Assembly (NCBI GenBank): GCA_021800255.1
Contig: JAJYZC010000021.1
Span: 1 to 45,911 of the forward strand
Direction of reading: 5' to 3'
Length of the DNA stretch: 45,911 nt
Source: Acidobacteriota bacterium
GTDB taxonomy: Bacteria; Acidobacteriota; Terriglobia; Terriglobales; Acidobacteriaceae
Under the pieces are notes generated by a model. That model worked only from the letters and a program-made list of their open reading frames with translations, had not been told where the DNA came from and did no database searches. Of the stretch, positions 1 to 45,911 are shown in pieces. The stretch's first letter is position 1. Every line of letters begins with the position of its first letter. The position numbers and the translations under genes were made by a program.

Positions 1-2
1 GC

Positions 3-932
3 AGCGCATCCCATCATGGCCCGGAGATCGCGATTCTCCACAAAAGGCCGAATACATTTGCGCGGACCAACTTGCCAACGTCATTTTTCGCTTGCAGAAA
101 AGCGGCGGACCATACATTTACTCCGCCCCAGTGGTTCCCTTTTACTCCGCCCTTGACAAGCGCGGCCGAGATCGAGCCGAACAATGCCGGCGCTGTTTTT
201 GAATTGTGCTGGCGCGAATTTCCAGACCCAGAAGAGATCTCGCGCGAAATTCTGAACGACAACCCTGCACTGATCCGTCAATACGTTGACTTTCTCTTCG
301 CCAAGGATCAGTTTTCTGCTGCGGCCGCCGCGGCGCAACGCCTGGTCCGGTACGGCGATTCAAGAACGGATGCCACCCCACTGTTGAAAGCCATCAACCG
401 GCTGGTTGCCGCCAAGGATGTACCCGCAGCGCGCGCGCTGTGGCGTGCACTGATTGATCGGCATTGGATCGTTGCCGATGCAACAATGATCAACAACCCC
501 AACTTTGCGCGCAATCCTTTGCCAGTGAGTTTTGACTGGAACCTGCCATCGTATGATGGTCTGCATTCCTGGCCGGGGCCGGCGGGGTTGGAATCGGAGT
601 TCACCGGCATAGAGCCGGAGACCTGTATTGTCGCCGAGCAGTCCGTAGTACTCGCGCCGGGCAAATACGGGCTCGAATACATCTACCGCACTTCTCAAAT
701 TCCGCCGGCGACTGGACTGCGATGGCAAATCGTCGATGCCGCGTCGGACACACCGCTCGCAACGTCTCCGGACCTATCCAGCGCGGTTTTGCAATCCTCG
801 CGGTTTGAGTTCTCGGTGCCCGAAGGGGCATCCCTGCTTGAAATTCGCCTGGCCTATCAGCGGGCAATAGGCACTACTAGGATCTCAGGAAGGCTCGTGA
901 TACGATCTGTTCAAATCGTACCTGGTCTCTGA
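3..932 (+). CDS. TPR-like / C-terminal beta-sandwich protein, 5' partial
   Basis: The reading frame is open to the left window edge, so the true start lies outside; the first possible internal start is a TTG at 72. The last ~180 residues look like a beta-rich carbohydrate-binding-like domain (motif F-D-W-N-L-P, then alternating hydrophobic strands). The middle part (F-E-L-C-W-R-E, then alternating short helices rich in Ala and Leu) looks like tetratricopeptide-type helical repeats. I recall proteins of this build beside O-antigen ligases in Acidobacteria, and one lies convergently downstream at 1338-2660. A role in exopolysaccharide or lipopolysaccharide export is therefore inferred from context; no catalytic motif is visible. 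The first ~60 residues fit the repeat pattern poorly, so a small frameshift near 70-180 cannot be excluded. Confidence 0.7.
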   Translation, partial: SASHHGPEIAILHKRPNTFARTNLPTSFFACRKAADHTFTPPQWFPFTPPLTSAAEIEPNNAGAVFELCWREFPDPEEISREILNDNPALIRQYVDFLFAKDQFSAAAAAAQRLVRYGDSRTDATPLLKAINRLVAAKDVPAARALWRALIDRHWIVADATMINNPNFARNPLPVSFDWNLPSYDGLHSWPGPAGLESEFTGIEPETCIVAEQSVVLAPGKYGLEYIYRTSQIPPATGLRWQIVDAASDTPLATSPDLSSAVLQSSRFEFSVPEGASLLEIRLAYQRAIGTTRISGRLVIRSVQIVPGL

Positions 933-935
933 ACG

Positions 936-1301
936 ATGACCTGTCCTTACTGTGGCAGTTCCGATATCCGCGCCTCTCTGCACGCACACAGGCTGGATAT
1001 GCTCTACCGCTTGCGTGGTCAGGAGGCCTTCCGCTGCCGCGCCTGCCGGCATCGGTTTTATGCTGCAAAATCCGCAGTCGCGCATCGGATGCATGGGCAT
1101 CGGTCCCCAAAGCCCGGCGCTCTGCACCCAGCGATTCCCAATCGCATGCGCCTCCTGCGGCGGCTGGTGATGTTGGCCATTTTCGTTTTGGCGTTCTTGA
1201 TATTCTGGGTCTTCCTGCGCTATATCACGACGGAGCGAAATCCTTCAGAGGAAACACCGGCGGGCTCTCTCCGTGTGCACACCTCCGATTTTTGCGCCTA
1301 A
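936..1301 (+). CDS. Small zinc-ribbon membrane protein
   Basis: This 121-residue protein starts 3 bases after the preceding stop and is probably cotranscribed with it. It opens with a C-P-Y-C-G-S knuckle followed by C-R-A-C-R about 30 residues later, which together make a four-cysteine zinc ribbon. A single hydrophobic helix follows at about residues 72-92 (R-R-L-V-M-L-A-I-F-V). The C-terminal tail is short and polar. The layout is that of a cytoplasmic zinc ribbon anchored by one membrane helix. The function is unknown; the neighbours suggest the envelope polysaccharide context. Confidence 0.7.
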   Translation: MTCPYCGSSDIRASLHAHRLDMLYRLRGQEAFRCRACRHRFYAAKSAVAHRMHGHRSPKPGALHPAIPNRMRLLRRLVMLAIFVLAFLIFWVFLRYITTERNPSEETPAGSLRVHTSDFCA

Positions 1302-1337
1302 TCAAACCACGCCTCCTTCAACTCCGCCCCTCCCATC

Positions 1338-2660
1338 TCACCGCTTGAGCTCCAGAACGGAGGCTACGTTTTCCGCTGCGGATGGAGTCGTGGTGTGCCG
1401 TAGACGCTGTCTGTCGGCAGTCTTCTCCATAAAAAGCAATCCGAGCATGGCGAACATCCAACCGGAGACGGCAGGGCGGGGAAAGGGATAGTCCACGCAG
1501 GCGTTCAGCATGACGGCAATCAAGCCCAGTCCCCAGGGATGACGGACAGCAGCGGGTATGGCAGAGGCAAATGGAACCATCACCAGAAGCAAAAAAGGAA
1601 TTCCGCCGTCCGCAGCGAACTCCGCCCAGTCATTGTGCGCGTGATTGGCGTACATATCAAGAGCCGCGATTGCATGCTGCTGATACACCTCCGGGAACGT
1701 GTCCAGCCCGTAACCCGTAAGCGGGCGGTGCTCCATCATATCAACGGCCGCCAGCAAGAACTCCTTCCTGGCGCCGTAAGGGTCAGGCTGGAAGAAGCGT
1801 TGCCAAACTCTTTGCCAGCCAACAGCTAAGGTCAAAACAGCAGCCACGATCGGCGCCAATGCAAGCATCGCGACCGTTGACCTCAAGGACCATCCGGGCT
1901 TTTGCCGCCAAGACCAAAACAGGCCTGCTCCCAGCATGACCAGCAACTCCGCCGTACACAGAGCCGCGCCAGCGCGCGAGGCCGACCCGATTACCGATGC
2001 GTACAGAACGCCGGCAGCAAGCGCATATCCCCAAGAACACCATCCCCTTCGTAGGCCCCACCATAGCGCGATGGGTAGAGCGAGCTCTACAAACTGTACA
2101 TAGTTGTTGCTATAGGGGAAGGTCGCAAAAACGAAGGGATATCCGGAAGAGAAGACCCAAAGAACCCTGCCCCGGGAGGTAAAGAGTTGCGCGATGCAAA
2201 GCACCGCCATCGCAACTTCGAAATAGAGAAATGCGTGAAGGGCAACGTGTCTGGCCGCACGGCTACGGCCGACAATTTGGCTGAGAAAGAACACTCCAGC
2301 CAGGGATCCCCATCGCAGCGTGGCCTCGCGGGTTTCGTGGCTCGAGGCCGTAGTGTGCGCCACAAGTTGTAGCACGCCCCAGAGCGGAATCAGGTAAACC
2401 AGCCAGGCGGTCCAACCCTCGGCCAGATCTTCTTTCCCTTTGCGAATACCCGCAATCAGGCAAGCCGCAACGAGTAAGTAAATCCCGATCTGAAAAGACT
2501 CAAGCGCCCATGCCGCGCGCACAAACACCGTGGCCGTAGTGAATATGAGCAGCACCAGCAACGGTGCGCCTGGAAACATAAGGGCCCGCCGGTCTGCTAT
2601 TCCGGTCCGGCTATCGAGTCCGGCAAATGCGGGTTGGGAGGATGCAGGCAATGGGCACAT
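1338..2660 (-). CDS. O-antigen ligase family membrane protein
   Basis: A polytopic membrane protein with about ten hydrophobic segments. It carries a large periplasmic loop before the C-terminal helices with G-Y-G-L-D-T-F-P-E-V-Y and N-H-A-H-N-D-W-A-E-F, the signature region of the Wzy_C / WaaL family. Members transfer or polymerise undecaprenyl-linked glycans at the periplasmic face of the inner membrane. The frame stays open upstream to a TTG at 2861, but residues before the ATG at 2660 are polar and not family-like. Alternative starts are 2768 (ATG) and 2579 (ATG), and none has a strong Shine-Dalgarno. It is convergent with the zinc-ribbon gene. Whether it ligates O-antigen or polymerises an exopolysaccharide cannot be told from sequence. 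Confidence 0.85.
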   Translation of the reverse strand: MCPLPASSQPAFAGLDSRTGIADRRALMFPGAPLLVLLIFTTATVFVRAAWALESFQIGIYLLVAACLIAGIRKGKEDLAEGWTAWLVYLIPLWGVLQLVAHTTASSHETREATLRWGSLAGVFFLSQIVGRSRAARHVALHAFLYFEVAMAVLCIAQLFTSRGRVLWVFSSGYPFVFATFPYSNNYVQFVELALPIALWWGLRRGWCSWGYALAAGVLYASVIGSASRAGAALCTAELLVMLGAGLFWSWRQKPGWSLRSTVAMLALAPIVAAVLTLAVGWQRVWQRFFQPDPYGARKEFLLAAVDMMEHRPLTGYGLDTFPEVYQQHAIAALDMYANHAHNDWAEFAADGGIPFLLLVMVPFASAIPAAVRHPWGLGLIAVMLNACVDYPFPRPAVSGWMFAMLGLLFMEKTADRQRLRHTTTPSAAENVASVLELKR

Positions 2661-2972
2661 TCTAAACCATTTCGCGATTGGGTTAACAGAGCTCGGCGGC
2701 AATGCTCCGGTTCGAGATGGTTCATAAGTCGCCAAAGAAGCCGAAATCGCGCTCAAAGCTGCGCCCATCCGTAGCCCCAGTGCGATTGAAGATCGCCGCC
2801 GCATCTTCAACAAAAATCCGCACGAACGCTCCACCTCAATTGAATTCAGGAGGCCATACAAATAAGGCCTTCGCAGGTGCCGTGTGTTTCATTGCGAGTC
2901 AGCCTCCTTGTGGGCTGGATTCCGCCGATAACTCCGTTAAGCCTCCTGAGAGCAGTATGGCGGGAGTTCGGC

Positions 2973-3533
2973 ATGAAAACAGAAACGATTTCGCCAACCT
3001 TGGTGGTTGAGATGGTAGTTGCGATAACGGTTGCGCTGGTGATTGCGATGACCAGCCTGGCTATACACGCGCAGCAGCCATCGATCCCGTTCAACCGGAT
3101 CCAACGGGAATCACAACCGCGGCTTCATCAAATGGCAGACGTAACCGCTGCCACGACCACAGATGGGTCATTCTCAAGCTTGAGCGCAAGCGCGGCGCCG
3201 GCATTGGGCATGGCCTACACCCGGCCTGCCGCCCCGCGCATTCCTCGCGTATTTGATCGCAAGTTTTTCTTGCTCAATGCGTTGCATTTGGGAATGGCGC
3301 TGGCCGACGTGGGGCTGGCGCAACATTGCATTGCCGAACATCAATGCAAAGAAGCCAATCCCTTGATGCCCTCTTCACGGGCAGGACAGTTCAGTGTCAG
3401 CCTGGGAATGTTTGCCTTCACCTCCGGCGAAAGCTACTGGTTAAAGAAACATCGGGCGAGATCGTGGTGGGAGCCGCCCACGGCAGGCATCGTCGCTCAC
3501 ATCGTCGGTGTCGCTTCGGAGATCGCTCGCTGA
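2973..3533 (+). CDS. Hypothetical membrane protein (DUF5658-like C-terminus)
   Basis: The ATG at 2973 was chosen because GGGAG lies just upstream and because the protein then begins with a hydrophobic leader (residues 10-30) ending A-I-H-A-Q-Q, a plausible signal peptide or anchor. The frame is open further upstream to 2877, but that extension lacks support. The C-terminal half holds three hydrophobic stretches with L-N-A-L-H-L-G-M-A-L-A-D-V-G and E-A-N-P-L-M-P. An acidic residue in the first helix followed by E-A-N-P-L-M is a pattern I associate with small four-helix DUF5658-type membrane proteins. The function is unknown. It is the last gene before the structured non-coding stretch that precedes the mobile region. 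Confidence 0.6.
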   Translation: MKTETISPTLVVEMVVAITVALVIAMTSLAIHAQQPSIPFNRIQRESQPRLHQMADVTAATTTDGSFSSLSASAAPALGMAYTRPAAPRIPRVFDRKFFLLNALHLGMALADVGLAQHCIAEHQCKEANPLMPSSRAGQFSVSLGMFAFTSGESYWLKKHRARSWWEPPTAGIVAHIVGVASEIAR

Positions 3534-3665
3534 GAAGCATAGAGCCACCGTGCATTAAACGACGCGAGCCTCACGCGCATACCGCAGAGTGTCTGGCGCA
3601 TGAAAATTCCCCAGTTCGGACACATTCTGAGCATTCTGGCCCTGGGAGGGCGAGGATGCTGCGAC

Positions 3666-3708
3666 TGGAAAGCATGGGAAACAATAAAATTGTTTCCCAT
3701 GCTTTCCA
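3666..3708. repeat. 20-bp perfect inverted repeat with 3-nt spacer
   Basis: The left arm TGGAAAGCATGGGAAACAAT is followed by AAA and then its exact reverse complement. The perfection and length (20 bp per arm) exceed what intrinsic terminators usually show, and no T-run follows directly. It could be a strong hairpin, a protein-binding palindrome or a relic of a mobile palindromic element. Confidence 0.85.
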
Positions 3709-3949
3709 CAGACCTTGGAAATCGATGAAGCCGATTTCTACATTCCCTCGCCTCGGCGGCGGGCACAATATAATCTCTCCCTTAAAAAAACAAAAGCAAA
3801 AACAAAAGGAGCCTTCTCCACACCCACCGCTATGGCGCTCCTTTAGGCTCATTCTTCGATTCGAAAAGACTCATCCCGTCCTGGGCGGGCCGCTGACTTC
3901 GTAGCAGATTGTTCCTTCCATTCCACTCCGCGCCCTCGGCGGACGGCCC

Positions 3950-4036
3950 AGCGCACGATCTTGCCGTGCGCTGAACGGGCCTTTTGCAGTCCGTTCGGAG
4001 CGCCGCCGCGCGCCAAACCAAAAGCGGGTTTGGCGC
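3950..4036. repeat. Two GC-rich hairpins in the ardC upstream region
   Basis: AGCGCACG at 3950-3957 pairs with CGTGCGCT at 3965-3972 across 7 bases. GCGCCAAACC at 4010-4019 pairs with GGTTTGGCGC at 4027-4036, also across 7 bases. Both are perfect. Together with the longer stem at 4084-4160 they form a run of secondary structures before an antirestriction gene. Confidence 0.75.
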
Positions 4037-4083
4037 TTGCCGCGCCTTTCCTCCGGACTCCCACCGTCGGGCGCTCTCGTTTT

Positions 4084-4160
4084 CTCTCGGTCCGCCACCG
4101 TCTTCGTGCTTCCCAGCCGTGGGCGAGAAAGACACTCAGCCGGCAACGGCGGACCGAGAG
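4084..4160 (+). promoter_or_regulatory. 13-bp stem that would sequester the ardC ribosome-binding site
   Basis: CTCTCGGTCCGCC at 4084-4096 is the exact reverse complement of GGCGGACCGAGAG at 4148-4160, with 51 bases between. The 3' arm runs into the purine-rich GAGAGGAG just before the ATG at 4171. In the transcript the stem would therefore overlap the Shine-Dalgarno region. The pairing is directly visible; a role in translational control, or a single-strand promoter role, is inference. Confidence 0.5.
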
Positions 4161-4170
4161 GAGAAAAAAC

Positions 4171-5139
4171 ATGAATTGGAAGAGCAACAACAGCAACGGC
4201 GGCAGCGCCACCACCGCGCCGCACAGGAAAAATGCGGCGCTTCGCAGTGAATCCCCCTACCAGCAGCGCACTACGCAGCGCGAAAACCCCGCGCAGCAAC
4301 TCATCAAGCAGGCCGTCGAGTTCCTGCTCCAGCAGCTTGAGGCAGGCAAGAGCGAGACGTTGACCGCGTATCTGGCGGCCATGGCCCGTTTCCACAATTA
4401 CAGCTTCGGCAACATTCTCGCCATCGCGCGGCAGCGCCCGACCGCAACCCGCGTTGCGGGCATCCGCACATGGAACGAGTTGGGCCGGTTTGTGAAGAAG
4501 GGCGAGAAGGGTATCCAGATTCTCGCCCCGATCATCGGCCACCGGCGCAGGAAGGATGAGGCCGACCTCAACCGTGCACAGGACGACAGCACCAAGACCG
4601 CCCCCGTGCTGATCGGCTTTCGCGCCGTCTACGTTTTCGATGTGGAGCAGACCGAAGGCGTAGACCTGCCGGAGTTTGACCACGGCGTCAGCGGCGAAGT
4701 CGGCGCACACCGTGACCGGCTGATTACGTTCCTCAACGCGCAGGGCATTCAACTGGAGTTCAACGAGAGGATTGCCCCGGCGCTTGGCGTCAGCTACGGC
4801 GGGCGCATCGCGCTACTGCCCGGCCAGTCGAAGGCCGAAGAGTTCACCACGCTGGTACACGAGACGGCGCATGAACTCTTGCACAAGACCGAGCGGCGCA
4901 CGATGACCACCGCGACCGTGCGCGAGACCGAAGCCGAGGCCGTGGCTTTCATCGTCGGCCAGGCCGTCGGCCTTGAGATGGGAACCGCGTCGAGCGACTA
5001 CATCCAGATGTACGCGGGCAATGCGGCGCTTTTGACCGAGAGCCTCGAAGTCATCCAGCGCACCTCCGCCGTGATCCTCGGAGCCATTCTCTCCGAGGAC
5101 GCGGCCAGCGAGACGAATTCACTCGCGGAGGTGGCGTAA
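4171..5139 (+). CDS. ardC: ArdC-type antirestriction protein (ssDNA-binding domain plus metallopeptidase)
   Basis: The 322-residue protein starts at the ATG at 4171, preceded by GAGAGGAG. The frame is open upstream to 3961, but that part is arginine-rich shadow sequence overlapping the hairpins. Residues ~35-160 match the ArdC N-terminal DUF1738-like ssDNA-binding domain (N-Y-S-F-G-N-I-L-A-I, F-V-K-K-G-E-K-G-I-Q-I-L). The C-terminal half carries the zincin motif H-E-T-A-H-E-L-L-H with a downstream glutamate-rich helix (E-T-E-A-E-A-V-A-F). ArdC proteins of conjugative elements protect incoming DNA from restriction. The gene opens a short run with the next two genes, and its stop overlaps the next start by one base (TAATG). 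Confidence 0.88.
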   Translation: MNWKSNNSNGGSATTAPHRKNAALRSESPYQQRTTQRENPAQQLIKQAVEFLLQQLEAGKSETLTAYLAAMARFHNYSFGNILAIARQRPTATRVAGIRTWNELGRFVKKGEKGIQILAPIIGHRRRKDEADLNRAQDDSTKTAPVLIGFRAVYVFDVEQTEGVDLPEFDHGVSGEVGAHRDRLITFLNAQGIQLEFNERIAPALGVSYGGRIALLPGQSKAEEFTTLVHETAHELLHKTERRTMTTATVRETEAEAVAFIVGQAVGLEMGTASSDYIQMYAGNAALLTESLEVIQRTSAVILGAILSEDAASETNSLAEVA

Positions 5140-5549
5140 TGAAAACCATTCTCCAGATTCTTGCGGCGGCGGGCGGGTTCCGCCGCGACCTCTATCTGCG
5201 CATCGAGAACCCGCCTTATATGCGGCTTGTCATCGAGGCCACGCCGGAGCCGGGACCGCTTGGCGCTCCGGCAATCTCCATCGCGCATTACGGCGAACAG
5301 AACGGCGACCTGATGCGCGACCCGGAGATGTGTTTCGAGTTGACCAACCCGTTGCGTTTGGGCTGGACGATGACGCCTTACTACTTTCGCAACGATTACC
5401 TCGGCGTCGAGCAGTTTTCGCGCACGCGCGATGAGAAGAACTACATCTTCTATCCCGACCTGTTTCACCAGCACGAGAGCTTTGCCCGCACGTGGGATCG
5501 CAACTTGCGCGCGCAGGGATTCCTTGAGGCATTTGAGCGCAGCCGCTAA
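5139..5549 (+). CDS. DUF6908-like hypothetical protein
   Basis: 136 residues, translationally coupled to ardC through TAATG. The sequence is compact, with H-Y-G-E-Q-N-G-D-L-M and D-P-E-M-C-F-E in the middle and an aromatic C-terminal half. I recall this H-Y-x-E-Q-N-G-D pattern from DUF6908 proteins of plasmids and integrative elements, which usually sit beside ArdC- and ParB-type genes as here. No catalytic residues or membrane segments are evident and the function is unknown. Confidence 0.65.
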   Translation: MKTILQILAAAGGFRRDLYLRIENPPYMRLVIEATPEPGPLGAPAISIAHYGEQNGDLMRDPEMCFELTNPLRLGWTMTPYYFRNDYLGVEQFSRTRDEKNYIFYPDLFHQHESFARTWDRNLRAQGFLEAFERSR

Positions 5550-5624
5550 CCCGCCAATCACCGGGCGGGTTCATGCGGCCCGCCCACGCCTTCATGCACC
5601 ACGACCTCACAAGGAGAATCCAAA

Positions 5625-7226
5625 ATGACGAACACCATGCAGTCTGAATATCGCAATCTGCCGCTCGACGCGCTCACCGAGTCGCCGAACAACCCCCGCA
5701 AGAATTTTGACGAAGCCAGCCTTAACGAGTTGGCCGAGTCGATCAAGACGCAGGGCATTCTCGCGCCGCTTGTGGTCCGGCCCGTCGATCATCACTTTGA
5801 GATCGTAGCCGGTGCCCGCCGCTATCGCGCGGCGCAGCGGACAGGGCTTGAAACCGCGCCGGTGCGCATTGTCGAGTTGACCGACGCCCAGGCGCTCGAA
5901 ACCAGCATCGTCGAGAACCTCCAGCGCCGCGACGTGCATCCGCTCGACGAGGCGCAAGGCTTTGCCGCATTGATGCGTCTTGAAGAGCCGAAGTACACCA
6001 TCGAACAAATCGGCGCAAAATGTGGCAAAAATCCTGCATACGTCGGCGCCCGCCTTCGCTTAACCGAGCTTGCCGCGCCCGTCGCTGAAGCCTTTGCCAA
6101 GGATGAAATTGGCGTCGGCCATGCGCTCTTGCTGGCCAAGCTGCAACCGGCGCAGCAGGAGGAAGCCCTCGCCGCTTGCTATCAGGAGCAGTACACCAAC
6201 GGCACCGGGAAGCCGAAGCGCATCCTGCTCCCGGTCCGCCATCTGCAACAGTGGATCGAGCACAATATATTGCTGGAGCTTGCCGCCGCGCCGTTCTCGA
6301 AAACGGACGCCGCGCTTGTGCCGGAGGCCGGTTCCTGCGTCGATTGCCCCAAGCGCACCGGCCACAATGTCCTGCTCTTCTCTGGGCTAGCGCCTCAACA
6401 TGATTCCTGCTCGGACCCGAAATGCTGGGCAATGAAGGTTGATGCGCACGTCAAGCAGGCCATCGCCGCCAAACCGAAACTCGTTCAGATCAGCACGGCC
6501 TACGGCGCAGCGAAGGGCGACAGCCCCGTTGTGCCGCGCAACAAATATGTTGAGATTCGCACCGGCAAGCCCGCCAACCAGAAGCAGCGCGACTGGCCGG
6601 AGTATAGGACCTGCAAGTTCACCACCGAGGCCATCGTCACCGAGGGCAGCGAGAAGGGCGAACTGCGGCGCATCTGCGCGAATCCCGATTGCCCGATTCA
6701 CCACGCCCGCAAGCAGCGGCCCGCGAACGATGCGGCATTCAAAGCCGAGCAGGAAAAGCGCCGCCGCGAGGAAGCCATCGCGCAGACAACCGGCCTTCGC
6801 GTCCTCAAGGCCATCGGCGACGCGGTTCCCGTCCGGCTGATGAAGCGCGACCTGCTCTTTACCGCCGAGCGCCTCGCCGCCGTGCTGGACGAGCGCCGCA
6901 TTGCAATCCTGCTGCGGCTTCACAGTGTCGGCAAAGCCAACGGCACCGCCGACGCCCCGGCCAAGCTGTTTGCGTCCTTTCTCCGCAAAGCCGACGAAGG
7001 CACACTCGGCCGGGTTTTGGTCGAAGTCGCCGTTCTCCAGTCGGCCCACTCGCCGACCGACGCCGCCAAGACCCTCCACGATGCAGCCGAGTTCTACAAG
7101 GTGGACGTGGCCGCGAACACGAGCAAGGTCAAGCAGGAGTTCGCGGCGAAAGACAAGGCCAAGGAGACGAAGAAGGCCTCCCCCAAACCGGCACCCAAAC
7201 GCACCCAAAAGGCCGCCGCCGCGTAA
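5625..7226 (+). CDS. Large ParB/Spo0J-family protein with cysteine clusters
   Basis: 533 residues, start supported by AAGGAG 12 bases upstream. Residues 9-110 form the ParB N-terminal nucleotide-binding domain: N-P-R-K-N-F, then G-A-R-R-Y-R-A-A, then E-N-L-Q-R-R-D-V-H-P-L-D-E-A. A helix-turn-helix follows (T-I-E-Q-I-G-A-K-C-G-K-N-P-A-Y-V). The middle has C-V-D-C-P, C-S-D-P-K-C-W, R-T-C-K and C-A-N-P-D-C-P-I-H-H, which look like zinc-binding knuckles rather than a classic ParB dimerisation domain. The tail is lysine- and alanine-rich. ParB proteins of this size are typical of plasmids and integrative elements and may regulate or stabilise them. No ParA partner lies next to it; the MinD-like genes at 36000-37957 are of another type. 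Confidence 0.88.
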   Translation: MTNTMQSEYRNLPLDALTESPNNPRKNFDEASLNELAESIKTQGILAPLVVRPVDHHFEIVAGARRYRAAQRTGLETAPVRIVELTDAQALETSIVENLQRRDVHPLDEAQGFAALMRLEEPKYTIEQIGAKCGKNPAYVGARLRLTELAAPVAEAFAKDEIGVGHALLLAKLQPAQQEEALAACYQEQYTNGTGKPKRILLPVRHLQQWIEHNILLELAAAPFSKTDAALVPEAGSCVDCPKRTGHNVLLFSGLAPQHDSCSDPKCWAMKVDAHVKQAIAAKPKLVQISTAYGAAKGDSPVVPRNKYVEIRTGKPANQKQRDWPEYRTCKFTTEAIVTEGSEKGELRRICANPDCPIHHARKQRPANDAAFKAEQEKRRREEAIAQTTGLRVLKAIGDAVPVRLMKRDLLFTAERLAAVLDERRIAILLRLHSVGKANGTADAPAKLFASFLRKADEGTLGRVLVEVAVLQSAHSPTDAAKTLHDAAEFYKVDVAANTSKVKQEFAAKDKAKETKKASPKPAPKRTQKAAAA

Positions 7227-7249
7227 CCGTCAATCAACCAAACCCCATT

Positions 7250-7279
7250 GCGGAGCCGGCAAACGGCTCCGCATTTTTA
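7250..7279 (+). terminator. Intrinsic terminator after parB-like gene
   Basis: GCGGAGCC pairs with GGCTCCGC across a 7-base loop and is followed by ATTTTT, 23 bases after the stop codon. This is a classical rho-independent terminator. Confidence 0.85.
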
Positions 7280-7412
7280 TGCCCGCGCCCGTCTACCCGC
7301 CCTTATTTGTGCTCCCGCCTCAGCGGGAGGCCATTTTCCCCCGCCCGACGGGCTGGTGCGCCACCACTCGTAGCGCACTCTGAATGGTAACGCGTTTGCG
7401 GGGAATAATCCT

Positions 7413-8204
7413 TCAATAGGCTTGTTTTGGGCGAACGGCCAGAATGAAGCTAACACCGTATTGGGTTAGAGCGTACGTGGTCTTCGTGCCACCTGCGGAA
7501 TGGCCGGCGGGGACTTCCGCTATATCGGTTTCCACCCACATCATCTCTCCAGGCATGTACACCATTTTCTTTTCAAGAAGGTTCAACCGTTCCAGATCGT
7601 GCAGCATCAGCTCGAAATTTGTCATTTCGTCGAACGCTGCAATCTGCTCGGGAGACATGCGATGTTTGAACACGCGCATCTCAGCCGGACTCGGCGCTTA
7701 CAATTTCGGGTTGTAGATGTCAACGAGAGTGAAGAAGCTCAGCTCATCTCTGCCCTCGCGTTTCCCGGAGCAGTAGTCTGTAGGTGCTGACACGCGCTCC
7801 CAGATCCGATCCAGGTAGCGAGCTTCTGCTGGTGTCAATTGCGAAAGTGTTTGACCAAATGACGGCAGTACACCATTCGCGCCTGTCGCAACGCTTTCCA
7901 AAAGCGATGCCCATCGTTCTTGCAGTTCATCATCACTTTGCATCGCGGCATCTCTAAGCAGTGGAAGCACGCGCCTGATTGCCTCTTCATCGAGCGGTTT
8001 GCCCTTCCTTTGGCGTGCCCACTTTTTGAAGATTTTGGGTAGGTTATCTTCAAAGTAGAAGCGAGCAATGTCGCTGATTAGCCCGAAAATCTGACCAAAG
8101 TTCTGTGCCGTCGGCCTGAGCGAATCTTTCACCAGCTCAGAGTTTAACGCCTCCCTTACTATCTCTCCGGCCGCCGCATTCGGGTCGAAATCCGAAACAC
8201 TCAT
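7413..8204 (-). pseudogene. Abi-alpha-like (DUF4393) gene interrupted by an in-frame TAA
   Basis: Two pieces lie in the same frame on the minus strand: 8204-7698 (168 codons) and, after one TAA and six codons, 7679-7413 (88 codons). Together they give about 264 residues, the usual size of DUF4393 / Abi-alpha proteins. The first piece has the typical middle (P-L-L-R-D-A-A-M-Q-S-D-D-E-L-Q-E-R-W-A-S-L-L, then L-S-Q-L-T-P-A-E-A-R-Y-L). The second ends as family members do (L-E-R-L-N-L-L, then Y-A-L-T-Q-Y-G-V-S-F). A single base change would restore one gene. The family is named after a putative abortive-infection function. Alternatives are two separate small proteins or a sequencing error. It is divergent from the DUF3800 gene. 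Confidence 0.65.
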
Positions 8205-8388
8205 CTTTCCCGCCTCCTATAAACGCCTGTTCTGCACCCGAATACTCCACCGGCGCGTATGGCAAGAGTGGTTCACCAATATGATAGATCGACCCAGTGG
8301 TCACTTCTCGGGTATTTACAAATGTTCGATACAATTCACCAATGAGGTTGAAAGACACGCCAAATACGCACACTGAGCGGAAGGCTGG

Positions 8389-9393
8389 ATGAATATCTAT
8401 ATCGACGAATCAGGCGCATTTACTTGGGGTAATCGACCGCACATTTCGCTTTTCTGTGGTGTCACAGTCGCCAATCGTGACAGCGACGCACTGTTTGCTC
8501 GATTCGAAGGTTGGAAGAGAACTATAGTCGGGGATAGCAAGCGAGAGATCAAAGGTGCCGAACTGACGGATTTGCAGTTGGAGCAGTTCGCGAATCAATT
8601 ACTGGTTGTGCAAGGCCGTGATTTCTGGCTCACGGTGGTCGGCCTCGACACGACCAGAACGAAACGTGAGCACATCGAAGAGCTCAAACGCCAGGCATGG
8701 GTGATGGCCGAGAGGTCATCGGAACTCGCAGCCGAACATAACAACGCTTGGCTGGCGGAGTTTTATAGGCAGGAAACCGGCTGGCTGAAGGCCCGCAGTG
8801 CCGAAAATATATTATGGATAATTGGGCTGGAGCAAGCTGTTATAGACAGCATCCAGCATTCGATCATACGCTTCATGGAGCCAGAGGACGACGCCGAATA
8901 TCTGCCTATGAACGTCGTGATTGATCGGAGCTTCATTCAACGCGAACAGCACATCAACTTCTGGCGCGAGTGGTTGCGCAACGGGCTTTCTAAATCGTCA
9001 CGCCCGCCGATGATAATCCCGAACTCATGGAGACCGCGTAACCATCCATTCATCCGCTCCTATGAAATCCACCCCGGTCTGTTGAACTTCAACAAGCTCA
9101 TTCTTGACGACACAGGCTTTTTCCTGTCGCACGAGCACACTGGACTACAGCTTGCAGACATATGTGCTCATACGCTCTGCCGCTATCACAGAGGACTCGG
9201 AGCAGTAGCGGCATACCGGAGGCTCAGGACTCAGATCGTAGGACGAGATGGATCTGAAATCAACCAGGTAGTCGTCGATGAACGCAGTCTCCACACCGAT
9301 GACCCAAGGAACCATGTGGATGTCTTCGATGAAGCGGAGTTCGCTGAGCGTGCAGACCGGCTACGCAATGGGGAAGGCTGGGCAGCCTACTGA
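8389..9393 (+). CDS. DUF3800 domain protein (RNase H-like fold)
   Basis: 334 residues beginning with the hallmark M-N-I-Y-I-D-E-S-G-A-F. A second acidic motif (N-V-V-I-D-R-S) lies mid-protein, and the C-terminal L-Q-L-A-D-I-C-A-H carries the last conserved aspartate. The spaced acidic residues agree with the RNase H-like fold assigned to DUF3800, whose members are common in phages and in mobile and defence loci but are mostly uncharacterised. GGAAGG precedes the ATG. It is divergent from the broken Abi-alpha gene across 184 bases, so the two may once have shared a regulatory region. Confidence 0.85.
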   Translation: MNIYIDESGAFTWGNRPHISLFCGVTVANRDSDALFARFEGWKRTIVGDSKREIKGAELTDLQLEQFANQLLVVQGRDFWLTVVGLDTTRTKREHIEELKRQAWVMAERSSELAAEHNNAWLAEFYRQETGWLKARSAENILWIIGLEQAVIDSIQHSIIRFMEPEDDAEYLPMNVVIDRSFIQREQHINFWREWLRNGLSKSSRPPMIIPNSWRPRNHPFIRSYEIHPGLLNFNKLILDDTGFFLSHEHTGLQLADICAHTLCRYHRGLGAVAAYRRLRTQIVGRDGSEINQVVVDERSLHTDDPRNHVDVFDEAEFAERADRLRNGEGWAAY

Positions 9394-9506
9394 TGCTCGC
9401 GTATTTGAGTGACAAGCAATCGTGTTGCGAGCCGCAAGCCTGGCCTCTGTGGAGAGTGGCATTCGTCACCTTATTATGCGAGCCGCAGTAGTCCCGGGCT
9501 GAATGC

Positions 9507-9528
9507 ACTTTCGATAGCTCCCGAAAGT
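9507..9528. terminator. Weak hairpin between convergent genes
   Basis: ACTTTCG and CGAAAGT form a 7-bp stem with an 8-base loop between the convergent DUF3800 and yedK-like genes. There is no T-run on either side, so it is only a possible bidirectional terminator. Confidence 0.3.
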
Positions 9529-9538
9529 CAGCTCTACT

Positions 9539-10261
9539 TCAGAAATTCAGCCTGAACAACTGGCCTTGGGCGGCTTCCTCGTCCAGCTTGATTGGATCGA
9601 GCAGCGATTCATCGTTGTTTCGCGTATTGCCGACGCGGTCGCTGACCGGCCAGAGGTCGATGCGATCGGGCGCGACGGCACGCAGCAGTTCAGCGGAAGG
9701 CTCGCTTCCAGTGGGCGCATCAAGCCAGCTGGCGTAGTCTTTGCGTTCGACGATCACCGGCATCCGGTCGTGGATTGCGGCTAGGCGCTCGTTAGCGACC
9801 GTGGTGAGGATCGAGAAGGTTTCGAGCGGATGGCCGTCCTTGTCGCGCCAACTTTCCCAAAGGCCGGCGAAGGCAATCGGATTGCCGCCGACGAGCGTGA
9901 TGGCGTAAGGTTGGCGGGTCTTCGGGCCGGTCTTCTGCCACTCGTAGTAGGCGTCGGCGGAAATCTGGCAGCGGCGCTTCTTGAGCGCCTCCCGGAAGGC
10001 CGGTTTGGTGGCAGCCTCCTCGGCGCGGGCGTTGATGGCACCGAGGCCGATGCGCGCCTCTTTGGCCCAGGATGGAATCAGCCCCCAGCGCATCAGCGGC
10101 ATCTCGCGCCGGCCGCTCTCCGGGTTCAGCCGTACCACCGGCTGAAAGCTCTGCGGGGCGGCGTTCCAGGTTGGCGGCGCCCATCGCATGTGTTCGAGAT
10201 CCATCTCAAACCATTCCGCCAAAAGCTCTTGCGCGGATTTTCGGGCGTAGCGTCCACACAT
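9539..10261 (-). CDS. SOS response-associated peptidase, YedK/HMCES family
   Basis: 240 residues. The start is fixed by M-C-G-R-Y: Cys2 becomes the N-terminal nucleophile that forms a thiazolidine with abasic sites in single-stranded DNA. Other family residues are visible: W-N-A-A-P near residue 33, I-N-A-R-A-E-E near 77, C-Q-I-S-A-D-A-Y-Y-E-W and I-H-D-R-M-P-V-I-V, the last holding the conserved histidine. The frame stays open far upstream, but that part is antisense to imuA and imuB. The gene is divergent from imuA across 90 bases, so both may be induced together on DNA damage. Confidence 0.92.
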   Translation of the reverse strand: MCGRYARKSAQELLAEWFEMDLEHMRWAPPTWNAAPQSFQPVVRLNPESGRREMPLMRWGLIPSWAKEARIGLGAINARAEEAATKPAFREALKKRRCQISADAYYEWQKTGPKTRQPYAITLVGGNPIAFAGLWESWRDKDGHPLETFSILTTVANERLAAIHDRMPVIVERKDYASWLDAPTGSEPSAELLRAVAPDRIDLWPVSDRVGNTRNNDESLLDPIKLDEEAAQGQLFRLNF

Positions 10262-10299
10262 CGTGGCTCCAGAATACCCGGAAACAGCGGCGGCGGAGA

Positions 10300-10329
10300 T
10301 TGACAAACGATTGGAGTCGGTCGAATCAT
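10300..10329 (+). promoter_or_regulatory. Candidate imuA promoter
   Basis: TTGACA at 10300-10305 and AATCAT at 10324-10329 are separated by 18 bases and lie 22 bases before the imuA ATG. The -35 box is perfect and the -10 box matches 4 of 6. I see no recognisable LexA box, although imuA-imuB-dnaE2 operons are usually LexA-controlled; the LexA site of this lineage may differ from the models I know. Confidence 0.35.
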
Positions 10330-10351
10330 AGGCGAAGATAAGGCGAATATT

Positions 10352-11107
10352 ATGCCGACCGCCGCCGCCCTCCGGCTCCAGATCGAACGCTCTCTCGAAG
10401 CACGCTTTCCGGCGGCGCTCACGCCCGCGCCACGCACAATTCGGGAGACCGCGCCGACCGGAATTGCCGTCGTGGACGAGTTGCTCGAAGGCGGCTTTCC
10501 GGTTGGAGCCATCAGCGAGATCGCCGGCCCGGCCTGCTCGGGGCGGACCAGCCTGGCGCTGGCTTTTCTGGCGGGACGAACCGCCGAGGAGCGCTTCTGC
10601 GCCTGGGTGGATGCCGAAGACGCCTTCGATCCGGAATCGGCGGCAGCCATTGGAGTGCGGCTCAGCCAGTTGCTTTGGGTGCGTTGCGGCGGCGCGAAGA
10701 AGTCCGCGAAAAGCTGGACGCGGCTCGAGCAGTCGTTGAAGGCAACCGACCTGCTGTTGCAAGCGGGCGGCTTTGCGGCCATCGTGCTCGATCTGTCCGG
10801 GATTGATCCGGCCGAGGGAATGCGTATCCCGCTGGCCACGTGGTTCCGTTTTCGCCAGGCCGCCGAGCGCACGCGCTGCCCGCTCGTGGCGCTGGCCCGC
10901 GCTTCCTATGCGCAATCGAGCGCAGCCGTGGTGCTCGACGCCGAACCGATGCGCGCGGAGGTACTCGGCGGAACCGTGCTCCATGCGGGCGCGTTCCGCC
11001 TCAGACGCCGTCGGCAGCGATTCCAGCAGCCGTGGAACGGCGCGCGCAAACCGCCCGCTTCCACCTGGACTGCCGGCACGCAGTGGACCGTGGAGCGGAG
11101 CGCATGA
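10352..11107 (+). CDS. imuA: ImuA, RecA-like accessory protein of translesion mutagenesis
   Basis: 251 residues. A RecA-like core is visible, with P-loop-like G-P-A-C-S-G-R-T-S at about residues 59-67 and a Walker B-like strand A-I-V-L-D-L-S-G near 145. ImuA works with ImuB and DnaE2 in damage-induced mutagenesis. Gene order and overlaps confirm the assignment: its TGA overlaps the imuB ATG as ATGA. The C-terminus is basic (R-R-R-R-Q-R), compatible with DNA or partner binding. Confidence 0.88.
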   Translation: MPTAAALRLQIERSLEARFPAALTPAPRTIRETAPTGIAVVDELLEGGFPVGAISEIAGPACSGRTSLALAFLAGRTAEERFCAWVDAEDAFDPESAAAIGVRLSQLLWVRCGGAKKSAKSWTRLEQSLKATDLLLQAGGFAAIVLDLSGIDPAEGMRIPLATWFRFRQAAERTRCPLVALARASYAQSSAAVVLDAEPMRAEVLGGTVLHAGAFRLRRRRQRFQQPWNGARKPPASTWTAGTQWTVERSA

Positions 11108-12600
11108 ACGGCGAACTCTATCTTGCGATTCATGCGGCGGAGTTTCCCGCGCAGGCCTTGCTGCGGCTGCGGCCGGAACTCCGTTCGCAGCCGGTCGCCG
11201 TGCTGGACGGTCCGGCATTGCAGCAGACCGTCTGTGCGCTCAACCGTAAGGCCCGTTCCTGCGGCGCTGCACATGGCATGACGCGGCTCGAAGCGGAGGC
11301 GGTCGCAGGTTTGCAACTTATCCCGCGCTCTCTTGCCGAAGAGGCGCAGGCACGTGCAATTCTTCTCGAATGCGCCGCGCAATTCTCGCCGCGCATCGAG
11401 GAGACAAGCCGCGGAACTGCCTGTAGCTTTGTGCTCGACGGGACGGGTTCGGAACGGCTCTTCGGCCCTGTCGATGCGATGGCCGAGAAGGTGCGTCGAG
11501 CGGCAGCCAATGCGGGCTTTCGTATCTCCGTTGCCGCAAGCGCCAACTTCCATGCCGCGCGGCTGAAAGCTGCATTTTCGCCTGGAATGACGATCCTTCC
11601 CCGCGGCGAGGAATCGAGGGCGCTCGAAAAACTACAGCTCTCCGCGCTCAATCTCGGCGCAGAACAGGCAGAGACGTTTTCCATGTGGGGCATTCGCACC
11701 CTCGGCCAACTGGCGGCGCTGCCGGAAGATTCACTCGTGGCGCGCTTCGGCCCGGAGGCCAGCCTGTGGCGCGCGCTCGCAGCCGGAGCCGCGGCGCACA
11801 GCTTTCAGCCCATCGAGCCCGTGGTCGCACTGCGCGAGTTCTGCGAGTTCGACTCACCGATTGAGGAGATTGACTCGCTGCTCTTTATTGCTGCCCGCAT
11901 GATCGATGCGCTCGTCGCCCGCGTGGCGCAACGCGCTCTTGCTGTGGCTTCGCTTGCGATTGAAATGAATCTGGAAGGAAACCAGCGACATCACCTCTCC
12001 TTGCGACCAGCCGTTCCAACCATTGATCGCAAGTTTCTGCTGAAGCTGCTGCATCTGGAGGCCGCGGCGCATCCGCCGCAGGCCGCGGTTCTCTCGCTCG
12101 CCATTGAAGCCGATGCAGGACCCACGAGCAAGGTGCAGCTCGGCCTCTTCGCGCCGCAGACACCGGAGCCGTCCAGCCTTGATGTCACGCTCGCCCGCCT
12201 GCGCGCCATCGTTGGCGATGACCGCGTCGGCGCACCGGAACTGGAAGACACGCACCGGCCACAGAGCTTTCAACTCCGAGCATTGCACACAGCGGACTCA
12301 AAAGGCACGACTGCGAAACAAGAGGTGCGGATCGCTCTGCGCCGCGTACGGCCGCTGCGCACGGTCCACATGGCGCTGAATGGAGCGCGTCCAGCTGCAT
12401 TCCATGACGAGGGCAAACGCTACTCGGTTGCCTCCGCCTACGGGCCGTGGCGGTCGAGCGGCTGCTGGTGGTCGCAGGATGCCTGGGACAGCGAGGAATG
12501 GGACGTGCTAACAACGGACGTCTCTGGCGCAACCCTCGGCTGCCTGCTCGTGCGCGACCGGCTGCACAACGCCTGGCGGCTGGAGGCGTACTTTGACTGA
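11104..12600 (+). CDS. imuB: ImuB, catalytically degenerate Y-family polymerase
   Basis: 498 residues starting at the ATG inside the ATGA overlap with imuA. The fold is that of DinB-like polymerases. At the place where active Y-family enzymes have the first catalytic acid, the sequence reads L-Y-L-A-I-H-A-A-E-F, so the aspartate is missing, as expected for ImuB. A helix-hairpin-helix-like section (W-G-I-R-T-L-G-Q-L-A-A-L-P) lies near residue 197. ImuB bridges DnaE2 to the sliding clamp in the systems where it has been studied. The tail (W-S-Q-D-A-W-D-S-E-E-W) is typical of the family C-terminus. Confidence 0.9.
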   Translation: MNGELYLAIHAAEFPAQALLRLRPELRSQPVAVLDGPALQQTVCALNRKARSCGAAHGMTRLEAEAVAGLQLIPRSLAEEAQARAILLECAAQFSPRIEETSRGTACSFVLDGTGSERLFGPVDAMAEKVRRAAANAGFRISVAASANFHAARLKAAFSPGMTILPRGEESRALEKLQLSALNLGAEQAETFSMWGIRTLGQLAALPEDSLVARFGPEASLWRALAAGAAAHSFQPIEPVVALREFCEFDSPIEEIDSLLFIAARMIDALVARVAQRALAVASLAIEMNLEGNQRHHLSLRPAVPTIDRKFLLKLLHLEAAAHPPQAAVLSLAIEADAGPTSKVQLGLFAPQTPEPSSLDVTLARLRAIVGDDRVGAPELEDTHRPQSFQLRALHTADSKGTTAKQEVRIALRRVRPLRTVHMALNGARPAAFHDEGKRYSVASAYGPWRSSGCWWSQDAWDSEEWDVLTTDVSGATLGCLLVRDRLHNAWRLEAYFD

Positions 12601-15600
12601 TGCGGCGGAATACGTCGAACTGCACGCCACAAGTGCCTTCAGCTTTCTCGCGGCGGCCTCCGAACCCGATGCGCTCGTCGAGCGCGCTGTGGAGTTGCAG
12701 ATGCCGGCGATGGCGCTCACCGATCGCAATGGACTCTACGGCGCGGTACGCTTCCACTCTGCCGCGCGCCGCAGCGGCATCCGTGCGCATATCGGCGCGG
12801 AGATTGCCGTCGCCGACTTCGGCAGTCGCCTTCAGCCTGCTCCGTGGCTGCCGCACCAATGCCCGGAAGAACCTTCGCGCATCACGCTGCTTTGCGCCTC
12901 GCAGGCCGGATACAAAAATCTCTGCCAACTCATTACGCGCTTCAAGATGCGCGAGACAACAAAGTCCGAAGGTGCGGCGACACTCGAAGACCTTGAAGAG
13001 TTTTCGGCTGGACTGATCTGTTTGACCGGCGGAGACGAAGGACCGCTTGCAGCCGCGCTGGCAAATGGCGGCGCAAAGCAGGCGCGCTCGGTCGCGGAGC
13101 GCCTTGCTTCCATCTATGGCCGCGGCAATCTCTACATCGAATTGCAGCGGCATCAGCTACGGGGCGAGGAAGAACGCAATCAGGCGCTGGTTTCGCTGGC
13201 TGCGGCGATGAATCTTCCGGTCGTCGCCACGAACGGAGTGCGCGCTGCTTCGGGAAAAGACCGCGAGATTCTCGATGTGCTCACGGCGATTCGCCACCAC
13301 ACCACGCTCGACGCGGCGGGCCGTTTGCTCAGCATCAATAATGCACGCACGCTGCGCGATGCCCGGCAAATGAAGGCTCTGTTTTGCGACCTGCCCGAAG
13401 CCATCGCCAACACGCAGATCGTGAGCCGCCGTCTTGAATTCACCCTCGATAACCTCGGCTACGAGTTCCCGCGCTATCCCGTGCCCGAAGGCGCGACGAT
13501 GGACAGCTTCCTTGCAGAACGCGTCGCCGAGGGCGTGCGCAAGCGTTACGGTATTCCGTCCAAGCGGCACCTGCTCGAAAAGGCGCACGCGCAGGTCGAG
13601 CGCGAGCTTGCGCTCATCGCCAGGCTTGGCTTTGCCGGTTACTTCCTGATCGTCTGGGACATTGTTCGCTACTGCCAGCGCCAGGGCTTTCTTGTGCAAG
13701 GGCGCGGCTCGGCCGCCAACTCCGCTGTCTGCTATGCGCTCGAAATCACCGCCGTCGATCCGGTCGGCATGGAACTGCTCTTCGAGCGATTCCTCAACGA
13801 GAGCCGCAACGAGTGGCCCGACATCGATCTCGATCTGCCTTCGGGCAACGAGCGCGAGCAGGTAATTCAATATGTTTACGAGCGTTATGGCGCGCTCGGC
13901 GCGGCGATGACCGCCAATGTCATCACCTATCGCAGCCGCTCGGCCGCGCGCGAGGTCGGCAAGGTGCTCGGCTTCCAGGAAGAGCAAACGGCGCGGCTGG
14001 CCAGCCTGATGGGCCACTGGGAGTGGCGCGACGAGCGCGACACGCTTGCGCGGCGCTTTGCCGAAGTGGGCTTCGACCTGCGCCATCCGCGGATCGCGCG
14101 CTATCTCGACCTTTGCCAGCGCATCAAGAATCTGCCGCGCCATCTCGGCCAGCATTCAGGCGGCATGGTCGTCTGCGCGGGGCTGCTCAATCAGGTGGTG
14201 CCCATCGAGCGCGCCTCGATGGCGGGCCGCACCGTCATTCAATGGGACAAGGAAGACTGCGCCGAGATGGGCATCATCAAGATCGATCTGCTCGGTCTGG
14301 GCATGATGGCCGCGCTCCAGGAGTGCATCGAACTCATCCCGCGCCACTACTCGACGAGCGTCGATCTGGCCGCACTGCCCCAGGACCCCGTCGTTTACCA
14401 GACGCTCGCGAAAGCCGACACGGTCGGCATGTTCCAGGTCGAGAGCCGCGCGCAGATGGCCTCGCTTCCGCACAATTCGCCTGTGCGCTTTTACGATCTC
14501 GTCGTGCAGGTTGCCATCATCCGCCCCGGTCCCATCGCCGGCAAGATGATGCATCCATACATGCGCCGGCGCCAGGGCAAGGAGCCGGTCACCTATCCGC
14601 ATCCAAAGCTGGAGCCAGTGCTCAAGCGCACGCTCGGCGTGCCGCTCTTTCAGGAGCAGATCCTGCGCATGGCGATGGTCATCGCCGACTTCACCGGCTC
14701 CGAGGCCGATGAGCTGCGCCGCGCGGTCGGCATGCGCCGCTCCATGCAGCGCATGAAGAATCTTGAAGGCCGCCTGCGCGAGGGCATGACGCGCAACGGC
14801 GTCAGCACAGAAGTGCAGGACAACATCGTCAACAGCATCTCATCGTTTGCGCTCTACGGTTTCCCTGAATCGCACGCCGCCAGCTTCGCGCTGATCGCCT
14901 ACGCCTCGGCGTACCTGAAGGTGCATTATCTGGCGGCCTTCACCTGCGCGCTGCTCAACCATCAGCCAATGGGCTTCTACTCGCCCGCCGTGCTCATCAA
15001 GGACGCACAGCGCCACGGCCTACGCGTCCGGCCCATCGACGTGCAACGCTCGATGGAACTCTGCTCGCTGGAGCGGGAGCCGGATGGCTCGCTCTCGCTG
15101 CGCCTCGGCCTCAACTACGCGCGCGGCCTGCGTCAAAGCTCCATCGCGGCGTTGCTCGATGCGCGCGCACGATCAGAAGAGTTCGCATCCGTCGAAGACC
15201 TCGCCCATCGCGTGCCCGCGCTCAGCCGCCGCGAGCTGGTGCAACTGGCGCGCATCGGCGCGTTGAACTCGCTCGGCGATGTGGCCCATCGCCGCGACGC
15301 ACTCTGGCAGGTCGAAGAAGCCGCGCGCGCGACCGGCCCACTGCTCACGGGCGCATCGAGCCAGCGGTCCTCTGATTCGCCACTGCAACCGATGACCACC
15401 GAAGAACGTCTCGTCGCCGACTACTCCGGCGCGGGCCTCACCACCGGCCCGCACCCGATGGCCTATCACCGTGCAGCATTGCACGCCGAAGGCATTCTCT
15501 CTTCGGCCGATCTGCTGCGCTTCGGAAACAACGCGCCGGTCCGCATCGCCGGCTGCGTCATCGCCCGCCAACGCCCCGGCACAGCCAAGGGCTTCGTCTT

Positions 15601-15808
15601 CCTCTCGCTCGAAGACGAAGCCGGCATCGCCAACATCATCCTCACCCCGGACCTCTTCGAACGCGAACGCCTCACCGTCACCCGCAATCGCATCCTGCTC
15701 ATCGAAGGCCTGCTGCAAAACAACAACGGCGTCGTCCACGTCAAAGCCAGTGACATCCGCCCGCTCGACCTCACCGCCGCGGCCATCGCCTCGCACGACT
15801 TTCGATGA
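12593..15808 (+). CDS. dnaE2: DnaE2, error-prone DNA polymerase III alpha subunit
   Basis: 1071 residues starting at TTG 12593, which overlaps imuB by 8 bases and has GGAGG at 12582-12586. The PHP domain is at the N-terminus (E-L-H-A-T-S-A-F-S-F, M-A-L-T-D-R-N-G-L-Y-G). The polymerase core has Q-G-R-G-S-A-A-N-S and P-D-I-D-L-D-L-P-S, which supply catalytic aspartates. The segment G-F-P-E-S-H-A-A-S-F-A-L-I-A-Y is diagnostic for DnaE2 against DnaE1. An OB-fold follows near residue 975. It is the translesion replicase of the ImuA/ImuB/DnaE2 mutasome. Length and motifs appear intact. Its placement beside an integrase is the unusual part. Confidence 0.95.
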   Translation: MTDAAEYVELHATSAFSFLAAASEPDALVERAVELQMPAMALTDRNGLYGAVRFHSAARRSGIRAHIGAEIAVADFGSRLQPAPWLPHQCPEEPSRITLLCASQAGYKNLCQLITRFKMRETTKSEGAATLEDLEEFSAGLICLTGGDEGPLAAALANGGAKQARSVAERLASIYGRGNLYIELQRHQLRGEEERNQALVSLAAAMNLPVVATNGVRAASGKDREILDVLTAIRHHTTLDAAGRLLSINNARTLRDARQMKALFCDLPEAIANTQIVSRRLEFTLDNLGYEFPRYPVPEGATMDSFLAERVAEGVRKRYGIPSKRHLLEKAHAQVERELALIARLGFAGYFLIVWDIVRYCQRQGFLVQGRGSAANSAVCYALEITAVDPVGMELLFERFLNESRNEWPDIDLDLPSGNEREQVIQYVYERYGALGAAMTANVITYRSRSAAREVGKVLGFQEEQTARLASLMGHWEWRDERDTLARRFAEVGFDLRHPRIARYLDLCQRIKNLPRHLGQHSGGMVVCAGLLNQVVPIERASMAGRTVIQWDKEDCAEMGIIKIDLLGLGMMAALQECIELIPRHYSTSVDLAALPQDPVVYQTLAKADTVGMFQVESRAQMASLPHNSPVRFYDLVVQVAIIRPGPIAGKMMHPYMRRRQGKEPVTYPHPKLEPVLKRTLGVPLFQEQILRMAMVIADFTGSEADELRRAVGMRRSMQRMKNLEGRLREGMTRNGVSTEVQDNIVNSISSFALYGFPESHAASFALIAYASAYLKVHYLAAFTCALLNHQPMGFYSPAVLIKDAQRHGLRVRPIDVQRSMELCSLEREPDGSLSLRLGLNYARGLRQSSIAALLDARARSEEFASVEDLAHRVPALSRRELVQLARIGALNSLGDVAHRRDALWQVEEAARATGPLLTGASSQRSSDSPLQPMTTEERLVADYSGAGLTTGPHPMAYHRAALHAEGILSSADLLRFGNNAPVRIAGCVIARQRPGTAKGFVFLSLEDEAGIANIILTPDLFERERLTVTRNRILLIEGLLQNNNGVVHVKASDIRPLDLTAAAIASHDFR

Positions 15809-15869
15809 TTGCCCGGTTACATCCCCGTTTCCCGGTATCCACCCTCGGGAACCCACTCAATATAGGACT

Positions 15870-16934
15870 TCAACTCCTGGAGATTGCCTCGTTCCTATCC
15901 AAATGAGCTTTCCGAGCTTGTTCTTCTGACTTGAGGGCCTGGTTTATCCGGAATGAGATGGTGCCCCAGGATTCGTATGGGGGAGGAATGAGCTTTTCTA
16001 GCTCAAATTTGTCAATGCAGGTCAGGGCAAGCCGCAGACACTTCGACGCCCTATGCAGAAATGTGCTGAACAAGTTCACAGGAAGCTGACCTTCGCGTCC
16101 CCACCAATCATTAACGTCATCATTCAACGCATGGAGTGAATCGTAGTAGGCGATCAAGGCTGCCGCATCTTCTTCGGCAAGGTCCTGAACCTGTGGTGCG
16201 TTGGGATAGAGCTTTGGCCAATGAGGAATGAAATCTTGCTTCATATCAGTTGGCTTCGTCTTAATGTTCGCCGAGTACGAGACAAAATTAGCGAGAGCCC
16301 TACCGTGGATGTAGAGCACGCGATCAATCGTGCGCTGTAACTCTGGTGCGAGGCAGCGCCGCGCCTCGGAACGTCGGTTCGTTGACTGTGCCGTTGTTGC
16401 ATTAACCTCGGGACCGGAGTTCGAGGACTGGTCAACACTGCTCACATTGAGCCGTGCATTGGCTCCATAGAAAATTGCTTGGATCATCGGTTGAGTCGAA
16501 GCGACCGCATCTGAGCTGAGCCGCTGTTCAGTTTGCCGTAGTTCGACGAGCCTTGCTTGTACCCTCTCCCACCAGTTTGATCCGGGGTCGCAAGTTGTGA
16601 GGTCTTTTGTCCAATATGCTGTCTCGGAACGAACCGCATCAAGGGTTTGGGGAATTGGGTCCTCAAGTTTCGGCTTCTCTTTGACCAGTTGGTCAGCCAC
16701 TTCAATTCCCTCTGAACTAAACGCTATGATTTGAGTTGTCTCGGGCTGGAAGGCGATGAATTTGTTCCTGAGCAGATACGTGATCGCTTCGTTTCGCGAC
16801 TGATCCGATAGTCCGGCTTTCTTCGCAATCCCGGCCCATTCCATCGGAGTAATGCGAGCATTCAGACGCTTTTCGCCAGCGAAACGGCGGAGTTCGGCAA
16901 GGAGTACGCGTGCGGAGTTGCCAAGCGCACTCAT
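15870..16934 (-). CDS. Hypothetical protein with N-terminal winged helix and G-A-N-A-R-L-N motif (operon gene 2)
   Basis: 354 residues. The first ~85 look like a winged helix (I-T-P-M-E-W-A-G-I-A-K-K-A-G-L-S, then a hairpin ending F-S-S-E-G-I-E-V-A). Near residue 155 comes Y-G-A-N-A-R-L-N-V-S-S-V-D-Q-S-S-N, which parallels a motif in the upstream gene. The C-terminal half is helical with aromatic and acidic patches (N-D-D-V-N-D-W-W-G-R-E-G) and no enzyme signature I recognise. Its ATG overlaps the stop of the upstream gene (ATGA), so the two form an operon. I do not recognise the family. The location between dnaE2 and the integrase suggests cargo of the mobile element, perhaps defence. Confidence 0.7.
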   Translation of the reverse strand: MSALGNSARVLLAELRRFAGEKRLNARITPMEWAGIAKKAGLSDQSRNEAITYLLRNKFIAFQPETTQIIAFSSEGIEVADQLVKEKPKLEDPIPQTLDAVRSETAYWTKDLTTCDPGSNWWERVQARLVELRQTEQRLSSDAVASTQPMIQAIFYGANARLNVSSVDQSSNSGPEVNATTAQSTNRRSEARRCLAPELQRTIDRVLYIHGRALANFVSYSANIKTKPTDMKQDFIPHWPKLYPNAPQVQDLAEEDAAALIAYYDSLHALNDDVNDWWGREGQLPVNLFSTFLHRASKCLRLALTCIDKFELEKLIPPPYESWGTISFRINQALKSEEQARKAHLDRNEAISRS

Positions 16935-17743
16935 GTGGTCGCCACCAATAGGTTATGCACCCAATGCCCCAGAGCAGGCAGATATGGTCCGATGAGGGTC
17001 ATGTGATCGGCCGCGGCGGCGATGAATGCCTGATACCTCTTAGTTCCAGAGTTGCGATCAGTTGCCGCCTCAAGGTCAGAGAGTCTCTGTAAAATCGCGG
17101 TGCGCTCGACGCCGTCCGAAACACCCGATTCGATAGCCTTCCGCAGTTCAGAAAACGGCACACCTTGGTGAACGACGTTCGTCGAATTGTCAGTGCTGTC
17201 TATGTTGACCCGTGCATTGGGTCCGTGGACGTTGAAGACCTGATTCACTTGAGGCTCCTTTCGTGCAGCATCACGCGTACCATTGACACGAGCCTTTTCG
17301 AGTTCTATTTGAACTTCGTCAAATCGGGGAAGATTGTGGTCGCCTGACAACTGTTGCCGGACACTGATGGGCAAGTGGACCGCGCCAGGAAGACGTTGAA
17401 CGTCGTGGAGTAACGCATTCTTCCTCTGCGCCATCAGAAACTCTTTGACAGCGCCCTTGATACCGGTGCAAAGGCGTTCGTCGAGCCTGATGTCGTATAA
17501 GGCACACGTTTCAAGGGCGGTCTCCAAGTATCCCATTGCCATGTTCCCGGCGAATTCTTGCGAAAGGTTCCACTCGGCCAGTTGAAGATGCCCAGAGCGC
17601 ATTGCATTTCTGGCGGCAGCATCCCGCCGAACAGCTAAAAGCTTCTCGTTGTGTGCAGCTCTCGCCGCTTCCCACTTCGAATTCCGAAGTCGAATGAAAT
17701 GAGACTGCGCGTGCGCCGGTAGATAGTGTTGGATCTCAGGCAT
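16931..17743 (-). CDS. Hypothetical protein with G-P-N-A-R-V-N motif (operon gene 1)
   Basis: 270 residues in three parts. An N-terminal helical part (about 1-145) is alanine- and arginine-rich. A short beta-like segment near residue 167 reads F-N-V-H-G-P-N-A-R-V-N-I-D-S-T-D-N-S-T-N. The C-terminal helical part has S-E-L-R-K-A-I-E, then L-S-D-L-E-A-A, then A-A-A-D-H-M-T-L-I-G-P-Y-L-P-A-L. I recall the N-A-R-V-N-x-x-S-x-D-x-S-x-N segment from assorted bacterial hypothetical proteins, some in abortive-infection (AbiTii-like) contexts, but cannot name a function. It is cotranscribed with the downstream gene, which carries a version of the same motif; this suggests that the two proteins contact each other through it. 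Confidence 0.7.
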   Translation of the reverse strand: MPEIQHYLPAHAQSHFIRLRNSKWEAARAAHNEKLLAVRRDAAARNAMRSGHLQLAEWNLSQEFAGNMAMGYLETALETCALYDIRLDERLCTGIKGAVKEFLMAQRKNALLHDVQRLPGAVHLPISVRQQLSGDHNLPRFDEVQIELEKARVNGTRDAARKEPQVNQVFNVHGPNARVNIDSTDNSTNVVHQGVPFSELRKAIESGVSDGVERTAILQRLSDLEAATDRNSGTKRYQAFIAAAADHMTLIGPYLPALGHWVHNLLVATT

Positions 17744-17947
17744 TGCCTTGCAGAAATGATAAATCCGACGCGGGCCAGCCCGTCATCTAGGTCGATGACC
17801 GTGATTCGCTCCAAAGCATAGGTGTGGAGAGTGAGGCCAGCCTTCTACCTATAGCGTGGGACCTCGACTCTACCTTTCAAACCCGCCAATCGCGTCAGTA
17901 TTGGGAAGTCGGCTTTGTGCCAGGCGTCGATTGCCCATTCCGCCCCC

Positions 17948-18883
17948 TCACTCGATCGGCAAGCTCAACTGCTGAGGCATACTGCGGTCTTCCCAGCATT
18001 TCACAAATTTCCGCGCGAACTCGCTGACCAGTTGTGACCGGTTGTCGGCGAGCGACACCAAGTGCGTCTCCATGTGAATGTGCTCGTCCATCAGCGGCAG
18101 GCACACAAAACCCTGATGGACCGCAAGCTCAGCGCCGGCTGGGTTGATCCAGCCGATAATGGAGTCGTTATGGAGCATCGCGGAAGCCTGGGCCACATGG
18201 GTTCCGAAGTGCATAATCTTCGCCGGCCCATAGTCGGCCTCCACACGGCGCAGAATCAGATCGTGCAGGAAGGGATGCGTAACGCGCCGGAAGAAGACCC
18301 ACGGATATGCAACGATGTCGGCGAGCGTCACGAATTGCTTTCCCGCGAGTGGATGTCTCGGGCGAAAGATGATCATGAAATGATCTCGAGCAATGCGCTG
18401 CTGAGTGAGCGCCGCATTTGGCGCCGGCGATGCGACAAGCGCCACATCGACATTCTTGTTCTGCACATCAGCGATCAGTTCCGGCGAAAAGCCGGTTACG
18501 ATTTCGACGGCGAGCTGCTTGTAGAGCGGTAGTTCGACCGCATGGATCAACGCGATCAGTTGCGGCGGCAAATACAGGGAGACCCCGATGCGCAGCTTTT
18601 GGCGCTCGCCGTATCTGGCCTCCCGTGCGTCGTGTACTGCGCGCTGCAATGTATGGAGGATTTGCACGGCATCGGAAACGAACATGCGGCCTGGTCCCGT
18701 CACCATCGCGCCGCCGTGCGTTCTCTCGAAGAGACGCACCTGAACCTCGCGTTCCACCATTTGCAGCCGTTTGCTCAGCGCAGTTTGTGTGACTCCGATG
18801 CGCCTGGCTGCCTGCGTGAAGGTTCCTTCTTCCTGGAGGGCCACGACCATTTCAAGGTCGCGAAACTTCAGTTGAGCATTCAT
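17948..18883 (-). CDS. LysR-family transcriptional regulator
   Basis: 311 residues from the ATG at 18883, chosen because AGGAGG lies 8 bases upstream; the frame extends to 18928 without support. The N-terminal helix-turn-helix is complete (F-T-Q-A-A-R-R-I-G-V-T-Q-T-A-L-S-K-R-L). It is followed by the linker helix and a periplasmic-binding-like effector domain (L-R-I-G-V-S-L-Y at ~90). The effector and targets are unknown. It is divergent from the excisionase gene across about 330 bases, so it might control the excisionase/integrase region or simply be cargo. Confidence 0.92.
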   Translation of the reverse strand: MNAQLKFRDLEMVVALQEEGTFTQAARRIGVTQTALSKRLQMVEREVQVRLFERTHGGAMVTGPGRMFVSDAVQILHTLQRAVHDAREARYGERQKLRIGVSLYLPPQLIALIHAVELPLYKQLAVEIVTGFSPELIADVQNKNVDVALVASPAPNAALTQQRIARDHFMIIFRPRHPLAGKQFVTLADIVAYPWVFFRRVTHPFLHDLILRRVEADYGPAKIMHFGTHVAQASAMLHNDSIIGWINPAGAELAVHQGFVCLPLMDEHIHMETHLVSLADNRSQLVSEFARKFVKCWEDRSMPQQLSLPIE

Positions 18884-19216
18884 CGTTTCAACCTCCTGTC
18901 GCACTCTCGTTTCCTTGAGAGCCACCAAGGCAGCAGGTGATGCAACCGGCTAAAACGAAACGACTTCCCCCCAATATAAGGAAACTATTGCATCCCGAAT
19001 ATCTGGTCAACAAAAATCTGGCCAGGCTCTGTTACCAAGAGACATGTGTCGCCAGAATGACACGCGCCCACGGATTCCGAGGGCTCTAATCCACTGGAGA
19101 TGGTGATCTATTCCATTTCGTCATACCCAACTTCCAAAAAGTTATTGGACAAACCGGCACGCAATGCAGGAATGTGCAAGAAAGAACGGCATTCCCTGAC
19201 CAAGGAGCGTGCTCTC
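18884..19216. other. Divergent intergenic region between lysR and xis
   Basis: No gene is visible. The right part (from 19105) belongs to the sequence duplicated near the excisionase at 42295-42647. The first 49 bases of that block (19105-19153) are identical in both copies although non-coding, and contain AACTT-CCAAA-AAGTT at 19129-19143, a small operator-like palindrome. Promoters for lysR and xis should lie here. Confidence 0.5.
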
Positions 19217-19457
19217 ATGGAAAATATCCCTCGTTCCCAGTCGGCTCCCCCCAAGAAGCAGCCGGTGCGCGCCACGGAGAAACTCCTTTTGAGCCGTGAG
19301 GAAGCGGCGCAGGTGCTCTCGATCAGCCAGAGGGCACTCGATTACCTCATCGCTAATCGACGCCTACCCACCAAGCGCATCGGCGGGCGGGTTCTGATCC
19401 CTGTCGCCGACCTGCGAAAGTTCGCTCGGGGCGACCATGCGGAATTGATTGTCGCTT
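19105..19457 (+). repeat. Left copy of 353-bp inverted duplication (xis and its leader)
   Basis: It aligns without gaps to the reverse complement of 42295-42647. By hand count there are about 37 differences (~90% identity), with the first 49 bases identical. Homology stops right after the excisionase coding sequence on one side and abruptly upstream on the other. Confidence 0.85.
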
Positions 19458-19459
19458 GA
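19217..19459 (+). CDS. Excisionase-type helix-turn-helix protein (MerR/Xis-like)
   Basis: 80 residues from the ATG at 19217, with AAGGAG 9 bases before it. Residues 22-72 form the excisionase winged helix-turn-helix: L-L-S-R-E-E-A-A-Q-V-L-S-I-S-Q-R-A-L-D-Y, then L-P-T-K-R-I-G-G-R-V-L-I-P-V-A-D-L. Such proteins direct the tyrosine recombinase toward excision and often repress their own promoter. It lies 150 bases upstream of the integrase in the same direction. A close paralogue with the same leader is at 42293-42535. Confidence 0.85.
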   Translation: MENIPRSQSAPPKKQPVRATEKLLLSREEAAQVLSISQRALDYLIANRRLPTKRIGGRVLIPVADLRKFARGDHAELIVA

Positions 19460-19609
19460 CCTCAACAGGGAAGCATTCATGCCTTTGGCATCCGCACGAA
19501 GATGGAGCAAAAAAGCAAACGGGCAATGCGGCAGAAGAACCTCCAGAAACAGAGATGATTTACAAAAACAGTTCTATGATGTTCAGTTAACTGCGTGTAG
19601 CATTAAAGC

Positions 19610-20815
19610 ATGGGTGCGCAGAAGACGACCGGCGTTGTCGAGCGAGAGCCGGGTTCCGGTATCTGGTGGATTCGCTATACCGATGCTCAGGGTAATCGGC
19701 ACTGGGAGAAATGCGGACGCCGGAGCGACGCGATCACTCTGCTCGCCAAGCGCAAGCACGAAAAGCTACTACGCAAAAAGCTCCCGGAAGCGCTGCGCGG
19801 CCGCGCGGTCACTTTCGGTGAACTAGCCGAGAAGGCGAAGCTATTTTCCGAAGAGAGCCACACTCCCCAGCATCATCACCAGTTCGTCATCAAGCTCCAG
19901 ATCATTGGCGAGCATTTCAACGAACTGCCCGCAGAAGGAATCACAAGCGAAGACATTCAGGCATGGTTACTGGAGCAAGGTGAAGAGCGCGAGTGGACTC
20001 CGGCGACGCGGAACCGCTACCGCGACGCCTTCTCGCTCGTCTTTCGCAAGGCTGTCGAGAATCATGTGCTCACGGTCAATCCTGCCACACTGGTTAAAGC
20101 CAAACCGGAACATAACGAGCGGGTTCGCTTCCTGAGCGTGGAGGAGGAAACGAAGTTGCTTACCGTCCTGAGTGCGAATTGGCCCGAGCACATTCCGGCG
20201 TTTCTCTTGTCGATCCATACGGGAATGCGAGCCAGTGAGCAGTTCCAGTTGAAGTGGCGGGATGTGTCTTTCGAGCGCCGAATGATCTCCCTGCCCAAAA
20301 CCAAAACCGGGAAGGCTCGGCACATTCCGCTCAACGCTATCGCCCTGCATGCGATTGAGGAGCGGAAACAGGCCCAGGATAGATTCGAGGCCGGCCAACG
20401 GTCGAAAGGGGCAGTGCGCTCCGAATTCGTTTACGTCTTCAGGGATTCCGGAAACCCACAGCACAACTACCGGCGCTGGTTCAACGAGGCGCTGGCGGAA
20501 GCCAAGATCAAAGACTACTCCTGGCATTGCAACCGGCATACATTTGCAAGTAGGCTGGTTATGGCAGGAGTCGATCTCCGCACGGTTGCCGAACTGATGG
20601 GACACAGCAGCATCCAGATGACCATGCGATACGCCCATCTCGCGCCGCAGCACAACCGCGCGGCGGTCGACCGGCTTGTGCCGGATTCGATGGTGACCAA
20701 TCGGCCTGCGAAGAAGGGCGCGAAATCGGCGCTGCGCGAATATGAACTGGTCACTAAATCGGTCACCAACAAAATTGAACAGTCAGAAAGTGCCGCAAAA
20801 TGTCAGTATAATTAA
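19610..20815 (+). CDS. int: Tyrosine recombinase / integrase
   Basis: 401 residues. An N-terminal AP2-like or arm-binding part precedes the SAM-like core-binding domain (residues ~70-155), and the catalytic domain follows. Catalytic residues are visible: Arg in H-T-G-M-R-A-S-E, Lys in K-T-K-T-G-K-A-R-H-I-P-L, H-x-x-R in W-H-C-N-R-H-T-F-A-S, His in L-M-G-H-S-S, and the Tyr nucleophile in T-M-R-Y-A-H. It appears intact. Its stop is 26 bases from the 5' end of tRNA-Arg, so the gene reads toward the attachment site. The C-terminal codons overlap a GGTCAC direct repeat (20749-20768) that recurs at the other tRNA fragment. Confidence 0.95.
   Translation: MGAQKTTGVVEREPGSGIWWIRYTDAQGNRHWEKCGRRSDAITLLAKRKHEKLLRKKLPEALRGRAVTFGELAEKAKLFSEESHTPQHHHQFVIKLQIIGEHFNELPAEGITSEDIQAWLLEQGEEREWTPATRNRYRDAFSLVFRKAVENHVLTVNPATLVKAKPEHNERVRFLSVEEETKLLTVLSANWPEHIPAFLLSIHTGMRASEQFQLKWRDVSFERRMISLPKTKTGKARHIPLNAIALHAIEERKQAQDRFEAGQRSKGAVRSEFVYVFRDSGNPQHNYRRWFNEALAEAKIKDYSWHCNRHTFASRLVMAGVDLRTVAELMGHSSIQMTMRYAHLAPQHNRAAVDRLVPDSMVTNRPAKKGAKSALREYELVTKSVTNKIEQSESAAKCQYN
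20749..20768 (+). repeat. Candidate integrase arm-type site (left)
   Basis: GGTCACTAAATCGGTCACCA is a double GGTCAC repeat lying 73 bases before the tRNA 5' end. It matches 19 of 20 positions with the reverse complement of 43915-43934 beside the other tRNA fragment. Short direct repeats on both flanks of a core site are what arm-type recombinase sites look like. Confidence 0.55.
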
Positions 20816-20821
20816 TTTGTT

Positions 20822-20827
20822 TATAAT
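20822..20827 (+). promoter_or_regulatory. Candidate -10 box of tRNA-Arg
   Basis: A perfect TATAAT sits 14 bases before the first tRNA base in an AT-rich stretch that lies on the element side of the attachment core. No good -35 box was found. Confidence 0.4.
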
Positions 20828-20841
20828 TATTTACAACATGT

Positions 20842-20918
20842 GGCCCCGTAGCTCAGGTGGATAGAGCAGCAGTTTCCTAAACTGCGTGTCGGAAGTTCGA
20901 GTCTTCCCGGGGTCACCA
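20842..20918 (+). tRNA. tRNA-Arg (anticodon CCT), attachment site
   Basis: A complete 77-nt cloverleaf. The acceptor arm GGCCCCG pairs with CGGGGTC (one G-T pair). The D arm is GCTC/GAGC. The anticodon arm GCAGT-TTCCTAA-ACTGC has anticodon CCT. The T arm is GGAAG-TTCGAGT-CTTCC, followed by discriminator A and encoded CCA. Positions 1-43 recur on the minus strand at 44065-44107. The intact gene is directly downstream of the integrase, consistent with an element that supplied the 5' half during integration. Confidence 0.97.
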
Positions 20919-21030
20919 CACCCGATTGAATTCTTCCCGGTTGGGCCGTGGCGCCGAATATCTGAAGGGGCGGCGCCTGAGCGTGCGGCTAGACAGAGCA
21001 CGGCTTCCTTGCGGGTGCCGGCAATCAACT

Positions 21031-21147
21031 CTACATATAGGCTTCGGTGATGGCTGTTTGCGCAGCTGCCCATCGGTGAGCCGTTGCAAGCAGAGCCTCG
21101 TTGGTTTCGAGCTTCCGCAGCTGGTCCGCAAGATCACTGCGGTTCAC
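21031..21147 (-). CDS. Possible small ORF (38 codons, GTG start)
   Basis: The frame reads R-S-D-L-A-D-Q-L-R-K-L-E-T-N-E and then an alanine-rich helix, and stops at 21031. The composition is protein-like and helical. It lacks a clear ribosome-binding site and may be a remnant of a longer gene (the frame is open upstream without a start). It lies 49 bases after the coiled-coil gene on the same strand. Confidence 0.25.
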   Translation of the reverse strand: MNRSDLADQLRKLETNEALLATAHRWAAAQTAITEAYM

Positions 21148-21196
21148 AATCGCATAACCGAAATGGCCTGAAGCTGCGATCCGTCTTATCGGCTTG

Positions 21197-21514
21197 CTAC
21201 TTGCCGCCGAGGCTGAACATCGTTCGGATCGAACTTTCCAGATTATCGCTCATCAGCACGGACGGCGCTGAAGGAGGCGCGGCTGCAACGGGCAGATTAG
21301 CGTCCGGTTCACGTTCTGACCAGGCTTTCGGCGACGAGTAGGTCTTGAGCCCAACGCTGTTGCCGGCGGTGTCGCTGGTCATGGGGCTTGAGGCCGCGGT
21401 GTATCGCTGTTGAAGCCGTTCAATGGCTGCAAGGTCGAGCCTGTAGTCTTCTTCCATTCGACGCCGCTCTTCTTCCACCCGGCGCCGCAATTCTTCCAGT
21501 TGTTCTGTGTTCAT
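21197..21514 (-). CDS. Small coiled-coil hypothetical protein
   Basis: 105 residues from the ATG at 21514. The ATG six bases earlier is too close to the GGAGGG for good initiation, so the second one is preferred. Residues 5-40 form a charged coiled coil (E-E-L-R-R-R-V-E-E-E-R-R-R-M). A low-complexity Pro/Ala/Ser linker follows, and the protein ends with L-E-S-S-I-R-T-M-F-S. I do not recognise the family. It may be 3'-truncated, since it ends abruptly and protein-like sequence continues in another frame downstream. Confidence 0.5.
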   Translation of the reverse strand: MNTEQLEELRRRVEEERRRMEEDYRLDLAAIERLQQRYTAASSPMTSDTAGNSVGLKTYSSPKAWSEREPDANLPVAAAPPSAPSVLMSDNLESSIRTMFSLGGK

Positions 21515-21520
21515 CTGCAT

Positions 21521-22057
21521 ATCCCTCCGGCCGCGTCTTCATGACCCAGCACCGATTTGATTGTGTAACGAGCCGCCGGGATTGGGTATGACACGAACGG
21601 GGCAAGAAGGCGAACAGCTTGGCGATATGAGCCGCTACTGATAGGTGATCCTGCTCCGAAAGGTGGGAATAGACGCAAGGTCAATCAAGCCGGATGCGGA
21701 AATTCTGGCATCGGGATACGTGGAACGGTCTGCCAAACTCAGAGGAAACGGAAAATGGATTCCTGCCCAGCACACTGGATCAGCGGTCGTGTGATACGCA
21801 GCATGTTGCCGGCACCCAGGGCCAAACACAGTATGATCGACTTCACATTTCCGCGGCATCGAATGCAGCATCGTGTGATTAGCCGCACATCTTCGACAAA
21901 TCCCGCGAATTATTATGTGACCCAGATCACATTCCTACCGGTTTACTTGTGCCATTCTTGAGCTGTTTAAAGTCCCCCCTTCCCCAGCCAACGCTGGCGA
22001 GGGTAAAGCGGATTACTTCACAACGATGCTCATATTCTGTTCGCTCAAGGAGAATCT
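21521..22057. other. Gene-free stretch upstream of the respiratory cluster
   Basis: No convincing coding sequence is seen in about 540 bases; the short open frames here lack starts with ribosome-binding sites and protein-like composition. The recognisable content is the CRP-like palindrome at 21915-21932, 125 bases before the cupredoxin gene. Confidence 0.55.
21915..21932. promoter_or_regulatory. CRP/FNR-family operator-like palindrome
   Basis: ATGTGA-CCCAGA-TCACAT is a perfect 6+6 palindrome with the TGTGA-N6-TCACA core of CRP-type sites. It lies 125 bases upstream of the first gene of the electron-transfer cluster, a usual distance for an activator site. The cognate regulator is not in the window. 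Confidence 0.6.
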
Positions 22058-22639
22058 ATGAAATTTGGCATGTTTACGGCAACGGCGGCGGCATTGGCGG
22101 TAACGGCCAGCGCCTGGGCGGGGACGATTCACGGCAAGGTCTCCGGAGCCAAGGGCGAGTCCGTGGTGTATCTGCAAACCAATCCGGCAAAGAGCTTTCC
22201 GGCGCCAGCGCAGCACGCACAGATGGATCAAAAGAACCTGATGTTTGTACCCCATATCCTCGTTATCCAGCAGGGAACTACGGTGGTATTCCGCAACAGC
22301 GATGCGGTTCTTCATAACGTCTACTGGCCATCGATCAACGGCAACAAGAAACTCGGCCACAACATGGGCACCTGGCCTCAGGGCGGGGAACGCAGCTTTA
22401 CGTTCCGCAACCCAGGAGTGGTTCCACTGTATTGCTACGTTCATCCGGACATGTCCGGCTACATCATTGTGTCGCCCACTCCGTATTACGCAGAAACCGA
22501 CCAGGCTGGAAACTATACGATCAAGAACGTTCCCAACGGGACCTACACCTTGATCGCCTGGCACGAGGGCAAGAGGCCGCACTCACAGTCCATCACGGTG
22601 TCCGGAGATGCTACGGCGAATGTAACGGTCGGCAAGTGA
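22058..22639 (+). CDS. Periplasmic cupredoxin-like protein with carboxypeptidase-regulatory-like tail
   Basis: 193 residues, start preceded by AAGGAG. A signal peptide covers about 1-21 (cut near A-W-A-G). The cupredoxin domain has the type 1 copper ligand set: His86 in L-H-N-V, and C126-Y-V-H129-P-D-M132 in the C-terminal loop. The last ~50 residues (G-N-Y-T-I-K-N-V-P-N-G-T-Y-T-L) form a carboxypeptidase regulatory-like beta-sandwich. It is a likely periplasmic electron carrier for the Rieske/cytochrome b complex encoded downstream. The order cupredoxin then bc-type genes suggests a soluble shuttle replacing a soluble cytochrome c. Confidence 0.85.
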   Translation: MKFGMFTATAAALAVTASAWAGTIHGKVSGAKGESVVYLQTNPAKSFPAPAQHAQMDQKNLMFVPHILVIQQGTTVVFRNSDAVLHNVYWPSINGNKKLGHNMGTWPQGGERSFTFRNPGVVPLYCYVHPDMSGYIIVSPTPYYAETDQAGNYTIKNVPNGTYTLIAWHEGKRPHSQSITVSGDATANVTVGK

Positions 22640-22685
22640 GCGTGGGCGTCCCCTTGGGACTGAGAAAGCAAGCGGAAGGGCCAGG

Positions 22686-24656
22686 ATGTTGAAGCGCTAC
22701 GAAGACAAAGCGGTGGACGTGCAGTGGCTGAACAGCAATTTTCCCTGCATGATGGCCTGCCCCGCCCACACCAATGCGGGCCGGTACGTGGCGCTGATCG
22801 CCGAAGGCCGTTACGAAGAGGCGTATCGGCTGGCGCGGGATCCCAATCCGCTGGCCAGCATCTGCGGGCGCGTCTGTGCGCATCCGTGTGAAACTGCCTG
22901 CCGGCGCGGCGTGATCGACAAGCCGATCGCGATTCGCGCCCTCAAGCGGTTCCTTACGGAGCGCTACGGCCCGGAATCGCGGCGGCCCGTGGATGTGAAC
23001 GAAGGCCGAATCCAGAAGAAACTGCCCTACCGCGTGGCGATCGTCGGCGCCGGCCCTGTTGGCCTGTCCGCGGCACACGATCTGGCGTTGATGGGCTATT
23101 CCGTCACCATCTTCGAGGCCGCTCCGGTGGCCGGGGGAATGCTCTATCTCGGCGTGCCGGAATATCGCCTGCCACGCAGCGTGATTCAGGCGCAGGTGCG
23201 CGAGATCCTCGCCACCGGCGACATCACGCTGAAGCTCAATCAGGCGGCCGGCCGCGACTTTACCATTGCGGAATTGCGCAGGCAAGGTTTCGATGCGGTT
23301 CTGGTCGCCGTCGGAGCGCACAGCAGCCGCGACCTCTCCATTCCCGGCGTCGATCTGGACGGCGTGCACAAAGGCATCGACTTTCTGCTCAACGTCAATC
23401 TGGGCTATCAGTTCACCATCGGCAAACGAGTCATCGTGATCGGGGGCGGGAATGTGGCCATGGACGTAGCGCGCTCCGCGGCGCGCGAAGTGGTTCGCCA
23501 GCACACCGCCGTTGAAGGCCAGGAGCCGTCGCGGGAGAACATAGAGGCCGTCGCTGCGCGGGAGATGATGGATGTTTCGCTCTCCGCTCTGCGCATGGGA
23601 GCGCGCGAGGTGCACTTGGTTTGCATCGAGAGACGCGGAGAGATGCCCGCGGCCCTGGAGGAGATTGCGGAAGCGGAGGAAGAGGGCATCATCCTGCACC
23701 CTGGTTTCGGCCCCCAACGCTTCATCGGAGGCGGCGGCCGGCTTACGGGCCTCGAAGTTGTAAAGACAAAGCGAGTCTTTGATGAGACCGGCCGTTTCAG
23801 TCCCACGTTCTACGAAGACAGCGAGACAATCTTCGACTGCGACACGGTCATCATGGCGATCGGCCAAGCGCCCCGGCTTGATTTTCTCAAGCCCGAAGAC
23901 GGCGTGGAGATCTCCCGCCGCGGCTTGATCGCGGTCAATCCCAGCAACCTCATGACCTCCGCCGCGGGCGTCTTCGCCGGAGGCGATTGTGTCTTTGGGC
24001 CGCGGCTGATTATCGACAGCGTAGCCGACGGCAAGCGCGCTGCAATCGGCATTGACGAGTTTCTGCGCGGCGTAAGCCACCCCGAGCCGGCGGTGACGGT
24101 TGAGGTGCTCACGCGGCACACAATGCCCAGTGATTTACTGGATCTCGTCCGCCAGCCCATACCCACATTGCCACTGGATCGGCGCGGCGGAATGACTGAA
24201 GTTGAACTGGTCCTGGATGAGAGGAGCGCCCAACTGGAGGCGCAGCGCTGTCTGCATTGCTGGGTCAACACCGTGTTCGAGGGCAATGTAGAGGACGGCA
24301 GTCTCTGCATTCTGTGCGGCGGATGCGTCGATGTTTGCCCGGAGAATTGCCTGGAGCTGGTGAGTCTTGATCGCTTCCAGTTTGAGCCGGAGGTGGTCGA
24401 GCAGCTCGTGGCGCAGGAATCCTTGCTGAATGTCGAACTGGACGAGGTCAAGGCTGAGGAGCTGGGAGTTATCTCCGGCTCGGTCATGCTCAAAGACGAA
24501 ACGCGCTGTATCCGCTGCGGTCTGTGCGCCGCTCGCTGCCCTGTGGACATGATCACGATGGAGGCTTACAACCTTACATCCACCGAACCCTGCGGCCTGA
24601 TCTCAATCGGAGCCATCAATGCGCCCTTCCAAGCCGCCGCGGGCAAAACCAAATAA
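22686..24656 (+). CDS. GltD-like FAD/NAD(P) oxidoreductase with C-terminal ferredoxin domain
   Basis: 656 residues. The N-terminal cysteine set (F-P-C-M-M-A-C-P, then I-C-G-R-V-C-A-H-P-C-E-T-A-C) is the 4Fe-4S region of glutamate-synthase small-subunit-like proteins. The FAD-binding G-A-G-P-V-G-L-S-A-A is near 120 and the NAD(P)-binding G-G-G-N-V-A-M-D near 256. G-G-D-C-V-F-G-P near 432 closes the flavin site. Two further 4Fe-4S motifs are at the C-terminus (C-I-L-C-G-G-C-V-D-V-C-P and C-I-R-C-G-L-C-A-A-R-C-P). It probably moves electrons between NAD(P)H and the Rieske/b complex or a ferredoxin, on the cytoplasmic side. There is no partner glutamate synthase large subunit, so a role in glutamate synthesis is unlikely. 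Confidence 0.88.
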   Translation: MLKRYEDKAVDVQWLNSNFPCMMACPAHTNAGRYVALIAEGRYEEAYRLARDPNPLASICGRVCAHPCETACRRGVIDKPIAIRALKRFLTERYGPESRRPVDVNEGRIQKKLPYRVAIVGAGPVGLSAAHDLALMGYSVTIFEAAPVAGGMLYLGVPEYRLPRSVIQAQVREILATGDITLKLNQAAGRDFTIAELRRQGFDAVLVAVGAHSSRDLSIPGVDLDGVHKGIDFLLNVNLGYQFTIGKRVIVIGGGNVAMDVARSAAREVVRQHTAVEGQEPSRENIEAVAAREMMDVSLSALRMGAREVHLVCIERRGEMPAALEEIAEAEEEGIILHPGFGPQRFIGGGGRLTGLEVVKTKRVFDETGRFSPTFYEDSETIFDCDTVIMAIGQAPRLDFLKPEDGVEISRRGLIAVNPSNLMTSAAGVFAGGDCVFGPRLIIDSVADGKRAAIGIDEFLRGVSHPEPAVTVEVLTRHTMPSDLLDLVRQPIPTLPLDRRGGMTEVELVLDERSAQLEAQRCLHCWVNTVFEGNVEDGSLCILCGGCVDVCPENCLELVSLDRFQFEPEVVEQLVAQESLLNVELDEVKAEELGVISGSVMLKDETRCIRCGLCAARCPVDMITMEAYNLTSTEPCGLISIGAINAPFQAAAGKTK

Positions 24657-24666
24657 GGAGGAGAGC

Positions 24667-25158
24667 ATGGCAGAAGACGGCAAATCCGAGCCGGCGCAAC
24701 CGGAACAGGAAGTCAACCGCAGGGCCTTCTTTACCCGGCTCGGGCTCGGTTCGCTTGGGCTGGCGGCGGCAGGGACGCTGAGCTTCTCCTATCAGTACAT
24801 GTCCCCCAATGTGCTCTACGAGCCCTCGCCCATCGTCAACGCCGGTAACCCGTCGAAATACGCCATGAACTCCGTCACCGAGGATCGGGTTACGGCAATC
24901 TATCTCATTCGCGTTCAGGAAGGATTCTTTTCACTGAGCGCCATTTGCACGCACCTGGGCTGCATGACGGCCTGGAGGCCGGATCTGGGCATCATCGCCT
25001 GTCCCTGCCACGGCAGCCGCTTCACTCGCTATGGCAAGAAGATCGCCGGTCCGGCTCCCAGACCCCTGCCGTGGTACCGCACCTGGCTCAGCGACGATGG
25101 CGACATCATGGTCGACCGCGCGACGGTCATTCCCCCGATGCAGTTTCTAAGGATATGA
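24667..25158 (+). CDS. Rieske 2Fe-2S protein of a cytochrome bc-type complex
   Basis: 163 residues. The start at 24667 is set by AAGGAGGA upstream. A twin-arginine-like N-terminus (N-R-R-A-F-F-T-R-L) precedes a single transmembrane helix at about 25-42. The cluster-binding motifs are C94-T-H96-L-G-C99 and C112-P-C114-H115-G-S. The likely ligands are C94, H96, C112 and H115, with C99-C114 as the disulfide. It is directly followed (1 base) by cytochrome b. Confidence 0.95.
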
Positions 25159-25159
25159 A

Positions 25160-25981
25160 ATGGCGGGCAAATTCGATCTCTATCTCGACAGAATGACAAA
25201 GAGCCGCCTGTGGCGCTCCATCTTCCGGAGCGGCTCCGGTGACAGTTCCCTGCACCGGGCGCAGAAGATTCAGCAGAACGTGTTTCTGCACATTCTTCCC
25301 ACCAAAGTGCGGCGGCGTATGCTGCGCCTGGACGCCACCTGGTATCTCGGTACGCTCACTCTGGGAACCTTTATGGTTCTGGTGATCACCGGGATTCTGC
25401 TGATGTTCTACTACCATCCATCCGTGCCCCAGGCCTATGCGGACATGAAAGACCTGCGCTACGTTGTCTCTGCCGGACTCTTCCTTCGCAACCTGCACCG
25501 CTGGTCAGCCCAGGCGATGGTGGCGCTGGTATTCGCGCACATGTTCCGGGTGTTTTACCGCGGTGCTTATCGGCCGCCGCGCGAATTCAACTGGGTTATC
25601 GGCGTCATCCTGCTGCTGGTGACGCTTCTGCTGAGTTATACGGGCTATCTTCTGCCCTGGGATCAGTTGGCGTTCTGGGCCATCACTGTGGGAACGAATA
25701 TCGCTAAGTATGTTCCCCTCATTGGGCCGCGAATCCGCTTTCTCTTGCTCGGCGGCCATCTGGTCAATGCCAATGCCCTGCTGCGCTTTTACGTGCTGCA
25801 CTGCGTGGTCCTCCCCCTGGCCGCGGTCCTTTTTATCGTTGTGCATTTCTGGAGAATCCGCAAAGATGGCGGCCTCTACGCGGAGCAAAGCCAGGCCGAC
25901 GGCCGCAAACCGGCCGATACGCCTTCGCTGAAGAGTGTTGAGGAGAGCGTTGCAGTTGCAGAGGCGGTGGAGAAGCGATGA
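25160..25981 (+). CDS. Cytochrome b (b6-type N-terminal subunit)
   Basis: 273 residues with four core transmembrane helices. The haem ligands are visible: H113 and H127 in the second helix, H214 and H229 in the fourth. The 14/15 spacing is that of cytochrome b6-type proteins, whereas the mitochondrial-type spacing is 14/14. The Q-site glycine-rich turn T-G-Y-L-L-P-W-D is present near 161. The remaining helices are in the next gene, so this is the split b6/subunit IV arrangement. The C-terminal ~35 residues are a charged extension of unknown use. The stop overlaps the next ATG (ATGA). Confidence 0.95.
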
Positions 25982-26682
25982 CAGACCCAAAGGATTTCAC
26001 CGTTGGAGTGGATTCGGATGCGCGCAAGGCGCCGAAACGCGTGGTCTTCGTCACGCGCAGAACCTCCGCGCAGGTGAAGAGCGTGGACGAAGAGCAGGTC
26101 CAGACCTATCCGGAGGCCTTGTTCCGGGCGGCCCTGGCGGTTGAACTGCTGGTCATTGCTCTGGTGCTGATGTCGCTTTTCTTCAATGCCCCGCTGAAAA
26201 GCATCGCCAATCCAACGGTAACTCCCAATCCCGCCAAAGCTCCCTGGTATTTTCTTGGGCTGCAGGAAACACTGCATTACTTCCCGCCGGTGGTCGCCGG
26301 CGTGCTGATTCCCGCCGTGCTGGTCATCGCGCTGGTGGTGATTCCATACTTCAACATCAACATCCGGGGAAACGGCCTTTTCCTAAAGAATCGCCGGCGC
26401 AATCTCACCATCTCCACCATTGTGGCCGCAGGTCTCTCGATCTTCCTCTGGTTCTTCGCTATGTATGATGCCTTGGCGCCGACCCTCATCATCGCTGCAT
26501 TGATGCTGCTGGCGGCCTTCAGTTCTTTGCAATCGCCGCATCCGTTCCGCCGCTATCTCGCGGCAAGACCAGCGTCCTGGTGGATTATGACATGGTTCAT
26601 CTTCGTACTCATTGTTCTCACTGCGGTGGGCACATTATTCCGTGGACCCGGTTGGTCGTGGGTCTGGCCCTGGAGGAGTTAG
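25978..26682 (+). CDS. Cytochrome bc complex subunit IV-like (C-terminal cytochrome b)
   Basis: 234 residues. The first ~45 are a charged cytoplasmic leader. The membrane part contains [15 protein letters not shown], equivalent to the P-E-W-Y quinol-site loop but with Ala-Pro in place of Pro-Glu. About five hydrophobic helices are visible, two more than the three of canonical subunit IV, so the protein is extended. It completes the split cytochrome b with the preceding gene and overlaps it by four bases. Confidence 0.9.
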
Positions 26683-28752
26683 GTGAGAGCGCCTGAAAAA
26701 TCCCGGTTCTCCTGGCGCGCGCTGTTTCACGACCCCGTTCAGCTATTCGGCGTTGCCAGTTTCGTTTTGCTTATGGTTCTCGCCATTGCTCCGCTGAAAG
26801 ATCACTTCAGCGAGTGGCGGCGCTACCAAAAGCAGTATCTGCAGATGATCCGCAATCGCCGTGACGCCGTTACGCTGATGCGGCGCTTCCAGCCGGGTAT
26901 CCATCAGATATGGATTCCGAACGCGGGAGTTGTCGATCGCTGTGAGACCTGCCATCTCGGTCTCCAACAAGCCAGTCTTGGCGATGTGAAGACTGAGCCT
27001 TTTGGCAAACATCCGCCCATTCCTCACCAGCTTACGGAGTTCGGGTGCGTAGTCTGCCATCGCGGCCAAGGCGCCGCCACGACCGTCGCTGGCGCGCACG
27101 ACAGCACGAAAGCGCCGAATGAACCCCTTCTGCCGGCCCGGTATATGGAGGCTTCCTGCGGCCAGTGCCATCATGCGCCGCTGATGGGAACTCCGATTCT
27201 CAACCAAGGCCGTGTCCTGCTCGCCGGCTACGGGTGCCTGCGCTGTCACACCGTGAAACTTCCGGACGGCAGCACGATGACAGCCACGGACGACCCACCG
27301 CCTCTAACGCATATAGCGGAGAAGACATCCCGCGAATGGATTTATGCGTGGCTCAAGAATCCGCAGAGTTGGTCTGCAACCGCAACCATGCCTAATTTCC
27401 TGCTAAGCGACGCGGAAGCCAGAGATATCTCTGCGTTCCTCATCGCTGACAGTGCGCCTATGCCCGAGAACGGCGCATCGCCGGCGCCCGCTCAAGCAGT
27501 TCAACCTGCCGATCTGCCCGCAGCGCAGGTGACCGCAGGGCAGGCCCTGTACGGCGAGTCCTTCTGCGCCTCGTGCCACGCAATGCAGAATGAAGCAGGC
27601 AATGTGGTGGGCGGCGATCTGGCTCCGGAACTGACGGGGATTGGGAGCAAGGTGAAGCCGGAATGGCTCAAGTCCTGGCTGAGCGATCCGCATGTGTACG
27701 ATCCGGGTACCCTGATGCCTCACTTTCGATGGACCAGCCAGCAACTCACATCGCTTATGGACTTCCTCGAGAGCCAAACTAACTCTGGTTTCACGGCCAA
27801 CGTACATCTCGATCCGGCAACCCCGGAACAGATCGCGCACGGGCGCCAACTGGTAAACGAGTATGGTTGCGCCGAATGCCATGAAATACGCGGCGTCTCC
27901 AAAACAGATAATTTCGCCCCTGATTTGAGCCGCATCGGCAGCAAGCCGCTGGCGCAGATCGTGTTTGTCGCCGGCATGGCGCACACGCTGCCCGCCTATC
28001 TCTCTGCCAAAATCCAGCATCCGCGGGAGTTTGGTCCCGGACTGCGTATGCCGCAATACACCTTTACCCCCGCCCAGGTGGATGCGCTGACAACCGCCCT
28101 GCTCGCGCTGACCGATCGCAGCTTTACCATGCCACGCCAATGGCAGGTCGCGTTGCCAAAGCCTTCTAACTACCGGCCTGCCGGACGTGCAGGCGAACTC
28201 ATGGCCGACCTGAATTGCCAGACCTGCCACCGTATCAACGGCAATGGCGGAGATATGGCTCCAGATCTAAGTGCGGAGGGCAGTTCGGTGCAGCGCCAGT
28301 GGCTCTACCATTTTCTGAAAGATCCAAATACCATCCGCCCCACCCTGATTCGCCGCATGCCGAAATTCAATCTCTCAAACCGCGAACGCACTATCCTGAC
28401 TGACTACATCATGACCGTCTATCAGATCCCGCAGGTCGATCGCGATTCCATGCCGGAGAGCGGCTATCCGCCGGCGCTGGTCGAGCAGGGCAAGGAGCTC
28501 TTCTATTCGAAGTATGATTGCCAGTCATGTCACATGGTGAACCCCAATACGGATCAAGGGTATGTAGGACCCGTTCTTACATCCGTGGGTTCACGCCTGA
28601 ATGCTGCGTGGATTTACGCCTGGCTCAAGGATCCGCAGGCTCTGCGCCCGGGCACCATAGATCCCAACCGCAACATGAGCGACGCCGATGCGCGCGCCCT
28701 TACCGCCTTCCTGATGGCGCAGAAAGGCTCCGGGAAGGAGGCAAACCAATGA
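26683..28752 (+). CDS. Octaheme membrane-anchored c-type cytochrome
   Basis: 689 residues starting at GTG 26683, immediately after the preceding stop. One transmembrane helix at about 18-37 anchors it. Eight C-x-x-C-H motifs are present: CETCH, CVVCH, CGQCH, CLRCH, CASCH, CAECH, CQTCH and CQSCH. The last five are embedded in cytochrome c domains with their own downstream methionines (for example L-M-P-H-F, R-M-P-Q-Y, R-M-P-K-F). It would accept electrons from, or deliver them to, the bc-type complex at the outer face of the inner membrane and could span much of the periplasm. The stop overlaps the lipoprotein start (ATGA). Confidence 0.93.
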   Translation: MRAPEKSRFSWRALFHDPVQLFGVASFVLLMVLAIAPLKDHFSEWRRYQKQYLQMIRNRRDAVTLMRRFQPGIHQIWIPNAGVVDRCETCHLGLQQASLGDVKTEPFGKHPPIPHQLTEFGCVVCHRGQGAATTVAGAHDSTKAPNEPLLPARYMEASCGQCHHAPLMGTPILNQGRVLLAGYGCLRCHTVKLPDGSTMTATDDPPPLTHIAEKTSREWIYAWLKNPQSWSATATMPNFLLSDAEARDISAFLIADSAPMPENGASPAPAQAVQPADLPAAQVTAGQALYGESFCASCHAMQNEAGNVVGGDLAPELTGIGSKVKPEWLKSWLSDPHVYDPGTLMPHFRWTSQQLTSLMDFLESQTNSGFTANVHLDPATPEQIAHGRQLVNEYGCAECHEIRGVSKTDNFAPDLSRIGSKPLAQIVFVAGMAHTLPAYLSAKIQHPREFGPGLRMPQYTFTPAQVDALTTALLALTDRSFTMPRQWQVALPKPSNYRPAGRAGELMADLNCQTCHRINGNGGDMAPDLSAEGSSVQRQWLYHFLKDPNTIRPTLIRRMPKFNLSNRERTILTDYIMTVYQIPQVDRDSMPESGYPPALVEQGKELFYSKYDCQSCHMVNPNTDQGYVGPVLTSVGSRLNAAWIYAWLKDPQALRPGTIDPNRNMSDADARALTAFLMAQKGSGKEANQ

Positions 28753-29480
28753 CAAGATATGTGCCGGTCATGGGGATGCTGGCGCTGACGATCTTAGCCG
28801 GCTGCTCGCACCATGCAAAGCCCGCTCCCGCGCTGCACGCCTCTGCCTACGGTTCGGCTTTGGCCGTTTCCAGCGGCGATAAGCAGCTAGGGACGCCAGG
28901 AGCGCCGCTGCCGCAGCCGCTGGTAATTGAAGTGAATGACGATCAGGGCAACGGCGTGCAGGGCGCGCTGGTGAAATTCAGCGGACCTGCCGGCGTCAGC
29001 TTCAACCCAGCTGCGGCCCTGTCTGATTCCAACGGAGAGGTGAGCACCAACGTGACGGTCGGCGACAGCTCAGGGCGTTACACAGTCGAGGTGATCACCA
29101 CGGACAAGAAGGGGAAGGAAATTCCTTTGCAGGTGAACGAGCTGGCGGCTGGCTATCAAGAGATGCTCGGTTATGAGGTGCAAAAGAAATATTGCTCGCG
29201 CTGTCATGATCCCAATTCCACACCGGAACAGGTATCGAACTACGGCAATCTGGCCGTGGCGCCGCACCCTTTCGACCGGGGAAACACATTCAACAAGCTG
29301 AGCGATGCCGATCTGGCCTCGATTATTAGCCACGGAGGACCGGCTATGAACCTTTCGGCCCTCATGCCAGACTACGGCTCGACTCTCAGCAAAGCTGATA
29401 TCCGCGCAGTGATCGCCTATATCCGGCTGGTCTCAAATCCGCCCTTTCAGGCGCCGGGAATGGTCTATGCGACGCGATAG
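28749..29480 (+). CDS. Monoheme c-type cytochrome lipoprotein with Ig-like domain
   Basis: 243 residues. A lipobox L16-A-G-C19 follows a short hydrophobic signal, so Cys19 should be lipidated. Residues ~50-130 form an invasin/Big-1-like immunoglobulin domain (V-Q-G-A-L-V-K-F-S-G-P, N-V-T-V-G-D). The cytochrome domain begins at C149-S-R-C-H153 and has methionine-bearing segments near the end (G-G-P-A-M-N-L, A-L-M-P-D-Y). Likely role: a membrane-tethered relay between the octaheme cytochrome and the outer-membrane protein encoded next. Confidence 0.88.
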   Translation: MTRYVPVMGMLALTILAGCSHHAKPAPALHASAYGSALAVSSGDKQLGTPGAPLPQPLVIEVNDDQGNGVQGALVKFSGPAGVSFNPAAALSDSNGEVSTNVTVGDSSGRYTVEVITTDKKGKEIPLQVNELAAGYQEMLGYEVQKKYCSRCHDPNSTPEQVSNYGNLAVAPHPFDRGNTFNKLSDADLASIISHGGPAMNLSALMPDYGSTLSKADIRAVIAYIRLVSNPPFQAPGMVYATR

Positions 29481-29683
29481 ATACGAGTTAGTCATTGGCA
29501 GCGAGTCAGGCATTGAACGGTAACTGCGGGTTAGGACTTTGCGCCGGCGTGTTAGGCGGCGCCGGTGCTGATGATGCGCTTCTGGAGCACTGCGCGTGAG
29601 CGCGGAATAGCGCCTCGTTAGACAAGTACGGAGCGGACACTTCGGTGGCCGGAATAGTGAAGCCAGAGACAAGGAGAATTCAG

Positions 29684-31042
29684 GTGAAGAGGATAATAAG
29701 CCGGTTGATAGCCGTAATTCCAGCGCTCGTTCTGATATACCTTGCTGGGATGAGCCCGAGGCGGGCGGAAGCCGTTCCAAGTTTCGCGCGGCAGACGGGC
29801 TTGCCTTGCAGCAGTTGCCACTACACTCCTCCGGAACTCAATCCCGCTGGGCGGCTATTCAAGCTGTTGGCCTATGTGCAACGATCGAACAACACCAAAG
29901 TCGTGGTGGCGGAGGGCGGCAAGAAGAATGCAGGGCTCGATCTGCTCGAATCACTGCCTCTTTCGGTCATGCTGGAGACCTCATACACTTCGCTGAATAC
30001 TCCAGAGCCGACTCATCAAAACGGTAATTTTGAGTTTCCACAGGATATCTCCCTGTTTCTATCGGGAGCGTGGACGAGCAACGTCGGCAGCTTTCTCCAG
30101 GTCACTTACGACACTCAGAACGACCATTTCGGTATCGATAACACCGACATCCGTTACGCGAGCCAGACAAAGCTGAATGGCAAGGATCTCGTTTACGGGT
30201 TGGATTTCAATAACAATCCAACTGTGGAAGATCTTTGGAACAGCACGCCGGCATGGGGTTTTCCGTGGATAGCAAGCGATTTCGCGCCAACGCCGGCAGC
30301 CGCTCCGATCATCGACGGCCCTCTGGCGCAGGACGTTGCCGGATTTGGCGGCTACACTATGTGGGATAGTCATGTGTATCTGGATGTGGCCGCCTACACT
30401 TCAGAGCACGTGGGCAATCCGCAGCCGAATTCTGGAACTGGCTTCTCGTATAACATCCGGGGAGCAGCCCCGTACTGGCGTCTGGCCTTACAAGAGCTTA
30501 CCAATACGACGCAATACGAAATCGGAACCTACGGCATGCATATGCGCAGCAGTCCCAATACAGTTATCGGTCCTGAAGACGATTACACCGATTACGCTTT
30601 TGACACTCAAATCGACAGGACGCTGTTTCGAACCGATGTACTTTCCTTACGCGGCACTTATATCCGTGAGAATTCAGACCTGCTCGCCAGCTTGAGCCAG
30701 GGATTAGTTGCTCAAGGAGGGCACGATCTGAACACTTTCATGGCTAATACCGAATACCACATCGGCAACAAGTATACGGGAACGTTTGGGTGGTTCGATA
30801 CAAGTGGAACGGTAGATCCGACCCGGTATGCTCCCGCTCCAGTTACAGGCAGCGCCAATGGGAGCCCAAGGAGCGCGGGATATATTCTGAACTTTTCATA
30901 CTGGCCATGGCAAAACCTGCAAATCGCGCCGCAATACACCGGATATACGCGCTTCAACGGCGGTTCGACCGACTATGACGGTTCTGGCCGCAATGCCAGC
31001 GCCAATAACACAATGTATCTGGATGTGAAGTTTCTCTTTTGA
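29684..31042 (+). CDS. Cyc2-like fused monoheme cytochrome / outer-membrane beta-barrel
   Basis: 452 residues from GTG 29684, which has AAGGAG 7 bases upstream. The frame is also open to a GTG at 29645 without such a site. The signal peptide ends near A-E-A (residue 30). The mature protein starts F-A-R-Q-T-G-L-P-C-S-S-C-H-Y, with haem motif C42-S-S-C-H46, then E-L-N-P-A-G-R-L-F-K. This is the signature I associate with Cyc2 and related cytochrome-porin fusions. The remaining ~390 residues are alternating beta strands ending Y-L-D-V-K-F-L-F with a terminal Phe, typical of outer-membrane barrels. Cyc2 proteins pass electrons across the outer membrane, classically from Fe(II). The substrate here is unknown. 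Other single-haem barrel families share the N-terminal motif, so the Cyc2 label is tentative. Confidence 0.75.
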   Translation: MKRIISRLIAVIPALVLIYLAGMSPRRAEAVPSFARQTGLPCSSCHYTPPELNPAGRLFKLLAYVQRSNNTKVVVAEGGKKNAGLDLLESLPLSVMLETSYTSLNTPEPTHQNGNFEFPQDISLFLSGAWTSNVGSFLQVTYDTQNDHFGIDNTDIRYASQTKLNGKDLVYGLDFNNNPTVEDLWNSTPAWGFPWIASDFAPTPAAAPIIDGPLAQDVAGFGGYTMWDSHVYLDVAAYTSEHVGNPQPNSGTGFSYNIRGAAPYWRLALQELTNTTQYEIGTYGMHMRSSPNTVIGPEDDYTDYAFDTQIDRTLFRTDVLSLRGTYIRENSDLLASLSQGLVAQGGHDLNTFMANTEYHIGNKYTGTFGWFDTSGTVDPTRYAPAPVTGSANGSPRSAGYILNFSYWPWQNLQIAPQYTGYTRFNGGSTDYDGSGRNASANNTMYLDVKFLF

Positions 31043-31052
31043 GGAGCAAACA

Positions 31053-31084
31053 GGGCTACGCCATTTACGAAAATGCTGTAGCCC
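31053..31084. terminator. Hairpin between convergent barrel gene and iolD
   Basis: GGGCTAC at 31053-31059 pairs with GTAGCCC at 31078-31084, and an inner CATTT/AAATG extends the stem. It lies 11 bases after the barrel stop and before the end of the convergent iolD, but no T-run follows. Confidence 0.45.
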
Positions 31085-31167
31085 GGATGCTCCAGCGTGT
31101 CTCACGAACATGGAGCTTTGCCTGCCAGCGGCTCTTTTATCGCTTGCCTTCTTCTTTTTCCGGCGCC

Positions 31168-33030
31168 TTACAAATGACGGCGCTCACTGGATCGCGCCTC
31201 CTCATAGCGGGCGCGCGCTGTGCGCACCGTCTCCATCTCCGAAACTTCGGCTATCGGAACGTCCCACCACGACTCGTACCCCGGCACGCTCACTGCCGGG
31301 TCCGTCTCCACGACGATGACCGTGGTGCGGTCTAGCCGCTTGGCTTGTTCGAGCGCCTGCTTCAATTCGCCGATGGTGCCGGCTCGCAATGCATGTGCGC
31401 CCAGGCTGCGCGCGTTGGCGGCGAAGTCCACGTTCAGCCACTCGCCATCCAACTGCCCGGAGGCGTGATTGCGTGCGCGATAACTGGTGCCGAAGCCGCC
31501 CTGGCCTAGCGAGCGACTCAGACTGTCGATGCTGCCGTAACCGTGGTTATCCACCAGCACGACAACAATCTTGATGCCCTCCTGTATGGAGGTCACGATT
31601 TCGGAAGGCATCATCAGGTACGTGCCGTCGCCCAGGAAGACGTATACCTCGCGATCAGGGCCAGCGACCTTCACGCCCAGCGCGCCAGGAATCTCATAAC
31701 CCATGCAGGAGTAGCCGTATTCCATGTGATAGCCGTTGGGCGCGCGTGTGCGCCACAGCTTGTGCAGGTCGCCGGGATGGCTGCCCGCAGCGGAGACCAG
31801 CACATCGCCCGGCCCCGACGCCTCCCAGAGCGCGCCGATCACCTCGCTCTGCGCGGGGCGGCCGGGGTTGTTCAGATGCAACAGGCGGTCCGTTTCCGTC
31901 TCCCATTGCGCCTTCAAAAGCGCCGCCTCAGCGGCGTAATTGGCAGGAACGCGATACTCATTGAGCGCCTCAGTCAGCCGCTCCAGCGTCACGCGCGCAT
32001 CGGCCACCACGGGAATCGCGCTCGCCTTGTAGGCGTCGAACTCCGCCATGTTGATGTTGACCAAGCGCACATGCGGGTTCTGGAAGGCAGTGGTGGAAGC
32101 CGTGGTGAAATCGGTATAGCGGGTGCCGATCCCGATTACCACATCGGCGGCGTGCGCCAGGCGGTTCGCCGCCAGCGTTCCCGTGGCGCCGATAGCTCCC
32201 ATAGCTTGCGGATGGTCCCAGGGCAGCGATCCCTTGCCGGCTTGCGTTTCCCCAACGGGAATGCCGGTTTGGGCGGCGAACTCCCGCAACGCTTCCGCGG
32301 CTTCGCTCATCAGCACGCCGCCGCCAGCCACGATCAGCGGGCGCCGTGCGTTGCGGATGAGCTCGACCGCTCGCGCAAACGATACGCGGTCCGGTTCACC
32401 GCGCCGAATGAGCCAAACGCGCTCGCGGAAAAGCTCTTCCGGATAGTCGTATGCTTCGGCCTGCACATCCTGCGGCAGCGCCAGCGTCACGGCGCCGCAA
32501 TCGGAGGGCGAAGTAAGCACGCGCATCGCCTCCGGCAGAGCCGTAATCAACTGCTCGGGGCGGTAGATGCGATCCCAGTACCGTGACACCGGCTTGAAGC
32601 AGTCGTTGACGCCGATGTCCTCAGTGGCCGCCGACTCCAACTGCTGCAGGACCGGGGCCACGTTGCGGCGCGCAAAGATGTCGCCGGGCAGCAGGAGCAC
32701 GGGCAGCCGGTTGATCGTGGCCAGCGCCGCGCCAGTGATCATGTTGGTGGCGCCGGGGCCTATTGAGGAGGTGCAGGCAAAGGCGCGCAGCCGGTTGCTG
32801 GCTTTGGCGAATCCGGCGGCCATATGCACCCCGCTCTGCTCGTTGCGCACCGGAATGTAACGGAAATCAGGATTCTGCTGTAGCGCCTGGCCGATGCCAG
32901 CCACATTGCCGTGCCCGAAGATGCCCAGCACACCGGCGAAGAATTTATTCCGGCGTCCGTCCCGCTCGACGTACTGCTGCCTCAAAAATTGAATCAGCGC
33001 CTGGGCCATCGTCATGCGCCGCGTCGTCAT
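31168..33030 (-). CDS. iolD: 3D-(3,5/4)-trihydroxycyclohexane-1,2-dione acylhydrolase (decyclizing)
   Basis: 620 residues from the ATG at 33030 (GGGAGA upstream; frame open to 33060). A ThDP-dependent enzyme of the acetolactate-synthase fold. The N-terminal Pyr domain has the active-site glutamate region (V-R-N-E-Q-S-G-V-H-M-A). The C-terminal PP domain has G-D-G-T-Y-L-M-M and the Asn-containing D-N-H-G-Y-G-S-I. The length and the motif M-A-Q-A-L-I-Q-F-L fit IolD, which opens the ring in the myo-inositol pathway and yields 5-deoxy-glucuronate. It follows iolB by two bases, so the two enzymes act consecutively and are cotranscribed. Confidence 0.93.
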   Translation of the reverse strand: MTTRRMTMAQALIQFLRQQYVERDGRRNKFFAGVLGIFGHGNVAGIGQALQQNPDFRYIPVRNEQSGVHMAAGFAKASNRLRAFACTSSIGPGATNMITGAALATINRLPVLLLPGDIFARRNVAPVLQQLESAATEDIGVNDCFKPVSRYWDRIYRPEQLITALPEAMRVLTSPSDCGAVTLALPQDVQAEAYDYPEELFRERVWLIRRGEPDRVSFARAVELIRNARRPLIVAGGGVLMSEAAEALREFAAQTGIPVGETQAGKGSLPWDHPQAMGAIGATGTLAANRLAHAADVVIGIGTRYTDFTTASTTAFQNPHVRLVNINMAEFDAYKASAIPVVADARVTLERLTEALNEYRVPANYAAEAALLKAQWETETDRLLHLNNPGRPAQSEVIGALWEASGPGDVLVSAAGSHPGDLHKLWRTRAPNGYHMEYGYSCMGYEIPGALGVKVAGPDREVYVFLGDGTYLMMPSEIVTSIQEGIKIVVVLVDNHGYGSIDSLSRSLGQGGFGTSYRARNHASGQLDGEWLNVDFAANARSLGAHALRAGTIGELKQALEQAKRLDRTTVIVVETDPAVSVPGYESWWDVPIAEVSEMETVRTARARYEEARSSERRHL

Positions 33031-33032
33031 GC

Positions 33033-33917
33033 TCACTCTCCCCAAACTGCGTCTTCGCAACCCACTTTCCTCTTCCGGTCCTTAGTCCCTTCGTCCCGAT
33101 TTCTCTTCACTATCGGCAATCGCGGATCCTTTTCGCGCCAAGTGTTCCTCACCCAAGCCAGGGCGGGATCGTCTGAGGCAGCCAAGGATCGCGCCGAGCC
33201 GGCCAGCGCATTCAGGTAATACACGTTGTAGCCATGCGCAGCGACCACGGGATGATACCCCTCCTTCACCAGCACCAGCTCGCCATCGCGGACCGTGAGC
33301 GTTTCATCCACACGCCGGTCCGCCGTATACACCTTCTGCACGGCAAAGCCCTCCGGGCGTTCCATGCGGTAGTAGTAAATCTCTTCCAGGTCCACCTCGC
33401 CGGGCGGGTCGTGAACGTCGTGCTTGTGGGGCGGATAGCTGGACCAGTTTCCGGCCGGCGTAAACACCTCGACCACAATCAGCCGGTGCGCGGGAAACGC
33501 CGGCGGAATCATGCCGTGAATCTGCCTCGTGGCGTTGCCCCCGCCGCGGATCTCGATGCTCACCTCCTCCGGCGTTACCAGCCGTGCTGGATGCTCCTCT
33601 TCGGCCCGGCTGTAACAGAAAGCGAGCTCGCAATCGGTATCGGCTAAAACCGCGAAGGCCGTATTCAGCGGAAGATAGAGCGTGTAAGGCAAGCCGTCGA
33701 AGACCGTGGCGCGTCTTCCCATGCTCTGCCACGCGCCCCGCGTGCTGTTCACAGAACAAGTGCCGCCCAGAGCAACGATCGCCAATTCAACGTCCTTGAT
33801 TTCCGCCTCGTATTTTTGTCCTTTGGTCAATCTGCGGGTTTGAAAAGATAGATACTCATAGCCGAAGTCTTGAATACGGCCGGCGAAGATTTCCGGAGCA
33901 ACCAGCAGTTTGTTCAT
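33033..33917 (-). CDS. iolB: 5-deoxy-glucuronate isomerase
   Basis: 294 residues, double cupin of the KduI/IolB family. The metal-binding site is visible in the second cupin as P-P-H-K-H-D, then E-E-I-Y-Y-Y, and the later histidine in Y-H-P-V-V-A-A-H-G-Y. It converts the product of IolD to 2-deoxy-5-keto-gluconate in the cytoplasm. The ATG at 33917 is preceded by GGAGG. The C-terminal 20 residues are very charged and family-atypical. The remaining iol genes are not in the window. Confidence 0.92.
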   Translation of the reverse strand: MNKLLVAPEIFAGRIQDFGYEYLSFQTRRLTKGQKYEAEIKDVELAIVALGGTCSVNSTRGAWQSMGRRATVFDGLPYTLYLPLNTAFAVLADTDCELAFCYSRAEEEHPARLVTPEEVSIEIRGGGNATRQIHGMIPPAFPAHRLIVVEVFTPAGNWSSYPPHKHDVHDPPGEVDLEEIYYYRMERPEGFAVQKVYTADRRVDETLTVRDGELVLVKEGYHPVVAAHGYNVYYLNALAGSARSLAASDDPALAWVRNTWREKDPRLPIVKRNRDEGTKDRKRKVGCEDAVWGE

Positions 33918-34463
33918 CGTTTCCTCCGTGGTTAGCGAATCAATGGAAATGTTAGCCGGAAGCTATACATAGTGCGTGTTTCATAGATAGCGTATCTGGT
34001 AGGACGATTTCCTGTGGCCCGGCTTGTTGCAGGGTTCCAGACGAGCCAGAGCTATCCAAACCGCGTTTATGAAAAATGCTGCACGGTTTTTCACGTGACA
34101 TGGAATTGTACCTCTAACCCTCTGCCGCGACCAACTGGCCTGGACGAGGTCCTCTGGGGTAGAGTCGTGAGACTTGAATGGTGGGATTGGAAAAGAGAAC
34201 CTGCCCGGCTCAGAGCGGGAGAACGGGTCTCAGTCTGGAACGATACGAAGAGTGGAAGCAAACTGACGATGGGGAGTGCGTATGCCGGGAGCAGACTTAA
34301 GCGGGAGCGAGGAAGGGAAGGCCCCATCGGAAATGCCGGCCTTGAAGCCGTACCGGGGAAAACCCACTGTCCGGAATTTTAGAGAGGACGAAGGAAACAA
34401 CGGCATCATGCGAAGCCGGTTCAGCGCCATGGCTCCACTCGACACGATCCCGGCGGCCAATCA
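33918..34463. other. Gene-free stretch with a possible group II intron-like relic
   Basis: The part next to iolB should hold its promoter. From roughly 34150 to 34490 the DNA translates to K-P-Y-R-G-K-P-T-V-R-N-F-R (around 34342-34380), a phrase I recall from spurious ORFs over conserved non-coding parts of group II introns. There is no reverse transcriptase and no recognisable domain V. The identification is weak, but a foreign insertion here would explain the abrupt truncation of the adjacent PAS gene. Confidence 0.3.
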
Positions 34464-34739
34464 TTGTTTCATTTTGTCTGGAAAAGCATTTCGGCGCCGC
34501 AGCGCGCAGGCCCCCTCGCAGATGTTGGCCCGGAAGACATCCGAGCATTGCCGGCCAAGCGCGTCCTGGCGGCGCACGCCGGTGATGCGCTCGGCGGCGC
34601 GGTTGAAGGCCGTGATGCGCCACTGGTGATCGACGGTGAAGACGCCCTCGTTGATCGAGTCGAGGATCGGGTCGTGCGTCCCATCGGAATGCGCATCGCC
34701 GGGTGAAGTTGGAGCCGGATTGCTGTCAAAATCGGCCAT
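34461..34739 (-). pseudogene. Truncated PAS-domain regulator (sigma-54 activator N-terminus)
   Basis: 92 codons from the ATG at 34739. The sequence D-P-I-L-D-S-I-N-E-G-V-F-T-V-D, R-I-T-A-F-N-R-A-A-E and I-C-E-G-A-C-A-L-R-R is the PAS domain that begins many sigma-54-dependent activators. The AAA+ and Fis-type DNA-binding domains that should follow are missing, and the frame ends after unrelated residues (F-P-D-K-M-K-Q). The break is near 34490-34497. It is divergent from the NifX-like gene, the position its regulator would occupy. Only a short PAS fragment could be made, so control of the downstream module is probably lost or altered. Confidence 0.75.
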
Positions 34740-34762
34740 CGTGGCCAGGCTAACGGGTTGTG

Positions 34763-34805
34763 TTGCATTTTGCAGTGATGGCGAGCACAGAGATTGCATT
34801 TTGCG
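34763..34805. promoter_or_regulatory. Paired TTGCATTTTGC motifs (candidate activator sites)
   Basis: TTGCATTTTGCA at 34763-34774 and TTGCATTTTGCG at 34794-34805 start 31 bases apart, about three helical turns. They lie between the truncated sigma-54-type regulator and the NifX-like gene. Such paired near-palindromes fit upstream activator sites of an enhancer-binding protein. A possible -24/-12 element with GG-N10-GC (TGGTCCGCCAGATGCT) is at 34863-34878, though it is close to the ATG. Confidence 0.45.
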
Positions 34806-34891
34806 AAATACCGCTCGGCGGTTCTTCCGGCAACTCCTTATTTTTGCGGCCACTAATGCGTTTGGTCCGCCAGATGCTCACACCCTTTGCG

Positions 34892-35488
34892 ATGAGGATC
34901 GCAATACCGCATTGGCAAGGGCGCATCGCGCCGGTCTTCGATGTCGCCAGGCATCTGCTGTTGGTGGACGTGGAGGATGGAGGTGAGATTCGGCGCCAAG
35001 AGAAGCCTCTGACAAAGGCCGATCCGCTGGCGCGCGCGGCCGAACTTGCCGCCTGCGGCGCGGATATGCTCATCTGCGGCGCGATCTCCGCGCCGCTGCA
35101 ACTGCGGATCGCCGCCTCGGGAATTCGCGTTGTCGCCTTCCTTTGCGGAACGGTGGACGAGGTGCTGAGTGCTTATTTGCACGGCACACTGGCCGACCCG
35201 CGGCTGGCCATGCCCGGCTGCCGCCGTTGGCGCTGGCGGGGCGGTGAAGACGCTTTGCCAGCCGGGCGCGAACCGGATGGGAGCATTCGACCCGGACGAG
35301 GATGCGGGCAGGGAAGGCTAGGGCGAGCCATGGGCAGAGGCGCCGCGCTTGGCGCCGGTTTTCCATCCGCAGCCATGCTGGAATTGGCTTTTTGCCCGCA
35401 GTGCGGCGCAAAACTGCGCCGCAAACAAAACCCGGGCCGGGCGCGCAGCTTCTGCTCCCGGTGCGGCGCCGCGACGGGGCCGATTTGA
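34892..35488 (+). CDS. NifX/NifB-C-terminal-like protein with zinc-ribbon tail
   Basis: 198 residues from the ATG at 34892, where the family sequence begins (M-R-I-A-I-P-H-W-Q-G-R-I-A-P-V-F-D). The frame is open to earlier starts (for example 34778) that lack homology. Residues 1-105 form the dinitrogenase iron-molybdenum cofactor domain fold (V-D-E-V-L-S-A-Y-L-H-G near 93). A Gly/Arg-rich linker and a C-terminal ribbon (C-P-Q-C-G-A-K and C-S-R-C-G-A) follow. No nitrogenase genes are nearby. Such proteins often sit with DUF5320 and MinD-type ATPases in anaerobes, where they may handle Fe-S or metal cofactors. Confidence 0.82.
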   Translation: MRIAIPHWQGRIAPVFDVARHLLLVDVEDGGEIRRQEKPLTKADPLARAAELAACGADMLICGAISAPLQLRIAASGIRVVAFLCGTVDEVLSAYLHGTLADPRLAMPGCRRWRWRGGEDALPAGREPDGSIRPGRGCGQGRLGRAMGRGAALGAGFPSAAMLELAFCPQCGAKLRRKQNPGRARSFCSRCGAATGPI

Positions 35489-35541
35489 GGCCGCAATCGC
35501 TCATCAATTCAATCGATACACAACAACAAGGAGGTAGCAAG

Positions 35542-35868
35542 ATGCCATTTGGAGATAAAACAGGACCGCAGGGACAAGGCCCGAGGACGGGCCGTGGGCT
35601 GGGCTTTTGTGCAGGATACGAAACGCCGGGAAGCATGAATACGGCGGTGGGCTTTGGTAGAGGCAGGGGCGGCCGTGGCGGCCGGGGCTTGGGCAACAGG
35701 TTCCGCGCGCAGGGGATTCGCCCGGTTGGAACGTCCGCCGTAACAGCGCCAGCCGCCGGGCAGCAGGAAGTTACAGAGTTGAAGATCGCTCTGGACGGCC
35801 TGCTCACGGCGTTGAACCAAATTCAGAACCGGCTCGACGGGCTTGAAGCCGCGCAAAAGGGCGCATAG
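35542..35868 (+). CDS. DUF5320 family protein
   Basis: 108 residues, with AAGGAGG 7 bases before the ATG. It has the typical beginning M-P-F-G-D-K-T-G-P-Q-G-Q-G-P and T-G-R-G-L-G-F-C-A-G-Y. A Gly/Arg-rich middle (G-R-G-R-G-G-R-G-G-R-G-L-G) and a C-terminal coiled coil (E-L-K-I-A-L-D-G-L-L-T-A-L-N-Q-I) follow. The biochemical role is unknown. Its constant companions are NifX-like proteins and MinD/Mrp-like ATPases, as here. Confidence 0.85.
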   Translation: MPFGDKTGPQGQGPRTGRGLGFCAGYETPGSMNTAVGFGRGRGGRGGRGLGNRFRAQGIRPVGTSAVTAPAAGQQEVTELKIALDGLLTALNQIQNRLDGLEAAQKGA

Positions 35869-35999
35869 CCCTGCGGCCGGGCAGAGTCAAACCACAGCTC
35901 GTGGCGTGCGGCAGAGTTTCGGCCGCCGCCACGAGCGATTGAGGCCGGACCGGGCAAGCCTGGCCGCGGCCCATCAGCAAAAAGGACGATAGAATCGCC

Positions 36000-36941
36000 A
36001 TGCGCATCGCCATCGCCAGCGGCAAGGGCGGAACGGGAAAGACAACGGTCGCCACGAATCTGGCCCTTGCCGCGGCGCGGCGCGGAGTGCGCGCGGCCTA
36101 CTTCGATTGCGACGTGGAGGAGCCGAACGGACAACTCTTCCTCAAGCCGCGGATCACGTCGTCGCGGGCGGCCACTCATCTGTATCCCCGCGTCGAGGAA
36201 AGCCAGTGTACGCACTGCGGCCAGTGCGGCGCCATCTGCCAGTTCAGCGCCATTGTCTGCATCGGCGAGAAGGTGCTCGTCTACCCGGAGCTTTGCCACG
36301 CCTGCGGCGGCTGCGCGCTGGTCTGTCCATCGGGCGCCATTACCGAGGTCGAGCGGCCGATCGGCGTAGTCGAGACCGGTGTGGCCGAAGCCGGCGCAGA
36401 CAAAACCGGTTCGGCTCAAGCCGGCGCAGACCAGACCGGAGCGGCCGCGACCCTCCGCTTTGCGCAGGGAACGCTGCGCATCGGCGAGGCCATGAGCACA
36501 CCTTTGATTCATCAACTGAAAGAAAATATCGGCGCTGAGGATCTGGCGATTCTCGATTGTCCTCCCGGCGCCTCGTGTCCAGTCATCGAGAGCGTGCGCG
36601 GCGCCGATCTCGTTCTGCTGGTCACTGAGCCCACGCCGTTTGGGCTGAATGATCTGCGTCTGGCCGTTGAGACGCTGGAGGCGGTCGGTCTGCCGATGGC
36701 TGCGGTCATCAACCGGGACGGCGCGGACAGTGGAAGAACGCGCGCGTTTTGCCAGTCGAAAGAGATTCCCGTCTGGACCTGCATTGCCGACGATCGCCGC
36801 GTCGCCGAGGCCTACTCGCGCGGCCAACTGGCCCTCGACGCCGTGCCTGCGTTCCGGCAGGCTATTGAGCAGATTCTGGATCGGCTGCTGACGGACGGCA
36901 TCGAGGCGTTTCGGCCGGAAAGCGGGGCGGCGCGCCGATGA
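36000..36941 (+). CDS. MinD/ParA-type ATPase with ferredoxin insert (first of a pair)
   Basis: 313 residues. The P-loop K9-G-G-T-G-K-T-T16 opens the protein. A two-cluster ferredoxin module is inserted at about 63-120 (C-T-H-C-G-Q-C-G-A-I-C and C-H-A-C-G-G-C-A-L-V-C-P). The ATPase core resumes with D-C-P-P-G-A-S-C-P-V and T-E-P-T-P-F-G. Between them lies a non-conserved Ala/Gly-rich stretch containing an imperfect repeat (A-G-A-D-K-T-G, A-G-A-D-Q-T-G). Members of this family are thought to act in Fe-S or metallocluster handling. It overlaps the next gene by four bases (ATGA). Confidence 0.88.
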   Translation: MRIAIASGKGGTGKTTVATNLALAAARRGVRAAYFDCDVEEPNGQLFLKPRITSSRAATHLYPRVEESQCTHCGQCGAICQFSAIVCIGEKVLVYPELCHACGGCALVCPSGAITEVERPIGVVETGVAEAGADKTGSAQAGADQTGAAATLRFAQGTLRIGEAMSTPLIHQLKENIGAEDLAILDCPPGASCPVIESVRGADLVLLVTEPTPFGLNDLRLAVETLEAVGLPMAAVINRDGADSGRTRAFCQSKEIPVWTCIADDRRVAEAYSRGQLALDAVPAFRQAIEQILDRLLTDGIEAFRPESGAARR

Positions 36942-37957
36942 ATTCACTGGTCAACATTCGCTCCGGAATTCGCTCTGGCATTCGCTCTGGTCCTGAGCGG
37001 CCGGCGAAGGAACTGGTTGTCATCAGCGGCAAAGGCGGCACGGGCAAGACCTCGCTGGCAGCTTCCTTTGCCGCGCTGGCCGGGAAGGCCGTGCTCGCCG
37101 ACTGCGACGTCGATGCCGCCGATCTGCACCTGGTGGCCGCGCCGCGCATCCTGCGCCGTGAACCCTTCACCGGCGGCAAACAGGCCGTCATCGACCCTAG
37201 CCTTTGCACGGACTGCGGCCAGTGCGAGGATCTCTGCCGCTTTCAAGCCATCCATTCCAATGATCCCGGCGGCTCGGCGTGGCCAGCAACCCGCCGCATC
37301 GATCCTCTGGCCTGCGAGGGATGCGGCGTTTGCGCCTGGTTCTGCCCGGCGCGCGCCATCCAGATGACCCCGGTTGTCAACGGCGAGTGGTTCGTCTCTG
37401 AAACACGCTTCGGCCCCATGGTTCATGCCCGGCTCGGCGCCGCGCAGGAGAACTCCGGCAAGCTGGTCAGCCTGGTCCGCACGATGGCCAAAGAGATCGC
37501 CTCCGAGCGCGGTCTGGACCTCGTGCTGATCGATGGCTCGCCGGGCGTGGGCTGCCCGGTCATCGCCTCGATTACCGGCGCGAGTCTGGCCCTGGTCGTC
37601 ACCGAGCCCACTCCCAGCGGACTGCACGACATGGAGCGCGTGGCGGCGCTTGCCGCGCACTTCCGCGTGCCGGCCGCCGTCTGCGTCAACAAGTGGGATC
37701 TCAACGAGGCAATGAGCAACCTCATCGAGGCCAAAGCGCGGGAACGCGGCATGAGCCTGGCGGGCCGCGTGCGCTACGACCCGGCGGCGACGCGGGCGCA
37801 GATCGCCGGCAAGGCCATCGTCGAGTATGCCCGCGATGGCCTCGCCGGGGACCTCCGCCGCACTTGGCAGGGGCTAAGGCAGATGCTGGCGGAGGGTGAT
37901 TCGGCTATGGAAGTCAGTTTCGCTCCAAAGAACTCTCTTTGGGATGTAAAAGCCTGA
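36938..37957 (+). CDS. MinD/ParA-type ATPase with ferredoxin insert (second of a pair)
   Basis: 339 residues. An odd N-terminal extension repeats R-S-G-I (R-S-G-I-R-S-G-I-R-S-G) from an 11- to 12-base DNA repeat. The P-loop G-K-G-G-T-G-K-T-S follows near residue 31. The ferredoxin insert holds C-T-D-C-G-Q-C-E-D-L-C and C-E-G-C-G-V-C-A-W-F-C-P, and the core continues with G-S-P-G-V-G-C-P-V and T-E-P-T-P-S-G-L. The two ATPases are paralogues and probably function as a heterodimer, as in similar gene pairs of anaerobes. Confidence 0.88.
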   Translation: MNSLVNIRSGIRSGIRSGPERPAKELVVISGKGGTGKTSLAASFAALAGKAVLADCDVDAADLHLVAAPRILRREPFTGGKQAVIDPSLCTDCGQCEDLCRFQAIHSNDPGGSAWPATRRIDPLACEGCGVCAWFCPARAIQMTPVVNGEWFVSETRFGPMVHARLGAAQENSGKLVSLVRTMAKEIASERGLDLVLIDGSPGVGCPVIASITGASLALVVTEPTPSGLHDMERVAALAAHFRVPAAVCVNKWDLNEAMSNLIEAKARERGMSLAGRVRYDPAATRAQIAGKAIVEYARDGLAGDLRRTWQGLRQMLAEGDSAMEVSFAPKNSLWDVKA

Positions 37958-38084
37958 ATGTTATAGACGGCTGCATAAAAAATGGCACGGACGCCAGCGC
38001 CCAAAAACGCTCATGGCCGGTTTTTTTGAACTGACCGCATGTGGCGTTTTTCAGGTGAGCGCAGAGGGGAAAAAGGAGACTGAA

Positions 38085-39434
38085 ATGAACGCAGGAGAAA
38101 AATTGGTAATCATCGGCGGTGGCGGCGGCGGATTTGCGGCCGCCATGCGGGCGAAAGCGCTCATGCCAAACATCGATATCACCCTGGTACGAAAGGAAAG
38201 GCGGTTCATCGTCCGATGTTCGTTGCCCTATGTGGTTTCCGGCCTGATAACGCCTGAATCCATCGTTAATCCGGATCATAAATTCATCGAATCCGGCATC
38301 AATGTCATCAGGGGCGAGGTCACAAGAGTAGATACGAAAAAGAAAGCCGTCTATCTTTCAGACGGCCGGGAGCTTTCCTACCACAAACTAATTATGGCAA
38401 CCGGCGCCAGTCCGGTGATACCCCCAATCGAAGGGCGTGATTTTGCGGGAGTATTCACGCTGCGAAGCCTCTCGGATGCCGAAAAGATGAGGGCATTCAT
38501 GCTGGAGAAGAATCCTCGAAAATTGATCTTTGTCGGCGCGGGGTTCATTACCCTGGAGCTTGCCGCTAGCGTCCTGAGTTCATCGCCAGGAAGCTATGAG
38601 ATCACTGTTGTAGAACTCCTAGATCGGCCGCTGCCTATGATGTTAGATCCGGAATTCAGTGAAAGACTGCGTAATTATCTGGTTGAAAAAGGCATGAAAA
38701 TGCAGATGGGACGGCGCGTGGACAAGGTTCTCGGAGCAAACGGCGCTGTGAACGGCGTATTGCTGGATAACGGCGAGCGGCTCGAGGCCGATATGGTTCT
38801 GCTCAATGTCGGAGTGCGGGCGAACCTGGAACTGGCAAAACAGATCGGGCTTGAGATTGGCCGTTTCGGCATCAAGACCAATGAATACCTGGAAACTTCC
38901 CAGCCTGACATTTTCGCCTTGGGCGATTGCGTCGAGAAAAAGCACTTTATCACCGGAAAGCCCGTACCGGGCGTTCTTCGTGGCCCAGCCATCATCGCCG
39001 GCCGGCATATCGCAAAAAGACTTGCCGGATACGATGTGCCCTTCCCGGGCGTGCTTGACAATGCGGTGGTCAAGCTTTTCGACAAGAGCGTTGCGTTCGT
39101 CGGACTCACGGAAAAACAGGCCGGAGAGGAAGGATTCGATCCGGTATGCGCCACGGTGGATTCCCGGAGCAAACACGCCATGATGCCGGGGGTAAAACCC
39201 TGGACGATCAAACTCGTCTTTGACAGAAAAAGCAGGAAACTGCTCGGCGGACAGATACTGAGCGACGCTGAAGCGCCGGCCAAAGAAATCGATACGGTCA
39301 ATGCGCTGATACTGGGAGGCAAGACAGTCTATGATCTTTGTTCGCTGATGTGTGCCGGCCAGCCGGAAATGTCTTCGGAACCCAGTGCAGAGCCGATCTG
39401 TATCGCTGCCGAACAGGCTTTGGTGAAAATGTAA
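38085..39434 (+). CDS. CoA-disulfide reductase / NADH oxidase-like flavoprotein
   Basis: 449 residues from the ATG at 38085 (AAGGAG 9 bases upstream; frame open to 38013). FAD-binding G-G-G-G-G-G-F-A-A-A is at 11-20 and the NAD(P)H site near 160 (F-V-G-A-G-F-I-T-L-E). A-L-G-D-C-V is the second FAD contact. The reactive cysteine is C45 in F-I-V-R-C-S-L-P-Y, the position used by CoA-disulfide reductases and Nox-type enzymes. The C-terminal dimerisation domain is complete. Codon use is visibly less GC-rich than that of the preceding genes, suggesting separate acquisition. It may supply reducing power or thiol chemistry to the Fe-S ATPase module. Confidence 0.85.
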   Translation: MNAGEKLVIIGGGGGGFAAAMRAKALMPNIDITLVRKERRFIVRCSLPYVVSGLITPESIVNPDHKFIESGINVIRGEVTRVDTKKKAVYLSDGRELSYHKLIMATGASPVIPPIEGRDFAGVFTLRSLSDAEKMRAFMLEKNPRKLIFVGAGFITLELAASVLSSSPGSYEITVVELLDRPLPMMLDPEFSERLRNYLVEKGMKMQMGRRVDKVLGANGAVNGVLLDNGERLEADMVLLNVGVRANLELAKQIGLEIGRFGIKTNEYLETSQPDIFALGDCVEKKHFITGKPVPGVLRGPAIIAGRHIAKRLAGYDVPFPGVLDNAVVKLFDKSVAFVGLTEKQAGEEGFDPVCATVDSRSKHAMMPGVKPWTIKLVFDRKSRKLLGGQILSDAEAPAKEIDTVNALILGGKTVYDLCSLMCAGQPEMSSEPSAEPICIAAEQALVKM

Positions 39435-39504
39435 TGTCCACCCACCGCGGCGAGCATGTCCCGCTGGCAGTTGAAAGTAGCGAGCGGCGGTTAGGTTGAT
39501 GCTA

Positions 39505-40347
39505 CTACGCCACCTTCTTGCTGGCGGTCGCAGTGGGATTGAGGATGGCTTCCAGCGCCCACAGATCCCGGTGTCCCATGATGCGCTTGAAGCGTTTCTC
39601 AGTTCTCATGAAGGCCGAAGCCATCCAGCGCAAGACCATCTTGCCGTTCTGCCAGTGGGTCACGCGGCGGGTCTGGATGCGCACTCCGGCGTGCGGGCTC
39701 TCGATGATGTTGGTCGTGGCCGGGCAGCGCCAGAGCGCCGGCGGAATGTCCAGCCGGTTGATGGTGAAGCACTCCTCCAGGCCTTCGAGCAAGCTGGCCG
39801 CCGCCTGCGGATACTTCTCATCCAGCCACGCGGCCAGCTTCTTGATCCGCGCGATGCCTTTGTCGGCGTCCAGTTTCCAGGCTGCTCGCAGCAGGCTCTT
39901 CACCTGCGCTCGGTCGTCCTTGGGCAGATAATCGAGCACATTCCACCCCACGGACAAAGACCCGTCCGTGGGGACCCCGGCGTTGCGCAGCTTGTGGTCG
40001 CTCAAAAGCACTTGGCCAGCCTGGCGGCCGTAGAACACCACATCACCTGTGCGCCGCTTGCCCTGCTGCTGTGGGCCGCCCGCGGCTTCCATAGCGGACA
40101 GTTGCAACACCGCCTGGATGGCGGCGCGGCCGGTCATGTCGATCAGCTGGTCGCAGGCCAATTGGCACTGCTCGATCAGATCCACCATGGGCAAAAGCCT
40201 CTGCCCGTTCTTGTCCAGAAAGCCGGCCAGTTCTTGTTCGTTGACTTTCCCTTGTTTGCGGATGGCGCGGTAAGTTCGTTTACTGCGGTTCTCTTCAAAA
40301 AGGTTGGCAACCCGATTCTTCCAGAACCGAGTCGAACCGCCGCTCAA
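39505..40347 (-). pseudogene. IS256-family (mutator-type) transposase lacking its catalytic core
   Basis: 280 codons. The C-terminal part is clear: E-C-F-T-I-N-R-L-D-I-P-P-A-L-W-R, then T-T-N-I-I-E-S, then W-Q-N-G-K-M-V-L-R-W. Upstream N-V-L-D-Y-L-P-K-D-D also fits. The residues before it (L-R-N-A-G-V-P) belong to a much earlier part of the protein, so roughly 100-150 residues including the first catalytic aspartates are missing. A hairpin (CCCCACGGAC / GTCCGTGGGG) sits at the junction. The frame stays open across the junction, but the product cannot be an active transposase. Confidence 0.8.
39946..39973. repeat. 10-bp inverted repeat at the transposase deletion junction
   Basis: CCCCACGGAC at 39946-39955 and GTCCGTGGGG at 39964-39973 are perfect complements across 8 bases. 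They lie where the transposase sequence jumps from its N-terminal to its C-terminal part. Confidence 0.75.
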
Positions 40348-40563
40348 CTTTCAACTACAGCCGGGACATCCTCCAAATGAGTTAAGGTGTTTTATTTGTA
40401 AGTCTTAATGCAGTTCTGCAACGGATTTTGTTTCGACTGCCTGAACTGCAAAAAAGCTGAGAGAATCAGAGGACTTGACCGGTGGCTGTTCGGGTGGCTG
40501 TTATCTATCGTAATCTGCACAATCTAGGTATCTTGCTTAAGCTGGTTGACCACAATCCACGCT

Positions 40564-41832
40564 TTAACCCAAACTCTTCAGATTTCGAGCCTGCGCCAAA
40601 TCCTCGTGCTCGAAGGCCGAGGAAACGATCTCGATTTCGGCGGCCGGGATTTTCAAAGCGGAAGCCTCCTGCCGCCACCGGCTGACCGCCTGGGCCACCT
40701 TACGGACGATCTTGCGAGCCTCGGGCGGGCTAAGACGGAAGTATTCGGCGACACTCATCGCCAGTTCGATCGAAGCCTCGCCGCTCTGTTCGTCGATGAG
40801 CGTGGTCAGGATGCGCGGTTTGAACTGGACGGGAACCGGGTTCAGGTCGTAGGCGGGTGATAGGCGCCAGCCCTGGTTGCCCTCGTAGAGAAAGCCGTGA
40901 TTGCGCAGATGGTCGTCAGTATTCGAGATGAGAATCGAGAAGACGATCCGCCGCCAAAGTTCGTGCAGATCCTCTGTAGGGGACGCTCCGTACCGTTGAA
41001 TCGCGTCGGCAATTTCAAGGTAGCTGCGCGTCTCGTGATCCGTCGCGCCGAGCATACTCATTGCCGATACGAACGGACGCCGTGCTGTTCCTTCTCGGTC
41101 GAAACGCCGTAGAACAAAGACAGGCCTGCGGGCGACGCGCTCGATGCGTGCGGTTGCCGTGTGAATGCCGGCGGCGGTCGCCAGTCGAAAGGCAAGAGCC
41201 TCCCACAGCACCGTCTGGATGCGGTCGTTGTGGTGAGGAAACTTTGCAATGGCGAGTTGCCCATCCTTGTCCCGCACCGAGGCCTTGGGGCGTGCGCCGC
41301 CGAGCGAGGAGCCGGGCGCGAGCAACAGACGAAGCTCTTCATCGGATTCGGCTTCGTCGTACGCGTGCTCGCTGGCTGCGAGCAATGCTGGCAGCTCGAT
41401 AAGCGGCGGCGTCCGATGATCGACAGCTTCGCGCAGGAAGGGACCACACTCCTGTGCGGCAAAGCGCAGAGCGCCCTGGCGCGTCTCGTCATCGACCAGC
41501 AGCAGGTAGTCGGCCTCCCAGAGCGTTCGCGCCGGTTCTTTGGCAAGCCGGGCACGGCGAGCCTCGGCTCGCATCATCAAGGCGCGTCCCCAGCGGTCGG
41601 GCGCGGAATCTCCGATTGCGCCAAAGAGACTCTTCCCCTCGGTGGTGTGGTGCGGCGCAGTGTCCATCTGGAGCGCGGGTTCCAAGGCGAACCGCAACGG
41701 ATTGCGCAGCCACTCTTCGTCGTAGCGGAATGTCGCGTTTTCTACGCGCTTGCGAACGTGCAGCCAGAGGCGCCCCACGAGATGCGGAGTGTTGTCGAGA
41801 TCAACGTAGACAAAGATCTGCGGTTCCATCAT
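40564..41832 (-). CDS. hipA: HipA-family serine/threonine kinase toxin
   Basis: 422 residues. The N-terminal domain carries L-F-G-A-I-G-D-S-A-P-D-R-W-G. The kinase part has G-S-S-L-G-G-A-R-P-K-A, then the catalytic loop S-N-T-D-D-H-L-R-N-H-G-F and L-S-P-A-Y-D-L-N-P-V-P. The catalytic and metal-binding residues expected for an active kinase are present. HipA toxins phosphorylate translation factors such as aminoacyl-tRNA synthetases and cause dormancy. The ATG overlaps the hipB stop (ATGA), so the two are coupled. It appears intact. Confidence 0.93.
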   Translation of the reverse strand: MMEPQIFVYVDLDNTPHLVGRLWLHVRKRVENATFRYDEEWLRNPLRFALEPALQMDTAPHHTTEGKSLFGAIGDSAPDRWGRALMMRAEARRARLAKEPARTLWEADYLLLVDDETRQGALRFAAQECGPFLREAVDHRTPPLIELPALLAASEHAYDEAESDEELRLLLAPGSSLGGARPKASVRDKDGQLAIAKFPHHNDRIQTVLWEALAFRLATAAGIHTATARIERVARRPVFVLRRFDREGTARRPFVSAMSMLGATDHETRSYLEIADAIQRYGASPTEDLHELWRRIVFSILISNTDDHLRNHGFLYEGNQGWRLSPAYDLNPVPVQFKPRILTTLIDEQSGEASIELAMSVAEYFRLSPPEARKIVRKVAQAVSRWRQEASALKIPAAEIEIVSSAFEHEDLAQARNLKSLG

Positions 41833-42179
41833 GAACCTCGCTCGCCCTTGCGTGCGACGATCTTCCTGCGCCGCGGCCCTATGTCAATGCGCTTCGGCAG
41901 GCGTTCCTCTTCAAGTGCTAGGCCGATCTCATCGGTCTTCGCGCCGGCAAGATCGCGCAGCCGGTCGAGCATCCCGAGCGTAAACAGGATGGCGGCGTAG
42001 GTTCCAATCGCGACGCCCGGCTCGCCCTTCTCCACCTTCAACAAAGTGGTGCGGGAGATGTAGGCCCGCTGAGCCATCACAGCAGCCGGAATGCGGCGGC
42101 GAAGACGCGCATCTCGGATGTCGCTGCCGAGTTTGCGCAGGGCGCTTTTCACGGAAATGGGCAATGTTTGCGTCAGCAT
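41829..42179 (-). CDS. hipB: HipB-like Xre-family antitoxin
   Basis: 116 residues with a helix-turn-helix at about 17-70 (R-D-A-R-L-R-R-R-I-P, V-M-A-Q-R-A-Y-I-S-R-T-T-L-L-K-V-E-K-G). The C-terminus is strongly basic (R-R-R-K-I-V-A-R-K). It neutralises HipA and represses the operon, probably at the palindrome at 42230-42248. Confidence 0.9.
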   Translation of the reverse strand: MLTQTLPISVKSALRKLGSDIRDARLRRRIPAAVMAQRAYISRTTLLKVEKGEPGVAIGTYAAILFTLGMLDRLRDLAGAKTDEIGLALEEERLPKRIDIGPRRRKIVARKGERGS

Positions 42180-42229
42180 AAAGCACTCTCACTACGTCCA
42201 TTATTATGAACACATTTATTGAATATGTC

Positions 42230-42248
42230 CACTATGATGTACATAGTG
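42230..42248. promoter_or_regulatory. Palindrome upstream of hipBA (candidate HipB operator)
   Basis: CACTATG-ATGTA-CATAGTG is a perfect 7+7 palindrome 51 bases upstream of the hipB start on its promoter side. Confidence 0.5.
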
Positions 42249-42292
42249 AGTCACGTGTGCTTCAAGGCGTTTCCTGCTCTCGCGTCACTGAA

Positions 42293-42535
42293 TTAAGCGA
42301 CGATCAATTCCGCGTGGTCGCCCCGAGCGAACTTTCGCAGATCGGCGACTGAAATCAAAACGCGCCCGCCTATGCGTTTCGTTGGCAGACGCCGATTGGC
42401 GATGAGGTAATCGAGTGCCCTCTGGCTGATCGAGAGCACCTGCGCCGCTTCCTCCCTACTCAAGAGGAGTTTCTCCGTGGCGCGCACAGGTTGCTTCTTC
42501 GGTGGAACCGACTGGGAACGAGGGGAGTGATTCAT
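42293..42535 (-). CDS. Second excisionase-type helix-turn-helix protein
   Basis: 80 residues from the ATG at 42535 with AAGGAG upstream, as in the copy at 19217-19459. The helix-turn-helix region is almost identical to that copy; most differences are synonymous or lie in the first 20 residues (N-H-S-P-R-S in place of E-N-I-P-R-S). No integrase follows it: the next gene on this strand is hipB. It is therefore either an orphan regulator left from a related element or one that acts on the integrase at 19610. Confidence 0.8.
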   Translation of the reverse strand: MNHSPRSQSVPPKKQPVRATEKLLLSREEAAQVLSISQRALDYLIANRRLPTKRIGGRVLISVADLRKFARGDHAELIVA

Positions 42536-42647
42536 GAGAGCACGCTCCTTTGTCAGGGAATGCCGTTCTGTCTTGCACATTGCTGCATTCCGTCCCGCTT
42601 TGTCCAATAACTTTTTGGAAGTTGGGTATGACGAAATGGAATAGATC
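42295..42647 (-). repeat. Right copy of the 353-bp inverted duplication
   Basis: It is the gapless counterpart of 19105-19457 in opposite orientation, about 90% identical by hand count. The non-coding 42599-42647 is identical to 19105-19153 read in reverse complement. Confidence 0.85.
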
Positions 42648-42666
42648 GTGGTGCTGTCGAAGGCTG

Positions 42667-43110
42667 CTAAGGGCTCACTGGTGCGTCCGTCGAGTAAGGA
42701 AAGCCATATCGCACGATCTGAATGCCTATTTCTGAATCTTCGAGCGTTACTTCAAGAATTTGGTTGGTCAGATCGCTATCAGCATCCAGTTCGTCCAGAA
42801 CTTCGGCGAAAAGTTCTCTTTGGAGTGCAAGGTCCATGCCCACAGGGCCGTTGAGGCAGATAAGACCGGCGTGCAGTGGAACGTCAGCAAACTGGCCTTT
42901 GGTTCCCGGTGCTTCCCGTGGGCCGCGGAAGTCCTCGCTATTCTTTGTCACCAATACCCAATCTTCGTCGAGTAAGACCTGTTTGAGATTCCAGTCTTTC
43001 CAACCGGACTTGCCGATCCAAATGACATGCGAGGCCTCGTGATGGCCTCTCTGCCGCGCCATATGAGCGAGCTCTGCGCTGAGGCATTCGTCGATAAGAA
43101 GTTTTGTCAC
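42667..43110 (-). CDS. DUF5615 PIN-like toxin
   Basis: 147 residues. The start M-T-K-L-L-I-D-E-C-L-S and the later T-K-N-S-E-D-F are the acidic motifs of the PIN-like DUF5615 family, putative RNase toxins paired with DUF433 proteins. The ATG overlaps the antitoxin stop (43107-43110). It is longer than the commonest members (~115-120), mainly through the C-terminal 40 residues. Confidence 0.82.
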   Translation of the reverse strand: MTKLLIDECLSAELAHMARQRGHHEASHVIWIGKSGWKDWNLKQVLLDEDWVLVTKNSEDFRGPREAPGTKGQFADVPLHAGLICLNGPVGMDLALQRELFAEVLDELDADSDLTNQILEVTLEDSEIGIQIVRYGFPYSTDAPVSP

Positions 43111-43724
43111 TGGGCAGTCGAGCGGAGCTTCCGGCGAGATGAAATTATCTTCGCACCTGCGGGCGGAACCATGCGCTGCCTAGGTCTGCCGCGCTGTGGA
43201 TTGGCGTCCGCATAGAGTGCCGCAAGTTCCACCTGTTCTTGGTTCAAGCTTGGATACGCAGCAAGAATTCTAAACATCGGAATTCCGGCAGCGACAGATG
43301 CAGCGACATCGTACACAGGCACCCGAGTTCCCTTGATAACGGGTGTGCCGCTCAGAATTTCGTCATCCACGGATACCTGAGCGCGGGCCGCATTCAAACG
43401 CAGCAGGCGCTCATCCACGCCCTTCCAAAACGGCGCTAGATCGATCGTCAGAAATCCATCCTGAACAGACTTTGTGGAGGCGGGGGTAAGACGACTTGCT
43501 AGAGCAATCGTACGCTGCCGTTCCTCCGAGGTCAGCCGGTCGGCTGCGCCAAAGTAGAAAGCAATGAAGACACAGGCATCGCTCTTGAAGTACCTGGCCT
43601 CGCGCGTGTCGTAGAAATTCTCCGGCAAGATGCGCTCGTCGATCACCCGGTGCACATCGCGCACCGATACACCTGCTACGATAGCGGCCTCGGTCGGCGT
43701 CAGGGTCTCGATTGTGGTGTCCAT
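43107..43724 (-). CDS. DUF433 antitoxin
   Basis: 205 residues from the ATG at 43724, with GGAGGC just upstream; the frame is open to 43778. The C-terminal DUF433 domain spans about 118-180 (S-G-T-P-V-I-K-G-T-R-V-P-V-Y-D and E-Q-V-E-L-A-A-L-Y-A-D). The N-terminal ~100 residues hold a second helix-turn-helix-like region (T-P-T-E-A-A-I-V-A-G-V-S-V-R-D-V). It is the partner of the DUF5615 toxin and probably autoregulates the operon, perhaps through the repeats upstream. Confidence 0.83.
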   Translation of the reverse strand: MDTTIETLTPTEAAIVAGVSVRDVHRVIDERILPENFYDTREARYFKSDACVFIAFYFGAADRLTSEERQRTIALASRLTPASTKSVQDGFLTIDLAPFWKGVDERLLRLNAARAQVSVDDEILSGTPVIKGTRVPVYDVAASVAAGIPMFRILAAYPSLNQEQVELAALYADANPQRGRPRQRMVPPAGAKIISSRRKLRSTAQ

Positions 43725-43794
43725 GCTGCCTCCAGATATCCCGATTATATACCTTCTGACAAGTCGGAAACAATACAAGAAAACAGAAAAAAGC

Positions 43795-43873
43795 GGGCAA
43801 AAACATCTGGAGAGAGGGCAAAAACATCTGGAGAAAGGGCAAACACCGTTTAGAGAAAGGGCAAAAAATCGTT
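43795..43873. repeat. Tandem 21-bp repeats upstream of the DUF433/DUF5615 operon
   Basis: Two nearly identical 21-base units beginning GGGCAAAAACATCTGGAGA (43795-43815 and 43816-43836) are followed by a diverged unit (43837-43858) and a partial one. The array lies 70 bases upstream of the antitoxin start and about 40 bases from the GGTCAC repeat near the tRNA fragment. It could be an operator array, iterons or a recombination-protein binding region. Confidence 0.75.
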
Positions 43874-43914
43874 CAAAAACAGTCTTTCAATATCCGGCAC
43901 ACTGCGTGAAAGTA

Positions 43915-43934
43915 TGGTGACCGATTTGGTGACC
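43915..43934 (-). repeat. Candidate integrase arm-type site (right)
   Basis: On the minus strand it reads GGTCACCAAATCGGTCACCA, matching 20749-20768 at 19 of 20 positions. It lies 130 bases inside the tRNA fragment, that is, on the 3' side of the fragment. Confidence 0.55.
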
Positions 43935-44064
43935 AGTTCGTCCGAGAATCTTGCATTTCGCTGCGACGCATTGCAATCCGGGCTTGATAGTCATACTACT
44001 GATAATATAGATACTTATCGTTGCATTGCGGCGTTTTGCAAAAAACTGCAAAAGTGTCGAAATT

Positions 44065-44107
44065 CAGTTTAGGAAACTGCTGCTCTATCCACCTGAGCTA
44101 CGGGGCC
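44065..44107 (-). repeat. 5' fragment of tRNA-Arg(CCT): second half-site of the attachment core
   Basis: The 43 bases are identical to tRNA-Arg positions 1-43, from the acceptor arm through the anticodon and most of the anticodon stem, then diverge completely. It cannot form a tRNA. The exact end in the anticodon stem points to crossover in the anticodon arm. It is inverted relative to the intact gene at 20842-20918. Confidence 0.9.
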
Positions 44108-44221
44108 ATGTTTAGAATGAACAGCTTACAGATCGTTAGAGGAATTTCTCCTCACAGTTCCTCACCGCAACCGAAATCGACTCCGGGCCGGTAACCCAGG
44201 TGAGCTCAGAAGGTGAGCGAC

Positions 44222-44893
44222 GTGAGGACAAAAAGATCACAGTACCAACAGAGTAGCATCAGGAAGGTGCGGAAGCTATGCCTGGGAGGCTCGCTTCTCC
44301 GAATGGCCGAACGGTAAGCGATTCCAGCGCACTATGACTTTCCAGGTCACCGAGTATCCCGAAGAAGACGCTGTTCGCAAAGCGATCGAGTTGACCATCT
44401 CGCAAATCACCACTGGGGAGAGGACCGGCGCCAAATTTGGCGCGATCATCACGCTCTCCGGCGCAGGTTCCTACCGAGCGAAAGCTGCCTGCTCGAACTC
44501 AAGAAAAAGCCCCACAAGGTATTCGCGGCCGATGGCGCGCTGGTCGATGCCTTCACAGTCGCGAGAGAGGATGAGACCGACGGAATCAACCTCTTGCTAA
44601 GAGCGGCAGCTGCTCCTGAAAATATCAATCTGCTTGCTCAATGATTGACGGTCCCGAACGCGCCAGACCTTGAGTTCTCGACTCGGGAACACCACGCGTA
44701 CCTGCTCGGTCACAACATCGATCCCAGGTTTGCCAATCTACTCATCCGTGAAATGAAGGCTCTGATGATCGAGGAATGGCTTCTGTCGTTGTGCGGTGCG
44801 AAGGGCCAACCGCTTGCTGAAACCACCAAATCCTCGATTCGCTTTGCGGCCTGCGGCGTCCGCTACGGCATTTTCGGAAATACTGGGAACGAT
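44222..44893 (+). pseudogene. Decayed tyrosine-recombinase gene (different family from int at 19610)
   Basis: Pieces in shifting frames: GTG at 44222 gives R-T-K-R-S-Q-Y-Q-Q-S-S-I-R-K-V. After a frameshift near 44278 comes W-E-A-R-F-S-E-W-P-N-G-K-R-F-Q-R, then A-I-E-L-T-I-S-Q-I and A-K-F-G-A-I-I. From 44650 E-E-W-L-L-S-L and T-T-K-S-S-I-R follow. I recall these as N-terminal and core-binding parts of an acidobacterial integrase family. The catalytic domain is absent. Bases ~44470-44643 read as the end of another protein (L-L-E-L-K-K-K-P-H-K-V-F-A-A-D), so foreign sequence interrupts it. Confidence 0.6.
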
Positions 44894-44907
44894 TGAGAGC
44901 TGCGAAA

Positions 44908-44934
44908 GTGGATTTTTCTTGAGGGAAAATCCAC
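44908..44934. terminator. Hairpin downstream of the LacI-type gene
   Basis: GTGGATTTT and AAAATCCAC form a 9-bp perfect stem with a 9-base loop, 42 bases beyond the regulator stop. There is no T-run after it on the minus strand, so termination is uncertain. Confidence 0.35.
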
Positions 44935-44975
44935 TCAGCAGGAGCGGTCCGGTCTACACTTTTTCCGAAAATGCT

Positions 44976-45911
44976 TCAGGTGCTTTTGCGCCCGCCGTAG
45001 CCTTTGTTCGGCCTCGGTTCTATCGCCGGCGGAGCCGTTGACATGCGCACCACCAACTCTGGATCGGCCATATGCAATTGCGGCTTTGCCGCCTTCTCCG
45101 TGCGGGAGCCAATAGCCCTTAACACGCGTTTAGCCGCCTCCACGCCCATCTCACGTAGCGGCTGACGGATGGTGGTGATCGGAGGCGTCGCCACCGCGGC
45201 CGGCAACACATCGTCAAAACCCATCACTGAACAGTCATGGGGTACGCGCAGCCCCGCCTCTGTCAATCCACGCACTACCCCCAGTGCAGTCAGATCGTCA
45301 AACGCCAGTACCGCAGTAAAGGGAGTTTTCGCTGCCGACATCTGCCGTGTTATGCGCAGTCCGCCTTCAAAACTCGAAGCCGGATCCGCAAGCCCTGGCA
45401 GTTGGAACACGAGCCTGGGATGGAGCGGCAGCCCCCTCTCTTTTGCTGCCTGCTGTATTCCCTGCCAGCGTGGCTCGCTGTCGAACATCTGTTCTGGACC
45501 ACGAATGACCGCGATATTCCGGTGTCCCAGTTCCGCCAGATGCTGCATTGCCAAAGCGCCACCAGCCTTGTTGTCCACCAGAATCGAGCTGATGCCGCGT
45601 GAAGACAGATCGCGCCCAGCAATCAGGATGGGGACGTTATTTTTGTAAACGTCGGCCAGTAGATTTGTTTCTTCAAAGACCCAGCTTCCCACTACAATCA
45701 CGCCTTCGGCGCGGCGCTCAAGCAGCATATTGAGATAGGTATCGAACAGTTTGCGCTCCGACTGCGCATCCATCAACAAAGGCAGGTAGTTGGCTGCGTG
45801 CAGAGTCTCCTGGATGCCGCGCATGATCGGCACGCAAAACGGATCGGACAGATCGAAGGCCAGAATTCCGACGGTCTGCGTGTGCCGGTGCCGCAGGCTG
45901 CGTGCGTAGGC
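44976..45911 (-). CDS. LacI-family regulator, 5' partial
   Basis: 312 codons, open to the right window edge, so the N-terminal helix-turn-helix is outside. The edge sequence (A-R-S-L-R-H-R-H-T-Q-T-V-G-I-L) is the hinge and first strand of the periplasmic-binding-like effector domain. Later motifs are typical: L-A-E-L-G-H-R-N-I-A-V-I, F-D-D-L-T-A-L-G-V-V-R-G and T-T-I-R-Q-P-L-R-E-M-G. The ligand is likely a sugar or polyol; which operon it controls cannot be seen, and the iol genes are over 11 kb away. Confidence 0.9.
   Translation of the reverse strand, partial: AYARSLRHRHTQTVGILAFDLSDPFCVPIMRGIQETLHAANYLPLLMDAQSERKLFDTYLNMLLERRAEGVIVVGSWVFEETNLLADVYKNNVPILIAGRDLSSRGISSILVDNKAGGALAMQHLAELGHRNIAVIRGPEQMFDSEPRWQGIQQAAKERGLPLHPRLVFQLPGLADPASSFEGGLRITRQMSAAKTPFTAVLAFDDLTALGVVRGLTEAGLRVPHDCSVMGFDDVLPAAVATPPITTIRQPLREMGVEAAKRVLRAIGSRTEKAAKPQLHMADPELVVRMSTAPPAIEPRPNKGYGGRKST

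Follow-up and report, generated by a model that had tools for sequence, protein, structure and literature searches.

An overlapping gene pair on accessory DNA of an Acidobacteriota bacterium: a common G-x-N-A-R hinge and a candidate co-assembling defence-type module

Closest described systems

In the available text of its description, AbiTii (Pfam PF18864; PADLOC PDLC02334) consists of an alpha+beta domain followed in several homologues by a HEPN domain, which the original protein lacks (PMC3710099). A G-x-N-A-R hinge was not found mentioned in this available text. Another kind of system is represented by the amyloid signalosomes. For the fungal HET-S/NLR and bacterial BASS clusters, the accessible parts of two publications describe a layout of two genes and one motif (PMC7889193, PMC5485727). 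The RHIM tetrad is given as (V/I)-Q-(V/I/L/C)-G in the accessible part of a further paper (PMC9444067).

The DNA considered here, referred to as the window, is the whole stretch of 45,911 nucleotides of contig JAJYZC010000021.1 of an Acidobacteriota bacterium. It contains two overlapping genes, B and A, both products of which carry a G-x-N-A-R hinge. The hinge and C-terminal module of B are arranged as in three AbiTii or AbiTii-like proteins (loci L002, L007 and L037), an arrangement not defining for the Pfam family. L002, with a clear motif, and L037, with a weak variant of it, combine the AbiTii domain, such a hinge and the C-terminal module of B. B differs from these proteins in its N-terminal domain, and A is without both the AbiTii domain and that C-terminal module; a Pfam search up to E=10 did not detect the PF18864 N-terminal domain in either protein. 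Furthermore, the AbiTii hinge genes found are single. The pair is rated here as a new variant among AbiTii-like modular defence proteins.

With BASS and NLR signalosomes, as far as the accessible accounts go, the pair has in common two adjacent or overlapping genes and one short shared motif. Unlike them, it lacks an NLR (no Pfam match to NB-ARC or NACHT), the motif is internal, and amyloid is not part of the observed features.

The initial annotation proposed an unknown defence or signalling pair. A defence-type character has indirect support, in that parts of both proteins recur in AbiTii proteins, in proteins with an HNH nuclease domain (of CBASS type in L009), in a DUF4062/PDC-S60 protein and, for the hinge with the C-terminal stretch of L036, in PDC-M14B, and in that the pair is accessory. 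Neither A nor B matches a defence profile: searching PADLOC-DB 2.0.0 with them gave 0 families up to E=10. The PDB sequence search with A and B gave nothing above the cut-off. Weak matches of phage_O_Nterm and ChaB to A/B were far below the cut-off and were discarded.

The gene pair and its shared hinge

Both open reading frames lie on the minus strand. B (16931..17743; 270 aa) is the first, upstream gene and A (15870..16934; 354 aa) the second, downstream one, the stop of B and the start of A overlapping as ATGA at 16931..16934. Both frames are intact and the overlap is exact. The arrangement agrees with the initial annotation, and the pair with its shared motif is confirmed as real.

The motif G-x-N-A-R-x-N-x-x-S-x-D-x-S-x-N was located by profile in B as GPNARVNIDSTDNSTN (17171..17245 with flanks, minus strand) and in A as GANARLNVSSVDQSSN (16413..16484 with flanks, minus strand). 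It is internal in both proteins, at residues 174-189 of 270 in B and 157-172 of 354 in A. A motif model built from 14 other loci, with zero window sequences, was run against 892 stop-to-stop window frames of at least 30 aa. It scored 46.6 bits for B (E=1.2e-13) and 25.5 bits for A (E=4.8e-7), the next-best frame reaching 2.3 bits (E=8.7); 20 residue-shuffled sets gave at most 9.6 bits. The sole BLASTP alignment of A with B spans 45 columns and ends in the motif (E=4e-5), so the two sequences are indeed otherwise different, as had been claimed. A profile that included the window sequences found the motif in the organism's whole genome at A and B only (E<=0.01).

After G-x-N-A-R-x-N, the invariant residues of the hinge alternate as S-x-D-x-S-x-N; part of this invariance stems from the search patterns with which some loci were detected. 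No structural match to the motif was obtained. No description of it was found in the largely open-access literature searched, motif strings included. An origin of the shared hinge at the DNA level, considered in view of the common codons GGA, AAT, GCA and CGG, was rejected: the same codon is used at 6 of 9 identical residues, which is unremarkable among the pairs compared.

Genomic location

The pair faces a convergent DnaE2 gene (12593..15808, plus strand), which neighbours ImuB (10840..12600) in a mutasome operon. A LysR regulator (17948..18928, minus strand; Pfam) is situated upstream of B on the same strand at a distance of 204 bases and is regarded as context outside the unit. Further on, a phage-type integrase identified by Pfam (19610..20815, plus strand) lies beside a tRNA-Arg gene (20842..20918). 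The initial annotation placed the pair next to defence-like genes between mobile-element cargo and the integrase. ArdC (N-terminal domain), Abi_alpha, DUF3800 and the integrase were recovered by Pfam, but the immediate neighbours are DnaE2 and LysR.

The GC content of A (52.5%) and B (54.4%) is similar to that of Abi_alpha (51.9%) and DUF3800 (52.8%) and below the 64-66% of SRAP, ImuB and DnaE2, with LysR (58.0%) and the integrase (57.0%) in between. Downstream of DnaE2 in eight relatives (L075-L082; 1.6 to 7.7 kb each), tblastn found no A, B or LysR. The integrase family is patchy, being present in 14 of 31 genomes, own included. Within the window, no attachment-site repeat of at least 18 bases involving the tRNA-Arg/integrase spot was detected. 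The motif together with the B module occurs in one of 110 genomes of the family, namely the organism's own, and no search made revealed a second copy of the A/B pair. The site, next to the mutasome operon, is variable and low in GC, and the pair is accessory; with no second copy found, there was no sign of a presence mainly in core genomes, an occurrence that the initial annotation had named as contrary to its proposal.

Protein A and the relatives of its C-terminal domain

The AlphaFold2 (AF2) model of A has a mean pLDDT of 77.8 and was built from an alignment of 15 rows, in which relatives cover the C-terminal domain only. Residues 1-73 (16716..16934, minus strand) are predicted to form a winged helix: helices at 3-19, 30-39 and 44-56 are followed by strands at 60-63 and 68-71, giving in the model a helix-helix-helix-strand-strand wing topology. 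VIA alignment of this part returned many solved winged helices (Z 7-8, mostly 64-70 residues, 2-3 A), where, by the tool's own warning, Z below 8 may reflect merely a common arrangement. The winged helix that had been assigned to the second protein is supported to this extent. A predicted helical hairpin follows (residues 93-157; 16464..16658, minus strand). The motif region at 147-175 has a pLDDT below 50 and no regular structure. After the motif, a long helix at 176-221 and further helices up to the C-terminus make up the C-terminal domain (A-CTD), a helical bundle delimited by AF2 and by relatives (15873..16409, minus strand).

Foldseek gave no match for the model at E<=0.001. No Pfam, PADLOC or PHROG match was found for A, NCBIfam gave none above the cut-off, the PDB sequence profile of A-CTD gave no credible match, and a search for the N-terminal region of A in plasmids returned two chance-level matches only. 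VIA rows for A-CTD (the design 8dt0, Z 9.9; the FAT domain 2l6f, Z 8.2; the DUF3829 structure 4yjw, Z 7.3) look like common helical arrangements and were set aside.

Relatives of A-CTD number 18, of which 15 are loci in genome contigs and three are on plasmids; none was found in viral contigs. The only genome of the phylum sample to contain the domain is the organism's own (1/396). Sixteen columns are invariant over 15 sequences. Where A has the winged helix and hinge, 11 of the 18 relatives carry a hydrophobic N-terminal segment (threshold: 19 residues with a mean hydropathy of at least 1.3). In two (L004, L019), the aligned N-terminal stretch is below this threshold, and three (L017, L022, L023) have no intact N-terminal part as read.

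In the remaining two relatives, L009 and L002, an HNH domain precedes A-CTD. The HNH part of L009 has its best PADLOC match in PDC-M68A (E=7e-34), followed by the CBASS effector endonuclease PDLC00739 (E=1e-26). Thus, A-CTD is shared with a CBASS-type HNH nuclease, but A has the winged helix in place of HNH. In L002, HNH_2 scored 20.8 bits, just below the cut-off of 21. The HNH/A-CTD gene of L002 is convergent with an AbiTii gene bearing the hinge and the C-terminal module of B, the A relative itself being without the motif. This is the one case among the 18 in which the B module is near an A-CTD relative.

Neighbours of A-CTD were scanned by Pfam and PADLOC over 83 of 131 ORFs of 15 loci, A-CTD genes and outer or overlapping frames being excluded by hand. 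Among the best 25 of 97 Pfam and best 25 of 180 PADLOC families, at least three replication initiators, at least two resolvases, at least two CAP12/Pycsar TIR proteins and at least one each of type I R-M, YhcG, TrwC, TrwB and ThsB-like proteins were found. Ordinary chromosomal families (MFS, AcrB, aldolase, GGDEF/EAL) are also among the matches listed. These families are taken as context and not as an enrichment.

The winged helix raises the question of regulation. The two proteins could constitute a toxin-antitoxin-like pair, in which B is toxic and A is an autoregulator that restrains B by binding through the hinge. Two overlapping genes on accessory DNA, the predicted winged helix and the presence of the B module in AbiTii proteins, whose family name refers to abortive infection, are in keeping with this. 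Most toxin-antitoxin operons begin with the antitoxin gene. In this pair, the DNA-binding protein is encoded by the second gene, neither A nor B matches a family above the cut-off, and motif proteins elsewhere lack a motif-bearing partner. In addition, upstream of B, there is no good operator-like inverted repeat, just two 8-base copies separated by 109 bases, and no promoter-like sites were found in 15700-18000 as against 1.2 expected in shuffles, so autoregulation is unsupported. Overall, such a pair is unlikely.

Protein B and the relatives of its parts

The model of B is weak because its mean pLDDT is 61.4. Helices make up its N-terminal part (10-116) and, four in number, its C-terminal part (197-268), with a long linker (111-194; pLDDT below 50) holding the motif in between. 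Single-protein prediction, which the initial annotation had proposed, yielded a winged helix and a helical bundle for A and a weak helical model for B. Both monomers leave the motif without regular structure at a pLDDT below 50, and the description of the motif as beta-type was not borne out by them. Foldseek with the weak B model gave no match at E<=0.001. For B, Pfam and PADLOC returned no match and NCBIfam none above the cut-off, the PDB sequence profile of its C-terminal module gave no credible match, and phage records contained no match to B.

The N-terminal domain of B, delimited by AF2 and relatives, covers residues 1-164 and is predicted to be helical (17252..17743, minus strand). Alone, it occurs in three of 396 phylum-sample genomes at E<=0.01: the organism's own, G421 and G283. 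It was found in neither viral contigs nor plasmids, and full-length B was found in only one of 60 relatives, the organism's own genome. The G421 protein is 46% identical to B over residues 1-162 and lacks the hinge motif. In it, the B-type N-terminal domain is fused to a PDC-S60 region (PADLOC, residues 200-394, E=2.7e-27) that reaches 20.5 bits against DUF4062, under the Pfam cut-off of 24.7. The likeness to PDC-S60/DUF4062 proteins is limited to this fusion, B being without that region. The G283 relative is a fragment matching B residues 81-152; it continues in frame a stretch with weak similarity to an IS110-type transposase (19.3 bits, against a cut-off of 29).

Such a fragment, along with the failure of every search made to find the pair a second time, would be in keeping with A and B being cargo that is neutral or in decay and has no joint function. 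This is very unlikely given the intact state of the two frames, their exact overlap and the 16 invariant columns that A-CTD keeps.

The C-terminal helical module of B was delimited by profile search and alignment (16958..17176, minus strand). The region of hinge and module (residues 166-259) matches positions 94-190 of 192 of phrog_16834 (E=3.7e-8), the N-terminal part of which is absent from A and B. By hmmsearch and alignment, the module is common to the AbiTii or AbiTii-like proteins of L002, L007 and L037 and to L005, L006, L024 and L058.

The hinge in other bacteria

A further 19 distinct loci were found to carry the motif (L002, L005, L006, L007, L008, L024, L025, L030/L058, L035/L059, L036, L037, L038, L039, L040, L048, L049, L050, L087, L089), a count that retains the weak members L024 (12.3 bits) and L037 (9.5 bits). 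A 10.8-bit match of L023 in a 53-aa frame was judged spurious and left out. The survey called for in the initial annotation thus recovered the motif in other bacteria, some AbiTii proteins included, but showed that it is neither private to the pair nor paired elsewhere: within the examined stretch around each locus, a second motif gene was present in 0 of 19. The whole plasmids behind L002, L005 and L006 and the whole genomes G402 and G791 contain one motif each. The motif is rare, occurring in two of 396 phylum-sample genomes (own and G402; E<=0.01) and in one of 398 genomes of another phylum (E<=0.001). In the 14 genomes behind L009-L017 and L019-L023, it was found in none at E<=0.01, L018 being left out as the same strain as L017.

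The domains on both sides of the hinge are exchanged. The N-terminal partners vary: AbiTii was identified by Pfam in L002 (E=8.9e-34) and L037 (E=6.2e-28), and an AbiTii-like domain was judged by eye in L007. In L005, L036, L008 and L038, the partner corresponds to the N-terminal region of phrog_16834, judged by eye to be rich in beta structure, and these proteins are nearly full-length phrog_16834 matches. The PDB sequence profile of the L002 AbiTii protein gave no credible match. Two types of C-terminal partner are distinguished. The first is the helical module of B; the second, in L008, L025, L036 and L038, is more hydrophobic by eye, hydropathy having been computed for L036 and L038. The hinge and C-terminal stretch of L036 match the PADLOC candidate PDC-M14B at positions 151-257 of 267 (E=8.6e-11), unlike A and B, which do not match it. 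A PDC-M14B search gave one weak match in 160 genomes and also one in 14 control genomes. The motif is, in this way, a modular hinge and not a signature of the A/B pair.

L036 is one record standing for a large set of similar plasmid records; phage records contained no match to it.

These data bear on an alternative in which the hinge serves the homo-oligomerisation of each protein alone and is a common domain-shuffling joint, passed between neighbours or acquired independently, without A and B meeting through it. It would account for the single motif gene in the examined stretches of 19 of 19 other loci, for the many different N- and C-terminal domains that the hinge joins, for the hydrophobic segment that replaces the winged helix and hinge in 11 of 18 A-CTD relatives, and for the absence of the motif (E<=0.01) from 14 of 14 genomes behind L009-L017 and L019-L023. 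It is harder to reconcile with the own genome, where two motif genes overlap, though the motif is present in just 2/396 and 1/398 genomes. This alternative appears somewhat unlikely.

Possible co-assembly of A and B

The reading preferred here, tentative and with a chance below even, is that A and B form an accessory, co-translated, defence-type two-protein module in which the shared hinge is a self-association element for co-assembly. Both proteins have a three-part layout, in which a variable N-terminal domain precedes the G-x-N-A-R hinge and a helical module lies C-terminal to it. The hinge, unstructured in the monomer, may adopt a beta-arch on self-association, as might be expected from the alternation of invariant residues S-x-D-x-S-x-N after G-x-N-A-R-x-N. 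B and A would then co-assemble through their hinges, a step suggested by the fact that the two hinges are nearly equal and the genes overlap.

The winged helix of A may bind DNA, either its own promoter or invading DNA, and the C-terminal bundle could act as a sensing or regulatory part, as it may behind the HNH domains and hydrophobic N-terminal segments elsewhere. B would supply a toxic or blocking activity upon phage infection. From the company of the domains alone, a role in phage defence may be supposed. The module probably rides on a mobile or frequently replaced stretch.

Assembly of A and B through the motif, which the initial annotation had suggested, is plausible as a candidate. What speaks for it most is that so rare a motif occurs twice in the own genome and that the two genes carrying it overlap; what speaks most against heterotypic assembly is that the hinge is single in the examined stretches of 19 of 19 other loci. 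The assembly reading is weakened by these single motif genes and by the B module being near just one of 18 A-CTD relatives. Also counting against the preferred reading are the absence of the motif (E<=0.01) from the 14 genomes behind L009-L017 and L019-L023, the failure of A and B to match any known defence model, the missing structural counterpart of the motif and the lack of a promoter-like site or good operator-like repeat upstream of B. Since no second motif gene is found in the 19 loci, heterotypic use is not the rule.

A broader and improbable version is drawn by analogy. Here, G-x-N-A-R-x-N-x-x-S-x-D-x-S-x-N would be a new class of signalling motif, a beta-arch assembly hinge outside any NLR, employed by defence proteins of the AbiTii class and their like, whether encoded on plasmids, viral contigs or islands. 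The A/B operon would be its heterotypic form, with a winged-helix sensor and an effector linked by the same motif, in the way that RHIM or BASS motifs connect receptors to killer proteins. Should the hinge be an assembly motif, many 'hypothetical' plasmid, viral and island proteins would fall into one mechanistic class linked by a single short profile. The hinge would also provide a simple mutational handle (G, R, N, S-D-S-N) on how AbiTii-type proteins switch on, to which no answer was found in the accessible text of the literature searched. For the question of whether unlike proteins are joined by the hinge, the A/B pair would be the most suitable case.

Comparison with other hinges

An amyloid-type signalling pair similar to the two-gene BASS/NLR clusters would likewise use the hinge, activated A templating the hinge of B into a cross-beta fold. 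The adjacent or overlapping genes with a common short motif match the cluster layout as given in the accessible part of PMC7889193, the invariant polar residues of the hinge alternate, and the hinge is disordered in both monomer models. Nevertheless, this is quite improbable: the pair is without an NLR, the motif is internal and not terminal in both proteins, the other motif loci are unpaired, and profile comparison shows no resemblance of the hinge to the other hinges in proteins found with the AbiTii query.

These other hinges contain Q and are located at the same place in the AbiTii-query proteins of L042-L047. Because hhalign found no similarity between them and the G-x-N-A-R hinge, only the hinge position is common to both kinds. 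The tetrad IQIG, which is RHIM-like and absent from the G-x-N-A-R hinge, is present in the near-identical hinges of L044 and L047.

Fusions and neighbours of the A C-terminal domain

The helical bundle at the C-terminus of protein A (A-CTD) is fused to an HNH nuclease domain in two loci of other bacteria, L009 (5527-6597), where the HNH domain resembles that of CBASS effectors, and L002 (5653-7299). The linker of these fusions is a different one, GGITAHTV... The fusion protein is a candidate effector in which A-CTD would be an undescribed sensor domain. Among the 83 neighbour proteins of the A-CTD loci L009-L023 given to Pfam and PADLOC, a CAP12/Pycsar-type TIR domain was matched by two and PDC-S35 also by two, possibly the same proteins. 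The matched neighbours are a possible partner of those A-CTD proteins that begin with a hydrophobic segment.

SRAP, ImuA-like and UmuC-like genes, and the integrase

The SRAP frame of the window (9539-11218, minus strand) encodes 559 aa, with the SRAP domain confined to residues 320-531. Its N-terminal half has matches in four relatives, on the strand that does not encode ImuB; the matched places carry an ImuA-like gene, assigned by eye. The SRAP frame looks over-extended, and the opposite strand of the window may here encode a 251-aa ImuA-like protein (10352-11107, plus strand). On a Phaeobacter plasmid (L005, 3322-6324), UmuC-like and SOS-peptidase genes adjoin a gene carrying the G-x-N-A-R motif; this setting is similar to that of the window, where the A/B pair is found near ImuB-DnaE2 and SRAP.

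On the other side of the pair, 26 bases separate the end of the integrase gene from the 5' end of tRNA-Arg (window 19610-20918). The usual attachment at a tRNA is to its 3' end, and the window integrase adjoins the opposite side. No attachment repeat was found across the window.

Genes matched with the AbiTii query

In Rhizobium rhizogenes (L041, 2968-7944), the AbiTii query picks out a gene that comes after one of AbiD type, and a CBASS cyclase gene is located a few genes beyond the match. The same query matches nine places on an Aeromonas caviae plasmid (L046, 12001-19035; NZ_CP039627.1), and three genes of this plasmid (12001-12885, 13060-13956 and 18217-19035) have similar ends and apparently form a repeated family. 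The hinges of two further AbiTii-query proteins (L044, 4001-4882; L047, 4001-4879) contain SQIQIGS, which includes the RHIM core tetrad IQIG, possibly by chance; related hinges, SQ[VIF]Q, were observed in L042, L043 and L045.
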